Assembly: GCF_000739375.1 (NCBI RefSeq)
Contig: NZ_CP006704.1
Location: 1,674,001 to 1,738,000 of the forward strand
Origin: Comamonas testosteroni TK102
Lineage (GTDB): Bacteria > Pseudomonadota > Gammaproteobacteria > Burkholderiales > Burkholderiaceae_C
DNA: 64,000 nucleotides
Direction of reading: 5' to 3'
Positions 1 through 64,000 of this stretch are shown here, one piece after another. The notes beneath the pieces were generated by a model. That model had not been told where the DNA came from, made no database searches, and saw nothing but the letters and a program-made list of their open reading frames with translations. Every line of letters starts with the position of its first letter. Positions within the stretch are counted from its first letter, which is position 1. Position numbers and translations under genes: made by a program.

Positions 1-930
1 AGGTCCAGCAGCCCATATGACCTCGATGTGCTGCTGGGCCAGCCGGCCAGGGCAGAGGCAACCATGGGCATGGGCAAGCTGTTCCTGCCCAAGGGGGCCA
101 GCGAGAAGAAGCAGGTGCCGGCCATGGTGGTCCTGCCGGGCGGCGCCGGTGCCATTCCCGGGCGCGAGAGCGAAATGGCACAGATGCTGGCCGACAACGG
201 CATTGCTGCGCTGCTGGTCGATAACTTCAAGCCGCGCGGCATCAGCGAAGACATGCCTTACGCGCTCAAGATCATGGGTACCTCCGAGTTCGATGCCGTG
301 GCCGATGCCTATGCCGCACTCAAGGCCTTGAACAAACACCCCGCCATCGATGGCTGGCGTATCGGGGTGATGGGCTTTTCCAAGGGCGGAATCGCGGCGC
401 GCATGAGTCTGGATGCCCGTATTCGAGACAAGCTGGCACCTTTCATCCAGCCCTTTGCCTTGCATGTGGACTTCTACGGGCCTTGCTACGCGCTGCTGCA
501 GTCACGCAAGACCACAGGCTCGCCCTTGCTCAGCTTCAGAGCGGGGGAGGATGCATCGAATGATCTGGTTGCCTGCGCGCAGCAGGAAAAGATCCTGCGT
601 GAGGCCGGCTCCGAAGTCAGCACCGTGGTCTATGCCAGGGCCGGCCATGACTGGGAAAGCGACAAGCCGCGCGAGATGACGAATCGTCCCTACCTGGCTG
701 GCTGCACCATCGAGTTCAACGACAAGGACTTTCCCGTCTTCAATGGCCAGCCTCTGATTCCCGCCGGGGCTCAGACTGATCGCCAGACACGCTACAGAAT
801 CCGGGTGCAAAGCGGTAAAGCGCTGGGAGACTGCGTCAAGGTGGGCTATATCGCCGGGCGCGATGAAACCGCACGCAGCCTGGCCGGCAAGCAGTTGCTG
901 CAGTTTCTCAAGGTAAAGTTCGAGCAGTAG
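1..930 (+). CDS. Dienelactone-hydrolase-like alpha/beta hydrolase (5' truncated)
   Basis: The reading frame is open from the first base, so the true start lies upstream. GTG at 28 is only the first possible start inside the window. The protein looks like the dienelactone hydrolase branch of the alpha/beta hydrolases. A nucleophile elbow GFSKGG lies at about residues 121-126 counted from the GTG, and a candidate catalytic His sits in AGHDWES near residue 209. Serine replaces the cysteine typical of classical dienelactone hydrolases, so it may act on esters or lactones in general. The C-terminal 80 residues look less conserved. A strong hairpin terminator follows directly. The substrate cannot be read from the sequence; its position beside steroid genes is only suggestive. 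Confidence 0.7.
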   Translation, partial: RSSSPYDLDVLLGQPARAEATMGMGKLFLPKGASEKKQVPAMVVLPGGAGAIPGRESEMAQMLADNGIAALLVDNFKPRGISEDMPYALKIMGTSEFDAVADAYAALKALNKHPAIDGWRIGVMGFSKGGIAARMSLDARIRDKLAPFIQPFALHVDFYGPCYALLQSRKTTGSPLLSFRAGEDASNDLVACAQQEKILREAGSEVSTVVYARAGHDWESDKPREMTNRPYLAGCTIEFNDKDFPVFNGQPLIPAGAQTDRQTRYRIRVQSGKALGDCVKVGYIAGRDETARSLAGKQLLQFLKVKFEQ

Positions 931-953
931 CCAAGGTTCTGCAGAAAGCACGG

Positions 954-978
954 AGGCCAGCGATCGCTGGCCTTTTTC
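954..978 (+). terminator. Rho-independent terminator after the hydrolase gene
   Basis: A perfect palindrome AGGCCAGCGATCGCTGGCCT (954-973) runs into a T tract. It lies 24 bases past the hydrolase stop codon. Confidence 0.8.
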
Positions 979-1052
979 ATGTCTTGAGTCTGCCTCAAGT
1001 AGCTGTCCATGAAGGGGGTGAAACTATCAGGAGAGCAGCATTTCAATGAAAG

Positions 1053-1077
1053 GGCCGCGCAGCCATGCTGCGCGGCC
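1053..1077 (-). terminator. Terminator of the leftward RND operon
   Basis: The arms GGCCGCGCAG (1053-1062) and CTGCGCGGCC (1068-1077) pair around a 5-base loop. On the minus strand the hairpin is followed by CTTTCATT, a weak U tract. It lies just beyond the stop of the SnoaL-like gene. Confidence 0.6.
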
Positions 1078-1094
1078 TGGTGAAGTGCAGCGGC

Positions 1095-1553
1095 TCAGGC
1101 GGCGGCTTGCAGCACGCTGCGATCGCCGATCTCCAGCAGCATCGTCATGCTGCGCTTCTGGATGCGCCAGCCCGCCGGCAGCTGCATCCATTCGTCTTCA
1201 TAGAAACCGATGGCGTCGTAGCGCAGATGACTGCGCGGGCCCAGTCCCTGATGCACGGCGCGTACCTGGATCCTGCTGCGTGGACGAGCCGGGTCGTCGG
1301 CATCGACCTCCAGATTGCCCAGCAGATGCTGGGTGGGGCCGCAGCCGTCGAGGTGTGTGCTGATCATGCGGCGGACCCTGGCGACCCCTTCGCAGAGGTA
1401 GCTGCCACCGTAGACCGTGGTGCAGTCGGGCGCGAACACCTGCTGCAGCAGGTCCCAGTTGCGCGTGTCGCAGGCCGTTGCATAGCGGATCAGGGTCTGG
1501 GCCAGAGCATGCTCGAGAAGAAGCTGCTCCAGCGTGCTTGCTGCAGTCTGCAT
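1095..1553 (-). CDS. SnoaL-like (NTF2-fold) protein
   Basis: This is a 152-residue protein of the NTF2-fold/SnoaL_4 type: an N-terminal helix with LIRYATACDTRNW, a central sheet, and a C-terminal strand with the typical WRIQKRSM. Family members include small isomerases, dehydratases and ring-hydroxylating-oxygenase beta-like proteins. In steroid clusters such proteins are often proposed to act on ring or side-chain intermediates. The ATG at 1553 overlaps the TGA of the RND gene (TGATG), so translation is probably coupled. It is the last gene of a three-gene leftward operon. The family assignment is reasonable, but the reaction is unknown. Confidence 0.65.
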   Translation of the reverse strand: MQTAASTLEQLLLEHALAQTLIRYATACDTRNWDLLQQVFAPDCTTVYGGSYLCEGVARVRRMISTHLDGCGPTQHLLGNLEVDADDPARPRSRIQVRAVHQGLGPRSHLRYDAIGFYEDEWMQLPAGWRIQKRSMTMLLEIGDRSVLQAAA

Positions 1554-4036
1554 CACAGTTTTCCGTTCACGGAGGACTGGGGTTCGGGTTTGAGCATGCC
1601 GCCTGCGTGGCTGATGCCCCCTGCGCTGCCTGCCGCATGGGCATGTCTGGGCTGCTGGTGCAGGCGCCTGACACGTGCCTTGGCTTCGGCCGCACCCACA
1701 TTCAGCCAGTAGGCCATGGCGGGCAGCAGGAAGATGGCGCCAAGCATGTTTACGAGGAACATGAAGGCCAGCAGGATGCCCATGTCTGCCTGGAACTTCA
1801 GCGCCGAGAAAGCCCAGGTGCCCACGCCTATGGACATGGTCAGTGCCGTGAAGATGGCGGCATTGCCGCGCTGGCGCATGGCTTCATAGAAGGCCTCGCG
1901 CAGCGTGATGTCGCGCTCGCGCAGCTCGTGTTGCATGCTCTCGAACAGGTAGATGCCATAGTCCACGCCCACGCCCACGCCCAGGGCCACCACGGGGAGC
2001 GTGGGGACCTTCAGACCAATGCCCAGTATGGCCATCAAGGCATTGCAGAGTATGGAGACGATGGCCAGGGGCACGACAATGCACAGCACGGCGCGCCAGC
2101 TGCGGAAGGTCAGCCAGCACAGCAGTGTGATGGCGCCGAAGATGGAGCCCAGCATCTGCACTTCGGCATGTTCCACGGCTTCGTTGGTGGCGACCGCGAC
2201 ACCGGCATTGCCGCCGGCCAGCAGGAACTTGACGTTGGGCGTCTTGTCCGCAGCGATGAAGTGGCGCACCTCGTCCACCACATGGGTCAGCGTGGCGCCT
2301 TCGTGGTCCTTGAGGAAGACCTGCAGATTGATGACCTTGCAGCCTTCGGTGTTCAGGCCCAGATCGGGAGACAGTGCCTTGGCGCCCGAGCGCAACGCGG
2401 CTTCGGTGCGCTGCAGCGCAGCCCAGCGAGGGTTGCCCTCGTTGTTGCTGGACGCCGCAATCTTGGCCAGACCCGAGACGCTGGAGACAGATTGCACGCC
2501 GTCGACCCGGCGCATGCGCGATTCGAAGCGCTCCACGGCGTTCATCACCTGCCAGTTCAGGCAGCTTTCGTCGAGGTTGGAGGTTTCGACGAAGACGGAC
2601 AGCACATCCATGCCGATCGAGTAGCTGCCGATGATGTTGTCGTTGTCGCGGTTGTAGCGCGATTCGGCGCGCAGCTCCGGAGCGCCCGTGCCCACATCGC
2701 CGGTCAGCAGCTTGCGCGACTCGTAGGTACCGACGGCCAGCAGCAGCAGCGACACCACCAGCGTCAGCATGGCGGGACGGGATTCGGCCAGTGCCGACAG
2801 CTTCCACCAGAGGGGGTTGCGGCCGTTGGCGGTGGAGGAGGGGGCCTGCAAGGCCTTTTTCTCCAGGCGCAGATTGGCCAGCACTGCGGGCAGGAAGACC
2901 TTGTTGGTGATGATCATCAGCAGCACGCCCATGCAGGCGGTCACGCCCAGCTCGTGCACGATGGGAATGTCGATCAACATGATGACCATGAAGCCCAGGG
3001 CATTGGTCAGCAGTGCCAGAGCGCCGGGAATGGCCAGCTTGCGAATCGCGTTCTCAGCAGCCAGCCTGGAGCTGAGGCCGGCGCGCACATCATGCTTCCA
3101 GGCGCCCGTCATCTGCACGGCGTGGGAGACGCCGATGGAAAAGATCAGAAAGGGCACCAGGATGGACATGGGATCGATGCCGTAGCCGATCAGCGGCAGG
3201 ATGCCCAACAGCCAGATCACAGGCAGCAATGCCACGGCGAGGCCCACCACCGTGATGTTGGTGGACCGGGTATAGAGGCGCAGCATGATGGCCGTGATGA
3301 CAAAGGCGATGGCGAAAAAGGTCATGACCGTGGTCAGTCCGTCCATCACATCGCCCAGCACCTTGGAGAAGCCGATGATGTGTATCGAGATGTCCTTGTT
3401 CTCGAACTTGCTGCGGATCTCTTCCAGGCGCTGCGCAACCTGGTGATAGTCGAGCTTTTCGCCGCTCTTGGGGTCGACCTCAAGGAGGTCGGCGCGCACC
3501 ATGGCGGACTTCAGATCGTTGCTGACCAGCGAGCCGATCTGGCCGGACTTGGCCACGTTGGAGCGCACCTGGGCCAGGCCTTGCTCGTTGGCCTCGAAGC
3601 GGGACGGAATAAGTACCTCGCCCACGTAGCCGTCTTCGGTGATCTCGATGTACTTCACGTTCGGTGTGAACAGCGAATACACCTGGCCGCGATTGACGCC
3701 GGGGGTGAAGAAAACTTCGTCCGTCACGCCGCGCAGCGTATCGAGGAATTCCTTGTTGTAGATGTCGCCTTGCTGCCCCTTCCACTCCACGCTCACCAGA
3801 ATGCGGTTGGCGCCCGAGAAGGTGGCTGCATGCTTGAGAAACGCCGTCATGTAATCATGGCGCATGGGGATCAGCTTGTTGAAGCCGGGGTCCAGATGCG
3901 TGCGCATGGCCGAGGCAGCCAGCAGTGCCGTGGCAATCAGCGTCAGCACGACGATGGACTTGCTCCACGAGATCAGCCAGCGTGCCGTGGATGCAATGAA
4001 CCGGTCCAGCCGGCTGGTGGGTTCGCTCAGAGTCAT
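1553..4036 (-). CDS. RND-superfamily permease (MmpL/HAE3-like)
   Basis: This 827-residue inner-membrane protein has two repeats, each a transmembrane helix, a large periplasmic loop and a bundle of about five helices. The first membrane helix is near residues 25-45. Helix-rich blocks lie around residues 225-400 and 620-770. This is the shape of MmpL/HAE3-type RND proteins, which move hydrophobic molecules. No MFP or outer-membrane channel partner is adjacent. The ATG at 4036 has CAGGAG upstream and overlaps the preceding YCF48-like gene by 4 bases. RND plus YCF48-like pairs occur near steroid and other hydrophobic-compound genes, so transport of a steroid or envelope lipid is a fair inference. 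Direction and substrate are not shown. Confidence 0.8.
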   Translation of the reverse strand: MTLSEPTSRLDRFIASTARWLISWSKSIVVLTLIATALLAASAMRTHLDPGFNKLIPMRHDYMTAFLKHAATFSGANRILVSVEWKGQQGDIYNKEFLDTLRGVTDEVFFTPGVNRGQVYSLFTPNVKYIEITEDGYVGEVLIPSRFEANEQGLAQVRSNVAKSGQIGSLVSNDLKSAMVRADLLEVDPKSGEKLDYHQVAQRLEEIRSKFENKDISIHIIGFSKVLGDVMDGLTTVMTFFAIAFVITAIMLRLYTRSTNITVVGLAVALLPVIWLLGILPLIGYGIDPMSILVPFLIFSIGVSHAVQMTGAWKHDVRAGLSSRLAAENAIRKLAIPGALALLTNALGFMVIMLIDIPIVHELGVTACMGVLLMIITNKVFLPAVLANLRLEKKALQAPSSTANGRNPLWWKLSALAESRPAMLTLVVSLLLLAVGTYESRKLLTGDVGTGAPELRAESRYNRDNDNIIGSYSIGMDVLSVFVETSNLDESCLNWQVMNAVERFESRMRRVDGVQSVSSVSGLAKIAASSNNEGNPRWAALQRTEAALRSGAKALSPDLGLNTEGCKVINLQVFLKDHEGATLTHVVDEVRHFIAADKTPNVKFLLAGGNAGVAVATNEAVEHAEVQMLGSIFGAITLLCWLTFRSWRAVLCIVVPLAIVSILCNALMAILGIGLKVPTLPVVALGVGVGVDYGIYLFESMQHELRERDITLREAFYEAMRQRGNAAIFTALTMSIGVGTWAFSALKFQADMGILLAFMFLVNMLGAIFLLPAMAYWLNVGAAEAKARVRRLHQQPRHAHAAGSAGGISHAGGMLKPEPQSSVNGKL

Positions 4037-5040
4037 GGGGTCGCTCCTGGGTCAGCCTGAGTGGCTGCCTTGGCTTGTTGTGAAGGAGGGAAGGGCTGGA
4101 GACCCGCATCGCTGGATATCCAGCCGCTGTCAGGGCCGGTCAGAACGATGTCGGTCAGGGTGGCGCGGCCCTTGGCACGTTGCAGGCTGAAGCTCTTGCC
4201 GCCGTCCTTGCTCAGGCCCAGCATGCTGCCCTGTCCCACCAGGATGAGGGTTCCGTCCTTTTCCTGGGCATGGCCGAAAAAGGAAACCGGAGCCGGTATC
4301 GCCGACTTGAGCCATGGCGTGCCGGGCGCTGCCTGCACGAAGGCGTTGCCGCGCATGCCATAGATCAGCCAGCCGCCATCGCGCGTGGCCATGGCGTTGT
4401 AGAAAGAGCCCTTGTAGAACTCGGGCTCGATCTGCCAGCTGGCGCCGGAGTCCTCGGATCTGATGACCAGACCGCGCTCGCCAACGATCAGCCAGTGCTT
4501 GCCGTCCTCGGTACTGGCAATGCGGTTCATGTGCTTGTCCTCAACCTCTGCGGGCAGGGCAAGCGGCTCCCAGGTCTGGCCGTTATCCCTGGAGGTGATG
4601 GCACGGCCGAAGGCGCCGACGCTGATCCAGTCGCCCGAGGGAAGGCGTGCGATCGACATCAGAGGCTCACCGTTTTCCTTGGAGAAGGCGACCTCCTCCC
4701 AGGTGCTGCCGCCGTCCTTGCTGCGCAGGATCCAGTCCTCATGACCCACGGCAAAGCCGGTCTTTCTGTCGGGCGCAAAAGCCATGCTGATGAGGAGTGC
4801 CTGGCGCTGCTCCTTGATCCGTGCCTGCAGCCAGTGTGCGCCCTTGTCGTCCGAGTACAGGATCTCGCCCAGTGCGCCAGCGGCCAGCAGACGTTCACCC
4901 ACCTGTGTGACGGTGTTGAAATGGCTGCGCTCGACGCCAATGGTGGTGGGCGCCAGCGGGGGCGGTGTGCGGGGCGCAAAGGCGAGCGCTGAGGCAAAGG
5001 CCACCAATGCTGCTGCGCCTATACCGACGGCTGTTTTCAC
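4033..5040 (-). CDS. YCF48/BNR-repeat periplasmic protein
   Basis: This 335-residue protein starts at a GTG, chosen because AAGGAG lies 7 bases upstream. It has a Sec-type signal peptide (hydrophobic stretch in about residues 5-23). Repeats of the form SxDxGxxW follow: SDDKGAHW, SKDGGSTW, SRDNGQTW, SEDSGASW and SKDGGKSF. These are BNR/Asp-box motifs of a beta-propeller as in YCF48/HCF136. It is the first gene of the leftward operon and overlaps the RND gene by 4 bases, which suggests a periplasmic partner of that permease. The role is inferred from context only. Confidence 0.75.
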   Translation of the reverse strand: MKTAVGIGAAALVAFASALAFAPRTPPPLAPTTIGVERSHFNTVTQVGERLLAAGALGEILYSDDKGAHWLQARIKEQRQALLISMAFAPDRKTGFAVGHEDWILRSKDGGSTWEEVAFSKENGEPLMSIARLPSGDWISVGAFGRAITSRDNGQTWEPLALPAEVEDKHMNRIASTEDGKHWLIVGERGLVIRSEDSGASWQIEPEFYKGSFYNAMATRDGGWLIYGMRGNAFVQAAPGTPWLKSAIPAPVSFFGHAQEKDGTLILVGQGSMLGLSKDGGKSFSLQRAKGRATLTDIVLTGPDSGWISSDAGLQPFPPSQQAKAATQADPGATP

Positions 5041-5250
5041 GTTGTCTCCTTGTTGATTCGTACACGCTGTGCATGTATTGCAAACACGGGTGCAGGTTCT
5101 TGATTTGGAGCTTCAGCAACATCGTCCGAATGGACGTTTGCCCGGAGAATTAGGGGTATGTACGGGGCCGGCTTTTTAGTCTCTACAGACGATGGATTCG
5201 GTCTGCTTCATTTACACAATGAATGCACACTTTCTTGGTAAGGGAGACAT
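5041..5250. promoter_or_regulatory. Divergent promoter region with repeated 13-mer
   Basis: These 210 bases separate the leftward YCF48/RND operon from the rightward thiolase operon. They contain CGTCC-GAAT-GGACG (5123-5136), an inverted repeat with a 4-base centre. Overlapping it is GCAACATCGTCCG (5116-5128), whose reverse complement CGGACGATGTTGC recurs exactly at 7687-7699. This is a candidate operator; the regulator is unknown. Confidence 0.5.
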
Positions 5251-6465
5251 ATGGGTTTGCAAGGAAAAGCGGCGCTGGTTGGCGTCGCGCAGTACAAGCC
5301 GCAGAAGTACGCAACGGCGCCGCGCATGTTCCATCTGGAGCAGGTGGCCGACCTGACGCTGCAGGCTCTGGAGGACGCCGGCATGGAGCTGTCCGAGGTG
5401 GACGGCCTGATCACCAGCGCTCCGCACTTTCATGAGGCCAGCTGCTTTGTGCCGGCCATGGCCGGCGAGTACCTGGGCGTGCGCCTGAACTTTGCCGAAG
5501 TGGTCGACCTGGGAGGGGCCAGCTCCGTAGCCATGGTCTGGCGCGCGGCGGCCGCGATAGAGCTGGGGCTGTGCAACACCGTGGTCTGCGTGCTGCCGGC
5601 GCGCATGGCACCGATCTCCGAACATGACGACCACATCAAGGAAGTCATGAGGGCCAGCCGCTTCGGCGGCCACAGCACCCGCTTTGGCGCACCCGAGGCC
5701 GAGATGGACCTGCCCTATGGTCATATGGCGCAGAACACCGGTTACGCCATGATTGCCCAGCGCTATGGCGCGGTTCATGGCTACGACGCGGCCGCTCTGG
5801 CGCGCATCAGCGTGGACCAGCGCTTCAATGCCTGCCACAACCCCGATGCCATGTTCTACGGTCAGCCCATCACCGTCGATGACGTGCTGAACTCGCGCAT
5901 GGTGGCCGACCCACTGCATGTGCTCGAAATCGTGCTGCCGGCTGCGGGCGGCGGGGCCATGATCGTCACCCGTGCAGACCGTGCCAAAACCACCCGGCAC
6001 CGCCCTGTCAGCATCGTCGGCTGCGGCGAGCATGTGAGCAGCAAGTCGCCCACCTATATGGCCGACATGCTGCAGACCCCCATCGGTCCGGCCTCTGCCA
6101 AGGCTTTCGAGATGGCGGGCATGCGCCCTTGCGACATGCATATGGCGCAGATCTATGACTGCTACACGATTACCGTGATGCTGACGCTGGAAGACGCGGG
6201 CTTTTGCGAGAAGGGCAAGGGCATGGACTTTCTGCGCAACAACGATTTCACCTTCAAGGGCAACTTCCCCATGAACACCCATGGCGGCCAGTTGAGCTTC
6301 GGCCAGTCCGGCACGGCGGGCGGCATGTCCCAGGTGATCGAGGCGGTACACCAGATTCAGGGACGTGCCGGCGACAGGCAGCTGGGTCGCAACGATCTGG
6401 CCTATGTGTCCGGTACCGGTGGCGTGATGAGCGAGCAGGGCGCCTTGATCCTGCGGGGAGCATAA
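5251..6465 (+). CDS. SCP-x/Ltp2-type thiolase homologue (putative steroid side-chain lyase)
   Basis: This is a 404-residue thiolase-superfamily protein of the lipid-transfer/SCP-x branch. The classical nucleophilic cysteine region reads DLGGASSV, with no Cys. Motifs IYDCYTITVM (about residue 300) and NTHGGQLSFGQSG near 345 match the non-thiolytic branch, in which tyrosines act in retro-aldol cleavage of steroid side chains (Ltp2 family). The ATG at 5251 has AAGGGAGA upstream. The next gene carries the DUF35 domain that Ltp2-type lyases need as a partner, and the two are 4 bases apart. This supports a role in C17 side-chain shortening of bile acids or sterols. The exact substrate is inferred. 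Confidence 0.75.
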   Translation: MGLQGKAALVGVAQYKPQKYATAPRMFHLEQVADLTLQALEDAGMELSEVDGLITSAPHFHEASCFVPAMAGEYLGVRLNFAEVVDLGGASSVAMVWRAAAAIELGLCNTVVCVLPARMAPISEHDDHIKEVMRASRFGGHSTRFGAPEAEMDLPYGHMAQNTGYAMIAQRYGAVHGYDAAALARISVDQRFNACHNPDAMFYGQPITVDDVLNSRMVADPLHVLEIVLPAAGGGAMIVTRADRAKTTRHRPVSIVGCGEHVSSKSPTYMADMLQTPIGPASAKAFEMAGMRPCDMHMAQIYDCYTITVMLTLEDAGFCEKGKGMDFLRNNDFTFKGNFPMNTHGGQLSFGQSGTAGGMSQVIEAVHQIQGRAGDRQLGRNDLAYVSGTGGVMSEQGALILRGA

Positions 6466-6469
6466 GAAC

Positions 6470-7408
6470 ATGGCTTGGAACAAACCTCTGCCCCATCCCA
6501 CGGAAATTTCTGCGCCGTACTGGGAAGGTCTCAAGGCCCACGAAGTGCGCATTCAGCAATGCGATCGTGGACATTCGCTGTTTTTCCCGCGCACCCATTG
6601 CCCCACTTGCGGATCGCGCTCACTGAAGTGGAGCAAGGTGTCGGGCGAGGGCACGCTCTACAGCTTCACCGTGGCGCGCATCCCCACCATGCCCGAGTTC
6701 ACCGACGAGATGCCCCAGGCTCTGGCCGTGGTCGAACTGCGTGAAGGCGTGCGCATCAACACCACCATGGTTGGCGTGGCTCCCGAGGCGCTCAAGGTGG
6801 GCATGGAGGTACGCCCCGTGTTTGACGAGCGCCCCGGCGAGGTCACGCTGCTGCGCTTTACCGCCCATGCGGGCAGTCATCCGAGCGTCATCAAGGCCGA
6901 TGCAGAGGCCGAGGTTGCCGTGGTGGAGCACTCTGCCGCTGCCAAGCGCAAGATTTCCGTCAAGGACATCGAGGCCATGAAGTCGCTGGTGTCCGAGGAG
7001 TACAGCCCCTGGTCCAACGAGTTCACCGTGAGCCAGGAAGTCATCAACGAATTTGCCAGGCTCTCGGGCGATGACTACTGGATTCACACAGACCCCGTGC
7101 AGGCGCGTGAGAAAAGCCCGTTCGGTACCACCATCGCCCATGGCGCACTGGTGCAGGTGCTGGCCAGTCAGCTCAGGATTCCGCTGGACTACGAGGTGGT
7201 GGACTTCAACAACATGGTCAACTACGGTTCGGATCGTCTGCGCTTCCCGACCCCGGTGCCCTCTGGCTGCAAGATCCGTGCGCGGGCTCGCATCAAGGCG
7301 GTGGAGCAGGTCAAGAGCGGCGTCCAGGCCACGATGGAACTCAACATCCATGTGGTCGGCCAGGACCGTCCTGCAGTCATCAACGACCTGGTGATTCTCT
7401 ACATGTGA
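6470..7408 (+). CDS. DUF35 (zinc ribbon/OB-fold) - MaoC hydratase fusion
   Basis: This 312-residue protein has two parts. Residues 1-140 form a DUF35/OB-fold acyl-CoA-binding domain with a rubredoxin-like zinc ribbon (CDRGH, then CPTC). Residues 160-312 form a MaoC-type hot-dog domain with the hydratase signature LSGDDYWIHTDPVQA, keeping the Asp and His expected at the active site. Such domains hydrate enoyl-CoA and hand the product to an Ltp2-type aldolase, the product of the gene 4 bases upstream. In the described actinobacterial ChsH2 the order is MaoC then DUF35; here it is reversed. Hydration plus retro-aldol cleavage of a steroid side-chain CoA ester is the best inference. Confidence 0.75.
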   Translation: MAWNKPLPHPTEISAPYWEGLKAHEVRIQQCDRGHSLFFPRTHCPTCGSRSLKWSKVSGEGTLYSFTVARIPTMPEFTDEMPQALAVVELREGVRINTTMVGVAPEALKVGMEVRPVFDERPGEVTLLRFTAHAGSHPSVIKADAEAEVAVVEHSAAAKRKISVKDIEAMKSLVSEEYSPWSNEFTVSQEVINEFARLSGDDYWIHTDPVQAREKSPFGTTIAHGALVQVLASQLRIPLDYEVVDFNNMVNYGSDRLRFPTPVPSGCKIRARARIKAVEQVKSGVQATMELNIHVVGQDRPAVINDLVILYM

Positions 7409-7458
7409 TCGTCGCTGCCCGCCCTGTGAAGGCGGGTGTTTCAGTTTCTTCAAGGGTT

Positions 7459-7488
7459 GGGGCTTTGCGCAGGCAAAGCCCCTTTTTT
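7459..7488 (+). terminator. Terminator of the thiolase/DUF35-MaoC operon
   Basis: GGGGCTTTGC (7459-7468) pairs with GCAAAGCCCC (7473-7482) and is followed by six T. A smaller hairpin, CCCGCC/GGCGGG, precedes it near 7420-7436. Confidence 0.85.
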
Positions 7489-7760
7489 GTGGCCACACAC
7501 AGATGGGCTGCGTTCTCTGCTGTCGTGCAGAAAATATCAGACAAATTGGCTTTATAGCTATGCCTGTAAATCGATGACAGCTATCAAATTATGAGATTTG
7601 TGCTTGCCAGTAGCCCAAGCTGTGCGATGGCACCAGCGGGGTATCGGTCTGGGGTTGCCACCTAAGTAAATACCTGCTCATCAAAACGGACGATGTTGCG
7701 TTTTCCGTGCTGGCCATACTGCAAACCAGAAAGGCCATAGAGCCTGCACAGGAGACAAGC
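7489..7760. promoter_or_regulatory. Intergenic region with imperfect inverted repeat and second 13-mer
   Basis: No gene is seen. An imperfect inverted repeat with ATAGCT (7554-7559) and AGCTAT (7579-7584) lies in an AT-rich stretch that resembles intergenic repeats of Comamonadaceae. CGGACGATGTTGC at 7687-7699 repeats the motif found upstream of the thiolase operon. GGAGACAAGC precedes the ATG at 7761. Confidence 0.4.
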
Positions 7761-8990
7761 ATGAAAACCTCTTTTCGCTGGATGAATGCACTTCGCGCAG
7801 TGTGGCTGGCCGCTGCGGCACTGGCGCTATACCTCCCCGCCATGAATCTGCCACAGAGTGCCGCGGTGGCGGCGCAGGCGGACTCTGCGCTCAAGCTGCC
7901 CGCCGGCATCGTGCTGGCCAGTGCCCAGACTTCCTGGAGCGCGGTTTTTGCATCGGGCTATTGAGTCCGGCAGACCTCGATGGGGCGCTGGAACCAGCGC
8001 CGTGGTGAGTTCGACCTGGCGCGCGCGCCACAGGACAGTGCAGTCCGGCGCCATGAAGCGCGCCGACAGCTACCGCGACCGGCAGTTTCCCGATCGCAAG
8101 GCGCCAGCGGCATCGGTGCTGATCAAGCCCAGCTCGGATACCAGCGTGCTGTTGCAGGCCGACTATCTGAAGGACAGCCGCCTGACGGACTTCGGTATCC
8201 CCGCGTACCAGGGCCGAGCTGTCAATGTGTCGCCTGGCACCTGCTACGGCGCGGCCAATGCCAGGGATGTGGATGTCAGCCGTGCCGAAGTGGCATCGCT
8301 GGGTGCGACGCTGAATCACCGTATCAGCGACAGCCAGTCCTTGCGCAATGCCTTGCGCTTCTGCGATGACCCGCTGGATAGAAACAACACGCTCGTGGGC
8401 TCGGTCAATGAAAAGGCCCCGAGCGCATCGCTGACCCGGAGCAATGGCCAGCGTGACGGGAGCGGCTTGTTCAACCAGACCGAACCGACCCAGAAGCTTG
8501 AGCTGGCGGGGAGGAAGCATCAGCTGCTGTATGGCTTCGAATTTGGTCGCCAGAGCAAGGACCTGCTGTCATACAGCCAGGTCAATGTGGCGACGGTCTC
8601 GCGGTTCAATCCGGTGCTGCCGACTTTGCCGCTGCGCATCAACGGCAAGCCTTCGGCGGACAACCACAGCGTCTTCAAGGTGGCCAGCCTGTATCTGCAG
8701 GATCTGGTCAGCATCAACTCTCAGTGGAAGGCTCTGGCCGGCGTGCGCTATGACCGTTTCCAGCAGGAAACGCATGAGCGCCAGCCGGGCAGGCCGGATC
8801 TGGGCCGCACGGACACCGCCTGGAGCCCGCGCGTCGGGCTGGTCTATCCGCCATCGTCGGCATGGTCTTGCCATGCATCGTGGGGCAATTCCTTCCAGCC
8901 CTCGGGCGAAACTTTTGCGCTGGCGGCAAACAATGTGGCCAGGGTCAGAGTCGCTGCCAGGGCCGACGGGCTGGATGGATGGAGGCCCGA
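7761..8990 (+). pseudogene. TonB-dependent receptor, decayed
   Basis: ATG at 7761 with GGAGACAAGC upstream opens a signal-peptide-like segment and the start of an STN-type region (ADSALKLPAG), then hits a stop at 7962-7964. From about 7985, in another frame, receptor-like sequence resumes. Recognisable pieces are KRADSYRDRQFPDRK, RKHQLLYGFEFGRQ, LYLQDLVSINSQWKALAG, VRYDRFQQE and SPRVGLVYPPSSAW, typical of siderophore-receptor barrels. The plug is mostly deleted and the barrel ends near 8990, without the C-terminal strands, against the tesG terminator. It is a disabled outer-membrane receptor gene. Whether it once served iron or steroid uptake cannot be decided. Confidence 0.8.
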
Positions 8991-9008
8991 TGCTCAGGAC
9001 GATGCCGC

Positions 9009-9050
9009 AAAAAAAGGGTTCAACGGCTGCCCCAAGCAGCCGCTGAACCC
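9009..9050 (-). terminator. Terminator of the tesA1-D-E-F-G operon
   Basis: On the minus strand a near-perfect 15-base stem (9036-9050 with 9016-9030) around a 5-base loop is followed by seven U. It lies 37 bases past the tesG stop. Confidence 0.9.
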
Positions 9051-9086
9051 GATACAAAGCGGCAAAGAGAATGTGAAGTCAGGCGA

Positions 9087-10139
9087 TCAGGGAGCCACGG
9101 CCACCTTCGGTGCCAGCTTCTGGCGCTCGCGCACCATGGTCAGTGCGGTGTCCTCGATCATGTCTTCCTGGCCGCCAACCATGCCGCGGCGGCCCAGCTC
9201 CAGCAGCAGCTCGCGCGCGGGGATGCCGTACTTGGCTTCGGCACGCTTGGCAAACAGCAGGAAGCTGCCGTAGACGCCGGCATAGCCCAGAGTCAGCGCA
9301 TCGCGGTCGATGCGGATGGGAAAGTCCATCAGCGGCACGACCAGGTCTTCGGCAACGTCCTGAATCTTGAACACATCCACGCCGGTTTCAATGCCCATGC
9401 GCGCGCATACGGCGACCAGCACTTCCATTGGCGTGTTGCCTGCGCCTGCGCCCAGGCCGGCCGCTGCCGCATCGATGCGGTTGGCGCCGACTTCAATCGC
9501 GGCCAGCGAGTTGGCGATGCCCATGGCCAGGTTATGGTGGCCATGGAAGCCCAGCTCGGTCTCGGGCTTGAGGGCCTGACGAACGGCGGACAGGCGCTCT
9601 TTCACATCCTGCGGCAGCATATAGCCGGCCGAGTCCGTGATGTAGATGCAGTTGGCGCCGTAGCTTTCCATCAGCTTGGCTTGCTTGACCAGGCCTTCGG
9701 CGCTGTTCATATGGGCCATCATCAAAAAGCCCACGGTGTCCATGCCCATCTTGCGGGCCATGGAGATGTGCTGCTCGGAGACATCGGCTTCGGTGCAATG
9801 CGTGGCCACGCGGATGGTGGAGACGCCCAGCTCGTGGGCCATCTTCAGGTGATCGACGGTGCCTATGCCTGGCAGCAGCAGGGCCGAGACCTTGGCCTGC
9901 TTCATCAGCGGAATGACGGTGGACAGGTATTCCTCGTCCGTGTGTGCAGGAAAGCCGTAGTTGACCGAGCTGCCGCCCAGGCCGTCGCCGTGGGTCACTT
10001 CAATCAGGGGCACGCCGGCGGCGTCCAGGCCCGTGGCCACGGACTTCATCTGCGCAAGCGTCATCTGGTGGCGCTTGGGGTGCATGCCGTCACGCAGCGT
10101 CATGTCGTGAACGGTGATCTTCTTACCTTTGAGGGACAT
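9087..10139 (-). CDS. tesG: 4-hydroxy-2-oxovalerate/hexanoate aldolase TesG
   Basis: This 350-residue class II aldolase belongs to the HMG-CoA lyase-like TIM-barrel family (MhpE/DmpG type). It shows [12 protein letters not shown] at residues 15-26, giving the catalytic Arg and metal Asp, and [11 protein letters not shown] near 198-208, giving the metal His pair. In steroid degradation it cleaves 4-hydroxy-2-oxohexanoate to pyruvate and propanal. The ATG at 10139 has GGAGAAGAAC upstream. It is the last gene of the leftward tes operon, 14 bases after tesF. Aldolases of this family form a channelling complex with the acylating aldehyde dehydrogenase encoded just upstream. Length is normal. Confidence 0.93.
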
Positions 10140-10153
10140 GTTCTTCTCCAGTA

Positions 10154-11077
10154 TCAGGTGGCAACAGCGGCTTCAGCCAGCTCGAAGCGGCCGGCAAGGA
10201 TTTCTCCGGCAAACATCTCGGCCGTGCGTGCGGCGGCGGCGGTCATGATGTCCAGATTGCCGGCGTACTTGGGCAGGTAGTCGCCCAGGCCTTCGACCTC
10301 CATGTAGATGGAGACGCGGTTGCCGTCGATGACGGGGCCGTTGACCAGCTTGTAGCCGGGCACGTATTTCTGCACTTCCTTGATCATGTCCTGCACCGAG
10401 GCTTCGATCTCTTCCTTTTTCGGCGCATCCACGGTCAGGCAGTGGATGGTGTCGCGCATGATGAGAGGCGGCTCGGCGGGGTTGATGACGATGATGGCCT
10501 TGCCTTTTTGTGCGCCGCCGATCTTTTCGACCGCGCCGGATGTGGTGCGGGTGAACTCGTCGATGTTCTTGCGGGTGCCGGGGCCGACGGAGCGGCTGGA
10601 CACCGTGGCCACGATTTCGCCGTAGCTCACGGCCTGCACGCGCGACACGGCTGCCACCATGGGGATGGTGGCCTGGCCGCCGCAGGTGACCATGTTCACG
10701 TTCATGGCCTTTTCGGCCACCTTCTCGGACAGGTTCACGCTGGGCACGCAGTAGGGGCCGATGGCCGCAGGCGTCAGGTCGATCATCAGCACGCCCAGCT
10801 CGTTGAGCTTGCGGCTGTTTTCGGCGTGGACATAGGCGCTGGTGGCGTCGAAGGCGATCTGGATGCCGTCTTCCTTGACGAAAGGCAGCAGGCCGTCCAC
10901 CCCCTCGGCTGTGGTCTTGATACCCATTTCGCGGGCGCGCTTGAGACCGTCGGATTCGGGGTCGATACCGACCATCCACACAGGCTCCAGCAGGGGGGAG
11001 CGCTGCAGTTTCATGAGCAGGTCGGTACCGATGTTGCCGGGGCCGATCAGTGCGCACTTGATTTTCTTTTGCGTCAT
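10154..11077 (-). CDS. tesF: Acylating acetaldehyde/propanal dehydrogenase TesF
   Basis: This 307-residue protein is of the MhpF/DmpF family. An N-terminal Rossmann motif [10 protein letters not shown] spans residues 11-20, and the catalytic cysteine is C132 in [10 protein letters not shown]. It oxidises the aldehyde released by TesG to an acyl-CoA, propanal to propionyl-CoA in the steroid pathway. The start at 11077 has GGAG upstream and lies 6 bases after the tesE stop. Length and motifs are complete. Confidence 0.93.
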
Positions 11078-11083
11078 GGTGTC

Positions 11084-11890
11084 TTACTCCGTGAATTGAA
11101 TGGAACAGCTGCCCATGCCGGCGATGACCATCTCGAAGCGGTCGCCGGCAGCGGCAGGAACCAGCGGGGCGAGGGAGCCCGAGAGAATGACCTCGCCTGC
11201 CTTGAAGGGGATGCCGAAAGCGCCCAGGGTGTTGGCCAGCCAGGCCACGGCTTCGGCAGGGTGGCCCTGCACGGCGCTGCCCAGGCCCGATCCGGCGGGT
11301 TGGCCGTTCTTGCTCATCTGCATGGAAGCAGCGGCCAGGTTCAGAGTGGCCGGATCGGTGTGCTGCTTGCCAATGACAAAGACGCCACAGGATGCGTTGT
11401 CGGCCACGGTGTCCTGGATCTTGATCTTCCAGTCGTTGATGCGTGAATCAACGATCTCGAAGCAGGGCGCCACCCATTCGGTGGCGGCCAGCACGTCTTC
11501 CTTGGTCACGCCCGGGCCCTGCAGGTCCTTCTTGAGCATGAAGGCGATCTCGCCTTCGGCGCGGGGCTGGATCAGGCCTGCAGACTTGAGCGAGACGGCG
11601 GCGCCGTCCTCGTATTCCATGGAGTCGGTCAGAAATCCGAAGTCGGGCTGGAACACACCCAGCATGTCCTGCACGGGCTTGGAGGTCACGCCGATCTTCT
11701 TGCCGATCACATGTTCGCCCGATGCTTCGCGCAGGCGCAGCATGTGCAGGGAGATGTGATAGGCGTCTTCCACCGTCATGTCGGGGTGGCTGTCCGTCAG
11801 CGGTGCCAGCGTCCTGGCGGTGCGCAGCGCGTCATACAGGCGCCGGCCCTGAGTTTCGATGAATGGCAGATCAAGTTCGGTGGTACTCAT
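11084..11890 (-). CDS. tesE: 2-hydroxyhexa-2,4-dienoate hydratase TesE
   Basis: This 268-residue protein belongs to the fumarylacetoacetate hydrolase-like 2-oxopent-4-enoate hydratase family (MhpD type). The signature PRAEGEIAFML lies near residues 98-108, giving metal-binding Glu residues. It adds water to 2-hydroxyhexa-2,4-dienoate, released from ring A by TesD, giving 4-hydroxy-2-oxohexanoate for TesG. It starts 4 bases after the tesD stop and is evidently co-transcribed with it. Confidence 0.92.
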   Translation of the reverse strand: MSTTELDLPFIETQGRRLYDALRTARTLAPLTDSHPDMTVEDAYHISLHMLRLREASGEHVIGKKIGVTSKPVQDMLGVFQPDFGFLTDSMEYEDGAAVSLKSAGLIQPRAEGEIAFMLKKDLQGPGVTKEDVLAATEWVAPCFEIVDSRINDWKIKIQDTVADNASCGVFVIGKQHTDPATLNLAAASMQMSKNGQPAGSGLGSAVQGHPAEAVAWLANTLGAFGIPFKAGEVILSGSLAPLVPAAAGDRFEMVIAGMGSCSIQFTE

Positions 11891-11894
11891 GGAT

Positions 11895-12734
11895 TCAACC
11901 GTTTTTCATGAAGTCGATGCAGGTGCGGTTGAACATCTCGCGATGCTCGACCTGCACCCAGTGGCCGCACTGGTTGACCAGCACCACGCGGCAGTTCTTG
12001 ATGCCCTTGGCCAGCTTGTCGGCACCGCCCACGGGGTTGAAGGCGTCCTGCATGCCCCAGAAGCCCAGCACATTGCACTTCAGTTCGGGCAGTTGCTCTG
12101 TCATATTGGGGATATACAGGCGCTGGCGCGAGGCTTCGGTCTGGGTCAGAGCAATGGGCGCACGCTCATTGATGATCTCGTCGGTCAGCAGCGCCTGGTC
12201 CACCACCTGCATGCTCATGACGGCGCGCATGGCTTCTGGGCCCGTCTTGCCCGACTTGTAGACATTGAACATGTTGGCAATGCCGGGCATGGCCATATAG
12301 GCTTCGAACTCTTCCACGCCACCGGGTGCCATGAGGATCAGGCTCTTGACGTCTTCGGGGTGCTTGAGCGCATAGCCCAGAGCCACGGCGCCGCCCAGCG
12401 AGTTGCCCAGAATGGTGATGTTCTTCAGGCCCAGCTGGTCCACCAGCCCCTTGACGCCGGCGATGAAGAAATCCATGTCGTACTGCCTGGGCTCTTCGGT
12501 CTTGGACGACAGGCCGTATCCGAGCAGATCGGGAACGATGGAGCGAAAGCCGGCTGCCGCAAATTCAGGGTAGTTGCCCTTGAAGTTGCTGTAGCCGCTG
12601 GCGCCGGTGCCGGCGCCGTGCAGGAAGATGACGGGATCACCCGAACCCTGCTCGTGGTAGTGCACGCGCTGGGGATGGCCGGCCACATTGCCGATGTCTA
12701 CATATTTGCCTTCGGGAATGGAAAAAGTGCTCAT
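11895..12734 (-). CDS. tesD: Meta-cleavage product hydrolase TesD (4,9-DSHA hydrolase)
   Basis: This 279-residue alpha/beta hydrolase is of the C-C bond hydrolase type (HsaD/BphD). It has an oxyanion loop FLHGAGTGASGYSNF (residues 37-51), nucleophile S112 in ILGNSLGGAVAL, and candidate D230 (GMQDAFNP) and H258 (QCGHWVQ). It splits the ring-A meta-cleavage product into 2-hydroxyhexa-2,4-dienoate and 9,17-dioxo-hexanorandrostan-5-oate. The ring-cleaving dioxygenase TesB that makes its substrate is not in the window. The gene lies 79 bases after tesA1. Confidence 0.92.
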   Translation of the reverse strand: MSTFSIPEGKYVDIGNVAGHPQRVHYHEQGSGDPVIFLHGAGTGASGYSNFKGNYPEFAAAGFRSIVPDLLGYGLSSKTEEPRQYDMDFFIAGVKGLVDQLGLKNITILGNSLGGAVALGYALKHPEDVKSLILMAPGGVEEFEAYMAMPGIANMFNVYKSGKTGPEAMRAVMSMQVVDQALLTDEIINERAPIALTQTEASRQRLYIPNMTEQLPELKCNVLGFWGMQDAFNPVGGADKLAKGIKNCRVVLVNQCGHWVQVEHREMFNRTCIDFMKNG

Positions 12735-12813
12735 CTCTGTTCTTTATGGTTGGAGTGGGTAGGCGAAGGCTGTCTCCTGCCTTCGGGTGAGGAGTCGTTG
12801 CTGGGGCCTGCTC

Positions 12814-13791
12814 TCAGGCCCTGGCCTGCCAGAGCTTGGGCAGGCCGGGGTCCGTGGCGGCAATGGCTTTCTTGAGCAGATTGCGCAAGGTGGCGGCTTC
12901 CATCTCGCCCAGGCTGGCGATCAGATCGGTTTCCACGGCCTTGGCGGCGGCCAGCACATGGAGGATGGACTCGTTGCCTTGGGCGGTCAGTTGCAGGGAC
13001 TCGGTGCGGTCACGGCTTTCCTCCACCCAGCCTTTGCTGATCAGCGACTGCAGGGCCACGGCACCGATATCGGTGCCGGTATAGGCCATGTGAGAGGCAA
13101 TCTCGGCAGGCGACTGGGGCTGCTGGATGCTCAGCAGCGAGAGCACGTAGAAATCGGCGTCGGTCATGCCGTATGCCGCCATGGGCCTGCGCAGGCCGCT
13201 CAGAAACTGGAAGTGCGCTCGGCCCATCAGATAGCCGATCAGGTTTTCGGAATAGGCAGTGTTGGTGTCGGCCTCAGGTTCGCTGGCCACGGGGCCTGCC
13301 TTGCGCGAAGCCATGGCGTAGCCACCCGTCACATAGAGCAGCGGTGGGTGAGGGGTGGCGTCGTAGCCTGTGACCTCGCCCACGAAGATGATGTGGTCGC
13401 CGCCGTCGTACTGGAAGGCTGTCTTGCACCGGAAGCGTGCGCTGCAGTCCTGCAGCAGCGGGGCATGGGCTTCCTCGGAGTCCAGCGGCAGGCCCGAGAA
13501 CTTGTCCTCGCCGACGCGCGCAAAGCGGTTGGAAAGTGCTTCTTGCTCGTTGGAGAGGATATGCACATTCCAGGTGCTGGCGCTCTGGAACACCGGCAGG
13601 CTGCGCGCGTTCTTGGCCAGGCTCCACAGCACCATGGGGGGCTCCAGCGAAACCGAATTGAAGCTGTTGGCGGTGATTCCCACAGGCTCGCCATTCTCGG
13701 CACGGGTGGTGACGATGGTGACCCCGGTGCCGAACATGCCCAGGGCGCGGCGAAAGTCTTTGGGGTCGAAGGTTGCTGCAGTACTTTGCAT
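12814..13791 (-). CDS. tesA1: 3-HSA 4-hydroxylase flavin reductase TesA1 (with MarR-like C-terminus)
   Basis: The ATG at 13791 is preferred because AAGGAGA lies 10 bases upstream; an in-frame TTG at 13815 has no such site. Residues 1-155 form an HpaC-type flavin reductase domain (RRALGMFGTGVTIVTTRAE, ITANSFNSVSLEPP). Residues about 170-315 form a MarR-like winged helix, including MTDADFYVLSLL and SPAEIASHMAYTG. The protein should supply reduced flavin to the oxygenase TesA2 for hydroxylating 3-hydroxy-9,10-secoandrosta-1,3,5(10)-triene-9,17-dione. The extra MarR-like domain may tune activity by ligand binding, as in related long reductases; that is inference. It heads the leftward tes operon. 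Confidence 0.9.
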   Translation of the reverse strand: MQSTAATFDPKDFRRALGMFGTGVTIVTTRAENGEPVGITANSFNSVSLEPPMVLWSLAKNARSLPVFQSASTWNVHILSNEQEALSNRFARVGEDKFSGLPLDSEEAHAPLLQDCSARFRCKTAFQYDGGDHIIFVGEVTGYDATPHPPLLYVTGGYAMASRKAGPVASEPEADTNTAYSENLIGYLMGRAHFQFLSGLRRPMAAYGMTDADFYVLSLLSIQQPQSPAEIASHMAYTGTDIGAVALQSLISKGWVEESRDRTESLQLTAQGNESILHVLAAAKAVETDLIASLGEMEAATLRNLLKKAIAATDPGLPKLWQARA

Positions 13792-14069
13792 GAGGTGAAT
13801 GTCTCCTTGCTGCAAGAGTGCTGCGAACGGGGTTTTGATGAATCCTTCACTTGGACTAGCAGGGAAAAACCGGGACTGGTATTTGTCCTAGGCCCTGTGT
13901 TTTTGCTGCATCCGATCCAGTTCCTGAAAGCTCCGCAAACGCCTGCGTCATCGTTAGTCTGATCGGACGATGAACGGAAAATTGCATGGTGCGAGCATTT
14001 CTGTCATAGGCGAGAAGCCTTGCCCACCACACCACAAGCCGTCCGGTGGAGCGGCAACCGGAGACCTGA
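13792..14069. promoter_or_regulatory. Divergent promoter region of tesA1 and tesA2
   Basis: These 278 bases separate the two steroid operons and must hold both promoters. Visible features are the near-palindrome GTCTGATCGGAC (13957-13968) overlapping CGGACGAT (13964-13971). That 8-mer is the core of the 13-mer found at 5116-5128 and 7687-7699. CCGGAGACC lies just before the tesA2 ATG. No confident -35/-10 pair can be assigned. Confidence 0.5.
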
Positions 14070-15266
14070 ATGAACACAATGACAGACAACTACCTCACCC
14101 CCGATGCGCTGGCCGTGATCGAGCGTGCCAAGGCTCTGGCGCCCAAGCTGGCGGCCCGCGCCCAGCAGGCGGATCGCGAAGGAAAGATCAGCGACGAAAC
14201 CGTTCAGGAGATGGCCGAGGCAGGTCTGTTCCGTGTGTTGCAGCCCAAACGCTGGGGCGGCTATGAAATGGATCCCCGTGTGTTCTACAGCGTGCAGATG
14301 GAACTGGCCAAGGGCTGCATGTCCACGGCCTGGATCTATGGCGTGGTCGGTGTTCACCCCTGGCAGCTGGCGCTGTTTCCCGCGCAGGCGCAGGAAGATG
14401 TCTGGGGCAAGGACACGGGCGTGCGCATTGCCTCGACCTATATGCCCACCGGCAAGGCCGAGCCCGTGGAAGGCGGCTTCCGGTTCAACGGTCGCTGGAG
14501 CTTTTCCACCGGCTCCAAGCATTGCGACTGGCTGTTTCTCGGCGGCCTGCTGCCCAACCGTGATGGCACGCCCGGCATGGAGCATGTGACCTTTCTGCTG
14601 CCCAGGTCGGACTACCGCATCGAGGACAACTGGGATGTGCTGGGGCTGCGCGGCACGGGCAGCCATGACATCGTGGTGGAAAACGCCTTTGTGCCCGCTC
14701 ACCGCATCCAGTACACCAATGACCACAGCGATGTGGGCTGCCCCGGCCGCAAGGAAAACTCGGGCTGGCTGTTCCGTATCCCGTTCACCCATGTGTTCCA
14801 GCGTGCCGTGTCCACGGCATGCCTGGGCGCACTGGAAGGCACGATTGCCGCCTTCACCGAGCGCGCTACTGCCCATGTCGGCAAGCATGGAAACAAGATG
14901 GCTGAGGACGTGAACGCCCAGACGGCAGTGACCGAGGCCACGATTGCACTGGACCAGCTCAAGCTGGTTCTGTTCCGCAACTACGCCCGCATCGTCGATG
15001 CTGCCAAGACCGGCATTCAGCTGTCGCTGCAAGAGCGCCTGCTGCAGCGTGCGCAAGCTGCCCATGTGCCCAAGCTCACGGGCTTTCATGTCAACGAGAT
15101 GATGCGCGCCTGCGCTGCCAGCGGCACCTTCAAGAGCAACCCCATCGAGCGTGTGTTCCGCGACATCCATCAGGGCCGTACCCATATCGCGAACAATACC
15201 GACGCCTATGTGCGTGCCTATGGCTCGCATGTACTGGGTATTCCTAACCAAGAAGCGTATGTGTAA
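14070..15266 (+). CDS. tesA2: 3-HSA 4-hydroxylase oxygenase TesA2
   Basis: This 398-residue protein is a flavin-dependent monooxygenase of the acyl-CoA dehydrogenase fold (HsaA/HpaH-type group D), with RWSFSTGSKHCDWLFLGG near residue 150 and the C-terminal helical domain. With TesA1 it turns the phenolic secosteroid 3-HSA into the catechol 3,4-DHSA, the substrate of the ring-cleavage dioxygenase. It is the first gene of the rightward operon and is transcribed away from its reductase gene. Length matches HsaA. Confidence 0.92.
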   Translation: MNTMTDNYLTPDALAVIERAKALAPKLAARAQQADREGKISDETVQEMAEAGLFRVLQPKRWGGYEMDPRVFYSVQMELAKGCMSTAWIYGVVGVHPWQLALFPAQAQEDVWGKDTGVRIASTYMPTGKAEPVEGGFRFNGRWSFSTGSKHCDWLFLGGLLPNRDGTPGMEHVTFLLPRSDYRIEDNWDVLGLRGTGSHDIVVENAFVPAHRIQYTNDHSDVGCPGRKENSGWLFRIPFTHVFQRAVSTACLGALEGTIAAFTERATAHVGKHGNKMAEDVNAQTAVTEATIALDQLKLVLFRNYARIVDAAKTGIQLSLQERLLQRAQAAHVPKLTGFHVNEMMRACAASGTFKSNPIERVFRDIHQGRTHIANNTDAYVRAYGSHVLGIPNQEAYV

Positions 15267-15370
15267 GTCGCTCTGATTGCGAGTGCGGTGGTGGTCTTTG
15301 CAGGGGCTGCCGCCGCATGCAGGTATTTGCAGAAGCCCATCCAGTAAAACAAATATTTCGGAGACAAGGT

Positions 15371-17101
15371 ATGGCAGAACAGGAATATGACCTGATCGTC
15401 GTGGGCTCGGGGGCCGGCGCTTTGCTGGGCGCGATTCGTGCGCAGGAGCAGGGTCTCAGGACTCTGGTGGTGGAGAAGACCGAACTGTTTGGTGGTACCT
15501 CGGCCCTGTCCGGTGGCGGCATCTGGATTCCGGTCAATTACGATCAGAAAAATGCCGGCATCCAGGATGATCTGGAAACTGCGTTCGGCTATTTGAAGCG
15601 CTGCGTGCGCGGCATGGCCACCGACGACCGCGTACTGGCCTATGTGGAAACCGCCAGCAAGATGGCCGAGTACTTGCGCCAGATCGGCATTCCCTACCGT
15701 GCCATGGCCAAGTATGCGGATTACTACCCCCATATCGAAGGCTCCAGGCCTGGTGGCCGCACCATGGATCCGGTGGATTTCAATGCAGCCAAGCTGGGCG
15801 TGGCTGCGCTGGAGACCATGCGCCCCGGCCCTCCGGGCAATCAGCTGTTCGGCCGCATGAGCATCAACGCCTTCGAGGCGCATTCCATGCTGTCGCGCGA
15901 GCTGAAGTCGCGCTTCACCATCCTCGGCATCATGCTCAGGTATTTCCTGGACTACCCCTGGCGCCGCAAGACCAAGCGTGATCGCCGCATGACCGGCGGC
16001 CAGGCGCTGATTGCCGGTCTGCTGACCGCGGCCAACAAGGCGGGTGTCGAGCTGCGGAGCAATAGCCCGCTCAAGGAGCTGGTGCAGGACGCATCGGGGC
16101 GTGTCACCGGAGTTGTCCTTGAAAAGAATGGTCAGCGCACACAAGTCAAGGCCAGGCGTGGCGTGCTGCTGGGCGCCGGTGGCTTTGAGCGCAACCAGGA
16201 AATGCGCGACCAGTATCTGAACAAGCCCTCCAGGGCCGAATGGACGGCCACCCCTGTGGGCGGCAATACCGGCGATGCCCATCGCGCAGGCCAGGCTGTG
16301 GGTGCGCAGCTGGCGCTGATGGACTGGTCCTGGGGCGTACCCACCATGGACGTTCCCAAGGAACCCGCTTTCCGCGGCATTTTCGTGGAGCGCTCGCTGC
16401 CGGGTTGCATGGTGGTCAACGCGAAAGGGCAGCGCTTTTTGAATGAATCCGGCCCTTATCCCGAGTTCCAGCAGGCCATGCTGGCCGAGCATGCCAAGGG
16501 CAATGGCGGCGTGCCTGCATGGATTGTGTTCGATGCCAGCTTCCGCGCGCAAAACCCCATGGGTCCTCTGATGCCCGGCTCCGCCGTGCCGGATAGCAAG
16601 CTGCGCAAGAGCTGGCTGAACAATGTCTACTGGAAGGGCGAGACGCTGGAGGATCTGGCGCGCCAGATCGGCGTGGATGCAGCCGGGCTGAAGGACAGTG
16701 CTCGGCGCATGAGTGAATATGCCAGGACCGGCAAGGATCTGGACTTCGACCGCGGCGGCAATGTGTTCGACCGCTACTACGGCGATCCGCGACTTGGCAA
16801 TCCCAACCTCGGCCCCATCGAGAAAGGCCCGTTCTACGCCATGCGCCTGTGGCCCGGCGAGATCGGCACCAAGGGCGGGCTGCTGACCGACAGGGAAGGC
16901 CGTGTGATCGACACCCAGGGCCGGATCATCGAAGGCCTGTACTGCGTGGGCAACAACTCCGCCTCCGTCATGGGGCCGGCCTACGCCGGTGCTGGTTCCA
17001 CCCTGGGGCCAGCCATGACTTTCGCCTTCCGCGCCGTGGCCGACATGGTAGGCAAGCCTTTGCCACTCGAGAACCCGCATCTGCTGGGCAAGGCCATTTA
17101 G
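15371..17101 (+). CDS. tesH: 3-ketosteroid delta1-dehydrogenase TesH
   Basis: This 576-residue FAD enzyme starts at 15371, where GGAGACAAGG is adjacent; earlier in-frame starts lack a site. The FAD-binding motif VVGSGAGALLGAI lies at residues 10-22 and is followed by FGGTSALSGGGIW. The C-terminal GPAYAGAGSTLGPAM carries a Tyr-x3-Gly pair like that of the KstD active site. It introduces the C1-C2 double bond, opening ring B once 9-alpha-hydroxylation has occurred. It lies 104 bases after tesA2 and directly before tesI. Confidence 0.93.
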   Translation: MAEQEYDLIVVGSGAGALLGAIRAQEQGLRTLVVEKTELFGGTSALSGGGIWIPVNYDQKNAGIQDDLETAFGYLKRCVRGMATDDRVLAYVETASKMAEYLRQIGIPYRAMAKYADYYPHIEGSRPGGRTMDPVDFNAAKLGVAALETMRPGPPGNQLFGRMSINAFEAHSMLSRELKSRFTILGIMLRYFLDYPWRRKTKRDRRMTGGQALIAGLLTAANKAGVELRSNSPLKELVQDASGRVTGVVLEKNGQRTQVKARRGVLLGAGGFERNQEMRDQYLNKPSRAEWTATPVGGNTGDAHRAGQAVGAQLALMDWSWGVPTMDVPKEPAFRGIFVERSLPGCMVVNAKGQRFLNESGPYPEFQQAMLAEHAKGNGGVPAWIVFDASFRAQNPMGPLMPGSAVPDSKLRKSWLNNVYWKGETLEDLARQIGVDAAGLKDSARRMSEYARTGKDLDFDRGGNVFDRYYGDPRLGNPNLGPIEKGPFYAMRLWPGEIGTKGGLLTDREGRVIDTQGRIIEGLYCVGNNSASVMGPAYAGAGSTLGPAMTFAFRAVADMVGKPLPLENPHLLGKAI

Positions 17102-17116
17102 GAAGGAGGCGTGGAG

Positions 17117-18853
17117 ATGTCCAATTCCAAGAAACTCGTCAGCACCGTCAATCCCGTGAGGGCTGCGCTGGATGTGCGCTCGGCCGATGAGATCCAGTGG
17201 TCCGATGCCAGTGATGTGGTGGTTGTCGGTTGGGGGGGCGCAGGCGCCAGCGCAGCCATCGAGGCACGCGAGCAAGGTGCCGAGGTGCTGGTCATCGACC
17301 GTTTCGGCGGCGGTGGTGCCAGTGTGCTTTCCGGCGGCGTGGTCTATGCCGGCGGCGGCACCAGATACCAGAAGGAGGCCGGCTTCGAGGATTCGCCCGA
17401 AGCCATGGCGGCTTACCTCAAGCATGAGGTCAATGGCGTGGTCAGCGACGAAACACTGGCCCGCTTCAGCCGCGACAGCGTGGACAACCTCGACTGGCTC
17501 GAGAAGCAGGGCGCCACATTTGCATCCGCCATGCCGTCGTACAAGACATCCTATCCGGCCGACGGCATGTATCTCTACTACTCGGGCAACGAGGTCGTGC
17601 CGGCCTACGGCAACCCCCAGCTGAGCAGCAAGCCCGCGCCGCGCGGTCATCGCGTGGTGGCCAAGGGGCAGTCGGGAGCGACGTTCTTCGCCGCGCTGCA
17701 GAAGTCCACCTTGGCACACGGAGCCCGTACCTTGACGCAGGCTCGCGTCCAGCGCCTGGTGCGCGAGAAGGACAGCGGCCGCGTGTTGGGCGTGGAGGTG
17801 ATGGTCTTGCCCGAAGGCGATCCACGTACCGAGCGCCATAAGAAGCTGGACGAACTGGTGGCCAAGTGGCGTCTGTATCAGGCGCCACGAGCCCAGGCGG
17901 GGCGCCGCGAAGCGGCACAGATCGAAAGCGAGATCGGCGAGAAGCGCTATATCCGCGCCCGCAAGGCGGTGGTGCTGTCCACCGGTGGCTATATCTTCAA
18001 TTCGGAGCTGCTGGATCGGCATGCGCCGGCCTACAAGCCTGGCTGGCTGACCGGTGCGGCGGGCTGTGATGGCTCCGGTCTGCGGCTCGGGCTGTCCGTG
18101 GGAGGGGTGGCCCAGGACCTGAACAATATCTCGGCCTGGCGCTTCATCACGCCGCCCTCGGTCTGGCCCAAAGGTCTGGTGGTCAACACCCGCGGCGAGC
18201 GCTTTTGCAACGAACAGGTCTACGGTGCCAAGCTCGGCTACGAACTGATGGAAAAGCAGGGCGGCAAGGCCTGGCTCATCATTGACGGCAAGCTGCGCAG
18301 GCAGGCCGCCTGGCAGTGCCTGTTTGGAGGCCTGTGGGCTTTCCAGTCCATGCCCGCATTGGCGCTGATGTACAAGGTCGCGATCAAGGGCCGATCGGTC
18401 GCCGATCTGGCCCGCAAGCTCGATATGGATGCGGCGGTGCTGCAGCGCCAGTTTGACGGTGCCAATGCCGCTGCTCGCGGCGAGATCGAAGACCCTCAGG
18501 GCAAGTCCAGGGATATGCGCCATGAGTTCAAGGGTGGTTCGCTGTTTGCCATCGATATCTCCATCAGCCAGAAGATGTTCCCGCTGGCCGTGCTGAGTCT
18601 GGGAGGTCTCAGGGTCAACGAGGACAACGGTGCGGTGATTGATGGTGCAGGCCGGGACATTCCTGGGCTGTATGCCGCAGGGCGTACCGCCATCGGCGTG
18701 GCTTCCTCGCGCTATGTGAGTGGCCTGTCTCTGGCCGACTGTGTGTTCTCGGGCCGCCGTGCCGGCAAGGCTGCGGCGCTTGAGGATGACAAGTCCCTGG
18801 CCGGCCAGACCGCGCGACAGCAGGCACCCGCTGTGGAAAGCATCAGTTCCTGA
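17117..18853 (+). CDS. tesI: 3-oxo-5alpha-steroid delta4-dehydrogenase TesI
   Basis: This 578-residue flavoprotein is of the same FAD-dependent oxidoreductase 2 family as TesH. The ATG at 17117 is chosen because GGAAGGAGG (17101-17109) sits at normal spacing; a GTG at 17111 is too close. FAD motif: VVGWGGAGASAAIEA near residues 35-49. A C-terminal block with GLYAAGRTAIGVASSRYVSG resembles delta4-dehydrogenases. It desaturates C4-C5 of 5-alpha-3-ketosteroids. It lies 15 bases downstream of tesH. The family is clear, and TesI rather than another delta1 enzyme is supported by position and sequence type. Confidence 0.9.
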   Translation: MSNSKKLVSTVNPVRAALDVRSADEIQWSDASDVVVVGWGGAGASAAIEAREQGAEVLVIDRFGGGGASVLSGGVVYAGGGTRYQKEAGFEDSPEAMAAYLKHEVNGVVSDETLARFSRDSVDNLDWLEKQGATFASAMPSYKTSYPADGMYLYYSGNEVVPAYGNPQLSSKPAPRGHRVVAKGQSGATFFAALQKSTLAHGARTLTQARVQRLVREKDSGRVLGVEVMVLPEGDPRTERHKKLDELVAKWRLYQAPRAQAGRREAAQIESEIGEKRYIRARKAVVLSTGGYIFNSELLDRHAPAYKPGWLTGAAGCDGSGLRLGLSVGGVAQDLNNISAWRFITPPSVWPKGLVVNTRGERFCNEQVYGAKLGYELMEKQGGKAWLIIDGKLRRQAAWQCLFGGLWAFQSMPALALMYKVAIKGRSVADLARKLDMDAAVLQRQFDGANAAARGEIEDPQGKSRDMRHEFKGGSLFAIDISISQKMFPLAVLSLGGLRVNEDNGAVIDGAGRDIPGLYAAGRTAIGVASSRYVSGLSLADCVFSGRRAGKAAALEDDKSLAGQTARQQAPAVESISS

Positions 18854-18936
18854 CCCCTTGAATCGGGGGGGGGCGATCCTGCGCCGGGGCGCCGCTGCAA
18901 GACGGCACAGAAAGAGTGAGTAAGGGGTAAGAAGAA

Positions 18937-20004
18937 ATGAGCAGTGAAGCCATGACAACCGCATCGCGCTACCACCCGCTGCGTGTGCGTGCAGTGATTG
19001 ACGAGACGCACGATACCAAGTCCATCGTCTTCGAAGTGCCGGGGGAGCTGGCGGAGCAGTTCAGCTATCGGCCTGGCCAGTTTCTGACATTGCGTCTGCC
19101 CATCGAAGGACGTTATGTGCCTCGCTGCTATTCCATGTCCAGCGCTCCGACGCTCGACGATGCCTTGCGCGTGACCGTCAAGCGCGTGGACAAGGGGCGA
19201 GGCTCCAACTGGGTGTGCGACCGGATCCGGGTCGGTGATTCCATCGAGCTGATGCCGCCCTCGGGCTTGTTCTCGCCGCGCAATCTGTCGCAGAACTTCT
19301 TGCTGCTGGCAGGTGGTAGCGGCATCACGCCGGTGTTCTCCATCCTGCGCACCGTGCTCAAGCAGCATCAGGGCAATGTAGTGCTGTTCTATGCCAACCG
19401 CGACGAGCGCTCGGTCATCTTCAAGAAGGACCTTCAGTTGCTGGCGGCCGAGTATCCGGATCGCCTGCAGGTCATTCACTGGCTGGACTCGGTGCAGGGT
19501 GCGCCGTCGCAAAAGCAGCTCGCTGCCTGGGCCACGCCGTGGGTGGCCGATGCGGGCCAGGCCTTTATCTGCGGGCCGGGCCCCTTCATGGATGCCGCAC
19601 AGGCCGCGATGATAGAAGCCGGCATGCCAGCCGATCAGGTGCATGTGGAGCGCTTTGTCTCCCTGCCTGACGAAGAGACCCTGCAGCAGCTGCAGGAGGC
19701 TGCAACTCCCGTGGCGGCCGCTGTCGAGCAGGCCGTGGTGCAGCTGCGCCTGGACGGCGAGGAATACGAATTCAGCTGCAGCGGCACGGAGACCATCCTG
19801 GAGGCCGGACTGCGCGCCGGCATCAACGTGCCGTACTCCTGCCAGGCCGGCATGTGCGCCTCCTGCATGTGCCAGGTACAGGACGGCAGCGTACACCTTC
19901 GTCACAACGAAGTGCTGGATGCCAAGGATCTGTCCAGGAACTGGACGCTGGCCTGTCAGTCCGTGCCCACCAGTGAAAAGCTGCGCGTCAAATTTCCGGA
20001 GTAA
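18937..20004 (+). CDS. kshB: 3-ketosteroid 9alpha-hydroxylase reductase KshB (ORF17)
   Basis: This 355-residue class IA-type oxygenase reductase has an FAD domain (YVPRCYSMSSAP near residues 62-73), an NAD domain (LAGGSGITPVFSIL near 125-138) and a C-terminal plant-type [2Fe-2S] domain with CQAGMCASCMC and a distal LACQ. It transfers electrons from NADH to the Rieske oxygenase KshA, which is not in the window. In C. testosteroni TA441 the gene at this place (ORF17) is described as this reductase. It lies 83 bases after tesI and 3 bases before scdA. Paa-type reductases share the same layout, so the name rests partly on context. Confidence 0.82.
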   Translation: MSSEAMTTASRYHPLRVRAVIDETHDTKSIVFEVPGELAEQFSYRPGQFLTLRLPIEGRYVPRCYSMSSAPTLDDALRVTVKRVDKGRGSNWVCDRIRVGDSIELMPPSGLFSPRNLSQNFLLLAGGSGITPVFSILRTVLKQHQGNVVLFYANRDERSVIFKKDLQLLAAEYPDRLQVIHWLDSVQGAPSQKQLAAWATPWVADAGQAFICGPGPFMDAAQAAMIEAGMPADQVHVERFVSLPDEETLQQLQEAATPVAAAVEQAVVQLRLDGEEYEFSCSGTETILEAGLRAGINVPYSCQAGMCASCMCQVQDGSVHLRHNEVLDAKDLSRNWTLACQSVPTSEKLRVKFPE

Positions 20005-20007
20005 TTT

Positions 20008-21630
20008 ATGTCGAAACCCAACCAGAATGCGATGCCCGAGTCCTCGCTGACCTTGCCGGGCATGCTGGCCGATGTGGTCAGCCGCTTTTCCACCCGCGCG
20101 GCGATTGTCGAAAGCGGCAAGTCCATCAGCTATGCCGAGCTGCAGCAACTGAGCCGCCAGGCCGCACGAGCCTTGATGAGCCTGGGCGTGCAGGCCGGTG
20201 ACCGGGTGGCGCTGTGGGCGCCGAATCTCAGCGAGTGGATCGTGGCCGCCTGCGGCGTGCATGCCGCAGGCGGCGTGCTGGTGCCCTTGAACACCCGGAT
20301 GAAGGGCGCCGAAGCTGCCGACATTCTGGAGCGCAGCCGCGCCAGGGTGCTGGTATGCGTGGGGGACTTTCTGAATAACTACTACCCCGATCTGCTGCAA
20401 GGTCTGCGCCCTGCCACGCTGGAGCAGGTGGTGGTGCTCGGTGACAAGGTGCTGCCCAGCGCAGACCTGAGCTGGGCGCAGTTCATGGCCAGGGCCGAGA
20501 GCACGACTGCCCAGGCCCAGCAGCAGCGCGAAGCCGGGATCAAGCCAGACGACACGGCCGACCTGATGTTCACCTCCGGCACCACAGGCCGCCCCAAGGG
20601 CGTGATGTGCGCTCACCGACCGACGATTCTGGCTTTCAAGGCCTGGTCGGAGGTGGTGGGTTTGACCGAGGGCAGCCGCTACCTGATCGTCAACCCCTTC
20701 TTCCACACCTTTGGCTACAAGGCAGGCTGGGTGGCGGCCTTGCTTCAGGGCTCCACCGTCTATCCCGAGCAGGTGTTCGATGCACAGGCCATCTTGCAGC
20801 GCATCGAGAGCGACCGCATCAGCTTCCTGCCCGGGCCGCCCACCCTGTTCCTGTCCATGCTGGCGCATCCGGGGCTCAAGGATTTCGATCTGAGTTCGCT
20901 GCAGTCCTCCGTGACTGGCGCCTCCACCGTTCCTCCCATTCTCATCAAGCGCATGCGCGAGGAGCTGGGCATCCAGAATGTCACCACGGCCTACGGCCTG
21001 ACGGAATGCGGTGGTTGCGCCACGCTCTGCGAGCCGGCCGACAATGTGGAAACCGTGGCCAATACCTGCGGCAAGGCCCTGCCCGGGACCGAGGTGCGCT
21101 GCGTCAACGAGCAGGGGCAGCCCGTGGCCCCCGGCGAGGCGGGCGAGGTGCTGCTGCGTGGCTATCACATCATGCAGGGCTACTTCGAGGACGAAAAAGC
21201 CACGGCCGAGACCATCGATGCCGATGGCTGGCTGCATACCGGCGATGTGGGCGTGCTTGACGAGCGCGGCTATCTGCGCATCACCGACCGCCTCAAGGAC
21301 ATGTTCATCGTGGGAGGCTTCAATTGCTACCCCGCAGAGATCGAGCGCATGCTCTCCAATCATCCCGAGGTGGCACAGGTCGCCGTGGTCGGAGTGGCCG
21401 ACGAGCGCATGGGTGAGGTGGGCTGTGCCTGCGTGGTGGCACGCAACGGCATCACGCTGGACAAGGAAGCCTTCACCGCCTGGTGCCGCGCGAATATGGC
21501 CAACTACAAGGTGCCGCGCTTCGTGCTGCAGCTGGACGGCCTGCCCGTCAACGCCTCCAACAAGGTGCAAAAGCGCGATCTGCTGCAGATCGTCAAGAGC
21601 CGGCTCGCGCCTGCTTCACAGCCGGCCTGA
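20008..21630 (+). CDS. scdA: Steroid C/D-ring acyl-CoA ligase ScdA (ORF18)
   Basis: This 540-residue ANL-superfamily ligase has the P-loop-like [18 protein letters not shown] near residue 190, the adenylation motif [11 protein letters not shown] near 330, the hinge [13 protein letters not shown] near 430, and the catalytic Lys in NKVQKRDL near 527. ORF18/ScdA of C. testosteroni acts on 9,17-dioxo-1,2,3,4,10,19-hexanorandrostan-5-oate, the acid released by TesD, attaching CoA so that beta-oxidation of the C/D rings can start. It is the last gene of the rightward tes operon, 3 bases after kshB. Confidence 0.85.
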
Positions 21631-21685
21631 ACAGGACTGTCTGAAAAAGCCAGGCGGTTTTCGGAAAGCGGCCGAAAATCATGGC

Positions 21686-21691
21686 TATAAT
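21686..21691 (+). promoter_or_regulatory. -10 box of the tRNA-Gly promoter
   Basis: TATAAT lies 39 bases before the mature tRNA 5' end. The matching -35 would fall near 21660-21668 and is not a good consensus. Confidence 0.5.
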
Positions 21692-21729
21692 TCAGGTCTG
21701 CTCTGTAAGGCGCGCAGCTTTTCAGAAAT

Positions 21730-21805
21730 GCGGGAATAGCTCAGTTGGTAGAGCGATACCTTGCCAAGGTATAGGTCGACGGTTCGAACCCGTTTTCCCG
21801 CTCCA
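21730..21805 (+). tRNA. tRNA-Gly (anticodon GCC)
   Basis: A complete cloverleaf: acceptor GCGGGAA/TTCCCGC, D arm GCTC/GAGC, anticodon stem ATACC/GGTAT with loop TTGCCAA, T arm GACGG-TTCGAAC-CCGTT, and an encoded CCA end. The anticodon GCC reads glycine codons. Confidence 0.97.
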
Positions 21806-21812
21806 GGTTTTG

Positions 21813-21840
21813 AAAAGGGAAGCAAAAGCTTCCCTTTTTT
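21813..21840 (+). terminator. Terminator downstream of tRNA-Gly
   Basis: AAAAGGGAAGC (21813-21823) pairs with GCTTCCCTTTT (21828-21838) around AAAA and ends in a T run. Confidence 0.85.
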
Positions 21841-21904
21841 ATTGCTTTGGTCGCCTGGCTGATGCAATACTTCCCCCTGGCGCCCGGCGCTGGTGGTGAA
21901 GTGG

Positions 21905-21937
21905 GCCTCGATGGTGAAATTGGTAGACACTTGGGAC
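21905..21937 (+). pseudogene. tRNA-Leu 5' half (truncated)
   Basis: The segment begins GCCTCGATGGTGAAATTGG and continues through TAGACAC, which is the acceptor strand, D arm and D loop of a long-variable-arm tRNA-Leu. TTGGGAC follows, as the 5' strand of the anticodon stem would. After that no anticodon loop, variable arm or T arm can be found. Gly-(Cys)-Leu tRNA clusters are common in proteobacteria, so this is likely the remains of the neighbouring gene, cut at the anticodon arm where foreign DNA begins. Confidence 0.7.
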
Positions 21938-22002
21938 GATTCGGTACTTGTGAGAATGTGGACACATGTGCTACGAGGGAAACTTTAGCCCTTGAGCAAT
22001 TT

Positions 22003-22038
22003 ATGTGTCCATTTTTTTTGCAAGAGATATGGACACAT
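22003..22038. repeat. Inverted repeat in island-edge sequence
   Basis: ATGTGTCCAT (22003-22012) and ATGGACACAT (22029-22038) form a perfect 10-base inverted repeat. GGACACAT also occurs at 21960-21967. The sequence lies between the cut tRNA-Leu and the IS remnant. It could be a hairpin, an operator or the end of a lost mobile element. Confidence 0.4.
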
Positions 22039-22154
22039 TTCAAGGAGCCTTGCTTGAATTTGTCCATATCGCTCGGAGGCAAAGCACTTATCAAGTCTGG
22101 CCAGAGCATCCCTACGCGGTTTCCTAGACTCCAATCTGGAGCCTTTGTCGGCTT

Positions 22155-22770
22155 AGAGCGGCTAACACCACCTATCCACGAAGCGTGCACAGATGATCCA
22201 GCGGCCAGTTTCAGCAACGCGTCGTGGATATCCAGCCGCCTTTCAAAGCGGATGCGCAGCTTGCCAAAGCCTGCAAACCAGCCATGTGTGCGTTCTACAA
22301 CGCAGCGATGCTTGCCTAGCTTTTCGCTGCTCTCGACACCTCGCCTGGCAATCCAGCTGGCAATGCCTCGTCGCCTGAGATAGGCGCGGCAGCGCTTGTA
22401 ATCGTAGCCTTTGTCCGCATGCAGCTTCGCCGGCCGCTTGCGTGCCAGCCCCGGCAAGCCGGCAATGGCTGGAATCGCATCCATACACTTCTCGAACATC
22501 ATGGAGTCATGCCTGTTGGCTCCACTGATGAGGATCACCAGTGGGATGCCTCTGGCATCTACGACGATATGCCGTTTGGAGCCGAGCTTGCCTCTGTCGG
22601 TGGGGTTGGGCCCGTTTCCTAGTCCACCTGAGGCTTGGCACCGAGGAGCTATCTATGCTGGCTCTGCTCCAATTAATCTGGTCATGCTCGCGCAGACGTA
22701 CCAGCATGGCTTGGTGCAAACGCTGCCAACGCCATTGTCCGTACAGCCGCTTGGCGGCCTACTGGTTCAC
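22155..22770 (-). pseudogene. IS5-family transposase remnant
   Basis: The segment is homologous to the better-preserved IS5-family element at 55992-56860. The 3' end includes the terminal repeat AGAGCGGCTAACACCA (22155-22170). Protein pieces include NRHDSMMFEKCMDAIPA, HADKGYDYKRCRAYLRR and VVERTHGWFAGFGKLR (the DDE Glu region). A 1-base deletion near the 3' end shifts the last residues, and the N-terminal 70 or so residues are missing beyond about 22770, where the XRE gene abuts. It cannot transpose on its own. Confidence 0.85.
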
Positions 22771-23037
22771 TCGGCAGCGATATCTTTTCTCTATAGCTAT
22801 CACTAGCTCAGAAAAATCAGTCTCTAGAGCTTCTGCCATTCTAAAAAGCACAACAAGTGATGGCTGTGTCTGGGCGGTTTCAATTTTTGCCACGAATGTC
22901 CGGTGAACTTGCGCCCTATGCGCAAGTTCTTCCTGACTGATCTTGCACTTGGCGCGCCGATGCTTAATTTCGATAGCAATAGCGCCTTGTATTTCTATGT
23001 CATTTGGACTTTTCATGGCGTGAAATGTCCAATGCAT
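22759..23037 (-). CDS. XRE-family HTH regulator
   Basis: This is a protein of up to 92 residues with a Cro/C1-type helix-turn-helix: ISQEELAHRAQVHRTFVAK, then IETAQTQPSLVVLFRMAEAL. The start is uncertain: ATG at 23037 or 23016, neither with a good ribosome-binding site. The last residues (RYRCRVNQ) run into the IS remnant, so the natural C-terminus may have been replaced. A palindrome CACCATTTATGGTG lies 15 bases upstream, between this gene and the divergent gene at 23114, as expected for a self-repressing regulator. Confidence 0.75.
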   Translation of the reverse strand: MHWTFHAMKSPNDIEIQGAIAIEIKHRRAKCKISQEELAHRAQVHRTFVAKIETAQTQPSLVVLFRMAEALETDFSELVIAIEKRYRCRVNQ

Positions 23038-23052
23038 GAATCACTTATGCAC

Positions 23053-23066
23053 CACCATTTATGGTG
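23053..23066. promoter_or_regulatory. Candidate operator of the XRE regulator
   Basis: CACCAT-TT-ATGGTG is a 14-base dyad in the short divergent region between the XRE gene and the gene at 23114. Binding is inferred from position. Confidence 0.45.
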
Positions 23067-23113
23067 CAAAATAGCATCTTGCTAGCAAATTTAAGTTCCT
23101 TGGAAAGGCAAAG

Positions 23114-23536
23114 ATGTCCACCTCCGCAGAAATTTCGGTCGGGCTTACGTACGCTGATGTTCAGCAAAAAATGCGTGCCAAGGATTGGTTAGAGCACCCA
23201 CTTGCAGACTTCTCGACTGAGGAGCTTGAGAGGTTAGTTCCCTGTATCCAGAAATTAGACAACTTCAGTTCCGATGCATTGCTGGGTGGTAGGTTAGGTC
23301 CTTTTTCCCTCGCTCCCGTGGCCCTTGTCTTTCACATATTTCGAAGACACCCTGCGTTGGCCAGTGCTCGGACAACTTCGCCAGAAATGCTTCCTGAGCG
23401 GCACATCGACAAGGGCCTGAAACTGTTCCTTTCATACGTCGAGCAAGAGATTTCCTCTCGACGCCAACGCGTTGACAGTGGCACGGCCTTTGAAACTCTC
23501 ATCGATGGATTCGAAAAGATCCTGTCATCAGAGTAG
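23114..23536 (+). CDS. Hypothetical protein
   Basis: This 140-residue acidic, helix-rich protein matches no family I know. A segment with DWLEHPLADFSTEELERL and a C-terminal stretch EQEISSRRQRVDSGTAFE are charged and probably helical. There is no signal peptide or membrane segment. It reads away from the XRE regulator across a dyad operator, so it may be controlled by it. Base composition is lower in GC than the steroid block. The ATG is preceded by GGAAAGGCAAAG. Confidence 0.55.
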   Translation: MSTSAEISVGLTYADVQQKMRAKDWLEHPLADFSTEELERLVPCIQKLDNFSSDALLGGRLGPFSLAPVALVFHIFRRHPALASARTTSPEMLPERHIDKGLKLFLSYVEQEISSRRQRVDSGTAFETLIDGFEKILSSE

Positions 23537-23609
23537 TTTCGCCACAGTTTTGGTTCGTCCACGATACCGCCTCAACCGATTCCTCTCGTAGTCACAAAGG
23601 ATCCTTGTG

Positions 23610-23945
23610 ATGAAAGTAGCACCCATAGATTTCCCCAGGCAGCCATGCTTCAGCGCACTCTCCGGCACTCAACCGAAATTGAGCGTTGTAGAAATAGACG
23701 GTCGCTACTACTTAGATCAGCCAAGCGAGGATGAAATCTATCAACGCTATGAGATGTGTGCTGATCTGGTTGAACAGCTTGTTGCGTACTGCAACAGGAC
23801 AAAGCAGCCTAGCCACACGTGGGAGGCACTACTAAACGCAGTAGCACTTTCATTGACGCAAAAGTCTTGGGGTCTCACCCCGGAAGAAAATGCGTGGATC
23901 ATGACCAAGCTGCGAAGTAACTTTCCTACCTCACCCAACGAGTAA
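23610..23945 (+). CDS. Hypothetical protein
   Basis: This protein has 111 residues from the ATG at 23610; AAAGGA lies 8 bases upstream, and a GTG at 23607 is an alternative. The N-terminal segment FSALSGTQPKLSVVEIDGRY has a faint resemblance to the SGxQPK loop of HipA-like proteins, but nothing else supports that. The C-terminal half (SHTWEALLNAVALSLTQKSW) is helical. It lies 73 bases after the preceding orphan gene on the same strand. Confidence 0.5.
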   Translation: MKVAPIDFPRQPCFSALSGTQPKLSVVEIDGRYYLDQPSEDEIYQRYEMCADLVEQLVAYCNRTKQPSHTWEALLNAVALSLTQKSWGLTPEENAWIMTKLRSNFPTSPNE

Positions 23946-24045
23946 AGCAACACCTGGTGGTCAGTTCACTAAAGTGGGCAACGTCAAACTCAGACTCACT
24001 CAAGGATAAGTAGCGCGCGCTGATACCTCTAAGTACCCAAGCACT

Positions 24046-24522
24046 ATGCTTAAGCCTCATCAATCAAGAGCACTGTTCTTGGACTTCGATGGAGTACTTC
24101 ATCCGCCGGAAGCCATTGCAGGAGCTAGGCCTCCTCTCACCGCGAATCAGATCAGAAAGAGCTTTCCAGACACGTTTCAACATCTGCCAACCTTGCATGA
24201 CCTTTTGCACAAGCATGATGACGTGGCCGTTGTCGTCTCTAGCTCTTGGCGCTTGTTCCTTTCGGATGCAAATCTGGTCGATTTGTTGACGCCAATTTCA
24301 ACGTGGTTTGCAGGTTCCTTAAGCAGATATAAGGGGAAGGATGAGGCTATACGTGATTGGCTGACGCATCATCAAGTCAATGATTTCGCTGTGCTGGATG
24401 ATGTTGCCCAATTTTTCTCAGAAGGCTCAAAGTCGCTGATCCTGTGTGACCCTAGGAGAGGCCTTTCTGACCCCTTAGTTCAAGGCAGAGTAAGGAAATG
24501 GCTCCAATTGGCTAGCCACTGA
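24046..24522 (+). CDS. HAD-superfamily domain protein
   Basis: This 158-residue protein has HAD motif I as LFLDFDGVLHPP (residues 10-21), motif II as VVSSSWRLF near 63-71, and a late acidic loop FAVLDDVAQFF near 118. The DFDGVLH form and small cap resemble HAD domains found in nucleic-acid repair or processing contexts rather than metabolite phosphatases. It is likely a cytosolic phosphohydrolase with unknown substrate. A second protein of the same type starts 158 bases downstream. Confidence 0.7.
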   Translation: MLKPHQSRALFLDFDGVLHPPEAIAGARPPLTANQIRKSFPDTFQHLPTLHDLLHKHDDVAVVVSSSWRLFLSDANLVDLLTPISTWFAGSLSRYKGKDEAIRDWLTHHQVNDFAVLDDVAQFFSEGSKSLILCDPRRGLSDPLVQGRVRKWLQLASH

Positions 24523-24590
24523 AAGAATTGCGTACTCAGTTGATGCCTCCAAGTGGTGGGGTTTCATTGCCAGAAGGTCTAAGTGACCAG

Positions 24591-24614
24591 AGCTCTGTAG
24601 CTCAGTTGGTGAGC
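24591..24614 (+). other. tRNA-like 5' fragment
   Basis: AGCTCTGTAGCTCAGTTGG followed by TGAGC looks like the acceptor strand and D arm (GCTC/GAGC) of a tRNA, but no anticodon or T arm follows. It may be a remnant or chance. Confidence 0.3.
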
Positions 24615-24680
24615 TGGAAGTATTGAGAGCCTTAATGTCGCCTGCTGCAAAAAACTGCATTTTTCCGAAGAAGATCGGCC

Positions 24681-25214
24681 ATGACGAACATGGACATCAA
24701 TAGGTCAGAGTCGTCTGGTTGCGGACCGGTTCTGTACCTCGATTTCGACGGCGTTTTACATCACCATAATGTGCTTTGGTCAGCATCAAAAGGGCCCTAC
24801 CTAGACGCATCTTCCAGAGACAGGTTATTCGAACATGCTCCTTTGCTAGTCAAGCTCTTGGAGCCTCATTCCGCAGTCCGCATCGTTCTGTCTACTTCCT
24901 GGGTCATGAAGTACGGTTGTCATGGTGCCGCACGCCGTCTGCCTCTTGAGTTGCGCACCAGGGTCGTCGGGGCAACCTTTCACAGCCAGATGAATCGGAC
25001 CGAATTCGAATCAGCTTACCGAGGTATGCAGGTCTGGGCAGATGTGTTTCGTCGCCGTCCATCCGATTGGCTTGCTATTGACGATGACTATCTGCAGTGG
25101 CCCGCTTGGTGTCGTGACAAGCTTGTCAGATCACATCCTGAAAAAGGTCTGGCGGATCCGGCAGTTGTAGAGCAGGTTCGACTTGGTCTGCAGCGGATCA
25201 CCCACGGCCAATGA
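24681..25214 (+). CDS. HAD-superfamily domain protein (second copy)
   Basis: This 177-residue protein has motif I as LYLDFDGVLHHH (residues 18-29), motif II as IVLSTSWVMKYG near 74-85 and an acidic loop WLAIDDDYLQWP near 130. It is built like the HAD protein just upstream but is clearly diverged, so the pair looks like an old duplication or two members of one system. The two lie in the same orientation without other genes between. Confidence 0.7.
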   Translation: MTNMDINRSESSGCGPVLYLDFDGVLHHHNVLWSASKGPYLDASSRDRLFEHAPLLVKLLEPHSAVRIVLSTSWVMKYGCHGAARRLPLELRTRVVGATFHSQMNRTEFESAYRGMQVWADVFRRRPSDWLAIDDDYLQWPAWCRDKLVRSHPEKGLADPAVVEQVRLGLQRITHGQ

Positions 25215-25641
25215 CGCTGTAACCTCAAGCCCCCTTCAAGGCTCACGAGGTGCACTCGAAGCAGTCACTCAGGTGCGGCATAACCTGTTCATGAGCCGCT
25301 TTAAACGGGCTCCACTAACCTTCGTGTTGCAACTGACAGCGACACGCTAAACCTGTCAGTTGTCAGCCCCTGCATTGGTGCTTGAAGGACCGCTATGCAA
25401 TGATTTTCCGTGTTCGTAGCTGTATTGCGACCTACCGGTCATCGCTCCATAACAGCCATCCAAGCATCAATGCTGTCGATAGCTCAATGCCGGGTTTCAT
25501 GTTAGTAGCCAACAGCCGCCGTCAGTGCGCCCGAGGGGTGTTGAAACTCCATTTTGTGGCTTTCGAATAGGCGTGGCCGACCTGGGGTAGCCATTGAGAT
25601 TCAACAGCTTCGAGCTGCCTTCGTGTTTGCAGAGGCCTGAG
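25215..25641. other. Non-coding gap with a hairpin
   Basis: No convincing gene is seen. CAACTGACAG (25330-25339) and CTGTCAGTTG (25353-25362) form a 10-base stem, but no T tract follows. The short frame at 25382-25570 has no ribosome-binding site and unusual composition. Confidence 0.5.
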
Positions 25642-26442
25642 TCAAATATCCCTGCGAATGAGCGCACCCTTGAATAGCACCGGGCCAGTCGGCCCTGTTG
25701 AACTGGGTACGCCGCCTTTCGGCTCCAGACTAATGGCCAGGGCTGGTATTGCTTTCACATCAGTCTCTTGTGCTGGGAGCTGGTCGAGTTTTCCATCACC
25801 CATGACCCCCAAGGAACGTGGCGCACCTTGCTGAGGCAAGGCCCACAATTGCAGAGACTTGTTGTCAGCCTCCTTGAAGCCGCTCACGCGCTGCAATACC
25901 AGTTGCTGGTGCCGGGGATCGAAGGTCACCAGCATGGACGCATCGGCCTTGCCATCGGCGAGCACCGCCACATATTGAATTTGGGGGGCCGCCTGCAATT
26001 CAGCCTGCGCCATCTGGAGTTGAGTCTGTAACGCAGACAGTTTCTGCTGCGAGTCATCCCTGAGTCCTTGATGCGACCAAAGCCCCACCGAGATAGCCGC
26101 CACCGTGGCTAAACCGCCTGCCATTGCCAGTCCACGCCACCATGCGAGTGTCGGCCATGCCGACTTCGATGCAGTTTCACGCTGCCTAGCCAACTTGGCT
26201 TTGGCAGTTTCGGCCTGCAGTAGGTTGGCAATGCGTGTCCAGACCACTGCATCGGGCTGCACCGGAGTCTGGACTTCGGAGAGGGCCGACCAGCGGCCTT
26301 GCCACAGCAAGGCTGCCGCACGCACCTGAGGATACTCGCGTGCCAGTTGCTCAAAGCGACGGCGTGCCCCTCCGTGCAAAGTTCCCAGTGAATAGGAGGC
26401 AGCCAGGCGGTCAAGTAATTCAGGGTTTTGGGTCAGATTCAT
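25642..26442 (-). CDS. Anti-sigma factor, RskA type
   Basis: This 266-residue protein has an N-terminal zinc-less anti-sigma domain (LLDRLAASYSLGTLHG, residues 9-24), one membrane helix at about residues 104-122, and a C-terminal periplasmic RskA domain with ADASMLVTFDPRHQQLVLQR and a LQLWALPQQG motif. It should hold the ECF sigma factor encoded 18 bases upstream and release it on an envelope signal. The gene order sigma then anti-sigma is usual. Confidence 0.88.
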   Translation of the reverse strand: MNLTQNPELLDRLAASYSLGTLHGGARRRFEQLAREYPQVRAAALLWQGRWSALSEVQTPVQPDAVVWTRIANLLQAETAKAKLARQRETASKSAWPTLAWWRGLAMAGGLATVAAISVGLWSHQGLRDDSQQKLSALQTQLQMAQAELQAAPQIQYVAVLADGKADASMLVTFDPRHQQLVLQRVSGFKEADNKSLQLWALPQQGAPRSLGVMGDGKLDQLPAQETDVKAIPALAISLEPKGGVPSSTGPTGPVLFKGALIRRDI

Positions 26443-26460
26443 GATGTTGACTCCTGGCGC

Positions 26461-27036
26461 TCAAACATGGCGTGCCATGCATTTGCGCAGTTGCTCTAGG
26501 CTGCGGCGCATCCATGTCTTGACCGTGCCCAGCGGCAGCTTCAGGCTGCTGGCCAGTTCGCTATGACTTAAATCATTCAGATAGGCCAGGCTCACCACCT
26601 GGCGCTGTGGCTGCTCCAGCTTTTCTAGACACTGATGCAAGACCACGGCTTGTTCACTGGCCTCCACCAATTGCATTGGTCCTTGCGCGTCCTTGTCCTG
26701 GGGCAACTCCTCAAAGTCCTCAATCGGTAAATTGAGATGCAGGCGCTCGGCTCTGCGCCGGCGCAAAAAGTCCAGGGCCCGGCTGCGCACCAGCATGCCC
26801 ATCCAGGCCAGGGGCGGGCTGAGTGAGTCCCGGTAGGCCCCCGCACTGCGCCAGATTCCCAGAAAGCTCTCTTGCAGCACATCCTCGGCCCACTCCTTGT
26901 TTCCGAGTATGCGCAAAGCTAGGCCATACAGCCGCGAGGCGGTCTGGTCGTACAGCAGCTTGAGAGCAACCTCGTCCCGGGTTGCTACGCGGTCGATCAA
27001 GTCCATCAGTTGGTTGTCCGGTGTTTGGGCGCTCAT
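26461..27036 (-). CDS. ECF sigma factor (SigK-like)
   Basis: This 191-residue protein has sigma region 2 at about residues 25-90 (LALRILGNKEWAEDVLQE, then WMGMLVRSRALDFLRRRR) and region 4 at about 135-185 (QRQVVSLAYLNDLSHSELA, then GTVKTWMRRSLEQLRK). It pairs with the RskA-type anti-sigma downstream. It is divergent from the ferritin-like gene at 27274, a likely target together with the stress genes further right. Such sigma/RskA pairs answer redox or light-derived oxidative stress in other bacteria; that role here is inference. Confidence 0.9.
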   Translation of the reverse strand: MSAQTPDNQLMDLIDRVATRDEVALKLLYDQTASRLYGLALRILGNKEWAEDVLQESFLGIWRSAGAYRDSLSPPLAWMGMLVRSRALDFLRRRRAERLHLNLPIEDFEELPQDKDAQGPMQLVEASEQAVVLHQCLEKLEQPQRQVVSLAYLNDLSHSELASSLKLPLGTVKTWMRRSLEQLRKCMARHV

Positions 27037-27273
27037 GCAGCCATTTTGATCAGTAAGACCAGCTTCATGCTCTGCTGTTGGATAACTGCCAAGGCATGTT
27101 GCAGTTCCTGGTAATCACCTATACGCAGCAACCCAGCCACTGGATTTGGACAACGCGCGAAATGGCTGAAAAAATTTTTCAAAAACTTGAATCCACCGCT
27201 CAAAAGGCTGCGTATTCCAAGCGTCGGACATCAAAACCGATAGACACATCCCCACAGTCAACCAGGAGTCATC

Positions 27274-27867
27274 ATGAGCATCCATCTGTTTGAAGGCCAT
27301 TCCTCGCCCATGGCCTCGCGTCGCGGATTTCTTGGCGCCACCGGCACTTTGTCAGCCGTGGCGGTCGCCATGCTGGCAGGCAACGAGGCCCTGGCCCAAG
27401 GCATGGGCAATGATCCAGCCAAGGATGTATCCATCCTCAATGTGGCCCTGGGACTGGAGCATGAGGCCATCAACGCCTACCAATTGGGTGCCGGCAGCGG
27501 GCTGCTGCAAAAGCCCGTTCTGGATGTGGCCGTGTTGTTCCAGAGCCACCACAAGGCCCACCGTGACGCGTTGATTGCCACCATCCAGAAGATGGGCGGA
27601 AAGCCGGTGGACGAGGCCTCGATGCAGGCCTATGCCGAGTCTCTCAAGGCCGCAACCCTCAAGAGTCAGGCCGACGTGCTCAATCTGGCCGCAAGACTGG
27701 AGCTTGGCGCGACCAATGCCTACCTGGGCGTCATTCCAGCTTTCGAAAACCGTGACCTGGCCAAGGTCGCAGGACGCCTGGCCGCCGATGAAACCATGCA
27801 CTACACGGCCCTTATCTCGGCTCTCGGCCGCCCCTTGCCAGGCAATGCCTTGTCATTTGGCGGCTGA
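27274..27867 (+). CDS. Tat-exported ferritin-like protein
   Basis: This 197-residue protein carries a twin-arginine signal (MASRRGFLGATG) at residues 11-22 and a hydrophobic stretch ending near ALAQG. A ferritin-like four-helix domain of the Ferritin_2 family follows, with LGLEHEAINAYQLGAG and SHHKAHRDALIATIQK supplying Glu/His candidates for a metal site, and LELGATNAYLG and DETMHYTALI the second pair. It probably acts in the periplasm. The ATG follows AGGAG. It is divergent from the sigma factor gene and 68 bases before a DUF3455 gene. Confidence 0.82.
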   Translation: MSIHLFEGHSSPMASRRGFLGATGTLSAVAVAMLAGNEALAQGMGNDPAKDVSILNVALGLEHEAINAYQLGAGSGLLQKPVLDVAVLFQSHHKAHRDALIATIQKMGGKPVDEASMQAYAESLKAATLKSQADVLNLAARLELGATNAYLGVIPAFENRDLAKVAGRLAADETMHYTALISALGRPLPGNALSFGG

Positions 27868-27935
27868 CCTGGCGAAGCCCCGAGTACCGGACAGTCTCGC
27901 CCGGTGCATTTTTCATCTTGTTTGAGGGAATATTC

Positions 27936-28490
27936 ATGATGCATCGACACACGCTTTCGCTGACCGCTCTGTCCCTATTCGCACTTGGCCTGAGCGCATG
28001 CTCATCCATGGGCTCTCACTCCATGTATTCACAAGCCGAACTTCCGGCTACCGTGCAAGTCCCCGCAGGACACAAAGTGGCCATGGAGACCGTGGGTGTT
28101 GGCCAGATCACGTATGAGTGTCGGGCCAAGAAGGACATGGCAGCCGATCACGAATGGGTGTTTGTAGGCCCTGACGCAAAGCTGCAAACGCGAAGCGGCA
28201 CGGTCATCGGCAAATACTGGGGGCCGCCAGCGACTTGGGAGAACAACGACGGCTCCAAGGTCACTGCGACGCAGCTTGCCGTGGCTCCTGCCGGAGCGGG
28301 CAATATCCCGCTGCAACTGGTCAAGGCCAATCCTGCCACCGGCATGGGAGCCATGCAGGGGGTGACCTATATCCAGCGTGTGGCAACCAAGGGGGGCGTC
28401 GCGCCGAGCATGGCCTGCGGAGCTGCGAATCTGGGCAGCAAGCAGATCGTGCAATATCAGGCTGACTATATTTTTTGGAAAGCGGTCTGA
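27936..28490 (+). CDS. DUF3455 lipoprotein
   Basis: This protein has 184 residues from the ATG at 27936; GAGGGAA sits just upstream, and an earlier in-frame TTG is disfavoured. A lipoprotein signal ends LGLSACSS near residue 24. The rest matches DUF3455, with YECRAKKD, WVFVGPDAKL, GKYWGPPATWE and VTYIQRVATKGG. The function is unknown. It lies behind the ferritin-like gene and is probably in its operon. A terminator-like hairpin follows. Confidence 0.8.
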   Translation: MMHRHTLSLTALSLFALGLSACSSMGSHSMYSQAELPATVQVPAGHKVAMETVGVGQITYECRAKKDMAADHEWVFVGPDAKLQTRSGTVIGKYWGPPATWENNDGSKVTATQLAVAPAGAGNIPLQLVKANPATGMGAMQGVTYIQRVATKGGVAPSMACGAANLGSKQIVQYQADYIFWKAV

Positions 28491-28503
28491 CAGAGAGTCC
28501 AGT

Positions 28504-28546
28504 GGCGCACCTTCCCAGTCAGAGGCCGGGACGTTGCGCCTTTTTT
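28504..28546 (+). terminator. Terminator after the DUF3455 gene
   Basis: GGCGCA (28504-28509) pairs with TGCGCC (28535-28540), followed by six T. The loop is long (25 bases) with an inner partial stem. Confidence 0.5.
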
Positions 28547-28806
28547 GTAATGACCGGGGATGTTGCGTATATCAGCTCCGGGCCAGATTTCGCTAACACC
28601 AAACAGGACCTACCCACAGCCAGTGTCGGAGGTCAGCGCCGTTCAGTGAGCCGGCGGCTCGAATGTGAGGTTCATTGACCGCTAGAACGTGCATGACATC
28701 AACTATTCACCTAGCCACGTGATGCAGTTCACCCTGGTATCTACCAAGCTGCCCCGGTCGTAACCAAGCCTGCTACCGAGCCTCCTGCATGAGGGATAGC
28801 AGCTTT

Positions 28807-29070
28807 TCAGTGCAAAAACACATCTTTGCGCATCCTGACATTCTTTTTCTGGCGAATGATGGGCGTGACATTACGCTGCATGACCGTCGCATGCACGGGC
28901 TGCATGTCATCAGCTCTGACCCCTAACACTTTCAGCAGTGGCTCATTGGCAGGAGATTGCTCTAAAAAATATAGCAACACTGCGACTTCAATGTCTTTTT
29001 TTGCAATAACGCACATAGCGAGCACCTGCAGATCTAGTACATCAATGCCCCAATAGTGCACGTCTGGCAT
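28807..29070 (-). CDS. Doubtful small hypothetical protein
   Basis: This 87-residue frame has a plausible composition (DIEVAVLLYFLEQSPANE) but no known family and no clear ribosome-binding site. It lies in a 1.1-kb stretch between the DUF3455 gene and the lipocalin gene that otherwise has no strong coding signal. Confidence 0.25.
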   Translation of the reverse strand: MPDVHYWGIDVLDLQVLAMCVIAKKDIEVAVLLYFLEQSPANEPLLKVLGVRADDMQPVHATVMQRNVTPIIRQKKNVRMRKDVFLH

Positions 29071-29083
29071 CTTTAGTTTATAG

Positions 29084-29119
29084 TTTGAACTGATGAGTTC
29101 ATTGTTTGATCTGATTAGT
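29084..29119. promoter_or_regulatory. Paired palindromic boxes upstream of the lipocalin/photolyase operon
   Basis: ACTGATGAGT (29089-29098) and TCTGATTAGT (29110-29119) start 21 bases apart, each preceded by TTTGA. The same pair, 20 bases apart, lies upstream of mipA (36348-36377). The TTTGAACTGAT string is identical at 29084-29094 and 36363-36373. This is a candidate shared operator. Confidence 0.5.
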
Positions 29120-29158
29120 TTGAAAAATGATGATGCAAAGCAAAAAGAACGTTCATGT

Positions 29159-29413
29159 TCAGTTGAGCTTTAGTGACGCGGTGTACTTCCTGTACAGGAG
29201 CGCATAGATACGGAAATAGACCGAACGGGGAATGCAAATCAATTGCTTACTAGGAGTGCCTAAGAGCAGTACGCAGTCTGCGAGTTCGAGCAGCACCTTG
29301 TCTCCAAGATGGCAGCGCGCCGCGGCAGCGATTTTTCCGGTGTCTTCTCGCGTCTCACCTGCAGTCTGTGATTCAAGTATTGCGGGAGCTACGGTTGAAC
29401 CGGCATGTTGCAC
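29159..29413 (-). CDS. Doubtful small hypothetical protein
   Basis: This 84-residue frame has no recognisable family. It includes a mildly hydrophobic stretch (LLELADCVLLLGTPSKQLI). There is no good start signal. It may be spurious. Confidence 0.2.
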   Translation of the reverse strand: MQHAGSTVAPAILESQTAGETREDTGKIAAAARCHLGDKVLLELADCVLLLGTPSKQLICIPRSVYFRIYALLYRKYTASLKLN

Positions 29414-29578
29414 TGCGCTTGAAGAACAAGACTACTGACGGTTTGGCTAATTTTTTGGCTCGCTCAACAGAGTAATTTTGGAATTCGGTCTGAACCCGAA
29501 CATGCGCAACAGGTTGGCTCAGGCGGAGGAATCGCGCAGATCGTTGCCTCTGTATTGCGCATTAACCAAAGGAACTTT

Positions 29579-30139
29579 ATGCATATCTCTAGAAGCTCTT
29601 TCATACGCGCGACAGCGCTTGCGACGGTCCTTGTGGGTGCCAACGTTGTTCTATCGGGTTGTGCTGTTGACATACCTACTGGGGTGAAGCCGGTTACCGG
29701 TTTTGATGCCAAGCGCTACATGGGGACTTGGTACGAGTTGGCACGGATCGATCACAGCTTCGAAAAAGACTTGACCCAGGTCTCAGCTAGCTACAGCCTC
29801 AACGATGACGGAAGCGTTGCGGTGCTGAACCGAGGATTCGACTCAGTCAAGCAGAAATGGCGCGAAGCCGAGGGCAAGGCTCGATTCCTTGGGTCGCCAG
29901 ATGTTGGGGCTCTGAAGGTGTCTTTCTTCGGCCCTTTCTATGGCGGCTACAACGTGGTGAGCCTTGATGAGGACTATCAAACTTCTTTGGTGATTGGCAG
30001 CAGCATGGATTACTTCTGGCTTTTGTCACGCAATAAGACCATTCCCGAGCAACAGTTCAATCTGTTGCTACAGAAGGCCAAAACCCTGGGCATAGACCTG
30101 AGCCGTGTCACGAAAGTCCCTCAATCGAACCAGCCTTGA
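29579..30139 (+). CDS. blc: Outer-membrane lipocalin Blc
   Basis: This protein has 186 residues from the ATG at 29579, with AAAGGAAC just upstream. A lipoprotein signal ends VLSGCAVD near residue 25. The lipocalin motif GTWYELARIDHSFE follows, with GNRGFD-type (VLNRGFDSVKQKW), VSFFGPFYGGYNV and YFWLLSRN blocks. Blc lipocalins sit in the outer membrane and bind fatty acids or lysophospholipids under stress. It heads a rightward run of light/oxidative-stress genes, 73 bases before the FAD oxidoreductase. Confidence 0.9.
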   Translation: MHISRSSFIRATALATVLVGANVVLSGCAVDIPTGVKPVTGFDAKRYMGTWYELARIDHSFEKDLTQVSASYSLNDDGSVAVLNRGFDSVKQKWREAEGKARFLGSPDVGALKVSFFGPFYGGYNVVSLDEDYQTSLVIGSSMDYFWLLSRNKTIPEQQFNLLLQKAKTLGIDLSRVTKVPQSNQP

Positions 30140-30212
30140 CTTCAGAAAAGTCATATTCCCGCGACTTTGCGTCCACGCGGATGCATCTAGTACTTACAGA
30201 CTTTGAATTCCC

Positions 30213-31277
30213 ATGAGCACCCCCAACCCTGCAGAGAGCAGCAGCAACAAAGCCATTGCAATCATTGGTGCAGGCATGTCCGGGCTGGCTTGCGCTCAGG
30301 CCTTAGTAGAAGCGGGCCACTGCGTCCATGTGTTCGACAAAAGTCGGGGTCCCTCCGGTCGAATGAGTACGCGCCGTAGCAGCAATGGAGACATTGATTG
30401 GCAGTGTGACCACGGTGCCCAGTATTTCACGGCACATCATGCAGAGTTTAGAAAACAGGTCTCCGATTGGCAGCAGGCAGGCGCTGCGCAGGTTTGGCAG
30501 GGCCGTATCGGCAGACACGATGGTCATGACTTCGCCCCGCAAGACAGCTTTTTGGAGCGCTTTGTCGGCATCCCACGCATGACCTCTCCGGCTGCACATA
30601 TGGTGCGCGACATGCATGCCATATCGCAATCTGTGCGTTTTCAGTGGCAAGCCACCGTCGAACCTTTGCAACCGCGTTCGGCGTTTGGCTGGATTCTGCA
30701 AAGCCAGGAGCATGGCACCGAGCCACATCGCTACGAAGCGGTTGTGCTTGCCGTTCCAGCACCGCAGGCCGCGCCGCTGCTGGCAGGTGTTGCTCCTGAT
30801 GCCACTGCCCTTGCAAGCAATGCCAGGATGCTGCCCTGCTGGGCACTCATGGTGCGCTGCCATCAACCGTTGTCACTGCCAGTAGACGGCTGCTTTGTCG
30901 AGCACAGTCCATTGCGTTGGATCGCACGCGACAGCAGCAAACCTGGCCGAGGCGGCACCGAAACCTGGCTGCTGCATGCCGCACACAGTTGGAGCGAGGC
31001 ACATTTGGAAGACGATGCCGCAACTGTTACGGTCGCACTGCTGCATGCATTCGCGCAACTGGGAGGCCCCGATCCCGCCAATGTTCAGGCTACCGCTCAT
31101 CGTTGGCGCTATGCCGACACCGCTAACCCATTGAATGCTGGCGCATGGTGGGACGCTGCAGCAGGTTTGGGAATGTGCGGAGACTGGATGCACAGCGGTA
31201 GCGTGGAAGGTGCCTGGCTGAGCGGACGGAGCCTGGCCCGGCATGTCCACACGGCGCTGCACGCGCACGCGGGCTGA
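30213..31277 (+). CDS. FAD-dependent oxidoreductase (renalase-like)
   Basis: This 354-residue protein has an N-terminal dinucleotide motif AIIGAGMSGLACAQALVEAG (residues 16-35), then FDKSRGPSGRMSTRR and DHGAQYFTAHH. These are typical of the bacterial NAD(P)/FAD oxidoreductases related to renalase. A C-terminal GMCGDWMHSGSVEGAWLSG closes the FAD site. Members are frequently encoded beside photolyases and belong to singlet-oxygen or light-stress regulons. The reaction is unknown. The next gene lies 18 bases downstream. Confidence 0.82.
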   Translation: MSTPNPAESSSNKAIAIIGAGMSGLACAQALVEAGHCVHVFDKSRGPSGRMSTRRSSNGDIDWQCDHGAQYFTAHHAEFRKQVSDWQQAGAAQVWQGRIGRHDGHDFAPQDSFLERFVGIPRMTSPAAHMVRDMHAISQSVRFQWQATVEPLQPRSAFGWILQSQEHGTEPHRYEAVVLAVPAPQAAPLLAGVAPDATALASNARMLPCWALMVRCHQPLSLPVDGCFVEHSPLRWIARDSSKPGRGGTETWLLHAAHSWSEAHLEDDAATVTVALLHAFAQLGGPDPANVQATAHRWRYADTANPLNAGAWWDAAAGLGMCGDWMHSGSVEGAWLSGRSLARHVHTALHAHAG

Positions 31278-31295
31278 GACCGAAGGAGGCATGCC

Positions 31296-31457
31296 GTGCA
31301 CCGCAAACCGCATCTGCCTGAAAAGTCATGCCTTTGCTGCGGGCGCCCATTTGCCTGGCGCAAAAAGTGGGCTCAGGTGTGGGACGAGGTCAAATACTGC
31401 TCCGAACGCTGCCGACGGCAGCGCAAGCAGTCACCTCCACCCGGGGAACAGACATGA
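31296..31457 (+). CDS. DUF2256 zinc-finger-like small protein
   Basis: This 53-residue protein starts at GTG 31296, with AGGAGG (31284-31289) at ideal spacing. It reads [20 protein letters not shown], then [11 protein letters not shown]: two cysteine pairs in the CxxC...CxxxC pattern of DUF2256. Such proteins are typically encoded next to cryptochrome/photolyase genes. Its stop overlaps the ATG of the Cry-DASH gene (ATGA), so translation is coupled. The role is unknown, perhaps metal or nucleic-acid binding. Confidence 0.85.
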
Positions 31458-32749
31458 GCACAGTGCTGCTCTGGTTGCGCAACGACCTGCGCCTGCACGA
31501 CCAACCCGTGCTTCACGCCGCGTGCAGGATGGGGGCGCAGTACATATTGCCGGTGCTGTGCCTGCCGGACATTCAAGCCAGAACCCATTGGGGCTTTGCC
31601 CGCATCGGCCAGCACCGTCGCACCTGGCTAGTCAAGACGATACAGAACCTGGCCGAAAATTTTCATGAACTGCGCTCTCAGCTATTGATTTTGAATGCGC
31701 CAGCCGCCACGGCCCTGCCTGCGCTGGCACAGGCCATAGGTGCCTGCACCATTGTCTGTGAAGACATCGCAGCGCCCGAGGAGCAAACCGAGGTCGACGC
31801 TCTGCGAGCTGCAGGCCTGCAGGTGCACACCGTGTGGCACAGCAGCCTGCTGCACCCGGACCAATTGCCATGGCCGGTGCGAAAGTTGCCTGCTGTGTTC
31901 ACCCCGTTTCGTCAGGCAGTTGAGCACGTCAAGCTACAACCTTACCCGCCTCTGCCAGTGCCGGAGGCTCTGCCCAGAGTTCCGCCGAATATACCCAGCA
32001 AGTACCTTCAAGAGCAGGCACTTGCTCTGGATGCATTGACCGATGCCTCTAATTCGCTTGATGCCCGAAGCGCCATCGCCTTCCTGCAAGGCGGCGAGTC
32101 TGCGGCCCTTGCACACCTGCGGCAGTATCTCGCACGCGGTCTTCCCCACAGCTACAAGCGCACGCGTAACGGTCTGGTGGGATTGGACTACTCAAGCAAA
32201 TGGTCGCTCTGGCTAGCTACAGGCGCGTTGTCGCCACGGCAAGCCTACGCTGAACTTCGACAATTTGAGGCTACGCGAGGCGCGACCGAAAGCAGCCACT
32301 GGCTCTGGTTCGAGCTGCTATGGCGGGACTATTTTCGTTTTCTGCATATGCAGCATGGTCGCGCGCTCTACCGTGCACGGGGTCTGGGTCAGGAGCTTGC
32401 CACGCCACATGATGATCAGAACTTTGCAGCCTGGTGCTCAGGGCAAACCGGCCAGACGCTAGTGGATGCAGCCATGCGCGAGTTGGTTGCCACGGGCTAC
32501 CTCAGCAACCGTTTGCGCCAAGTGGCGGCCAGCTATCTGATCCATGACCTGGGCTGTGACTGGCGCGCCGGCGCTGCCTGGTTTGAGTCACAGTTGCTGG
32601 ACTACGACGTCTATAGCAACCAGGGCAACTGGCTTTACATTGCCGGTCGGGGTACAGATCCGCAAGGAGGGCGTCGCTTTGATCCTGTCAAACAAGCCGC
32701 CACCTACGACGCTGATGGAGCCTACCAGCGTCTCTGGGGTAAAGCATGA
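31454..32749 (+). CDS. Cryptochrome DASH
   Basis: This protein has 431 residues from the ATG at 31454, which overlaps the DUF2256 stop. The N-terminal photolyase alpha/beta domain opens with [17 protein letters not shown]. The C-terminal FAD domain has [16 protein letters not shown], and the DASH-type signature [19 protein letters not shown] continues into [13 protein letters not shown] cryptochromes bind FAD and a folate antenna, repair cyclobutane dimers in single-stranded DNA and may act as photoreceptors. It overlaps the next photolyase gene by 4 bases, so the two are co-translated. Confidence 0.93.
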
Positions 32750-34305
32750 GCGATAGTAAGCCCGCCATCCACAGCGCACATACCCTGCGTCTGGTACTGG
32801 GTGATCAGCTCAATCCGGAACACAGTTGGTTTCGGCAGGTGGATCTGCAGGTGGTGTATGTGCTGATGGAGGTGCGGCAGGAAACCGACTACGTGCTGCA
32901 CCATGCACAGAAAATTCTGGCCATTTTTGCTGCCATGCGCGACTTTGCGCGCCAACTGCGTGCCGACGGCCACCGGGTTCGTTATGTGTCGATCGACGAT
33001 GCCAGTAACCGCCATTCCATACCCGGCAACCTGGCAGCGCTTGCTGTGCACTACGGCGCCCACACGGTGCAATGGCAGCAGCCCGACGAGTGGCGGCTGG
33101 ACGCCCAACTGCAGGCCTGGGCTAGCAGCCAGCAGTTGACCTGCAAAGCAGTAGACAGCGAACACTTCCTGACGGCACGCGATGACCTGGCTACCCAGAT
33201 GCGTGGGCGCCGCCAATGGTTGATGGAGCATTTCTACCGCACCATGCGCCGCCGTTACCGACTGCTGCTGGATGAACATGAACAGCCCGTTGGCGGACAG
33301 TGGAACTTTGACCGCGACAACCGCAAACCCTGGCCAGGAACCCCTGCCGAGCCTGAGGACTGGCGTCCCCTCCACGACCACAGCACGCTCTGGGAAATCG
33401 TGCAGCGCAGCAATGTTCAAAGCTTCGGTGACGCGCAGGCGGACGCACTGCGTTGGCCATTGAACCGGCAAGAGGCAATGCGCTGTGTAGAGGCATTTGT
33501 CACCCATGCACTGCCGCACTTTGGTGACTATGAAGACGCAATGTCAAGCCAAGCGCCGCGCTTATTCCACTCTTTGCTTTCGTTCGCGTTGAACGTGAAG
33601 ATGCTGCACCCTCTGGAGGTGCTGCAGTGTGCCGAAGCCGCTTGGCGCTCAGGCCACGCGCCGCTAGCTGCTGTGGAAGGCTTTGTGCGTCAGCTCCTCG
33701 GCTGGCGTGAGTACATCCGCGGCATCTATTGGGCACATATGCCAGGCTACGAAAGTCGCAATGCGCTGGACCACCACTTGTCGCTTCCGCGCTGGTTCTG
33801 GACTGGGGACACCCATATGCGCTGTTTGCAGCAGTCCATCAAGCAGTCGCTACAAACCGCACATGCCCACCATATCCAGCGGCTGATGGTGATCGGCAAC
33901 TTTGCCTTGCTGGCGGGGCTGGATCCGGTGGAGCTGCACCGCTGGTACCTGGGCATCTACATTGACGCTTTTGAATGGGTAGAGCTGCCCAACACACTGG
34001 GTATGAGCCAGCGCGCCGATGGCGGCCTGATTGCCACCAAACCCTATGTCAGCAGCGGGGCCTATCTGCAGCGCATGGGCGACTATTGCCAGGGTTGCGC
34101 GTACACCCCAAAGCAGAAAACCGGCCCGAGTGCCTGCCCTTTCAACGCTCTTTACTGGGACTTTTTTGCGCGTCACGTCGATGTTCTTGGCAGCAACCAC
34201 CGGTTGGCACTGGTGTACCGACAGTGGCAGAAATTCCCGCCTGGGCAGCAATCAGCATTGCGCACGCATGCTCAGCAACTGCGTGACCAGCTCGACCACC
34301 TGTAG
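32746..34305 (+). CDS. Iron-sulfur bacterial cryptochrome/photolyase (FeS-BCP, 6-4 type)
   Basis: This 519-residue protein is of the PhrB/FeS-BCP family: N-terminal RLVLGDQLNPEHSWF, a middle helical FAD domain, and four cysteines C360, C448, C451 and C464 (RMGDYCQGCAY...GPSACPFN). These match, at a constant offset of about 10, the four [4Fe-4S] ligands of Agrobacterium PhrB. The family repairs 6-4 photoproducts with FAD and a lumazine antenna. It overlaps the Cry-DASH gene (ATGA). All cluster ligands are present, so it is probably active. Confidence 0.92.
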   Translation: MSDSKPAIHSAHTLRLVLGDQLNPEHSWFRQVDLQVVYVLMEVRQETDYVLHHAQKILAIFAAMRDFARQLRADGHRVRYVSIDDASNRHSIPGNLAALAVHYGAHTVQWQQPDEWRLDAQLQAWASSQQLTCKAVDSEHFLTARDDLATQMRGRRQWLMEHFYRTMRRRYRLLLDEHEQPVGGQWNFDRDNRKPWPGTPAEPEDWRPLHDHSTLWEIVQRSNVQSFGDAQADALRWPLNRQEAMRCVEAFVTHALPHFGDYEDAMSSQAPRLFHSLLSFALNVKMLHPLEVLQCAEAAWRSGHAPLAAVEGFVRQLLGWREYIRGIYWAHMPGYESRNALDHHLSLPRWFWTGDTHMRCLQQSIKQSLQTAHAHHIQRLMVIGNFALLAGLDPVELHRWYLGIYIDAFEWVELPNTLGMSQRADGGLIATKPYVSSGAYLQRMGDYCQGCAYTPKQKTGPSACPFNALYWDFFARHVDVLGSNHRLALVYRQWQKFPPGQQSALRTHAQQLRDQLDHL

Positions 34306-34328
34306 CAACGACATCATTGAGGCCTACC

Positions 34329-35027
34329 ATGCAATCACTGCCCACTGGTTACCGTGCTCTGATTCTTGGGGCCTCCGGCGCTATAGGCTCAGCCATGGCC
34401 GCGCAGCTGGAGGCAGATCCACGCTGTGCCGCGGTCGCCGCTCTGAGCCGAAGCAGCAGTCCCGCCGTCGACTTCCGAGCCCTTGACTCCATCGCAGTTG
34501 CCGCCGACTCGCTGCGTCAGCAAGGTTCCTGGCACCTGGTTGTGATTGCCACGGGAATGCTCAGCGGCCCAACCGGCGCTCCCGAAAAGCGACTGACTGA
34601 CCTGAACGCAGCACACATGGCAGCCAGTTTTACCATCAACACCATCGGCCCGGCCTTGGCCTTGGCACACTTCTCACAGTTGCTTCCAAAGAACGAGCCC
34701 GGCGTGCTTGCGGTTCTGTCGGCCAAGGTTGGCAGTATCGGCGACAACCGTCTGGGTGGCTGGTATAGCTACCGAGCCTCGAAGGCAGCACTGAACATGC
34801 TGCTCAAGACGGCTTCTATTGAAATGGCTCGCACCCATCCAAAAGCGGTCCTGGCAGCCCTGCATCCCGGCACAGTTGACTCTGCTTTGTCGGCTCCGTT
34901 TCGCGGTGCTCAGATAGGCCGCCGTCCCACCGACGCTGCGCGCGATTTGTTGGCGGTATTAGACGGCCTGCAGCCGCAGGACAGCGGCGGCTTCTGGGCA
35001 TACGATGGAAAACGCCTGCCCTGGTGA
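34329..35027 (+). CDS. Short-chain dehydrogenase/reductase
   Basis: This 232-residue SDR has the cofactor motif LILGASGAIGSAMA (residues 10-23), an NTIGPALALAHFS segment with the structural Asn, and the catalytic pair YSYRASKAALN (Tyr, Lys) near residue 145. It resembles the CsgA/YciK-like SDRs that accompany photolyase genes. The ATG at 34329 is preferred over the upstream TTG at 34317. It follows the photolyase gene by 23 bases. Substrate unknown. Confidence 0.8.
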   Translation: MQSLPTGYRALILGASGAIGSAMAAQLEADPRCAAVAALSRSSSPAVDFRALDSIAVAADSLRQQGSWHLVVIATGMLSGPTGAPEKRLTDLNAAHMAASFTINTIGPALALAHFSQLLPKNEPGVLAVLSAKVGSIGDNRLGGWYSYRASKAALNMLLKTASIEMARTHPKAVLAALHPGTVDSALSAPFRGAQIGRRPTDAARDLLAVLDGLQPQDSGGFWAYDGKRLPW

Positions 35028-35060
35028 GTGTTTTGGTCATTTCCTAAAAAGGAGAACCCC

Positions 35061-35963
35061 ATGCGCATCCTGTTAACCGGAGGCACCGGACTCATCGGAC
35101 AGGCCCTCTGTCGGCTCTGGCGGCGCCAAGGTCATGACCTTTGGGTGTGGAGCCGAACTCCTCAGCAGGTGGAGAAATTGTGCCTGGGCTCCAAGGGTAT
35201 AGCGCATCTTGATTCACTCGATCGTAGTGCTCCATTTGATGCTGTCGTCAACTTAGCAGGAGCACCCATCGCAACTCACCGATGGTCTGCAGAGCGCTGC
35301 GAGCTTTTGCGGAACAGCCGAATTGACCTGACACGAACCTTGGTGGACTGGATGGGAAAGCAAGTTCCGATACCGCCAGTGCTGATCTCGGGGTCTGCTG
35401 TCGGCTGGTACGGAGACGGCGAGGAACAGTGGTTATCAGAGGACAGTTCTCCGGGCAACATCGATTTCGGAAGCCGTCTATGCGTAGCCTGGGAGCAGGA
35501 GGCTATACGCGCGCGCCAGCTTGGTGTGCGGGTTGTAGTACTACGCACTGCCCCCGTGTTAACGCCAGCTGGTGGAATGCTGGCACGGCTGCTGCCAACA
35601 TTCCAACGAGGGCTTGGAGGCAGACTAGGCAGCGGGAAACAGTGGATGCCATGGATACATATCGAGGACCAAGTCGCTCTCATCGACTACCTTTTGAATA
35701 ATGAGAGCTGCAGCGGGCCGTACAACGCCTGTGCACCTGGGGTCGTTCGCAATGTTGACTTCACGCAGATCCTCGCTCGGGAGTTAGGCAAACCAGCCAT
35801 ATTTCACATTCCGGCCTGGGCGTTGCGACTGGCACTGGGGGAAATGTCCGTTCTGTTGCTAGGAGGTCAGCGCTTGGTTCCGCAACGCGCACAGGAAGCC
35901 GGGTTTTCTTGGCGGTACCCTGAGCTTTCTGGCGCCCTGAAGCAGCTTCTTCGCGAGCGCTGA
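35061..35963 (+). CDS. SDR-fold epimerase-like protein (TIGR01777/YfcH family)
   Basis: This protein has 300 residues from the ATG at 35061, with AAAAAGGAG upstream. The Rossmann motif ILLTGGTGLIGQAL opens the protein. Typical family blocks are VVNLAGAPIATHRWS, ISGSAVGWYGD, MPWIHIEDQV and the C-terminal GFSWRYPELSGALKQLL. The function of the family is not established; it often travels with photolyase operons. It is the last gene of this rightward run. Confidence 0.88.
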   Translation: MRILLTGGTGLIGQALCRLWRRQGHDLWVWSRTPQQVEKLCLGSKGIAHLDSLDRSAPFDAVVNLAGAPIATHRWSAERCELLRNSRIDLTRTLVDWMGKQVPIPPVLISGSAVGWYGDGEEQWLSEDSSPGNIDFGSRLCVAWEQEAIRARQLGVRVVVLRTAPVLTPAGGMLARLLPTFQRGLGGRLGSGKQWMPWIHIEDQVALIDYLLNNESCSGPYNACAPGVVRNVDFTQILARELGKPAIFHIPAWALRLALGEMSVLLLGGQRLVPQRAQEAGFSWRYPELSGALKQLLRER

Positions 35964-36539
35964 GCTGGCTGCCCCCTGATTGCTCATCAGTCGGGATGAG
36001 CTACCCCATACAGCGGAGCGCTGAGCCTTGAGAGGCTGAGGTGTCCTCATCAGAGCCAAATCATGGGCTCACCGTTGGCGTAGTCCGTGCCAGCCATCTC
36101 AATACACATCCTGAGAACACGTTACGCCACCGTAGCCTGGATAGGTCCAACAAAACGGCTCTCTCGGTACCAAAGTAAAGCTTGTCAGAGCTCAAAGAGG
36201 GATTGGTGCGGCCAGGAAGGTAAACGGAGGCAACTTTTGCAGCGAGGAAGCATTTCAAGAACGCGCAAAGCCATCAAGTGCAGCAATAGCCGAAGGCCTC
36301 AGAGGTTATTCAATCACTTGGAAAAACAACAAGATATGATTACAAATACTAATCAGTCATAATTTGAACTGATCAGTCTTATTAATTTGTAAGAATGCTC
36401 AGGAACTGGGTCTAGGCCTGGTTCGACTGCCAGTTGCAGTAGTCCGGAGCTTGTCGGATTTCCCCTAATCGGTGCTAACGCGAACGCGTGAGGTCCTTAA
36501 CACGTGCAAGATCGACCCCCAACAAAAAGGGTATTGACC
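35964..36539. promoter_or_regulatory. Intergenic region with the second pair of palindromic boxes
   Basis: Most of this 576-base gap holds nothing recognisable. Near its end, ACTAATCAGT (36348-36357) and the perfect palindrome ACTGATCAGT (36368-36377) lie 20 bases apart, matching the pair upstream of the lipocalin gene. They are about 165 bases before the mipA start. The open frame at 36087-36362 has no coding character. Confidence 0.45.
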
Positions 36540-37331
36540 ATGAACCCCCTCGCATCAGCAGTCACGATGACAGCACTAGTGGCAGCCAGTGCAACAGTGC
36601 ATGCCCAGTCGGATTTCTACCGTCGGACCATGCCACCCAATGCCTCAGAAGGTGGTGTCGCCGGCCTAGCAGTAATTGCAGGCCATAGATACCAGGGATC
36701 CGACGAATCCAGAATCCGCGTCCTGCCAAGCATTGAGTACCAGTGGAGTAATGGCTTTTTTGCCGGAGTCATGAGTGGCGTTGGCTACAACGCTTCACGA
36801 AGTTCTGAGATGTCTTACGGAGCGCGGATTACAGCGGACTTCGGACGCAAAGAGCGGCGCAGTGCAGCACTGCGGGGACTGGGCGACATTGATCCTCGGC
36901 CAGAAATTGGTGCATTCTTCAACGCCAATCTCACAAGCAACTTGACGCTCAATTCCGCAGTGCGCTTTGGCAGTGGAAACAACCGAAATGGTCTGCTCCT
37001 GGACCTGGGCGCCGGCTGGAACACTCGCATCAGTCCATCCCTACAGTTCTCAGCCACGGTCGCCACAACATGGAGCAACAATCGTTATGCCCAAGACTAC
37101 TTCGGTATCACTAAAGAGCAGGCAATAAATAGCGGTTATGCAGAGTTTGCTCCAGGATCCGGACTACGAGATGTACGGCTTGGCACCTCCGTCATTTATC
37201 GCATGAATCCCAAGTGGAGCTTGGTCGGCTCACTGGTGTATTCGGAGTTGATTGGCGACGCTCGCAACAGCCCCATCGTGCGTCAAAAGGGAAGCCTGTC
37301 CTCAGTAATTGCCTTGGGCTACAACTTCTAG
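36540..37331 (+). CDS. mipA: MipA/OmpV-family outer-membrane protein
   Basis: This protein has 263 residues from the ATG at 36540. The signal peptide ends near TVHAQS (residue 22). The mature part shows alternating amphipathic strands of a beta-barrel, with GLAVIAGHRYQGSDESRIRV near the start, YGARITADFGR in the middle and a C-terminal ALGYNF ending in Phe, as outer-membrane proteins require. MipA can scaffold murein synthesis enzymes; many homologues are sensor-controlled porin-like proteins. The shared boxes upstream suggest co-control with the lipocalin operon. Confidence 0.85.
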   Translation: MNPLASAVTMTALVAASATVHAQSDFYRRTMPPNASEGGVAGLAVIAGHRYQGSDESRIRVLPSIEYQWSNGFFAGVMSGVGYNASRSSEMSYGARITADFGRKERRSAALRGLGDIDPRPEIGAFFNANLTSNLTLNSAVRFGSGNNRNGLLLDLGAGWNTRISPSLQFSATVATTWSNNRYAQDYFGITKEQAINSGYAEFAPGSGLRDVRLGTSVIYRMNPKWSLVGSLVYSELIGDARNSPIVRQKGSLSSVIALGYNF

Positions 37332-37393
37332 CTAGGTAATGATTCAAGCCGAAATCCGTCTTTATGGATTGCCTGCTTTCTATTGTGTGGATT

Positions 37394-38656
37394 TCATCGT
37401 CCTCGATGTCTGTGAGCTGCTACGGTTAATTTTGACAGGCGATTGTGTCGTGGGGGAAGCTCGAATAGTGGTGGCTGTAATGGCTTCTGGCCAACGGACT
37501 CTGCCAGGCTGTCCCATTGCTCTCTGATCAGCGCGTAGGTTGCATCAAGGTAGTCGTTTGCATAGGCGTAGTCGACATCCAACTCCTTTGCACAAAGCAG
37601 CAGAACGTCTGCAGTAGCACGAGCCTCACCCGAGCGAAGCAGCCCAGTGGACAGTGCTTTAACTGGGTGGACTGCGCCACCAGTGGGCGTGTAAGGCGCA
37701 ATGTCATAGGCAGGGGACAGCTCCCAGCTTTTTGGACCAAGCAGGAAGCCATGGTTACGTGCGTGATCGTCACCGTTGCCGATCAGCACGTTGAATGCAA
37801 TGCGGCGCCACAACTCATCTTTGAAATCTGGCACTAGCCACCTACTCGCGTACTGGACGATCATGGGATAAGTACGAGTCCCTGCCATGGCTTTATCCGT
37901 GCCCATTACGGTTGCAGCCGAGGCAAAGTGGGTTCGCAGGACAGTCCCGTCGTCGCCAACGTGCCGGTCAAAGCGTTTGACTAGCACAGTGCCTCGCGTG
38001 CCCTTGTGCACATAGTCCACTTCTGCCGTATTGATGCCGCTGAGTGCTGCCAGCCGCATGGCCAAGAATTCACGCAAGGGGGAGGTCGTGTCGTCTTTGC
38101 TACCCGCGAACTTTGATATCCATTGCTGCCCCTTATAGAGCACGGTAATTTTTGGTCGCTCGCCACCTAAGCCCGTGCTGACTATGCTTTCTAGCGAGGT
38201 CTCTGCTTGGCCGGTGTGCCCCCCAGGCGCAAGCATCCTCATGGCCTCGAACAGGTCTTCTGCTGCGGGAGGAACGAACAGTGCTTTTTGAGCGATATCG
38301 TCACAAACAGCCAGGGCACCTACGGTGTCTCCCGGGGCAAACTCCAATGCTTCGAGGTTCGTAATACTGCTGCGAGCGTGTTTCCTGGTCAGGATGTGAA
38401 GCCCAAATCCTTCGGGCTTCACATCCTTGAACACGTCATACAGACCCTCATTGCGTGTGGCCTGTAGCGGCCTGCGCTTCAAAAATTTGAGCTGTCCTTG
38501 GTCCAAGGGAAGCATATCGGCGCGAGCGAGGTAACTCTCGTCATAGACAAAGGCGCCTACTGGCTTGGTCCCCTCGGCCAAAGTGAACGTTCCTGCGTGT
38601 ACCGGCTCGGATTGACCGGGTAGCCAGATCCACACTGGCTTCGTCATTTCGCTCAT
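37394..38656 (-). CDS. hipA: HipA-family serine/threonine kinase toxin
   Basis: This 420-residue protein has the HipA layout: an N-terminal subdomain with TKPVGAFVYDESYLA, the P-loop-like GGERPKITVLYKG at 164-176, the catalytic loop IGNGDDHARNHGFL at 292-305 and the metal motif PAYDIAP at 315-321. All key residues appear intact. HipA toxins phosphorylate aminoacyl-tRNA synthetases and arrest growth. The gene overlaps hipB by 4 bases. Confidence 0.9.
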   Translation of the reverse strand: MSEMTKPVWIWLPGQSEPVHAGTFTLAEGTKPVGAFVYDESYLARADMLPLDQGQLKFLKRRPLQATRNEGLYDVFKDVKPEGFGLHILTRKHARSSITNLEALEFAPGDTVGALAVCDDIAQKALFVPPAAEDLFEAMRMLAPGGHTGQAETSLESIVSTGLGGERPKITVLYKGQQWISKFAGSKDDTTSPLREFLAMRLAALSGINTAEVDYVHKGTRGTVLVKRFDRHVGDDGTVLRTHFASAATVMGTDKAMAGTRTYPMIVQYASRWLVPDFKDELWRRIAFNVLIGNGDDHARNHGFLLGPKSWELSPAYDIAPYTPTGGAVHPVKALSTGLLRSGEARATADVLLLCAKELDVDYAYANDYLDATYALIREQWDSLAESVGQKPLQPPLFELPPRHNRLSKLTVAAHRHRGR

Positions 38657-38982
38657 CGCTTTGATCTTTTGCGCACGGTTTTTGGCAGGGTGGCTTCCAC
38701 TAGGGAGAACTCAGTTTCGTTGATGCCGACCATCCCCATTTGCTTGGTGAAGTCATCAATCAGCTCCAGTGCCCAAAGCGCCTTGAGGTAGAAGCCGAAT
38801 TGGACACCAGGATGCCCGGCTTCCATCTTCACGACCGTGTTCAACGACATCTGAGTGGCGTCAGCAAGGTGTTGCTGTGTCATTTCCCGGATGCGACGGG
38901 CCATTCGTATCTTTTTGCCCATGAGCAGCGCGGCGTCTTCTGCCTCTATGGGGAGCATCGCAGTGTCGGAAGATTTTTTCAT
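38653..38982 (-). CDS. hipB: HipB-like XRE antitoxin
   Basis: This 109-residue protein has a Cro/C1-type helix-turn-helix (IREMTQQHLADATQMSLNTV, then VKMEAGHPG) and a basic C-terminal tail (TLPKTVRKRSKR). It is the first gene of the hipBA operon. HipB binds and neutralises HipA and represses the operon. Direct repeats at 39006-39045 upstream are candidate operators. Confidence 0.88.
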   Translation of the reverse strand: MKKSSDTAMLPIEAEDAALLMGKKIRMARRIREMTQQHLADATQMSLNTVVKMEAGHPGVQFGFYLKALWALELIDDFTKQMGMVGINETEFSLVEATLPKTVRKRSKR

Positions 38983-39005
38983 AGGCTATGTGGTTAAAAT
39001 TTTCC

Positions 39006-39045
39006 TTTAAAGAGTATTTATGCGAAGTAAATCATATTTAAAGAG
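39006..39045. promoter_or_regulatory. Candidate HipB operators
   Basis: TTTAAAGAG occurs at 39006-39014 and again at 39037-39045, three helical turns apart, 24 to 63 bases upstream of the hipB start. The rest of the gap to 39363 holds nothing recognisable. Confidence 0.45.
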
Positions 39046-39363
39046 AAATATCTATCCGAGAGCAAGCGGCGAAGGAGTTGTCGAGTGTTGAGCTACAGGT
39101 GACTTGCTGCAAGACCTCTTGTCTGGTGCGACTCCAGGACGAAGATGCTCTTGGGCATCGGGCTGAGAGGTCGGGCCGTGGTGTTGCAAATGCCCAAATC
39201 GGCTGGGCATCCATGAGTATTCAGCTCTCAATATGATCTCACCCAGGGCCTTCCAAAGGCGGCAGGATCTAGGGATCCGCAAGGGCTAACGTCGAAGCAG
39301 GAAGTGTCTTTGACGATAGGAGCTGAAGGAATGCCCATGATGCAAGCTACAAGGAGATGAAAA

Positions 39364-39834
39364 GTGGGTCAATCCTTAAGGGAGGTCATAGATCTTCTCT
39401 ACAAACCACCACCAGGCGTTCGTCAGGCAATAGCTGTTTCGAGAAGGGTGGCAGAACAACTTCCGCCGCTCAGCACTGTGGCGATGATTTCGATCACTGC
39501 TCCTGAGCGAGCTCCTGCAGAGGTACATGGATTTAGCCAGCTGTTGCGGCTGAGCTTTGCCGACGTCGATTTTTTAAACACGGAGATTTCTGCGCGAGCG
39601 AAGGCAAAAATCAAGGACGGTTTTACGCCCCTGCAGGCGGAGGAAATTCATGCGTTTGTGAGGGCTCTAGCGCCGGAAATCAGGAGCGTGGTCGTGCATT
39701 GTGAAGGCGGCTATTCGCGATCATGTGGCGTTGTCTTAGCTCTGCACAATATCTATGGCTTTGCTGTGAACGCGAGCAGTCTCGATCAAGCCAATCGGTC
39801 TGTTGTAACTACCATGGAGGTGAGTAAGCGTTGA
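39364..39834 (+). CDS. CX5R dual-specificity phosphatase-like protein
   Basis: This 156-residue protein starts at GTG 39364, with AAGGAG (39351-39356) 7 bases upstream. The motif VVVHCEGGYSRSCGVVLAL near residues 115-133 is the HCX5R phosphate-binding loop of protein tyrosine/dual-specificity phosphatases. An upstream Asp-rich segment (SFADVDFLN) could supply the general acid. It lies beside hipBA, reading away from it. A phosphatase next to a kinase toxin is intriguing, but a link is unproven. Confidence 0.65.
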   Translation: MGQSLREVIDLLYKPPPGVRQAIAVSRRVAEQLPPLSTVAMISITAPERAPAEVHGFSQLLRLSFADVDFLNTEISARAKAKIKDGFTPLQAEEIHAFVRALAPEIRSVVVHCEGGYSRSCGVVLALHNIYGFAVNASSLDQANRSVVTTMEVSKR

Positions 39835-40139
39835 TTGACGCTGCGGCTACATGAAGTTGAGAGCATGATTCCATTTCAAGCAGACCTGCCCCCGGCTTAC
39901 GCTGCGAGGTCTCAAGATGAAGATGGGCTTACCACTCCATTCGCAAACTAAGAACGGCCCGTTTCTGGACCGGTCTCTCGTACTCCGGATTGCTGGTTGA
40001 GTCGACAATCCGGGGCTTTGGATTTATGGAACATGGACCACAGAAGCTACCGTCTGAACGCTACCTTATGGTGTCGAGGTCCAATGTTCTAGAGGTTTTG
40101 TCTGGGAGATGCATCTGGCAGATCACATCACCAGAATGC
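39835..40139. other. Non-coding gap
   Basis: Nothing recognisable. It is the 3' side of both flanking genes, but no strong terminator hairpin with a T tract is evident. Confidence 0.5.
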
Positions 40140-40457
40140 TCAGGTGTTCTGTGTAAGCAGCCAGTCGATACGCTCAGAAGTTTGCTCGGCCAGCAGTGGT
40201 CCGTTGGTTTCGGATTCGGATTTGGCTTTCTGCCATTCAGGATCATTGCCAAATGCGAGCCAACTGGCAGTGCGCTCATCTTCATCACGAAATGCCAGCA
40301 CGTAGCTCAAGGTGCTTGCCTTATCGTGAAATTGAACCACGACCAGTACTTGCATTCCCAGTCGCTTGAAGATGGGTAAAGTGACCTTCATGAAACGCTC
40401 ACGCAGAGCATCAGATTTGCCTGGGTGAGAAATGTATTTTTTTAGTTCGTAAATCAC
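40140..40457 (-). CDS. NIPSNAP-family protein
   Basis: This 105-residue protein has the NIPSNAP pattern: MIYELKKYISHPGKSDALRE at the start, a central FKRLGMQVL, and AFRDEDERTASWLAFGNDPE, WQKAKSESE near the end. These are small alpha+beta (dimeric ferredoxin-like) proteins often found in aromatic or hydrophobic-compound catabolic operons. It overlaps the alpha/beta hydrolase gene by 4 bases and ends the leftward catabolic operon. Confidence 0.85.
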   Translation of the reverse strand: MIYELKKYISHPGKSDALRERFMKVTLPIFKRLGMQVLVVVQFHDKASTLSYVLAFRDEDERTASWLAFGNDPEWQKAKSESETNGPLLAEQTSERIDWLLTQNT

Positions 40458-41263
40458 GATACGCGCTCCAAGTGTCGTAGCAAAGCGTCATTGAAGGCTT
40501 CGGGCTGATCTACGTTTGGTAGGTGACCAGCGTTGGCGATCTGCACAAGTTCTGCCCCCTTAATATGCCGAGCGATTTCGGCCATTGCGGCAGGTAGCAC
40601 GCCGTCGTTCGCGCCCACGATCAACGTGGTAGGCAGTGCGATTTTGTGTATGCGATCCAAGTAGTCGAGGCTTTGGATTGCGCGCGCACAGGCGACGAAG
40701 CCAGTCACCGTAGTGGCAGATGTCATCTTCAACAGATGCCCCTCCAGATCGGGGTTCGCATCCAGGAATGCACGGCCAAACCAGCGGTCGATTGTGGGCT
40801 GGGCCAATGGTGAGCAGCTGTTCGCTGTTTCGGCGATAGAAATACGCTCGTCCCAGGGAGCGGCGACTTCTGGCGGTGCATCGGCGCGTGCAGCGCACAG
40901 ACAAATGCTCTGCAAGCGATCAGCATGCGACAGCGCCAGTCCGAATCCGCTCATACCGCCCAGCGACAAGCCCACATAATGCGCCTTTGAAATATCCAGT
41001 GCGTTGAGCACTGCGATGGTGTCGCTCACCAGCGTCGCCATGGTCGCGTGCGTCGATCCTGTTCTCGAGCCACCATGGCCCCGCGTGTCGATACGCACTA
41101 CGCGCCAGCCGCGACCGGCCAGAAGATCGGCCTGTGTCTGCCACATCGCACTACTGGCAAGGATAGAGTGCGTGAAGCACACTACGGGGGCTTTCACGTC
41201 GCCATGCAGATGGACCTGCAGGGTAGCGTCCGGAAGTTCGATTGTTTTGGTGTTTTCGGTCAT
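40454..41263 (-). CDS. Alpha/beta hydrolase (PcaD-like)
   Basis: This 269-residue protein has a candidate nucleophile S100 in YVGLSLGGMSGFG, an oxyanion-side loop CFTHSILASSAMW near residue 29, a candidate Asp in VGANDGVLP and a catalytic His in ANAGHLPNVDQPE near the C-terminus. The nearest type is 3-oxoadipate enol-lactonase/epoxide-hydrolase-like. Its ATG follows the reductase stop without a gap (TGAATG). It could open an ester or lactone made by the oxygenase of this cluster; that is inference. Confidence 0.8.
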   Translation of the reverse strand: MTENTKTIELPDATLQVHLHGDVKAPVVCFTHSILASSAMWQTQADLLAGRGWRVVRIDTRGHGGSRTGSTHATMATLVSDTIAVLNALDISKAHYVGLSLGGMSGFGLALSHADRLQSICLCAARADAPPEVAAPWDERISIAETANSCSPLAQPTIDRWFGRAFLDANPDLEGHLLKMTSATTVTGFVACARAIQSLDYLDRIHKIALPTTLIVGANDGVLPAAMAEIARHIKGAELVQIANAGHLPNVDQPEAFNDALLRHLERVS

Positions 41264-42016
41264 TCAATACCCCGCGAAGAATTCAATAGTCACTTGCTCA
41301 GGCGGTACGCCGCAGGTGTCCAGGCAGTCTTGCAAAGCCGCTACCATTGCAGTTGGGCCGACGATGAAGTAGCGGCTACCCATCCAGTCTTGAACCTCAT
41401 CCTGGATCAGCTGAGCGTCAATAAAGCCGCTTCTCGCCACTGGGTTAGCGACTGTTTCTTCAGAAATTACGTGAACGACACGCAGTGACGGCACGCTGGA
41501 AACCAGGGCATTAAGCTCATCACGCCACGCCGCAAGCTCTAGGCTGCGGTTGCCGTAAAGCAACGTCACAGCCGGAACTGCTTGGCCGTTTGCAACACGC
41601 TGCTGGAGGTCGCGCAACATGCTGTAGAAGGGCGTAATTCCAATGCCGCCGGCAACCATAACCACAGGCTGCAACTCTCCTTCAGGCAACACGAAGTCAC
41701 CCATAGCTGGGCTCAGCCCCAAGGAAAGGCCTTCTGCACCGATCGGTGCAGCAGCCAAATGCTTTTTAAAGGCGCTGTCGCGCATGCGCACGGCTACTGT
41801 GAGATTCTGATCATGCGGAGCACTGGCGATGGAAAGCATGCGCTCGCCATCGTCGCTTCCGTCTGAGGGAGCTTCAAAGTCGAGCAGTTGTATGCTCACA
41901 AACTGTCCCGCCTCAAAAGCGAAGTTCTCGGGCCGCTCTATCTCAAAAGCGACAGTGTCTTGTGCGATGGTAGTGCGCGAGAGTAGGCGCACGGCATATT
42001 GGTCGATGTCTGTCAT
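41264..42016 (-). CDS. FNR-type ferredoxin reductase (FAD/NAD domains only)
   Basis: This 250-residue flavoprotein has an FAD domain (AGQFVSIQLLDFEAP, ERMLSIASAP near residues 58-67) and an NAD(P) domain (VMVAGGIGITPFYSMLRDL near 119, LLYGNRS, YFIVGPTAMV, C-terminal EFFAGY). Unlike KshB it has no fused [2Fe-2S] domain. Two separate ferredoxins are encoded in the same operon, so it most likely reduces them. It overlaps the ThDP enzyme gene by 4 bases. Confidence 0.88.
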   Translation of the reverse strand: MTDIDQYAVRLLSRTTIAQDTVAFEIERPENFAFEAGQFVSIQLLDFEAPSDGSDDGERMLSIASAPHDQNLTVAVRMRDSAFKKHLAAAPIGAEGLSLGLSPAMGDFVLPEGELQPVVMVAGGIGITPFYSMLRDLQQRVANGQAVPAVTLLYGNRSLELAAWRDELNALVSSVPSLRVVHVISEETVANPVARSGFIDAQLIQDEVQDWMGSRYFIVGPTAMVAALQDCLDTCGVPPEQVTIEFFAGY

Positions 42017-43728
42017 GACAGCTCCTGAACGTGGGGTTGAGTTGATGGGGTGCTGCCAGGTGTCTGAGCACGCAAAGAAGTCACCGTTGCACGCGGGGAC
42101 AGTGCTTCTGGACTCACGCGTAGCTCGATAAGCGCAGGACGACCGGCGCTGAGGGCACGCTCCCAGGCGGCGGGAAACTCCTCAGTGCGATGAACCACCT
42201 CGCCGTGTGCTCCGTACACCTCGGCCAGGGCTGCAAAATCTGGGTTGATTAGCGTTGTGCCGACAACACGGCCGGGATGATGGCGCTCCTGGTGCATGCG
42301 GATGCTGCCGTACATGCCGTTGTTGACCACCACCACGACCACGTTGGCGCCGTACTGCATGGCTGTGGCCAGTTCTTGTCCCGTCATTAGGAAGCAGCCG
42401 TCGCCAGCGAAACTCACCACAGTACGCTCGGGATACGCAAGCTTGCAAGCGATGGCGGCCGGTAGGCCGTAACCCATGGTCCCGCTGCAAGGAGCTAGCT
42501 GAGTGCGCAGACCTCGGTACTGATAAAAGCGCTGCACCCATAAGGTGTAGTTGCCTGCGCCGTTGCTAATCACGCTGTCGGCAGGCAATGTTTCGCGTAG
42601 ATGGCACATCACCTGACCCAGATCCACGAGGCCAGGCATTGGTGGAGGCACAAGATTGCTTGTGTAGTCTGCATGTGCAGCTTTCGTCCAAGCTAGCCAA
42701 GGCTTCGTGCCAGGTGCTGCTAGCGCGGCAGCTGCTGTCGCGAAGCCTCCCATGCTGCATGTGAAGGCGAGATCGCTGTGATAAACCTTGCCTATCTCTT
42801 GGGGATCGGGATGTACTTGCACAAAGCGTTGACGCGGGCGCGGAACGTCCAACAGTGTGTACCCTTGCGTGGTGGTCTCGCCCAAGCGTGCACCAACGGC
42901 AAGTACCAAGTCCGCATCGCGGATGCGTTGCGCCAGGTTTGGATCCATGCCAAGGCCAGCCTCACCCACGTACAAAGGATGATGGTTGTCGATTAGGTCT
43001 TGGCGGCGGAAAGCGCAAGCCACGGGAAGTTGAAAATTTTCGGCGAACTGCTGGATGTCCGCGCAAGCCTCAGTAGTCCAGCCTCCGCCGCCGAGCAGCA
43101 GCAACGGCTTGCGCGCTTCACTCAGCAATTCGCCAAGCGCGGTCATGTCGCTTGCGTCGGGACAAGCCCTTGCACGGCGATACGGCGGGCAATCGGAAAC
43201 CACAGCAGCTTCTTCCAGCATGTCTTCGGGAAGTGCCAAAACGACTGGGCCAGGGCGTCCCGAGGTGGCTACGTGAAAGGCTCGGTTGATGTACTCGGGA
43301 ATGCGACTCACATCGTCAATCTGGTCGACCCACTTTGCGATTCCGCCAAACATCTGTCGGAAGTCGATTTCCTGCCAAGCCTCGCGGCCTCGCGTGTCCC
43401 GCGCCACCTGCCCAATGAACAGGATCATTGGCGTGGCGTCTTGGCTGGCCGTATGAACACCGATGCTGGCGTTAGTGGCACCGGGACCTCGCGTCGCGAA
43501 GCAGATTCCAGGTTCGCCAGTGACTTTGCCGTGCGCTTCGGCCATGAAGGCCGCGCCTCCCTCCTGCCGGCATACCACCAACTGGATATGTTCACGAAGG
43601 TCATGAAAGGCGTCGAGTGCGGCGAGAAAGCTCTCACCAGGCACGCAAAAAACACGCTGCACACCTTGTTGATGTAAGGCGTCTACGAGAATGCGACCGC
43701 CCGTGCGTGCTGCGGTATGGGAGTTCAT
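42013..43728 (-). CDS. ThDP-dependent enzyme (acetolactate synthase/decarboxylase-like)
   Basis: This 571-residue protein has three domains. The N-terminal pyrimidine-binding domain has the cofactor-activating E56 in VCRQEGGAAFMAEAHGK. The middle domain includes LLLLGGGGWTTEA. The C-terminal diphosphate domain has AGDGCFLMTGQELATAM and VVVNNGMYG. It is closest in style to acetolactate-synthase-like proteins. Next to an alpha-hydroxyacid dehydrogenase it is best read as a 2-oxoacid decarboxylase or carboligase. It overlaps both neighbours by 4 bases. Confidence 0.85.
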   Translation of the reverse strand: MNSHTAARTGGRILVDALHQQGVQRVFCVPGESFLAALDAFHDLREHIQLVVCRQEGGAAFMAEAHGKVTGEPGICFATRGPGATNASIGVHTASQDATPMILFIGQVARDTRGREAWQEIDFRQMFGGIAKWVDQIDDVSRIPEYINRAFHVATSGRPGPVVLALPEDMLEEAAVVSDCPPYRRARACPDASDMTALGELLSEARKPLLLLGGGGWTTEACADIQQFAENFQLPVACAFRRQDLIDNHHPLYVGEAGLGMDPNLAQRIRDADLVLAVGARLGETTTQGYTLLDVPRPRQRFVQVHPDPQEIGKVYHSDLAFTCSMGGFATAAAALAAPGTKPWLAWTKAAHADYTSNLVPPPMPGLVDLGQVMCHLRETLPADSVISNGAGNYTLWVQRFYQYRGLRTQLAPCSGTMGYGLPAAIACKLAYPERTVVSFAGDGCFLMTGQELATAMQYGANVVVVVVNNGMYGSIRMHQERHHPGRVVGTTLINPDFAALAEVYGAHGEVVHRTEEFPAAWERALSAGRPALIELRVSPEALSPRATVTSLRAQTPGSTPSTQPHVQELS

Positions 43729-44927
43729 GGCAGTTCCTTCAATGGGATGTTGTCAGCCGCGAGAACTTCGCCTGCACGGCACAGAAAATCAGTTGAAAGC
43801 TGCGCGATATCTGCGCAACCCAGAAGCGCGAGGTCGACATCGATCTCGCGCTTAAAAAGTGCCAAAGCTTGTGCAGCACCTGCTTGACCAGCAGCAGCCA
43901 ACCCATACATGGCCGGACGGCCTACGAGGGTGGCATGCGCTCCAAGGGCAAGCGCCTTGAGGACATCTGTACCGCGGCGAATGCCACTGTCAAGGATGAG
44001 GGGGAGCCCTGGGGCTGCCAGTGCCATAGCTGGCAGGGCATCGAGGGACGTGACGGTGCCATCAAGTTGGCGTCCGCCGTGGTTGGACACCACTACTCCA
44101 TCAATGCCTATGCTCTGGGCCATTACTGCATCGCTTGCTCGGAGCAATCCTTTGACCAGTAGGGCGCCATTCCAGCGCTCACGGATCCAACGGATTTCCT
44201 CCCAGGTCATGGCAGCGCGGCCAGCACGATGATCACCCGGTGTAGCTCTGATGATGGGACCACCACGAGTTGCCGTGAAGTTTTCAAAGTGTGGAACGCC
44301 TTGCGCCAGTAGCGTGCGCACGAAGTTTCCGAGTAACCAGCGTGGACGTAGAAGCCCGCCCATGATCAGCGTGGGATTGGGCCTCAGTGGGATGCTGAAG
44401 CCATTACGAATTTCGTTCTCACGCATGGATGCGATTTGCACATCAACGGTCACAACCAGCACGCCGATACCCGCTGCAGCAACTCGCTCCAGAAGTGGTC
44501 CGATGACTGCCGTATCAGCTGGCAGGTAGGCCTGATACCAGGTATCGGGATTGACCTGAGCCACACGCTCCAGCGGGGTCGTGGAAGCTGCACTGAGCAC
44601 ATAGGGCTGACCAGCCTCATGGGCTGCACGCGCTAACGCCACGTCACCGTCGAAATGGCACAACGTGGCTACGCCCATAGGCGCGATGCCCACCGGCGCG
44701 GAATACGTTTTACCGAACAGCTCTACTTTCTGCGATCGCTTCGCCACGTTAACCAGCGGGCGTGGCACAAATCGCCAGGCATCAAAGGCCGCACGATTGG
44801 CTCGCAGCGTTAGCAAATCCTCGCTACCTCCACTTACATAGCCAAAGATGCTGGCTGGCAGCCGTTTACGTGCAGCAGTTTCGAGATCCCGGATGGATAG
44901 GGCGTTGTTCATTGAATGGGTGGTCAT
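43725..44927 (-). CDS. FMN-dependent alpha-hydroxyacid dehydrogenase
   Basis: This 400-residue protein is of the lactate/mandelate dehydrogenase/glycolate oxidase TIM-barrel family: RKRLPASIFGYVSGGSED near residue 20, YSAPVGIAPMGVATL near 75, WYQAYLPAD near 130 and the signature VVVSNHGGRQLDGT near 280 with the catalytic His, then DSGIRRGTDVLKALALGA. It oxidises a 2-hydroxyacid to a 2-oxoacid, likely the substrate of the ThDP enzyme encoded just downstream (4-base overlap). It could feed electrons to the respiratory chain. Confidence 0.9.
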   Translation of the reverse strand: MTTHSMNNALSIRDLETAARKRLPASIFGYVSGGSEDLLTLRANRAAFDAWRFVPRPLVNVAKRSQKVELFGKTYSAPVGIAPMGVATLCHFDGDVALARAAHEAGQPYVLSAASTTPLERVAQVNPDTWYQAYLPADTAVIGPLLERVAAAGIGVLVVTVDVQIASMRENEIRNGFSIPLRPNPTLIMGGLLRPRWLLGNFVRTLLAQGVPHFENFTATRGGPIIRATPGDHRAGRAAMTWEEIRWIRERWNGALLVKGLLRASDAVMAQSIGIDGVVVSNHGGRQLDGTVTSLDALPAMALAAPGLPLILDSGIRRGTDVLKALALGAHATLVGRPAMYGLAAAGQAGAAQALALFKREIDVDLALLGCADIAQLSTDFLCRAGEVLAADNIPLKELP

Positions 44928-44942
44928 TTGCTTGATCAGTCG

Positions 44943-45221
44943 CTACCACGAGACACTGACGTCTCCATTGACGAACGTCTGGCAGGCCATTCGGTAGCCT
45001 TGGTCTATTTGCTCATCACTCAGGTGTTTACGTTCTTTAGGCTTGACAGCGTCGACGTGCTCCTGACCTTGTTCGATACGACATTTGCACGTTCCGCATA
45101 GGCCTCCGCCGCACTTGAACGGAATGCCTCCTTGCCCGCGCAGTGATATGCGAAGCAAGTTGCTGTTCTCGGGGCCTTGAAGCACCTTGTTGTCATTGGT
45201 AATGAAGGTGACGCTGATCAT
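44943..45221 (-). CDS. [2Fe-2S] ferredoxin (second of two)
   Basis: This protein has 92 residues from the ATG at 45221, which overlaps the stop of the preceding gene (ATGA). Longer in-frame openings upstream are out of context. Cluster ligands lie in KCGGGLCGTCKC plus a distal YRMACQT, the plant-type CX4CX2C...C pattern. A 15-base gap separates it from the dehydrogenase gene. Confidence 0.88.
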   Translation of the reverse strand: MISVTFITNDNKVLQGPENSNLLRISLRGQGGIPFKCGGGLCGTCKCRIEQGQEHVDAVKPKERKHLSDEQIDQGYRMACQTFVNGDVSVSW

Positions 45222-45544
45222 GATGTGGCCTTTGCACTTGCATCCACGCGGCACAGTTGCGCATCGATGTGCCCGAAACTTATGAGTTGCTGGAGTTCGT
45301 CTCGCGCAGCTTGCACACTCGTGAAGCACGGTAGAAATTTCGATGGCACTAAGTTGCGCACAAAGGGAGGGGTTTCCTCTATCAGTGTTACGCGGACTGG
45401 GTGCAACAGTTCTGCGATCACGAAGCGCGCACGGCGCTTGCCGTAGAAAAGGTAGTCGTAGCTTTCGACTGGGATGAGGCCTTCGCATAGCTCTGTGCGA
45501 AATTGGCCATCCTTGTCGGTGAGGATGACATATTGGTGTTGCAT
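45218..45544 (-). CDS. Unknown protein encoded between two ferredoxins
   Basis: This protein has 108 residues from the ATG at 45544; upstream in-frame codons read through the previous gene and are unlikely. I recognise no family. It has an N-terminal strand (QYVILTDKDGQFRTEL), a basic hydrophobic middle (YLFYGKRRARFVIAELLHP) and a helical end. It has only three cysteines, not in a cluster pattern. Its tight coupling between two ferredoxin genes suggests an accessory or small subunit of the redox system. Confidence 0.7.
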   Translation of the reverse strand: MQHQYVILTDKDGQFRTELCEGLIPVESYDYLFYGKRRARFVIAELLHPVRVTLIEETPPFVRNLVPSKFLPCFTSVQAARDELQQLISFGHIDAQLCRVDASAKATS

Positions 45545-45566
45545 GGTTGTCGTTTCCGAGGCTTGC

Positions 45567-45872
45567 TCAAGACGCAGTCGCGTCGTCCTGGCTGATCTCG
45601 ATGTCGTGGTTGATCCATAGCTGGCAAGCCAGCCGATAGCCTTGTTCCAACCGCTCTCCAAGCTGCTTCTTCTCTTTCCAATTGGGCTCAGCAAGATGCT
45701 CGGCGCCCTGATGCACTTTGCAGGTACATGTGGCGCACTTCCCCATCCCGCAGCTATAGCGAAGGTGAGGAAACGGAAATTGCTTGATGCCCGCTCGTAC
45801 CACCAGATTGGTGTTTGGTCGAACCTCGCCTTCGTGGCGCAGGCCGTCCTTGAGGATGACGACTTTGGGCAT
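45567..45872 (-). CDS. [2Fe-2S] ferredoxin (first of two)
   Basis: This 101-residue plant-type ferredoxin has SCGMGKCATCTCK near residues 40-52 and a distal RLACQLW. N-terminal GLRHEGEVRPNTNLVVRAG is the usual beta-grasp start. It is the first gene of the leftward catabolic operon and faces the diiron-oxidase gene across a divergent promoter. It probably carries electrons from the FNR reductase to an oxygenase. Confidence 0.88.
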   Translation of the reverse strand: MPKVVILKDGLRHEGEVRPNTNLVVRAGIKQFPFPHLRYSCGMGKCATCTCKVHQGAEHLAEPNWKEKKQLGERLEQGYRLACQLWINHDIEISQDDATAS

Positions 45873-45990
45873 TGGGTTGTCTCGCTTGATGTGTTGCTGT
45901 TCTCATTGCACCGCTAACGGCACGACTGAGTGCAAATGTCCAAGCGCGCCGCTTCGACGTCAAACCACATCAAGCATGTCAATGTAACCT

Positions 45991-46009
45991 ATCAATAATC
46001 ATGATTGAT
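45991..46009. promoter_or_regulatory. LysR-type binding site in the divergent promoter
   Basis: ATCAAT-N7-ATTGAT is a dyad containing the T-N11-A core of LysR sites. It lies between the two catabolic operons, which also carry a LysR gene. A possible rightward promoter TTGCGG (46011-46016), 18 bases, TACGAT (46035-46040) sits beside it. Confidence 0.5.
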
Positions 46010-46116
46010 CTTGCGGTTATCCATCAACGAAAAATACGATTTGTCATCTACCAACCGGGCCACCGGATAACACGGCGCAACTGCCTGATCGATCCAGCCC
46101 ACATTAGGAGCCCCTG

Positions 46117-46833
46117 ATGACAGCTTTGATGAACAAAGAAGATTTCCGCAACGAACTCGAATCTCGAGTGCGCGGCAGGAGCGCGAATAAGTCGCCCTTC
46201 AGCGTGGCCTGGGCCGAAGGCCGCCTTACACGCGAACAGCTGGCGCGCTGGGCCGAGAATCACTATCACTACGTCGGCCCCTTCGCTGATTACCTGGGCT
46301 TCATTTATTCGCGTACGCCCGCTAGCCTCATGGAGGTGAAAGATTTCATGCTGGCCAACATGTACGAAGAAGAAATCGGCGGCGATCGTCATACAGATTT
46401 GCTGATCCGATTCGCTGAAGCGTGCGGTTCTTCTCGCGAACGAGTGACCAACCCAGACAACATGCTGCCGTCAACTCGCGGTCTGCAAAGCTGGTGCTAC
46501 TCCATGTCCATGCGCGAACACCCGGTTGTAGCCGTGGCGGGCATCGTAGTTGGGCTGGAGTCGCAGGTGCCCTCGATCTATCGCAAGCAGGCTCCCACTC
46601 TGCGTGATGTCTACGGTTTCACTGATGAAGAAGTGGAGTTCTTTGACCTGCACATCGTTTCCGACGAGATTCACGGCGAGCGTGGCTACCAGATCGTGCT
46701 GGAGCATGCCGATACGGTTGAGCTGCAGCAGAAGTGCCTGAAAGCCTGTGAAGTGGGTGCTCAGATGCGCCTGCTCTACACCGCCGAGCTGTACCGTGAA
46801 TATGTGCAGGCGACTGAGACTGTCGCAGCCTAA
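46117..46833 (+). CDS. Heme-oxygenase-like diiron oxidase (HDO; TenA/PqqC-like fold)
   Basis: This 238-residue all-helical protein starts at ATG 46117 with TTAGGAG at ideal spacing. It keeps the six candidate metal ligands of HDO enzymes: E85 and H92 (MYEEEIGGDRH), E148 (VVGLESQVPS) and H179, D183, H186 (DLHIVSDEIH). The ExxxxxxH and HxxxDxxH spacings equal those of CADD-type proteins. PqqC and TenA lack this full set. HDOs use O2 to oxidise or cleave unactivated substrates and need reductant; two ferredoxins and a reductase are encoded divergently. I infer it is the oxygenase of this cluster. Substrate unknown. Confidence 0.78.
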   Translation: MTALMNKEDFRNELESRVRGRSANKSPFSVAWAEGRLTREQLARWAENHYHYVGPFADYLGFIYSRTPASLMEVKDFMLANMYEEEIGGDRHTDLLIRFAEACGSSRERVTNPDNMLPSTRGLQSWCYSMSMREHPVVAVAGIVVGLESQVPSIYRKQAPTLRDVYGFTDEEVEFFDLHIVSDEIHGERGYQIVLEHADTVELQQKCLKACEVGAQMRLLYTAELYREYVQATETVAA

Positions 46834-46959
46834 CCCTGGGGCGTGATCTGAGGCGGCGTAGACATGCCGCCATCAGAGCAACGGTGAGTGTAAAGCGTCG
46901 CTGAAGCAAAGGTCGCTTCAGTAGACGCAGCTACTTTCAACAAAAATGAGATTCCCCTC

Positions 46960-48132
46960 ATGAACACATCTCGGACAGCTGAGCAGCTGCAGTTCGCCAT
47001 TTCCGACGTCCAGGCATGGGCCACCTCCTTTCCTGTCCCTGAAGGCTCAAGCGTGCGTCTGGCTGTAGGTCGTGCTCTTAAGCGAGATGCCGTGGTGGTC
47101 AAGGTCACCACCGCCTGCGGTTTGGTCGGTTGGGGTGAATCCCATCACGGCAGAGCGCATAGCAGCATCGCACATCTCATCAACCACGCTTTGCGCCCTT
47201 TGGTAATGGGCCGTGATGCAACCGACGTACAGGGCGCTTGGCAGCGAATCTACCAAGCCCAACTCGCCGCGATGGGAACAGGAACAGCATGCGTGCTGGC
47301 CATGAGCGGAATCGACATGGCTCTATGGGATATCCGTGCCAAGGCCGTGGGGTGGCCTCTGTACCGTTTGCTTGGTGGCGCACGAAAAGCCTTGCCCGCC
47401 TATGCGGGCGGAGTGGCTCTTGGCTGGCAAGCACCTGCAGCACTTGCAGAGGAAGCGCTATCCCATGTGGAGGCAGGATACCGCGCTGTGAAACTGAGGC
47501 TAGGTGACACGGTACAGAATGACATTGCCCGTGCCGAGGCCGTACGCCAGGCGCTCGGCGACGACATCGTGATTCTGGCTGATGTCAACACCGCGTACAA
47601 CATGGACGATGCTCGGAGTGCAATTCCAGCGTTGGATGCACTGAGGATTGGCTGGCTCGAGGAGCCTTTCACCCCGCATGACACACGCAGCTACCGCCAG
47701 GCCAGAGCACTCGGTCATATTCCTTTCGCAGCAGGAGAGAACCATTACACGCGCTTCGAGTTCGCACGCCTTATCGACGAAGGGGTGGTGAGCATCCTAC
47801 AGCCGGACATTTCCAAGACAGGCGGTATCACGGAAACGCTACGCATCGCAGCGATGGCGTCAGCGCACAAGATTGCTGTGCATCCTCACAGCTCTATGAC
47901 GGGCATCAATATGGCAGCCACCTTGCATGTGCTAGCAGCTATCGATGGCAACGGCTACTTCGAGGCTGATGTCTCCCGTGGCAACTTGTTTCGCGACGGA
48001 CTTGTGTCAACACCCTTTACGGTCAACGCGCAAGGCTGTGTCCAGCCTAGCGAAGCGCCTGGTATCGGCGTTGAGGTTGATGAGGACTTTCTACGCGGGC
48101 ATCCAGCGATTGAAGGGCCGGCTTACGCCTGA
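46960..48132 (+). CDS. Mandelate racemase/muconate lactonising-type enzyme (enolase superfamily)
   Basis: This 390-residue protein has the capping domain at residues 10-140 and a TIM barrel with candidate metal ligands D208 (ILADVNTAY), E234 (WLEEPF) and E260 (AAGENHYT), plus a D283/H308 dyad (LQPDISKTGG, IAVHPHSS). The position of the K-x-K base motif reads K178-L-R180, so the second lysine is Arg. That argues against a simple racemase and towards a dehydratase, or a racemase with one-base chemistry. It is 126 bases after the diiron-oxidase gene. Confidence 0.85.
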   Translation: MNTSRTAEQLQFAISDVQAWATSFPVPEGSSVRLAVGRALKRDAVVVKVTTACGLVGWGESHHGRAHSSIAHLINHALRPLVMGRDATDVQGAWQRIYQAQLAAMGTGTACVLAMSGIDMALWDIRAKAVGWPLYRLLGGARKALPAYAGGVALGWQAPAALAEEALSHVEAGYRAVKLRLGDTVQNDIARAEAVRQALGDDIVILADVNTAYNMDDARSAIPALDALRIGWLEEPFTPHDTRSYRQARALGHIPFAAGENHYTRFEFARLIDEGVVSILQPDISKTGGITETLRIAAMASAHKIAVHPHSSMTGINMAATLHVLAAIDGNGYFEADVSRGNLFRDGLVSTPFTVNAQGCVQPSEAPGIGVEVDEDFLRGHPAIEGPAYA

Positions 48133-48162
48133 GCCCAAACCAATAAAAAATCGGAGACAAAA

Positions 48163-49149
48163 ATGCACCCCGCGATCAACCGCCGACGGGCACTGGCTGT
48201 CCTCGGCAGCACCATTGCTTGCCAAGCCGCACCATCTGCTGCATTGGCTCAGGCCTTCCCCTCTAAACCGGTTCGGATCATCGTCCCATATCCAACGGGT
48301 GGCTTCAATGACACCCTGGCTCGTTTGGCCGCAGCCAAGCTGACCCTGCAGTGGAAACAGCCAGTAATTGTGGACAACCGTCCAGGCGCGGGAACGACAA
48401 TTGGCACCCAAGCTGCCGCCAATGCCGCGCCTGACGGTCACACGCTGTTGGTCGTGCAGTTTCCATTCGCCGCCAATCCGTGGCTATACAAGAAGCTTCC
48501 GTATGACACCCAAAAGGCTTTCGCCCCAGTCATCCTAGCAGGCCGCTCTCCCATGCTACTGCTCAGCCATGCAGGTAGCTCACTAAGAACGCTACAGGAC
48601 GTAGTAAACGCCGCCAAAGCCAAGCCCGGTCAGCTGAACTACGGCACGTCCGGTCCTGGCTCGTCAAATCACTTGGCAATGGCCCTGTTCGAACGGCGCT
48701 CCGGTACGCACATGAACCAAGTTCCCTATAAGGGAAGCACGCCATTGCTGACAGACCTAGCAGGCGGACAGGTCGAGCTGGCGGTGGACCTCTTGCCACA
48801 TGCCTTGCCCTTCATTCAGTCAGGCAAGGTTCGACCTCTGGCAATAGCGACGTCACAGCGCTCCCCCTTGATGCCAGAACTTCCCACAGCTGCTGAACTA
48901 GGGGTGGCCGGTTACGAAGCTGCTGGGTGGCATGGCTTTGTGGTGCCGCAGGGAACTCCTACGTCAGTGGTGACGAAGATCAACCGAGACCTCAACGCGA
49001 TGCTTATTCAAGACGATGTTCGCAAGATCTTCGCACAGCAAGGCGTTGTTCCCGATGGCGGCACTCCCGAGCAATTCAGTACCTTCATCGACAGCCAGCT
49101 GGCGCTTTGGAAGAAGGTGGTGGAAGACGCACGGATTACAGCTGAATGA
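48163..49149 (+). CDS. Bug-family solute-binding protein (TctC-like), first copy
   Basis: This 328-residue protein has an Arg-rich export signal (NRRRALAVLGST) cleaved near ALAQA, then the family opening FPSKPVRIIVPYPTGGFNDT. PDGHTLLVV, NYGTSGPGSSNHLAMALF and VPYKGSTPLLTDLAGGQVE are typical Bug/TctC blocks. These periplasmic proteins bind carboxylates, delivering them to TctAB permeases or signalling. No TctAB genes are in the window. RBS CGGAG precedes the ATG. Confidence 0.9.
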   Translation: MHPAINRRRALAVLGSTIACQAAPSAALAQAFPSKPVRIIVPYPTGGFNDTLARLAAAKLTLQWKQPVIVDNRPGAGTTIGTQAAANAAPDGHTLLVVQFPFAANPWLYKKLPYDTQKAFAPVILAGRSPMLLLSHAGSSLRTLQDVVNAAKAKPGQLNYGTSGPGSSNHLAMALFERRSGTHMNQVPYKGSTPLLTDLAGGQVELAVDLLPHALPFIQSGKVRPLAIATSQRSPLMPELPTAAELGVAGYEAAGWHGFVVPQGTPTSVVTKINRDLNAMLIQDDVRKIFAQQGVVPDGGTPEQFSTFIDSQLALWKKVVEDARITAE

Positions 49150-49172
49150 GCCGCTCTGCTAAGGAAAACCCC

Positions 49173-50627
49173 ATGACACAGTTACAAGCCCTCAACCTCA
49201 TCGCTGGCGAATGGTGCCCGGCTCAGTCGAACGACTGGGCTCCCAGCTTTGACCCCTCTAATGGCCAAGTGCTTGGCCGATTGGCAGCTTCCGCGAGAGC
49301 TGACGGCGTTGCGGCTATCGCTGCCGCACGTGCAGCCTTCGAGCGCAATCAGTGGTCGCAAAGCCCTCGGGTTCGTCAGATGGTTATGTTGCGTTGGGCG
49401 GATCGTATGGAGGAACGCTCTGAGGCTTTAGCTCGTCTGCTAACGCAAGAAAATGGCAAAGTGCTCGCGCAGTCCCGCGGAGAAATCGCGGGAGCCATTT
49501 CAGAGATCCGTTATTACGCAGGCCTCACTCGCTACATGCCCGGCCATGTGTTTGAGGTGGAGCCCGGTACCTTCTCCACTCTGCTCAAGGAGCCAGCTGG
49601 CGTGGTTGGCATCATCGTTCCGTGGAATGCACCTGCTGTACTCTTGATCCGTTCACTCACGCCGGCACTCGCGGCCGGCTGTACCACTGTTATCAAGCCG
49701 GCGGCGCAAACGGCCCTCATCACGGCCGCTCTTATCGAGACTCTGCACAATTGCGAAGGTCTTCCGCCTGGTGTGGTGAACTTAGTCAACGAGACTGGCC
49801 ATGAGGTGGCTGCACTGCTGGCGGAATCGTCCGATGTAGATGTGATCAGCTTCACGGGTTCTAACAATACTGGTCAGCGGATCATGGCAGCCGCTGCACC
49901 TACGATGAAAAAGCTCTCGCTTGAATTGGGTGGCAAGTCAGCCTGTCTCGTTTTCGAGGATGCGGACGTGGATAGCGTCGCACCAGCCATTGCAGCAGCG
50001 GCCACCATCATCACCGGGCAACAATGCACAGCAGCGCGACGCGTTCTGGTGCATGGCAGTCGCTATGAAGCGATGAAAAAGGCATTGGCATCGGCGCTGT
50101 CCGGCTTGAATGTGGGCCCTGGCCTTAGTGTTGGCGCACAAATCGGTCCCATGATTGATACAGACGCGGCCATCTCTGTTGGTGCTCGCATCGCCCAGGC
50201 CATGGACGCTGCTGATGAAGTTGTTCTGCGCGGAACACGTGGCGACGGTCCGTTGGGAAATGGTGCCTTCCTCACGCCCACACTGATTGCTCATCGCGAC
50301 ACACAAGCCTTCTTCATTCAAGAAGAAATCTTCGGTCCCCTATTGGTGTTGGAGCGTTTCGAGGATGAATCCGAAGCAGTCAAGCGCGCCAACCACACCG
50401 AATTCGGATTATCTGCCAGCGTTTGGACACGCGATGGCGCTCGCAGCATGCGGGTGGCCCGGGCGCTACGAAACGGTACCGTTTGGATCAACGATCACAA
50501 CAAGCTCTTTGCCGAAGCCGAAACCGGTGGCTATCGCCGTAGCGGATTGGGTCGTCTACACGGCTACGACGCACTAATCGATTTCCAAGAGATTAAACAC
50601 ATCTACCAACACGCTGGCACGGTTTAA
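49173..50627 (+). CDS. Aldehyde dehydrogenase
   Basis: This protein has 484 residues from the ATG at 49173, with AAGGAAAA upstream; the ATG at 49146 overlaps the preceding stop but has no ribosome-binding site. The NAD-binding VGIIVPWNAPAVLL lies near residue 140, the FTGSNNTGQRI loop near 227, the general-base Glu in LSLELGGKSA near 250, and the catalytic Cys in TGQQCTAARRV near 285. It oxidises an aldehyde to an acid, plausibly the product of the ThDP decarboxylase in the facing operon. Confidence 0.92.
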   Translation: MTQLQALNLIAGEWCPAQSNDWAPSFDPSNGQVLGRLAASARADGVAAIAAARAAFERNQWSQSPRVRQMVMLRWADRMEERSEALARLLTQENGKVLAQSRGEIAGAISEIRYYAGLTRYMPGHVFEVEPGTFSTLLKEPAGVVGIIVPWNAPAVLLIRSLTPALAAGCTTVIKPAAQTALITAALIETLHNCEGLPPGVVNLVNETGHEVAALLAESSDVDVISFTGSNNTGQRIMAAAAPTMKKLSLELGGKSACLVFEDADVDSVAPAIAAAATIITGQQCTAARRVLVHGSRYEAMKKALASALSGLNVGPGLSVGAQIGPMIDTDAAISVGARIAQAMDAADEVVLRGTRGDGPLGNGAFLTPTLIAHRDTQAFFIQEEIFGPLLVLERFEDESEAVKRANHTEFGLSASVWTRDGARSMRVARALRNGTVWINDHNKLFAEAETGGYRRSGLGRLHGYDALIDFQEIKHIYQHAGTV

Positions 50628-50693
50628 CACCCAGCGAGTTACGAGTAGGAATAGGCCTAAGAGCCTCAAATAATTATTCCCAAGGAGACAACG

Positions 50694-51683
50694 ATGACTA
50701 CTTTTCGACGCGCACTGGTCACTTGCTTGACTGTTGCCCCCCTGATCGCCGCGATACCCCAATCTGCCAGGGCCGATGCGGCTGCCGGCTACCCCAGTAA
50801 GCCAGTGCGCATAGTCGTACCGTACACTGCGGGCGGTTTTAACGACACCCTTGCACGGGTGGTCGGCCGTAAGCTACAAGATGCTTGGGGACAGCCATTC
50901 GTCGTCGATAACCGGCCCGGTGGAGGCACCGTGATCGGAACCGAGAGTGGACTGAAGGCGGCACCCGATGGATACACACTGACGATTGCCAGTTTCCCGA
51001 CGGTTGTGAACCAGTATCTCTACAAAAAGTTGCCGTACGACACGAACAAGGACATCGCTCCCATCATCGTCGCCGGCGCTACACCCAATCTATTGGTCGT
51101 ACGTGCGGACTCTCCTTTCAAGAGCATGAAGGATCTGATCACGGCCGCCAAAAAGGAACCAGGCCGCTTCAACTATGCATCGGCTGGCAACGGCACTTCC
51201 CTGCATCTGGCCATGGAATACTTCAAAAGTGTCGTTGGTATCAATTTAACCAACATACCTTACAAGGGCAGTGCACCGATGATCACAGACTTGCTGGGAG
51301 GCCAGGTGGATGTGATGTTCGATAACTTTCCAAATGCGCAACCCCACGTCAAGGCAGGGAAGATGCGTGCGTTGGCCATCACCTCTGCTACTCGCTCACC
51401 CGCATTTCCAGATGTGCCTACTGTCGCGGAGCAAGGCTACTCTGGCTTTGAGGTTTCGCCTTGGTATGGCTTTATTGCGCCAGCCGCCACTCCACGGCCT
51501 ATTCTTGAGAAGCTCAACGCCGAGATCAACAAGATTCTTGCCATGCCCGACGTCAAGGCGGTGTTTGATGCCCAAGGTGTGACCGTCATTGGTGGATCAC
51601 TGCGCGACTTTGAGAGTCATTTCCGGGCGCAGAGTTCGAAGTGGGCGCCTGTGATCCGAACCGCCAATATCTCTCTGGATTGA
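50694..51683 (+). CDS. Bug-family solute-binding protein (TctC-like), second copy
   Basis: This 329-residue protein has a Sec signal peptide to about SARADA, then YPSKPVRIVVPYTAGGFNDT. FNYASAGNGTSLHLAMEYF and NIPYKGSAPMITDLLGGQVD follow. It resembles the first copy in this operon, pointing to duplication or to binding of two related carboxylates. AAGGAGACAACG precedes the ATG. Confidence 0.9.
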   Translation: MTTFRRALVTCLTVAPLIAAIPQSARADAAAGYPSKPVRIVVPYTAGGFNDTLARVVGRKLQDAWGQPFVVDNRPGGGTVIGTESGLKAAPDGYTLTIASFPTVVNQYLYKKLPYDTNKDIAPIIVAGATPNLLVVRADSPFKSMKDLITAAKKEPGRFNYASAGNGTSLHLAMEYFKSVVGINLTNIPYKGSAPMITDLLGGQVDVMFDNFPNAQPHVKAGKMRALAITSATRSPAFPDVPTVAEQGYSGFEVSPWYGFIAPAATPRPILEKLNAEINKILAMPDVKAVFDAQGVTVIGGSLRDFESHFRAQSSKWAPVIRTANISLD

Positions 51684-51876
51684 TTGGTAGTACACGGGGT
51701 CATTGCTCCATCCGCTAAAGGCCGTATTACGACGGACTCTGGATGAGAGCAATGACCTCGATGCAAACCAACGAAATGGCCTCGCTTCTATTGCGCACCT
51801 CATTTGGAAGGGCTCGGCTTTTAAAATATTGATGGAGACGCTTTTCAGCGTGTCAGTTAATCAAAGGCTAGGTAAC

Positions 51877-52785
51877 GTGGACTTTCGGCAAATCCAGTAC
51901 TTCCTCACGCTAGTAGAGGACGGTTCCATGACTCAAGCTGCCAAGCGCCTAAACGTTGTGCAGCCAACCTTAAGCATGCAGCTTGCCAAGCTTGAGGAGG
52001 AACTAGGCCAGCACCTGTTTGAGCGGCGTCGCCAAGGCTTGGTCCCGACTACGGCAGGGCGATTGATGTACCGGCTGTTCACCCCGATCCTGCGCGATAT
52101 CGAAGCTGCACGAGCGCAATTAGTGCAGCGAAGCGACGCTGTCACAGGTCATGTGTCCCTGGGACTGCTGTCCTCGCTTGCCGAAAGCGTATTACCGGAG
52201 GCGTTGTCGCGCTTTAACACCGCCTATCCACATGTCGAGGTAACCATCTCAGTGGGCTACAGCACTCAGCTTATAGATTGGGTGAGCAATGGCCAGGTCG
52301 ATGCGGCCATCATCAACCAGCCACGGGGCAAGCTTTCTCTAGCAACTGAACCCCTGGCCGAAGAAGATATGTTGCTCGTTGCGAGCAAAACAGTAGGTCC
52401 GAGTCTTCCTCAGAGCATCCGATTCGCGCGTTTGCCTGAACTGGGATTTGACTTGGTGTTGCCGACTCGCCGACATGGCCTGCGCGGTGTGTTGGACACG
52501 GCAGCCTTACAGGAGGACGTCGTGCTCGCGCCGAAATTCGAGGTCGACGTGCTTGGTGCCATTGTTCGGCTCGTGGAGAACTCCAACTTCGTCACGATTT
52601 TGCCCCGTGTCGTCGTGCAAAGTAATGTGAACGAGGGCACTCTGCGTGTATGCCCAATCCTATCGCCTCGGATTGTTCGCCAAGTGATCCGGGTAAGTCA
52701 TCCGCAGCGGCCATTGAGCGCAGCTGCTCACGCACTAGTGGACTTGGTAGCTGACGAAGTACGGCGTGTGCTTCGGATAGAGTGA
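51877..52785 (+). CDS. LysR-family transcriptional regulator
   Basis: This protein has 302 residues if it starts at GTG 51877 (VDFRQIQYFLTLVEDGS), the usual LysR opening; ATG 51832 would add 15 residues not typical of the family. The winged helix is at residues 2-60 (MTQAAKRLNVVQPTLSMQLA). The remainder is the substrate-binding-type effector domain. It is the last gene on the rightward side and likely controls both operons through the ATCAAT-N7-ATTGAT site at 45991-46009. Confidence 0.85.
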   Translation: MDFRQIQYFLTLVEDGSMTQAAKRLNVVQPTLSMQLAKLEEELGQHLFERRRQGLVPTTAGRLMYRLFTPILRDIEAARAQLVQRSDAVTGHVSLGLLSSLAESVLPEALSRFNTAYPHVEVTISVGYSTQLIDWVSNGQVDAAIINQPRGKLSLATEPLAEEDMLLVASKTVGPSLPQSIRFARLPELGFDLVLPTRRHGLRGVLDTAALQEDVVLAPKFEVDVLGAIVRLVENSNFVTILPRVVVQSNVNEGTLRVCPILSPRIVRQVIRVSHPQRPLSAAAHALVDLVADEVRRVLRIE

Positions 52786-52984
52786 ATTGTCCGCCTTTAA
52801 ACCAGAGTCGCTGCGGTGCTTACGGAGGCTCAACATTTTTTTTGGTCCCTATCGATGACGACATTGTGGTGCTCTACAACCGGTCACACCGCCCTGTCAT
52901 CTGGATGGCGTCAGCCCCGAGACATTTGACTAGCCCGAGTTTTTGGCTGGAAATTTATCTGAAGGAGCAGGAGACGTCCAAATG

Positions 52985-53009
52985 AAAAGTGGCCTCGAAG
53001 GCCACTTTT
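52985..53009. terminator. Bidirectional terminator between lysR and the H-NS-like gene
   Basis: AAAAGTGGCCT and AGGCCACTTTT pair around CGA, flanked by A and T runs. It serves the H-NS-like gene on the minus strand and possibly lysR. Confidence 0.8.
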
Positions 53010-53026
53010 TTGCTGTCGCGAAGTCA

Positions 53027-53326
53027 TCAGATTTCAAACAGCGATCGATCCTTGTCCTTGATCCATGTTGGAGGCTTACCTCGGCCAGTCCACGTTTGGC
53101 CTGTGCTGGGGTCACGATACTTCGGCGCAACCGAAGATCCAGCGTTTGTGCGCTTTTGCTTTCCTGAAGAAAAGATGTCGTTTTCGGTAAGCCCAAAGGC
53201 CTCAATGAGCTTTCGGATTTCCTGCACTGCACCAGCTACTTCTGCTTTTCTAGCAGCAGCAATCTGTTGCTCAAGGGCTGCACGTTGTGCCAGTAATTGT
53301 TGATACGAGCTGTTGGAGTTCGTCAT
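53027..53326 (-). CDS. H-NS-family nucleoid protein
   Basis: This protein has 99 residues from the ATG at 53326. The N-terminal coiled-coil (QQLLAQRAALEQQIAAARKA) drives oligomerisation. The C-terminal DNA-binding motif KYRDPSTGQTWTGRGKPPTW is the H-NS signature of beta-proteobacteria. Such proteins silence AT-rich foreign DNA. It lies at the border of the IS-rich and AT-rich region. Confidence 0.88.
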   Translation of the reverse strand: MTNSNSSYQQLLAQRAALEQQIAAARKAEVAGAVQEIRKLIEAFGLTENDIFSSGKQKRTNAGSSVAPKYRDPSTGQTWTGRGKPPTWIKDKDRSLFEI

Positions 53327-53689
53327 GTTGCTTTCGACACTTGTCATTGATGGTGATACGCAGGTGCATGATTCTGAGGCAGATGCGGCATCTTTTGAAC
53401 CTTCGATTACCCGAAATAGCTATTACTTACTAGTCACGGACGATGGTCTCAAACTTCCAGGCAGGGTGGAAGCGGTCCCGTTATATAGGTTCAACCTTTG
53501 TCGTGCCGGAAAACCAAGGTAGCAGTTGCCGCTGACAATGTAAAGCCAATCTGTAGCTTCTACAGCCAAAATTAGAAGCAGGCACAGCTAGAAATCACTG
53601 ACGGAACAGAAGCATCGACATTGATTTCGACTGAATCACACCGAGTTTGGCGGAGGCTAGTTGGTTGAAGTGCAGGCGTCAGCCCGCAC
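53327..53689. other. Non-coding gap
   Basis: Nothing recognisable; the small frame at 53313-53522 overlaps the H-NS start region and has no family. Confidence 0.45.
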
Positions 53690-54223
53690 AGGTTTGGCAA
53701 ATTGCCGCGAGTAGCTCACCTCGGCTTCTACTGGCGGTGTATGCCCTATGGGCTCCAGTAGGCGCTGGAGGTTAAACCAATGGACCCATTGCAAGGTCGC
53801 TAGCTCCAGGGATTCCCTTGTTCTCCAAGGCCCCGCTTGTGGATGAGCTCCGTTTTGTACAGGCCATTGATGGTCTCCGCCACGGCGTTATCCTAGGAAT
53901 CCCCAGCACTCCCAACTGAGGGCATCGGACCTGTCTCGGCCAAACGTTCGGTATAGCGCTCGGATACGTATTGGCTGTCTCTGTCGGAGCGGTGTACCAA
54001 ACCCGCCTCCAAGCTTGGCTGCCTTGCGTACAGGGCTTGGTCTGGCGCATACACCACAAATTCGGTGCAAATGTGGCTGCTGACTGGCCAGCCCACAATG
54101 CGGCAGGCATAGACATCAATCACAAACGTCACAAACTTCTGCCCTTGCCATGTCGATAAATAGGTGAAGTTAGCGACCTAAAGCTGGCCTGGGCGCTGTG
54201 CTGTGTACTGTCGATTGACGAGG

Positions 54224-55100
54224 TCTAATGTGTAGAAGTTCCGATCTGATCTGACAGTTGCTCCCGTTTCGGGCGGTACGGCTGTCAGATTAATTCAGCG
54301 CTTTTACCTTCTCGTCCCAAACCTCCTTTGCATCCATCAGCGTTTGCAGCGGCGTCCGGCCACAGCACATCTTGCCTTGATGTGTTCGCTGCCCGTTGTA
54401 GTAATTGATCCAGTCGTCCAGATCCGTTTGCAGCTCGTCAATTGATCGGTAGATCTTGCGCCTGAACGCCACCTGGTAGAACTCCTGCAGGATGGTCTTG
54501 TGGAATCGCTCGCAGATGCCATTGGTCTGCGGGTGACGCACCTTCGTCTTGGTGTGTTCAATGTCATTGACGGCTAGGTACAGCTGGTAGTCGTGCGTTT
54601 AGGCCTTACCGCAATACTCCGTGCCCCTGTCGGTCAAGATTCGCAACAGCCCCATGCCTTGCTCGGCCAGGAACGGCAGCATCCGGTCATTGAGCAGATC
54701 AGCACCCGTGATCGGTGTCTTGGTGGTGTACAGCTTGGCCGCAGGCGAGGACAACCGCTTCAATGGCTTCATCAACCCGGTTCTTGGGATTGGGCTTTCG
54801 CCGAGAGGTCTGGATCAGGGCTTCAACGCCACCTTCTTCGTGGGCATGCTGATAGCGATAAAAGGTGTCACGGGACACGCCCATGACTTTGCATGCCTTG
54901 GAGATGTTGCCCAGCTCACTGGCCAGATTGAGTAGGCCGACCTTGTGCCGAATAATGGTTTGGTTGAAACTGTTCATGAGGTTTCTCCGTTGGGCGCTCG
55001 CGCGCCCGGATTGATAAAGATTCGTACCCTTATCAAAACGGAAACCTCACCTATTGGCAAGGCCCACTGTCAGATCAAGTCTGAACTTCTACATCTAATG
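54224..55100. repeat. 7-bp target-site duplication around the IS481 element
   Basis: TCTAATG occurs at 54224-54230 and 55094-55100, immediately outside the two terminal repeats. Removing the element and one copy restores the IS3 transposase frame (...RPYTLD joined to LVNRQYT...). Confidence 0.88.
54231..55093 (-). mobile_element. IS481-family element with internal deletion
   Basis: The terminal inverted repeats are about 27 bases, beginning TGTAGAAGTTC at 54231 and at the complement of 55093. Transposase pieces: the N-terminal helix-turn-helix (IRHKVGLLNLASELGNISKA, 54977 down to about 54740) and the C-terminal part (QTNGICERFHKTILQEFYQV, 54540 to 54290). The middle of the integrase core is missing and frames are broken. 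At 863 bases it is shorter than a normal IS481 (about 1 kb). Confidence 0.88.
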
Positions 55101-55825
55101 TGTATGGTCTTGCAGCATCTGGGGGTGTCGTAGGCACTTTCTTGCGACGTCTTGCACCTTCAAGTCCCAGCTTGTGCATCAGGCGTTGCACCGTGCAGCG
55201 GGCAATCGGCAAACCCTCTCGGTGCATTTGCTTCCAAACTTTGACTGCCCCGTGAACCTGCCAGTTGGCTTGCCACACACGTTGAATATGGCCGCAACGT
55301 TCTGCGTCTGATTGGCTCCGGCTGAAGCGCAGCCACGGGCAGTTTCTTTGCTGAACCATGCTTCTATAGCCTGAAGAGGCAATTTGCAGCAGCTTGCAAA
55401 TTGCCTCGGTCCCATAGACATTGCAGTACTTGTCTACGACGTCAATCAGCTCTTTATTCTTCGAGCTAGCTCCGCCTGCGCAGAAAAGCGTTCGCAGGCT
55501 TCAGGATGTCGTTGGCCCTGCCCAATTCTTTGTTTTCCCGCTCAAGCGGTTTGAGTCGTTCACGCTCATCCGTGGTGAGTCCTGGTCACAGGCCCATGTC
55601 GACTTCATTGCGTTGAATCCACCCGTGCAGGGTGCTGACAGAACAACCAATTTTAGGCGCCATCGATTCACACGCACCCCACAGCGATGCGTAAGCCAAT
55701 GATCTGTTCTTCTGTAAATCTCTTTTTCACGTCCAATCTCCTGTCTTCGGGATTGGACTTTAGAGCCAGACGCTACTCAAATCCGGTATGGGGACGTCGG
55801 GATCGGTGGATAAGCCAACCCACAA

Positions 55826-55991
55826 CTAAAAGACGCTATCGCAATACCAACTGGAAGCAGTACTGCTTCTCCGTTCCCTGACGATTTGGTTGGATCAGAA
55901 GGTGTCTTGGTTAGGCCCGTCGACAAGCCACTGGACTTTTGTCCATTCAGCACTCGAGCTACCTGGCCTTGTTTGGCCGGAACCAGACTTA
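55826..55991 (+). pseudogene. Remnant of another IS5-like transposase N-terminus
   Basis: Frames read RRYRNTNWKQY, then after a shift LTIWLDQKVSWL and HSALELPGLVWPEPDLRA. This resembles the N-terminal region of IS5-superfamily transposases with an internal deletion. It is cut on its right by the IS5-family element at 55992. Confidence 0.55.
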
Positions 55992-56036
55992 AGAGCCGCT
56001 AACACCACTTCCCTTTGAGACCGGCACGAAGCATTT

Positions 56037-56860
56037 ATGCTTCGTGCCCTCATGGCAAGACAACCCGTTAGCAAAGAGCTGTGGCGACAACTGCAGCCCC
56101 TGATTCCGTCCTTCACTCCTTCCGCCAAAGGTGGTGCACGCAAGCTCGGCGTGAGCAATGAAGCAGCACTCAATGGCATCTTGTTTGTGCTGCATACCGG
56201 CATCCCATGGGAAGACCTTCCACAGTCCCTGGGATACGGCAGTGGCATGACCTGCTGGCGGCGACTACGCGACTGGAGCGCCAGCGGCGTCTGGCAGAAG
56301 CTGCACCAAGCCATGTTGGTGCGCCTGCGTGAACATGACCAGATCGATTGGAGCCGGGCCAGCATTGATGGCTCCTCGGTACCAAGCCCCCGGGGGGCCA
56401 GGAAACGGGCCCCAACCCCACGGATCGAGGCAAACGCGGCACCAAGCGACACATCGTTGTAGACGCCAGAGGCATCCCGCTGGTGATCTTGGTCAGCGGC
56501 GCAAACAGACATGACTCGATGATGTTCGAGAAGTGCATCGACGCAATTCCTGCGATTGCAGGCTTGCCAGGACGAGCCCGCAAGCGACCAGCGAAGCTAC
56601 ATGCCGACAAAGGTTATGACTACCGGCGTTGCCGCGCCTATCTCAGGGGCCGGGGCATTGCTAGCCGAATTGCGAGACGAGGAATTGAGAGCAGCGAGAA
56701 ACTGGGCAGGCATCGTTGGGTCGTTGAGAGGACACACGGATGGTTTGCGGGCTTTGGCAAGCTGCGAATCCGTTTTGAAAAGCGCTTGGACATCCACGAA
56801 GCGTTGCTGAAATTGGCTGCTGCAATCATCTGCGCTCGCTTTGTGGATCGGTGGTGTTAG
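56037..56860 (+). CDS. IS5-family transposase in two overlapping frames
   Basis: The first frame (56037-56462) carries the N-terminal domain (KELWRQLQPLIPSFTPSA, GMTCWRRLRDWSASGVWQKL). The second (open to 56860) carries the DDE domain (GPNPTDRGKRGTKRH, HADKGYDYRRCRAYLRG, VVERTHGWFAGFGKLRIRFE). The frames join by a -1 shift at a run of six G near 56393-56398 (CCCCGGGGGGCC). Programmed -1 frameshifting is known in this group, so the gene may be functional, but simple mutation is also possible. Confidence 0.85.
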
Positions 56861-56946
56861 ATGGTATGGAAGCCTCCCTCCCGAGAGGCTTGTGCTCTGC
56901 ACCAATCAGGGCCAAGGTGTGAAGTCTTACTGCACAGGAGACTGTC

Positions 56947-57972
56947 ATGGACCATACCGTTATTGCGGTTGACACTGCCAAGAAGGTGTTCCAGTTGCAC
57001 TGGGTGGAGCACGATACGGGCAGCATAGAACGGCTGCAACTCAAGCGGGCGCGCTTGCTTGAATGGTTTGCCATCCGTGAGCCATCGCTCGTGGTGATGG
57101 AGGCTTGCGGCGGCGCGCATGAGTGGGCTCGCGCTTTGACGAAGTTGGGGCACGAAGTGCGCCTGATCTCTCCGCGCAAAGTCCGGCCGTTCGTTCAGCG
57201 CAACAAGACAGATGCCGCGGATGCACAGGCGATCTGGACAGCGTGCCAGCAGCCGGGCATGCGCTTTGTGCCCGTGAAGACCCAAGCGCAGCAGGTAGTG
57301 TTGTCGTTGCATCGGATCCGGGCGCAGCTCATGAAGAGCCGCATCATGCAGACCAATGAACTGCGAGGCATTCTCTATGAGTTCGGCCTTGTGCTGCCCG
57401 AAGGGCATCGCGCACTGCTCCAAGCAATACCAGACGCGCTTGCTGATGCAGCCCAACGCCTGCCAGCGATGTTGATGGAGAGTCTGAACGAGCAAGTGCG
57501 CCGCATTGCCCAACTGAGCCAGGATATCAATCAGATCGAACACAGGCTTGCCCAGCAACTGCGTGAGTCCCCGCACTGCCAGAGCGTTGCTCAGATACCC
57601 GGCATTGGCTTGCTCACGGCGACCGCAGTTGTTGCCAGCATGGGCAATGCCCAGGCGTTCAAAGACGCGAGAGAGTTCTCAGCGTGGGTCGGATTGGTGC
57701 CACGCCAAAGCGGCACAGGTGGTCGAGCGCGGCAAATGGGCATCAGCAAACGTGGGGACGCATATCTGCGAACGCTGTTGATGCACCCGGCGAGATCTGT
57801 TGTGCTTAAAAGCCACGAGGCGTCCGCATGGCCGTGGCTGCAAACGTTGCTCAAACGCAGGCCCTACAACGTAGTTGTTGCGGCAGTTGCCAACAAGCTG
57901 GCCAGGACCATCTGGGCCGTGCTTGCCAAAGGGCAAGCGTGGAGTGCGCAAGCTTGGCAGGGCGCGCACTGA
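56947..57972 (+). CDS. IS110-family (IS1111) DEDD transposase
   Basis: This 341-residue protein has a RuvC-like N-terminal domain with D in VIAVDTAKKVFQLHW (about residue 8), E in VVMEACGGAHEWAR (about 57) and the D pair in NKTDAADAQAIW (about 95-98). The C-terminal transposase_20 domain has PGIGLLTATAVVASMGNA, FSAWVGLVPRQSGTGG and the Ser-containing LLMHPARSVV. AGGAG precedes the ATG. It looks intact. Confidence 0.95.
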   Translation: MDHTVIAVDTAKKVFQLHWVEHDTGSIERLQLKRARLLEWFAIREPSLVVMEACGGAHEWARALTKLGHEVRLISPRKVRPFVQRNKTDAADAQAIWTACQQPGMRFVPVKTQAQQVVLSLHRIRAQLMKSRIMQTNELRGILYEFGLVLPEGHRALLQAIPDALADAAQRLPAMLMESLNEQVRRIAQLSQDINQIEHRLAQQLRESPHCQSVAQIPGIGLLTATAVVASMGNAQAFKDAREFSAWVGLVPRQSGTGGRARQMGISKRGDAYLRTLLMHPARSVVLKSHEASAWPWLQTLLKRRPYNVVVAAVANKLARTIWAVLAKGQAWSAQAWQGAH

Positions 57973-58228
57973 AGAGCACGAAGAATTGATTGCGAATCTG
58001 ACGTTTTGAAGGAGAGCAAGCGACCCGAAATGTGTGATGGACCAGACAGGTCGGACCGAGATGAGGACACTCCGATAACAGCCAAGAGCGCTCAGCTCGA
58101 GTGTTAGATGGGAGCCTCATCAGCGAATGCCATCAGTGCCAGCAGGTGTACCAGCCTGCGCAATAGGCCGGATATAAGACTGCAGCCCTGCCTCCTGATT
58201 CTTCATGCACAAGGGTTACTTGTAATCC
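57973..58228 (+). ncRNA. Putative guide (bridge/seek) RNA region of the IS1111 element
   Basis: This non-coding stretch lies between the transposase stop and the right inverted repeat, the place where IS1111-group elements encode their guide RNA. It contains GTGTTAGATGG (58101-58111), identical to the left insertion junction (56854-56864), and CAGCTC (58093-58098), identical to the right flank (58247-58252). ATATAAG (58172-58178) repeats the element's right end (58240-58246). RNA ends and fold are not determined. Confidence 0.65.
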
Positions 58229-58255
58229 GGGAGGCTTCCATATAAGCAGCTCTTA

Positions 58256-59286
58256 GTGGCGAAAACTGCACATCGGAATTTATGCACAGAAGCTGTAAAT
58301 ATGGGCGATTAGCGTGAGCTTCAATGAAGTACGTGATGCGGCTCTTATAGCCGATCTACTCAAATAATTCCCCGAAACCAAGCTGTGCATATTTCACTGG
58401 TGATCGTGCATATTACGCACGGCACGTTTATGAAGCGTTTATCAAAAGTAGTGCTGTCTCTATTATCTCTTACAAAGAAATGCCGGAAAACGCAAAGGAC
58501 ACTCCCTTTTTTACCGAGAAGTGGCTGTTGATTTGGAAGAAGAATAGAAGGATATGGAAAGTTTAGGGTCACTACTACCGACAAAGCTCTGTGGACGAAA
58601 AAACTAACTGCATAAGATTAATGGGCGAGCTGGTCATGTTCAGAAATTTTGGGCGCTATTTAATGAGCTCCACATTTCTGTAGAAATGAACAATAGGTTC
58701 ACTGAACGTGGTTACCCACCGACCCTCGCGGTGGCATAGCTTCGTCTGGAGGTTGTGGTTAGCTCGACCTAAAACAGGTTGACGCAATCGTGTCGGATTA
58801 GGGTAGAGCGTTCTCGTAGAAGTCAAGTATTAGCATTTTGAAAGTAATGTTAATCTATCTTGATCTGATATCAGATGATATCAAGTGATACATTCATATT
58901 AATTGAGTTACTTTGGAAGATGAGTGTGTCGATTGAAAATAATTTTTAGTTTGTCCATTAATAAATCAATAAGGTAATGATATTGATTTAATTGAAATAT
59001 GGTCAGAGTCTAATTGCTTTTTATTAAAGGTAATTAAAATTCACGATCAGAGTATAAATATTTTATCTCAAAGATTTCGGCAGTATAAATTCAATCGGAT
59101 ATTGGATATTTTTAAATTCCAGAGTGGCGCGAACTGGTAGTAATGTTGGCGTAATGTGGCAAGAATATGCGGTTCTATTATGTTTTAATTTGTATTAATT
59201 CGTAACGACGGGAAAATTAATTCCTGGCGAAAAAGTGAATAATTATACATAAACTAATTTAAGAAAATTTGCGCTGGATTTTCTCC
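58256..59286. promoter_or_regulatory. AT-rich intergenic region before the capsule locus
   Basis: No convincing gene is present in about 1 kb. ATCTGATATCAGAT (58863-58876) is a perfect 14-base palindrome, followed closely by GATATCAAGTGATA. AT runs increase towards 59200. The region probably holds the promoter of the AraC-type gene and could be an H-NS target. Confidence 0.5.
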
Positions 59287-60309
59287 ATGCAGCGAGATAT
59301 GTTAAAAATACCTTTGGTGCGTGGGAAATTTCTTTTCCCTTTTATTGAAGCGACTTGTTTTTCGAATAGAGAAATTGAATCTCTGCTGATGAAAAATAAG
59401 TTGCCTATTTACTTGTATGGAAAACAAGATTGCTATGTTCCTTTGAGGAATGCAGTTCAGTTTTCTGATGCGGCTAGGCGAATGCGCGGATCTTATGATG
59501 TTGGTTACTTGCTTTCTAAAAAAATCAACTTCGAATATTTATCCGATAAATCTCAATCGATCATAAATGGATCTCCGGATCTTTATTCGGCTTTGCAAAA
59601 TTTTAGTGCGAGAGCGCAAATAGAAAATACTGATTTATTAGTAAAAATAGAGTTTCATGGATCTTCTTTAAGAGTCTGTGGATCGTTTAAAAATACATCT
59701 GCGTTGCAAAATATTGAAAACTTTCAATGGATAAATAATTTAATTTTAATTGAGATAGTCCGACAGTTTGCTGGTAATGATTGGATGCCTGAATGCATGG
59801 CATTTAATGCATATTACATGCCATCTGATGATGTACGCGCAATTTGGAGTAGGTGTAAATTTACGTCTGCACACCGAGAAGCTTGGATCGAGATTCCAAT
59901 ATGCTATTTAAGCATGCCGCCAATTAATAAAAAAATATTCGGCAAAGAAAATAAAATAGATGTTCTTAACTATTCTAATTCATTAATTGATGCGCTTAGA
60001 CTAATGTTGCCTTCTTATCTGGATGGAAAAGTTCCGACTGTTTTTGATATAGCAGAAATGGCTAATGCTAGTACAAGAAGTTTGCAGCGCGCCTTAGCAG
60101 ATTCAGGTTTAAGCTATCGTGGAATACTAAATGAAATAAAATTCAATAAGGCTATGCATCTTTTGACTGATTCAGATACAAAGATTGTTGATGTTGCACT
60201 ATCTTTGGGTTATTCGGATGCGGCCCATTTTACACGCGCATTTCAAAAAATAGCAGGTGTTCCGCCGTTGAGGTTCCGAGTTTTTAGCAAAGAAATGATG
60301 CTTAGATAA
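59287..60309 (+). CDS. AraC-family transcriptional regulator
   Basis: This protein has 340 residues from the ATG at 59287; a TTG at 59269 would add six. The N-terminal 220 residues resemble the arabinose-binding-type domain of OruR/VirS-like regulators. The C-terminal AraC helix-turn-helix pair is clear: VPTVFDIAEMANASTRSLQR and DVALSLGYSDAAHFTRAFQK, then IAGVPPLRFR. Codon use is AT-rich, unlike the genes to the left. It precedes the capsule genes and may control them. Confidence 0.87.
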   Translation: MQRDMLKIPLVRGKFLFPFIEATCFSNREIESLLMKNKLPIYLYGKQDCYVPLRNAVQFSDAARRMRGSYDVGYLLSKKINFEYLSDKSQSIINGSPDLYSALQNFSARAQIENTDLLVKIEFHGSSLRVCGSFKNTSALQNIENFQWINNLILIEIVRQFAGNDWMPECMAFNAYYMPSDDVRAIWSRCKFTSAHREAWIEIPICYLSMPPINKKIFGKENKIDVLNYSNSLIDALRLMLPSYLDGKVPTVFDIAEMANASTRSLQRALADSGLSYRGILNEIKFNKAMHLLTDSDTKIVDVALSLGYSDAAHFTRAFQKIAGVPPLRFRVFSKEMMLR

Positions 60310-60379
60310 GATTAACCTATTGATAGTATTTGCGTTACTGAGAAATTACAAAATTTATGATTCATCTGCAGGATAGCTT

Positions 60380-60898
60380 ATGAGTGAGATACTTGAAAAT
60401 TCTCATTTTTGGTTTGCTGTATATACACGCCCGAAGCTTGAAGCCGTTGCAGTTGAGAACCTTATTGCGCAGGGGTTTGATGCCTATCTTCCACTCTACA
60501 AACAGTTCAAAAAAAATGGCGAAAATTTCAAAGTTATTTTTGAGCCTATGTTTCCAAGATATGTGTTCTTTCGACCAGTAAATTCTGCTCAGTCTATATT
60601 GCCGGTTAGCTCCACACGTGGTGTATCACACGTGATTCGCTTTGGATCTCAGATTGCTAAGATAGCTCCGGAAGTTCTTAACGCAATCAGACATATAGAA
60701 ATAGAGCGCACTGCATTAGATGAAGATGAGCTTATTAAATTACGTCCGGGTGATCGTGTTCGAATTAATGAAAAAGCATTAAAAGGTATCGAAGGCGTAG
60801 TTAATAAGGTTTCTAGTCGTCGCGTATCGGTATTGCTTCAAATATTAGGCCGTCCTTTGCTTGTTAACATAGAGCCACATAGACTGGAGTCAGCATAA
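60380..60898 (+). CDS. rfaH: NusG paralogue, RfaH-like antiterminator
   Basis: This 172-residue protein has the NGN domain (HFWFAVYTRPKLEAVAVENL, FEPMFPRYVFFRP) and a C-terminal KOW-type region (LRPGDRVRINEKALKGIEGV, LQILGRPLLVNIEPHRLE). The sequence is of the RfaH/LoaP type rather than housekeeping NusG, which lies in a ribosomal cluster. Such proteins travel with RNA polymerase over long polysaccharide operons after loading at an ops site. An ops-like sequence lies 125 bases downstream, before wza. Confidence 0.87.
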   Translation: MSEILENSHFWFAVYTRPKLEAVAVENLIAQGFDAYLPLYKQFKKNGENFKVIFEPMFPRYVFFRPVNSAQSILPVSSTRGVSHVIRFGSQIAKIAPEVLNAIRHIEIERTALDEDELIKLRPGDRVRINEKALKGIEGVVNKVSSRRVSVLLQILGRPLLVNIEPHRLESA

Positions 60899-60914
60899 GA
60901 TTGTCAGTAAATAT

Positions 60915-60960
60915 CTTGTTGACTTGTTGACTTGTTGACTTGTTGACTTGTTGACTTGTT
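60915..60960. repeat. 8-bp tandem repeat (CTTGTTGA), five copies plus six bases
   Basis: CTTGTTGA repeats head to tail from 60915 to 60954, with CTTGTT completing at 60960. It lies in the untranslated stretch between the RfaH-like gene and the ops-like element. Confidence 0.95.
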
Positions 60961-61021
60961 TTGTTAGTGCGATAGGATGTTGGTTTTGCTTATATGTTTC
61001 CGCCTCTCTAGGCGAAAACAT

Positions 61022-61040
61022 TGCGGTAGCCTGCGTGCTT
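61022..61040 (+). promoter_or_regulatory. ops-like element in the wza leader
   Basis: TGCGGTAGCCTGCGTGCTT contains GCGGTAGC, the core of the E. coli ops/JUMPstart element (GGCGGTAGCGTGC), and is followed by a similar GCGTGC. It lies about 120 bases before wza and after the gene for an RfaH-like protein. Confidence 0.65.
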
Positions 61041-61158
61041 ATTTTCTTTTAATTTCAAAATTTATTAACAATTGAGTGCTGATCTAAAGAAAATTATTCT
61101 TGAATAATTTTCCGCCTAAATTCTGGTCATGTGCAATTTTTAGAAAAAATGGATTTCA

Positions 61159-62388
61159 ATGCATCAAAAAATTGAATATAAATGCTTGAAAAATTTTAAG
61201 TACTGCTTGTTTGCAGTACAAGTTTTATTAGTATCTAGTCTTGCCGGTTGCGCATTGGCACCTGGACAATTTATGCAACAAGGCTTTGCCAATGATTTAA
61301 TTAAACCTCTGCAAAATTATGGAGCATCGTCAATTGATGAAAATAAAGAGCAGAAATTTAATAGTTCTAAGGAAGTAACAGATCAAGTAAAAATTTCTAC
61401 GAATCAACTTATAAATATTACCTCGGATCTGATACGGGTGCAGAATAGGAATAAATCCTACGAGCTCAGTTCAGAAGTGCGCGCATTATTTGGAACACCA
61501 AGACCTTATCAAATCGGCCCAGGTGATATCCTTAATATTGTTGTCTGGGATCATCCCGAGCTTGCTCTGATTCCTGCTGCATCTTCGCTTACGAGTGATG
61601 TTTCCAGCGTATCGCCGGTGGGTAACGGATATAACGTCAGTTCTGCCGGCTACATCCAGTTTCCCTATGTCGGCGGTGTAAATCTCGAAGGTCTTACCGA
61701 GTTTGAGGCACGGGATGTACTTACGCAGAAACTATCCAAATATGTAAAGAAGCCCCGCATTACTTTGCGTATACAGTCTTATCGCAGTGGTCGCGTCTAT
61801 ATCGATGGTGAGGTTCGCGCTCCAGGGTTGCAAGCTATCAACGACATTCCAATGACCCTACCTGAAGCGATTAATCGTGCCGGGGGGTTCACTGTCCTTG
61901 CCGACCGTGCGAGCGTGATGATATCTCGGGATGGAAAAACTACTGCGATCGATATGCAACGATTGCTGGAGTTGGGTATTAATCCATCGCTGATTCTTCT
62001 GAGTAAGGGAGACTTAGTCCGCGTGCTAAGTAAAGAGGAATCCAAGGTCTATATTCTTGGCGAGGTGACGCGCCCAATGGCACAGCCTCTGCGTAATGGA
62101 AAACTCAGTTTAAATGAGGCTCTTGGAGAAGCAGGCGGAATTAGCACCATCACTGGCGATCCAAAACAGGTCTATGTAGTGCGACCGTTGCCCGACGGAA
62201 ATTCTGAGATATTTCACCTAGATGCAAGTTCTCCAATGGCCTATGCCTTATCCGAAGGCTTTGCACTTAAGTCGCGTGATGTGGTGTACGTCGATCCTGC
62301 ACCTGTTGTGCGATGGAACCGTGTCATCAGCCAGATCTTGCCTAGTGCTTTAGCTATCAACAATGCATCCGCTGCGGCGACCCGTTGA
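61159..62388 (+). CDS. wza: Outer-membrane polysaccharide export lipoprotein Wza
   Basis: This 409-residue protein has a lipoprotein signal ending SLAGCALAP near residue 31. The polysaccharide export domain follows (YQIGPGDILNIVVWDHPEL near residue 116), then SLBB repeats (VYIDGEVRAPGLQAINDIPM; VYILGEVTRPMAQPLRNGKL). A C-terminal amphipathic helix (WNRVISQILPSALAI) forms the pore in the outer membrane in Wza. It exports capsule or group-1-type exopolysaccharide. It is followed closely by wzb. Confidence 0.93.
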   Translation: MHQKIEYKCLKNFKYCLFAVQVLLVSSLAGCALAPGQFMQQGFANDLIKPLQNYGASSIDENKEQKFNSSKEVTDQVKISTNQLINITSDLIRVQNRNKSYELSSEVRALFGTPRPYQIGPGDILNIVVWDHPELALIPAASSLTSDVSSVSPVGNGYNVSSAGYIQFPYVGGVNLEGLTEFEARDVLTQKLSKYVKKPRITLRIQSYRSGRVYIDGEVRAPGLQAINDIPMTLPEAINRAGGFTVLADRASVMISRDGKTTAIDMQRLLELGINPSLILLSKGDLVRVLSKEESKVYILGEVTRPMAQPLRNGKLSLNEALGEAGGISTITGDPKQVYVVRPLPDGNSEIFHLDASSPMAYALSEGFALKSRDVVYVDPAPVVRWNRVISQILPSALAINNASAAATR

Positions 62389-62399
62389 GCAACGACAAG

Positions 62400-62834
62400 A
62401 TGCAAAACATACTGGTTCTTTGTATAGGCAATATTTGCCGCAGTCCTCTGGCTGAAGCGTTGTTGCGACGTCAGCTTCCTAGTAAGACTATTTGGTCGGC
62501 CGGTATGAAAGCGTTGGTCGGTAACCCTGCCGATCCGGAGTCCGTAGCTGTAGCTGTGCAGCATGGCTTGGATTTATCTGCTCATCGAGCCCAGCAACTT
62601 ACCGCCTGGATGTGCCAGCGGGCAGAACTAATCCTACTAATGGAACAGAGTCAAAAATTTGACTTGGAGCAGCAATATCCCTGGACCAGAGGCAAGGTTT
62701 TCAGACTGGGGGGCTGGAGCGATTTCGACATTGTCGATCCGTACCTACAGTCGCGCGAGGCCTTCAATGTCGCTTATGCCTGCATCTCACGCGGGGTTAC
62801 CGATTGGGTGCCCCGCATCAAGCAACTTGGCTAG
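62400..62834 (+). CDS. wzb: Low-molecular-weight protein tyrosine phosphatase Wzb
   Basis: This protein has 144 residues from the ATG at 62400; a TTG at 62385 overlapping the wza stop is an alternative. The active-site loop ILVLCIGNICRSPLAEALL gives the CX5R motif, and the general acid is the Asp in DFDIVDPYLQ near residue 117. It dephosphorylates the autokinase Wzc encoded next. Intact. Confidence 0.92.
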   Translation: MQNILVLCIGNICRSPLAEALLRRQLPSKTIWSAGMKALVGNPADPESVAVAVQHGLDLSAHRAQQLTAWMCQRAELILLMEQSQKFDLEQQYPWTRGKVFRLGGWSDFDIVDPYLQSREAFNVAYACISRGVTDWVPRIKQLG

Positions 62835-62890
62835 TGCGTTATCGGTGAACTGAGCATCAATCAACGCTAGATGCAGAAGCAATTGAAAGC

Positions 62891-64000
62891 ATGAATCTTC
62901 CTCCTTACAAAAACGTCACACAACTTGATCAATCTTCGGGATCTCCTGTGTACGACGACGAAATCCATTTAATTGATTTGCTCGATGTAGTTTTTGACAG
63001 CCGTTGGCTTATCGCGGGCATAACAGCGCTAGCACTTTGCATCGGGTTCGCTTATACATTATTAAGCCCCCCGGTCTACCAGACTGATATCTTGATCCAA
63101 GTTGAAGACACGAAGGTCATAGGGGCGAATGGCTTGCTGAATGACGTTAGCAGCATGTTCGATATTAAATCTCCAGCAGTTGCTGAGATCGAGATTTTGC
63201 GTTCACGCATGGTGATTGGTGAGGCGATAGCCAATTTGCACCTCGATCTGGAGGTCACTCCCAAGTACATACCGCTTGTTGGTCGCTGGCTGGCACGACG
63301 TGCGACCGGGCTGTCTGAACCTGGATTTCTGGGTATGGATGGCTATGTCCGAGGTACAGAAGCGCTTCAGGTGGCCAACTTCACTGTTCCCAAGAGTCTA
63401 GAAGGCAAGGTACATACGGTTGTACTCACAGAAAAGGGTTACCAGTTGGTCTCGCCAGACGGCGAGCTTTTGGGCCAAGGAACTATCGGTAAGTCTATGC
63501 ACATCCAGTATCCAGAAGGCGAGGGCAGCCTGCTGGTGGTCGGTGCTAATGGAAAAGCCGGTGCTGCCTTTTATGTCACTCGCTATTCAAAGGCAGATGT
63601 CATCGGACAGTTCCAGGACAAGATCAGTATTGGTGAGAAGGGCAAACAGTCAGGCATGATCCGCAGCACCCTTGAGGGTAGCGATCCTCTGCTGATCTCC
63701 CAGACGCTCAACGAGATTGGCAGGCTCTACGTTAGTCAAAACACCCAGCGAAAGGCTGCAGAAGCAGCAAAATCGCTAGCCTTCCTTGAGACTCAGCTAC
63801 CCCAACTTCGCAAGGAGCTCGAGGAGTCCGAGCGGAAGTTCAATCAGTATCGCAGTAAGAACAATGTCTTCGACCTTGAGGGCGAGGCAAAGGTAATGCT
63901 TGATCATGGGGCGAAACTGCATATAAGCCTCGTGGAGCTACAGCAAAAGCGCAAGGAAATTGAGGCTCGCTTCACCAGTGCCCACCCTAGCTTGCAGATC
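62891..64000 (+). CDS. wzc: Polysaccharide co-polymerase/tyrosine autokinase Wzc (3' truncated by window)
   Basis: The ATG at 62891 opens 370 codons that run off the window. The Wzz domain has a first membrane helix (WLIAGITALALCIGFAYTLL, residues 39-58), the proline-rich entry PPVYQTDILIQVED, and FDIKSPAVAEIEILRS. A long coiled-coil region (LETQLPQLRKELEESERKFN) follows. The second membrane helix and cytoplasmic BY-kinase domain are beyond the end. It controls chain length and export with Wza and Wzb. Confidence 0.9.
   Translation, partial: MNLPPYKNVTQLDQSSGSPVYDDEIHLIDLLDVVFDSRWLIAGITALALCIGFAYTLLSPPVYQTDILIQVEDTKVIGANGLLNDVSSMFDIKSPAVAEIEILRSRMVIGEAIANLHLDLEVTPKYIPLVGRWLARRATGLSEPGFLGMDGYVRGTEALQVANFTVPKSLEGKVHTVVLTEKGYQLVSPDGELLGQGTIGKSMHIQYPEGEGSLLVVGANGKAGAAFYVTRYSKADVIGQFQDKISIGEKGKQSGMIRSTLEGSDPLLISQTLNEIGRLYVSQNTQRKAAEAAKSLAFLETQLPQLRKELEESERKFNQYRSKNNVFDLEGEAKVMLDHGAKLHISLVELQQKRKEIEARFTSAHPSLQI

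Follow-up and report, generated by a model that had tools for sequence, protein, structure and literature searches.

A predicted guide RNA directed at IS5-family terminal repeats in an IS1383-like IS1111-group element of Comamonas testosteroni TK102

Why does the non-coding region downstream of a transposase gene carry a copy of the junction at which the element itself is inserted? The question is raised by an insertion sequence of the IS1111 group in Comamonas testosteroni TK102, found in a stretch of 64,000 nucleotides (the window, to which all positions refer). The 11-base sequence GTGTTAGATGG is present as an exact match twice on the plus strand of the window, at the left junction of the element (56854) and in its 3' non-coding region (58101), with no reverse-complement copy. 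As the initial annotation of this DNA had held, such a match is improbable by chance: when the non-coding region minus its last 30 bases was shuffled 20,000 times with dinucleotides preserved, a word of at least 11 bases shared with a 31-nt stretch of the left junction arose in 9 shuffles. Comparison with related elements leads us to a reading that we consider very probable, namely that the IS1111 group is represented here by an IS1383-like element with a structured guide RNA programmed against the inverted repeats of IS5-family elements. The sequence basis of this reading comprises the element ends, uninterrupted sites, covariation between guides and targets and between the segment ATATAAG and the right end, RNA helices and adjacency to IS5 genes. 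Transcription, transposase binding, a circular intermediate and RNA-guided strand exchange are assumed by analogy with published work on IS1111 elements and IS621.

The element and the repeat that it interrupts

The element is complete, measures 1386 bp and occupies 56859-58244 on the plus strand, inside the right terminal repeat of an IS5-family element; these limits follow the ends common to its relatives and uninterrupted IS5 ends. The core dinucleotide AG is found at both junctions (56859-56860 and 58245-58246), and boundaries at 56861-58246 are equally valid. Its assignment to the IS1111 type, already proposed from the sequence, is upheld by a DEDD transposase gene of 341 aa at 56947-57972 (+; PF01548, PF02371 and NF033542), by sub-terminal repeats and by a downstream non-coding region. 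The transposase has the size and domains of the group (about 330-350 aa, PF02371 at the C-terminus). The sub-terminal inverted repeats, 11-13 bp in the group with extensions of 7 and 3 nt, are here 13 bp long: ATGGAAGCCTCCC at 56866-56878 (+), preceded by the 7-nt extension AGATGGT, and GGGAGGCTTCCAT at 58229-58241 (+), followed by the 3-nt extension ATA. The longer non-coding region typical of the group is also present, with 272 nt counted from tnp up to and including the right repeat. Both its position downstream of tnp and the presence of 13-bp repeats set the element apart from the IS110 group proper (IS621 type), where a long non-coding region precedes tnp and long sub-terminal repeats are lacking. 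The C-terminal part of the transposase can be aligned with the ISCro4 and IS621 recombinases, with Thr257 opposite the serine of ISCro4; TG is an allowed form in IS1111 according to the seekRNA study (PMC11187229).

The left part of the interrupted IS5-family element spans 55989-56858 (+), its left repeat starting at 55989, and two transposase frames are present at 56037-56462 and 56483-56860 (PF13340, PF01609 and NF033580). Beyond the insertion, the core AG and the remainder of the IS5 right terminal repeat (CAGCTCTTAG) occupy 58245-58256 (+), as recognized from the sequence and from uninterrupted IS5 ends. When the two flanks of the insertion are joined, they differ from the partner IS5 repeat at 3 of 21 positions. 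Uninterrupted IS5 ends in the same genome read GGTGTTAG-C(C/G)GCTCT.., which fits an insertion in the window with no loss or duplication beyond the common AG. A partial copy of the same IS5-family element at 22169-22733 of the window (minus strand) has an uninterrupted terminal repeat, GGTGTTAGCCGCTCTAA, that the IS1111 element could use.

The genome (6.06 Mb, one contig) contains one further copy of the element (L002), 92% identical and with two extra A's at its right junction. This copy is found at the 5' end of a minus-strand IS5 relative and thus sits in the other repeat. The earlier suggestions that the target is an IS5-family terminal repeat, and that other copies should be looked for at the same kind of site, were therefore well placed.

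Relatives, RNA structure and target guides

Relatives were gathered from a scan of named genomes (17 loci), from whole-genome searches and from plasmid records, the last of which yielded copies of the IS1383 family and two relatives in Pseudomonas. The whole-genome searches, in which E-value limits differed between ranks and the own genome was counted, gave matches in 12 of 53 genomes of the genus, 17 of 399 of the family, 4 of 399 of the order and 38 of 369 of the class. Viral contigs gave no match to the transposase and one, at a contig end, to the RNA motif. After exclusion of 25 of the 109 transposase hits, in which no pair of sub-terminal repeats was detectable, 84 elements with both ends remained: 22 close relatives (RNA and transposase), 23 at 50% identity or more and 39 more distant ones. 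The RNA is also present in L006, L017, L026, L037, L060 and L068, which stand outside both the 84 and the 22. The close set was chosen by RNA and transposase similarity in the script of the IS5 test, after the IS5 annotation beside L065 and L066 had been seen. Several elements are copies from one genome (L039, L052, L056 and L058; L011 and L012; five each in G415 and G957), so that counts are not independent, and the permutation tests take no account of the tree. After the right end of L008, L023, L038 and L040, a piece of their own RNA or right end is repeated, as if a partial second copy had been joined.

The conserved, structured part of the 3' non-coding region, at 58035-58183 (+), is the predicted guide RNA. 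Folding with covariance against related IS1111 elements, proposed at the outset as a check, gave a consensus of 37 pairs from an alignment of 18 sequences, with 97.4% of cells paired and two-sided changes in 8 pairs (23 cells). None of 500 shuffles reached the fold values or the covariation score, and 66 of 500 reached the further pair types, one of the five measures, in a test whose consensus structure was derived from the same alignment. An Rfam search returned nothing on the RNA; it matched a tRNA in L002 and, below the family's cut-off, a site immediately beyond the element.

Within this RNA, the predicted target-binding stem-loop (58060-58121, +) is closed by the helix 58060-58066/58115-58121, contains an inner helix 58071-58076/58108-58113 and is topped by the conserved hairpin GAGC-GCTCA-GCTC (58086-58098, +). 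In the hairpin, GAGC (58086-58089) pairs with GCTC (58095-58098), and compensatory changes occur in relatives. The target guides are placed on the two sides of the internal loop, a layout in agreement with published IS1111 seekRNAs (PMC11187229) and with the bridge-RNA idea (PMC11208160, PMC11208158). The consensus fold also pairs CCATC, the possible right donor guide (58130-58135), with an upstream, left-end-like TGATGG (58035-58040), as if the RNA itself kept this guide masked.

The RNA of the 22 close relatives can be aligned in fixed columns, and the five RNA bases before the core AG agree with the five left-flank bases at 69 of 80 positions (16 distinct combinations). Permutations gave a mean of 37.2 and a maximum of 59, and none of 100,000 reached 69; this count allows L010 a register with an extra left-end base and is otherwise 64 of 80 (L010 then 0 of 5). 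The two RNA bases ahead of these five carry no signal (4 and 1 matches, with 4.0 and 1.1 expected). One RNA scaffold is thus combined with different guides at correspondingly different targets, which makes guide positions mappable from sequence alone, and the relatives with other guides at other targets identify GTGTT plus the core AG (58101-58107, +) as the predicted left target guide. The left guide can indeed be read against its target, as had been claimed. The 11-base copy as a whole had been taken for the guide; the seven target bases stand, but its length was over-read, the final ATGG (58108-58111, +) being equal to the element's own left end inside the core and part of the inner helix.

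The predicted right target guide, TAACAGCC at 58076-58083 (+), is situated 5' of the hairpin and would pair with the top strand to the right of the insertion. Added up for 19 elements, the longest complementary runs come to 103, a total reached by 11 of 20,000 permutations (82.8 expected), and runs of 6-8 occur in 10 of the 19. The window copy has a longest run of 3 and fits at 6 of 8 positions; in L002 and L003 the fit is perfect (TTAGAGCC with GGCTCTAA). A top-strand complement (58076-58083) before a bottom-strand match (58101-58107) is the guide order of the IS1111 group, and this order was checked on the relatives. The right guide had initially been sought in CAGCTC (58093-58098), which does equal the first six right-flank bases. 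However, a word of at least 6 shared with the flank was obtained in 1403 of 5000 shuffles, and the hairpin whose 3' arm falls within CAGCTC is kept in relatives with quite different flanks, so that no meaning can be attached to the match; nor is it on the strand that a right guide has in the IS1111 group. Another candidate, AAGAGC (58085-58090), which complements the GCTCTT of the right flank, was likewise rejected: its bases, the 5' arm and edge of the hairpin, are mostly kept whatever the flank.

Related elements with the same RNA at unrelated targets would speak against a guide. As a rule the guides change with the targets, and such cases are therefore exceptions: the right flanks of L007 and L008 are unrelated to their right guide, that of L008 being the repeat of its own RNA, and L059 has the RNA and left flank of its four siblings with a different right flank. 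By sequence comparison, then, the downstream non-coding region behaves as the seek/bridge-type guide RNA that it had been suspected to be.

Donor-side segments and the meaning of the junction copy

Under the reading we favour, the partner of the transposase would be a structured RNA, transcribed from the DNA that separates the tnp stop codon from the right end. Of the two target guides, both in the stem-loop at 58060-58121, one would be directed at the top strand to the right of the insertion and the other, GTGTT plus AG, at the bottom strand to its left, and in a second part of the RNA ATATAAG, possibly with CCATC, would pair with the element's own joined ends in a circular intermediate. The AG common to target and donor would serve as the crossover core. 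The programmed target would be the inverted repeat at either end of IS5-family elements, with GGTGTTAGCGGCTCTAA as the expected insertion sequence. In the 11-base junction copy, the left guide and core would then be joined to ATGG, four bases of the stem that are identical with the element's left end.

ATATAAG is present at 58172-58178 (+) and at the right end (58240-58246), as first noticed, but it does not act as a target guide in the comparison, since the segment follows the element's own right end and not the target. It is the predicted left donor guide: segment and right end agree at 89 of 98 positions (14 distinct pairs; 74.1 expected), a value reached in none of 20,000 permutations. A possible right donor guide, ATGCCATC at 58127-58134 (+), is complementary to the left end at 7 of 8 positions; the signal is weak, with 88 of 112 matches (14 distinct pairs; 82.6 expected; 564 of 20,000 permutations) in a test that includes L041, L047 and L049, all out of register.

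It is less probable that the RNA carries target guides only, as in the seek model, that the ends are recognized by the transposase through the sub-terminal repeats, and that the ATATAAG match is structural or due to shared ancestry. The weak right donor match and the pairing of CCATCA inside the consensus fold are what such an RNA would lead one to expect, and for ISEc11 a short seekRNA of 82 nt with target matches was enough for movement (PMC11187229). However, ATATAAG covaries with the right end (ATATAAG, ATGTAAG, ATACAAG, ACATA and ATATAG), as a donor guide would, even if part of this signal could come from related sequences because the permutations ignore the tree. Donor-binding bases in IS1111 RNAs were also predicted by Durrant et al. 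(PMC11208160). That IS1111 RNAs carry a true donor guide and not only target guides has, together with the retargeting of a sister lineage described below, about an even chance of being correct. The natural series of elements makes the distinction between a donor guide (bridge) and target guides only (seek) directly testable for IS1111.

More doubtful is a handshake variant, in which the four bases that follow the left guide (ATGG) would pair with the left end of the element once the first strand has been exchanged, making the whole 11-base copy functional; given the reversed guide order of IS1111, exchange would begin with the bottom strand. Handshake guides have been described for IS621 (PMC11208158), and RNA and left end have AT in common after the core in most of the 16 combinations. 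Among the close relatives, a left end altered immediately inside the core occurs in L010 alone, where the RNA carries the same change (RNA AG-TTGG, left end AG-TTTGG) and one stem pair is lost (columns 71/115). A single event is, however, no covariation; L038, L039 and L052 combine AG-ACAG in the RNA with AG-ATGG at the left end, and ATGG is equally accounted for by the helix 58071-58076/58108-58113. Left-end differences in L061 and L069/L070, considered as handshake covariation, proved to be differences in core and target. Finally, chance repetition, or capture of an old insertion junction, with no guide function in either case, is a most improbable origin of the 11-base match: a few shuffles do reach this length and CAGCTC matches the right flank at chance level, but across the 16 distinct combinations these RNA columns vary in step with the flanks.

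IS5-family ends, known systems and a sister group at gene starts

Within 600 bp on the left-end side, an IS5-family transposase gene is found in 18 of the 22 close relatives, compared with 0 of 62 other IS1111 elements, the IS5 queries being drawn partly from the very loci tested. The close relatives with no IS5 gene nearby are L007, L071, L052 and L056; when L047, L049 and L050, which fall inside the close clade of the transposase tree, are added, the proportion becomes 18 of 25. Two IS5 subgroups are hit, and the left guides differ accordingly: GTGTT occurs next to the subgroup of the window, and guides such as TGTTC, TTTTC and TCTGC next to the second. A partner repeat with at most 3 mismatches was found for the joined flanks of the window element and of L003, 2 of the 21 compared.

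The RNA shared with IS1383 copies and the adjacency to IS5 genes place the element, as a new member, in the IS1383-like subgroup of RNA-guided elements; both features of that subgroup, the common RNA and an IS5-family inverted repeat as target, are present. The plasmid copies of IS1383 resemble the window element in RNA (83.7% over 92 nt), ends, guide layout and target (they adjoin IS5 transposase genes), but their transposase is only about 62% identical and their guides, TTTTC and TAGGGAA, are for another IS5 subgroup. IS1384 is an element of the IS5 family. Its inverted repeats are said to have been reported by Muller, Lauf and Hermann in 2001 as the specific target of IS1383, so this kind of target was already known. 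IS4321/IS5075, also of the IS1111 group, reportedly target the terminal repeats of Tn21-family transposons; by this description they are comparable in inserting into the terminal inverted repeats of another mobile element, but the host repeat is from another transposon family.

In ISEc11, ISKpn4 and ISPa11, as in the window element, the non-coding region lies downstream, the sub-terminal repeats carry extensions of 7 and 3 nt, a top-strand complement precedes the bottom-strand match and relatives are naturally retargeted (PMC11187229). Their RNAs were isolated with the transposase (PMC11187229), whereas that of the window element is predicted from sequence; in its relatives, on the other hand, a donor-side guide is backed by covariation. 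The bridge RNA of IS621 likewise has left and right guides in an internal loop, a common core dinucleotide and a donor-side guide (PMC11208160, PMC11208158). Compared with IS621, the window element has the guide order reversed, the RNA at the right end and not the left, the core AG and not CT, and long sub-terminal repeats (PMC11208160, PMC11208158). Guided elements as such are already known; the value of the present comparison resides in the series of retargeted relatives, in the donor segment that covaries with the right end and in the sister group.

In the transposase tree, 20 close relatives and 22 of the 23 next ones form one clade of 42 (support 1.0). Flanks were compared in the 22 next, 21 close and 38 distant elements with a full right flank. 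A Shine-Dalgarno-like word (core bases counted) precedes the insertion in 17 of 22 next-group elements, 0 of 21 close and 2 of 38 distant ones; an ATG follows 6-9 nt past the right end in 17, 1 and 2, and an ORF of at least 60 aa starts 4-12 nt past it in 11, 0 and 1, respectively. The sister-group elements with this arrangement are L021, L042, L043, L044, L048, L053, L055, L057, L059, L061, L069, L070, L073 and L102-L105, 10 of the 17 ATG cases being copies from two genomes; no ATG at 6-9 nt is present in L023, L040, L047, L049 and L050. Six of the 17 ATGs open an ORF of fewer than 60 aa, an argument against taking every one of them for a true start. Twelve downstream ORFs were located and ten scanned (nine of the sister group and that of L025); seven have Pfam families, and the six among these from the sister group belong to SRAP, DUF4126, CMD, GntR-FCD, thioredoxin and HTH/integrase transposase. 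The right guides of L021, L055, L069 and L104 are complementary to the spacer and the first two bases of the downstream ATG; across sister-group right guides, the fraction of other flanks scoring equally well ranges from 0.00 to 0.70. These flanks hint that the sister group may aim at the starts of genes, an unexpected target class. In-frame fusion of tnp to the ATG that lies within the left sub-terminal repeat was rejected as a reason for insertion after a Shine-Dalgarno word, since 22 of 23 elements of this group show no such fusion.

Taken jointly with the true donor guide, and with the same even chance, a natural radiation by retargeting would have led the window lineage to IS5-family ends and the sister lineage, through varied guides, to the interval between Shine-Dalgarno sequence and start codon. 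If this is true, RNA-guided transposons would have a new target class in translation-initiation regions, and what selection acts on would be the type of site that a guide names. L025, from the same genus and with a transposase about 44% identical, has flanks (TTGTGTTAGC and TGCTCTTAATG) that look like the IS5 repeat interrupted in the window, displaced by one base, although no IS5 gene was found within 600 bp and its right flank contains the start of a MaoC-domain ORF. The likeness may be coincidental or a product of convergent targeting.
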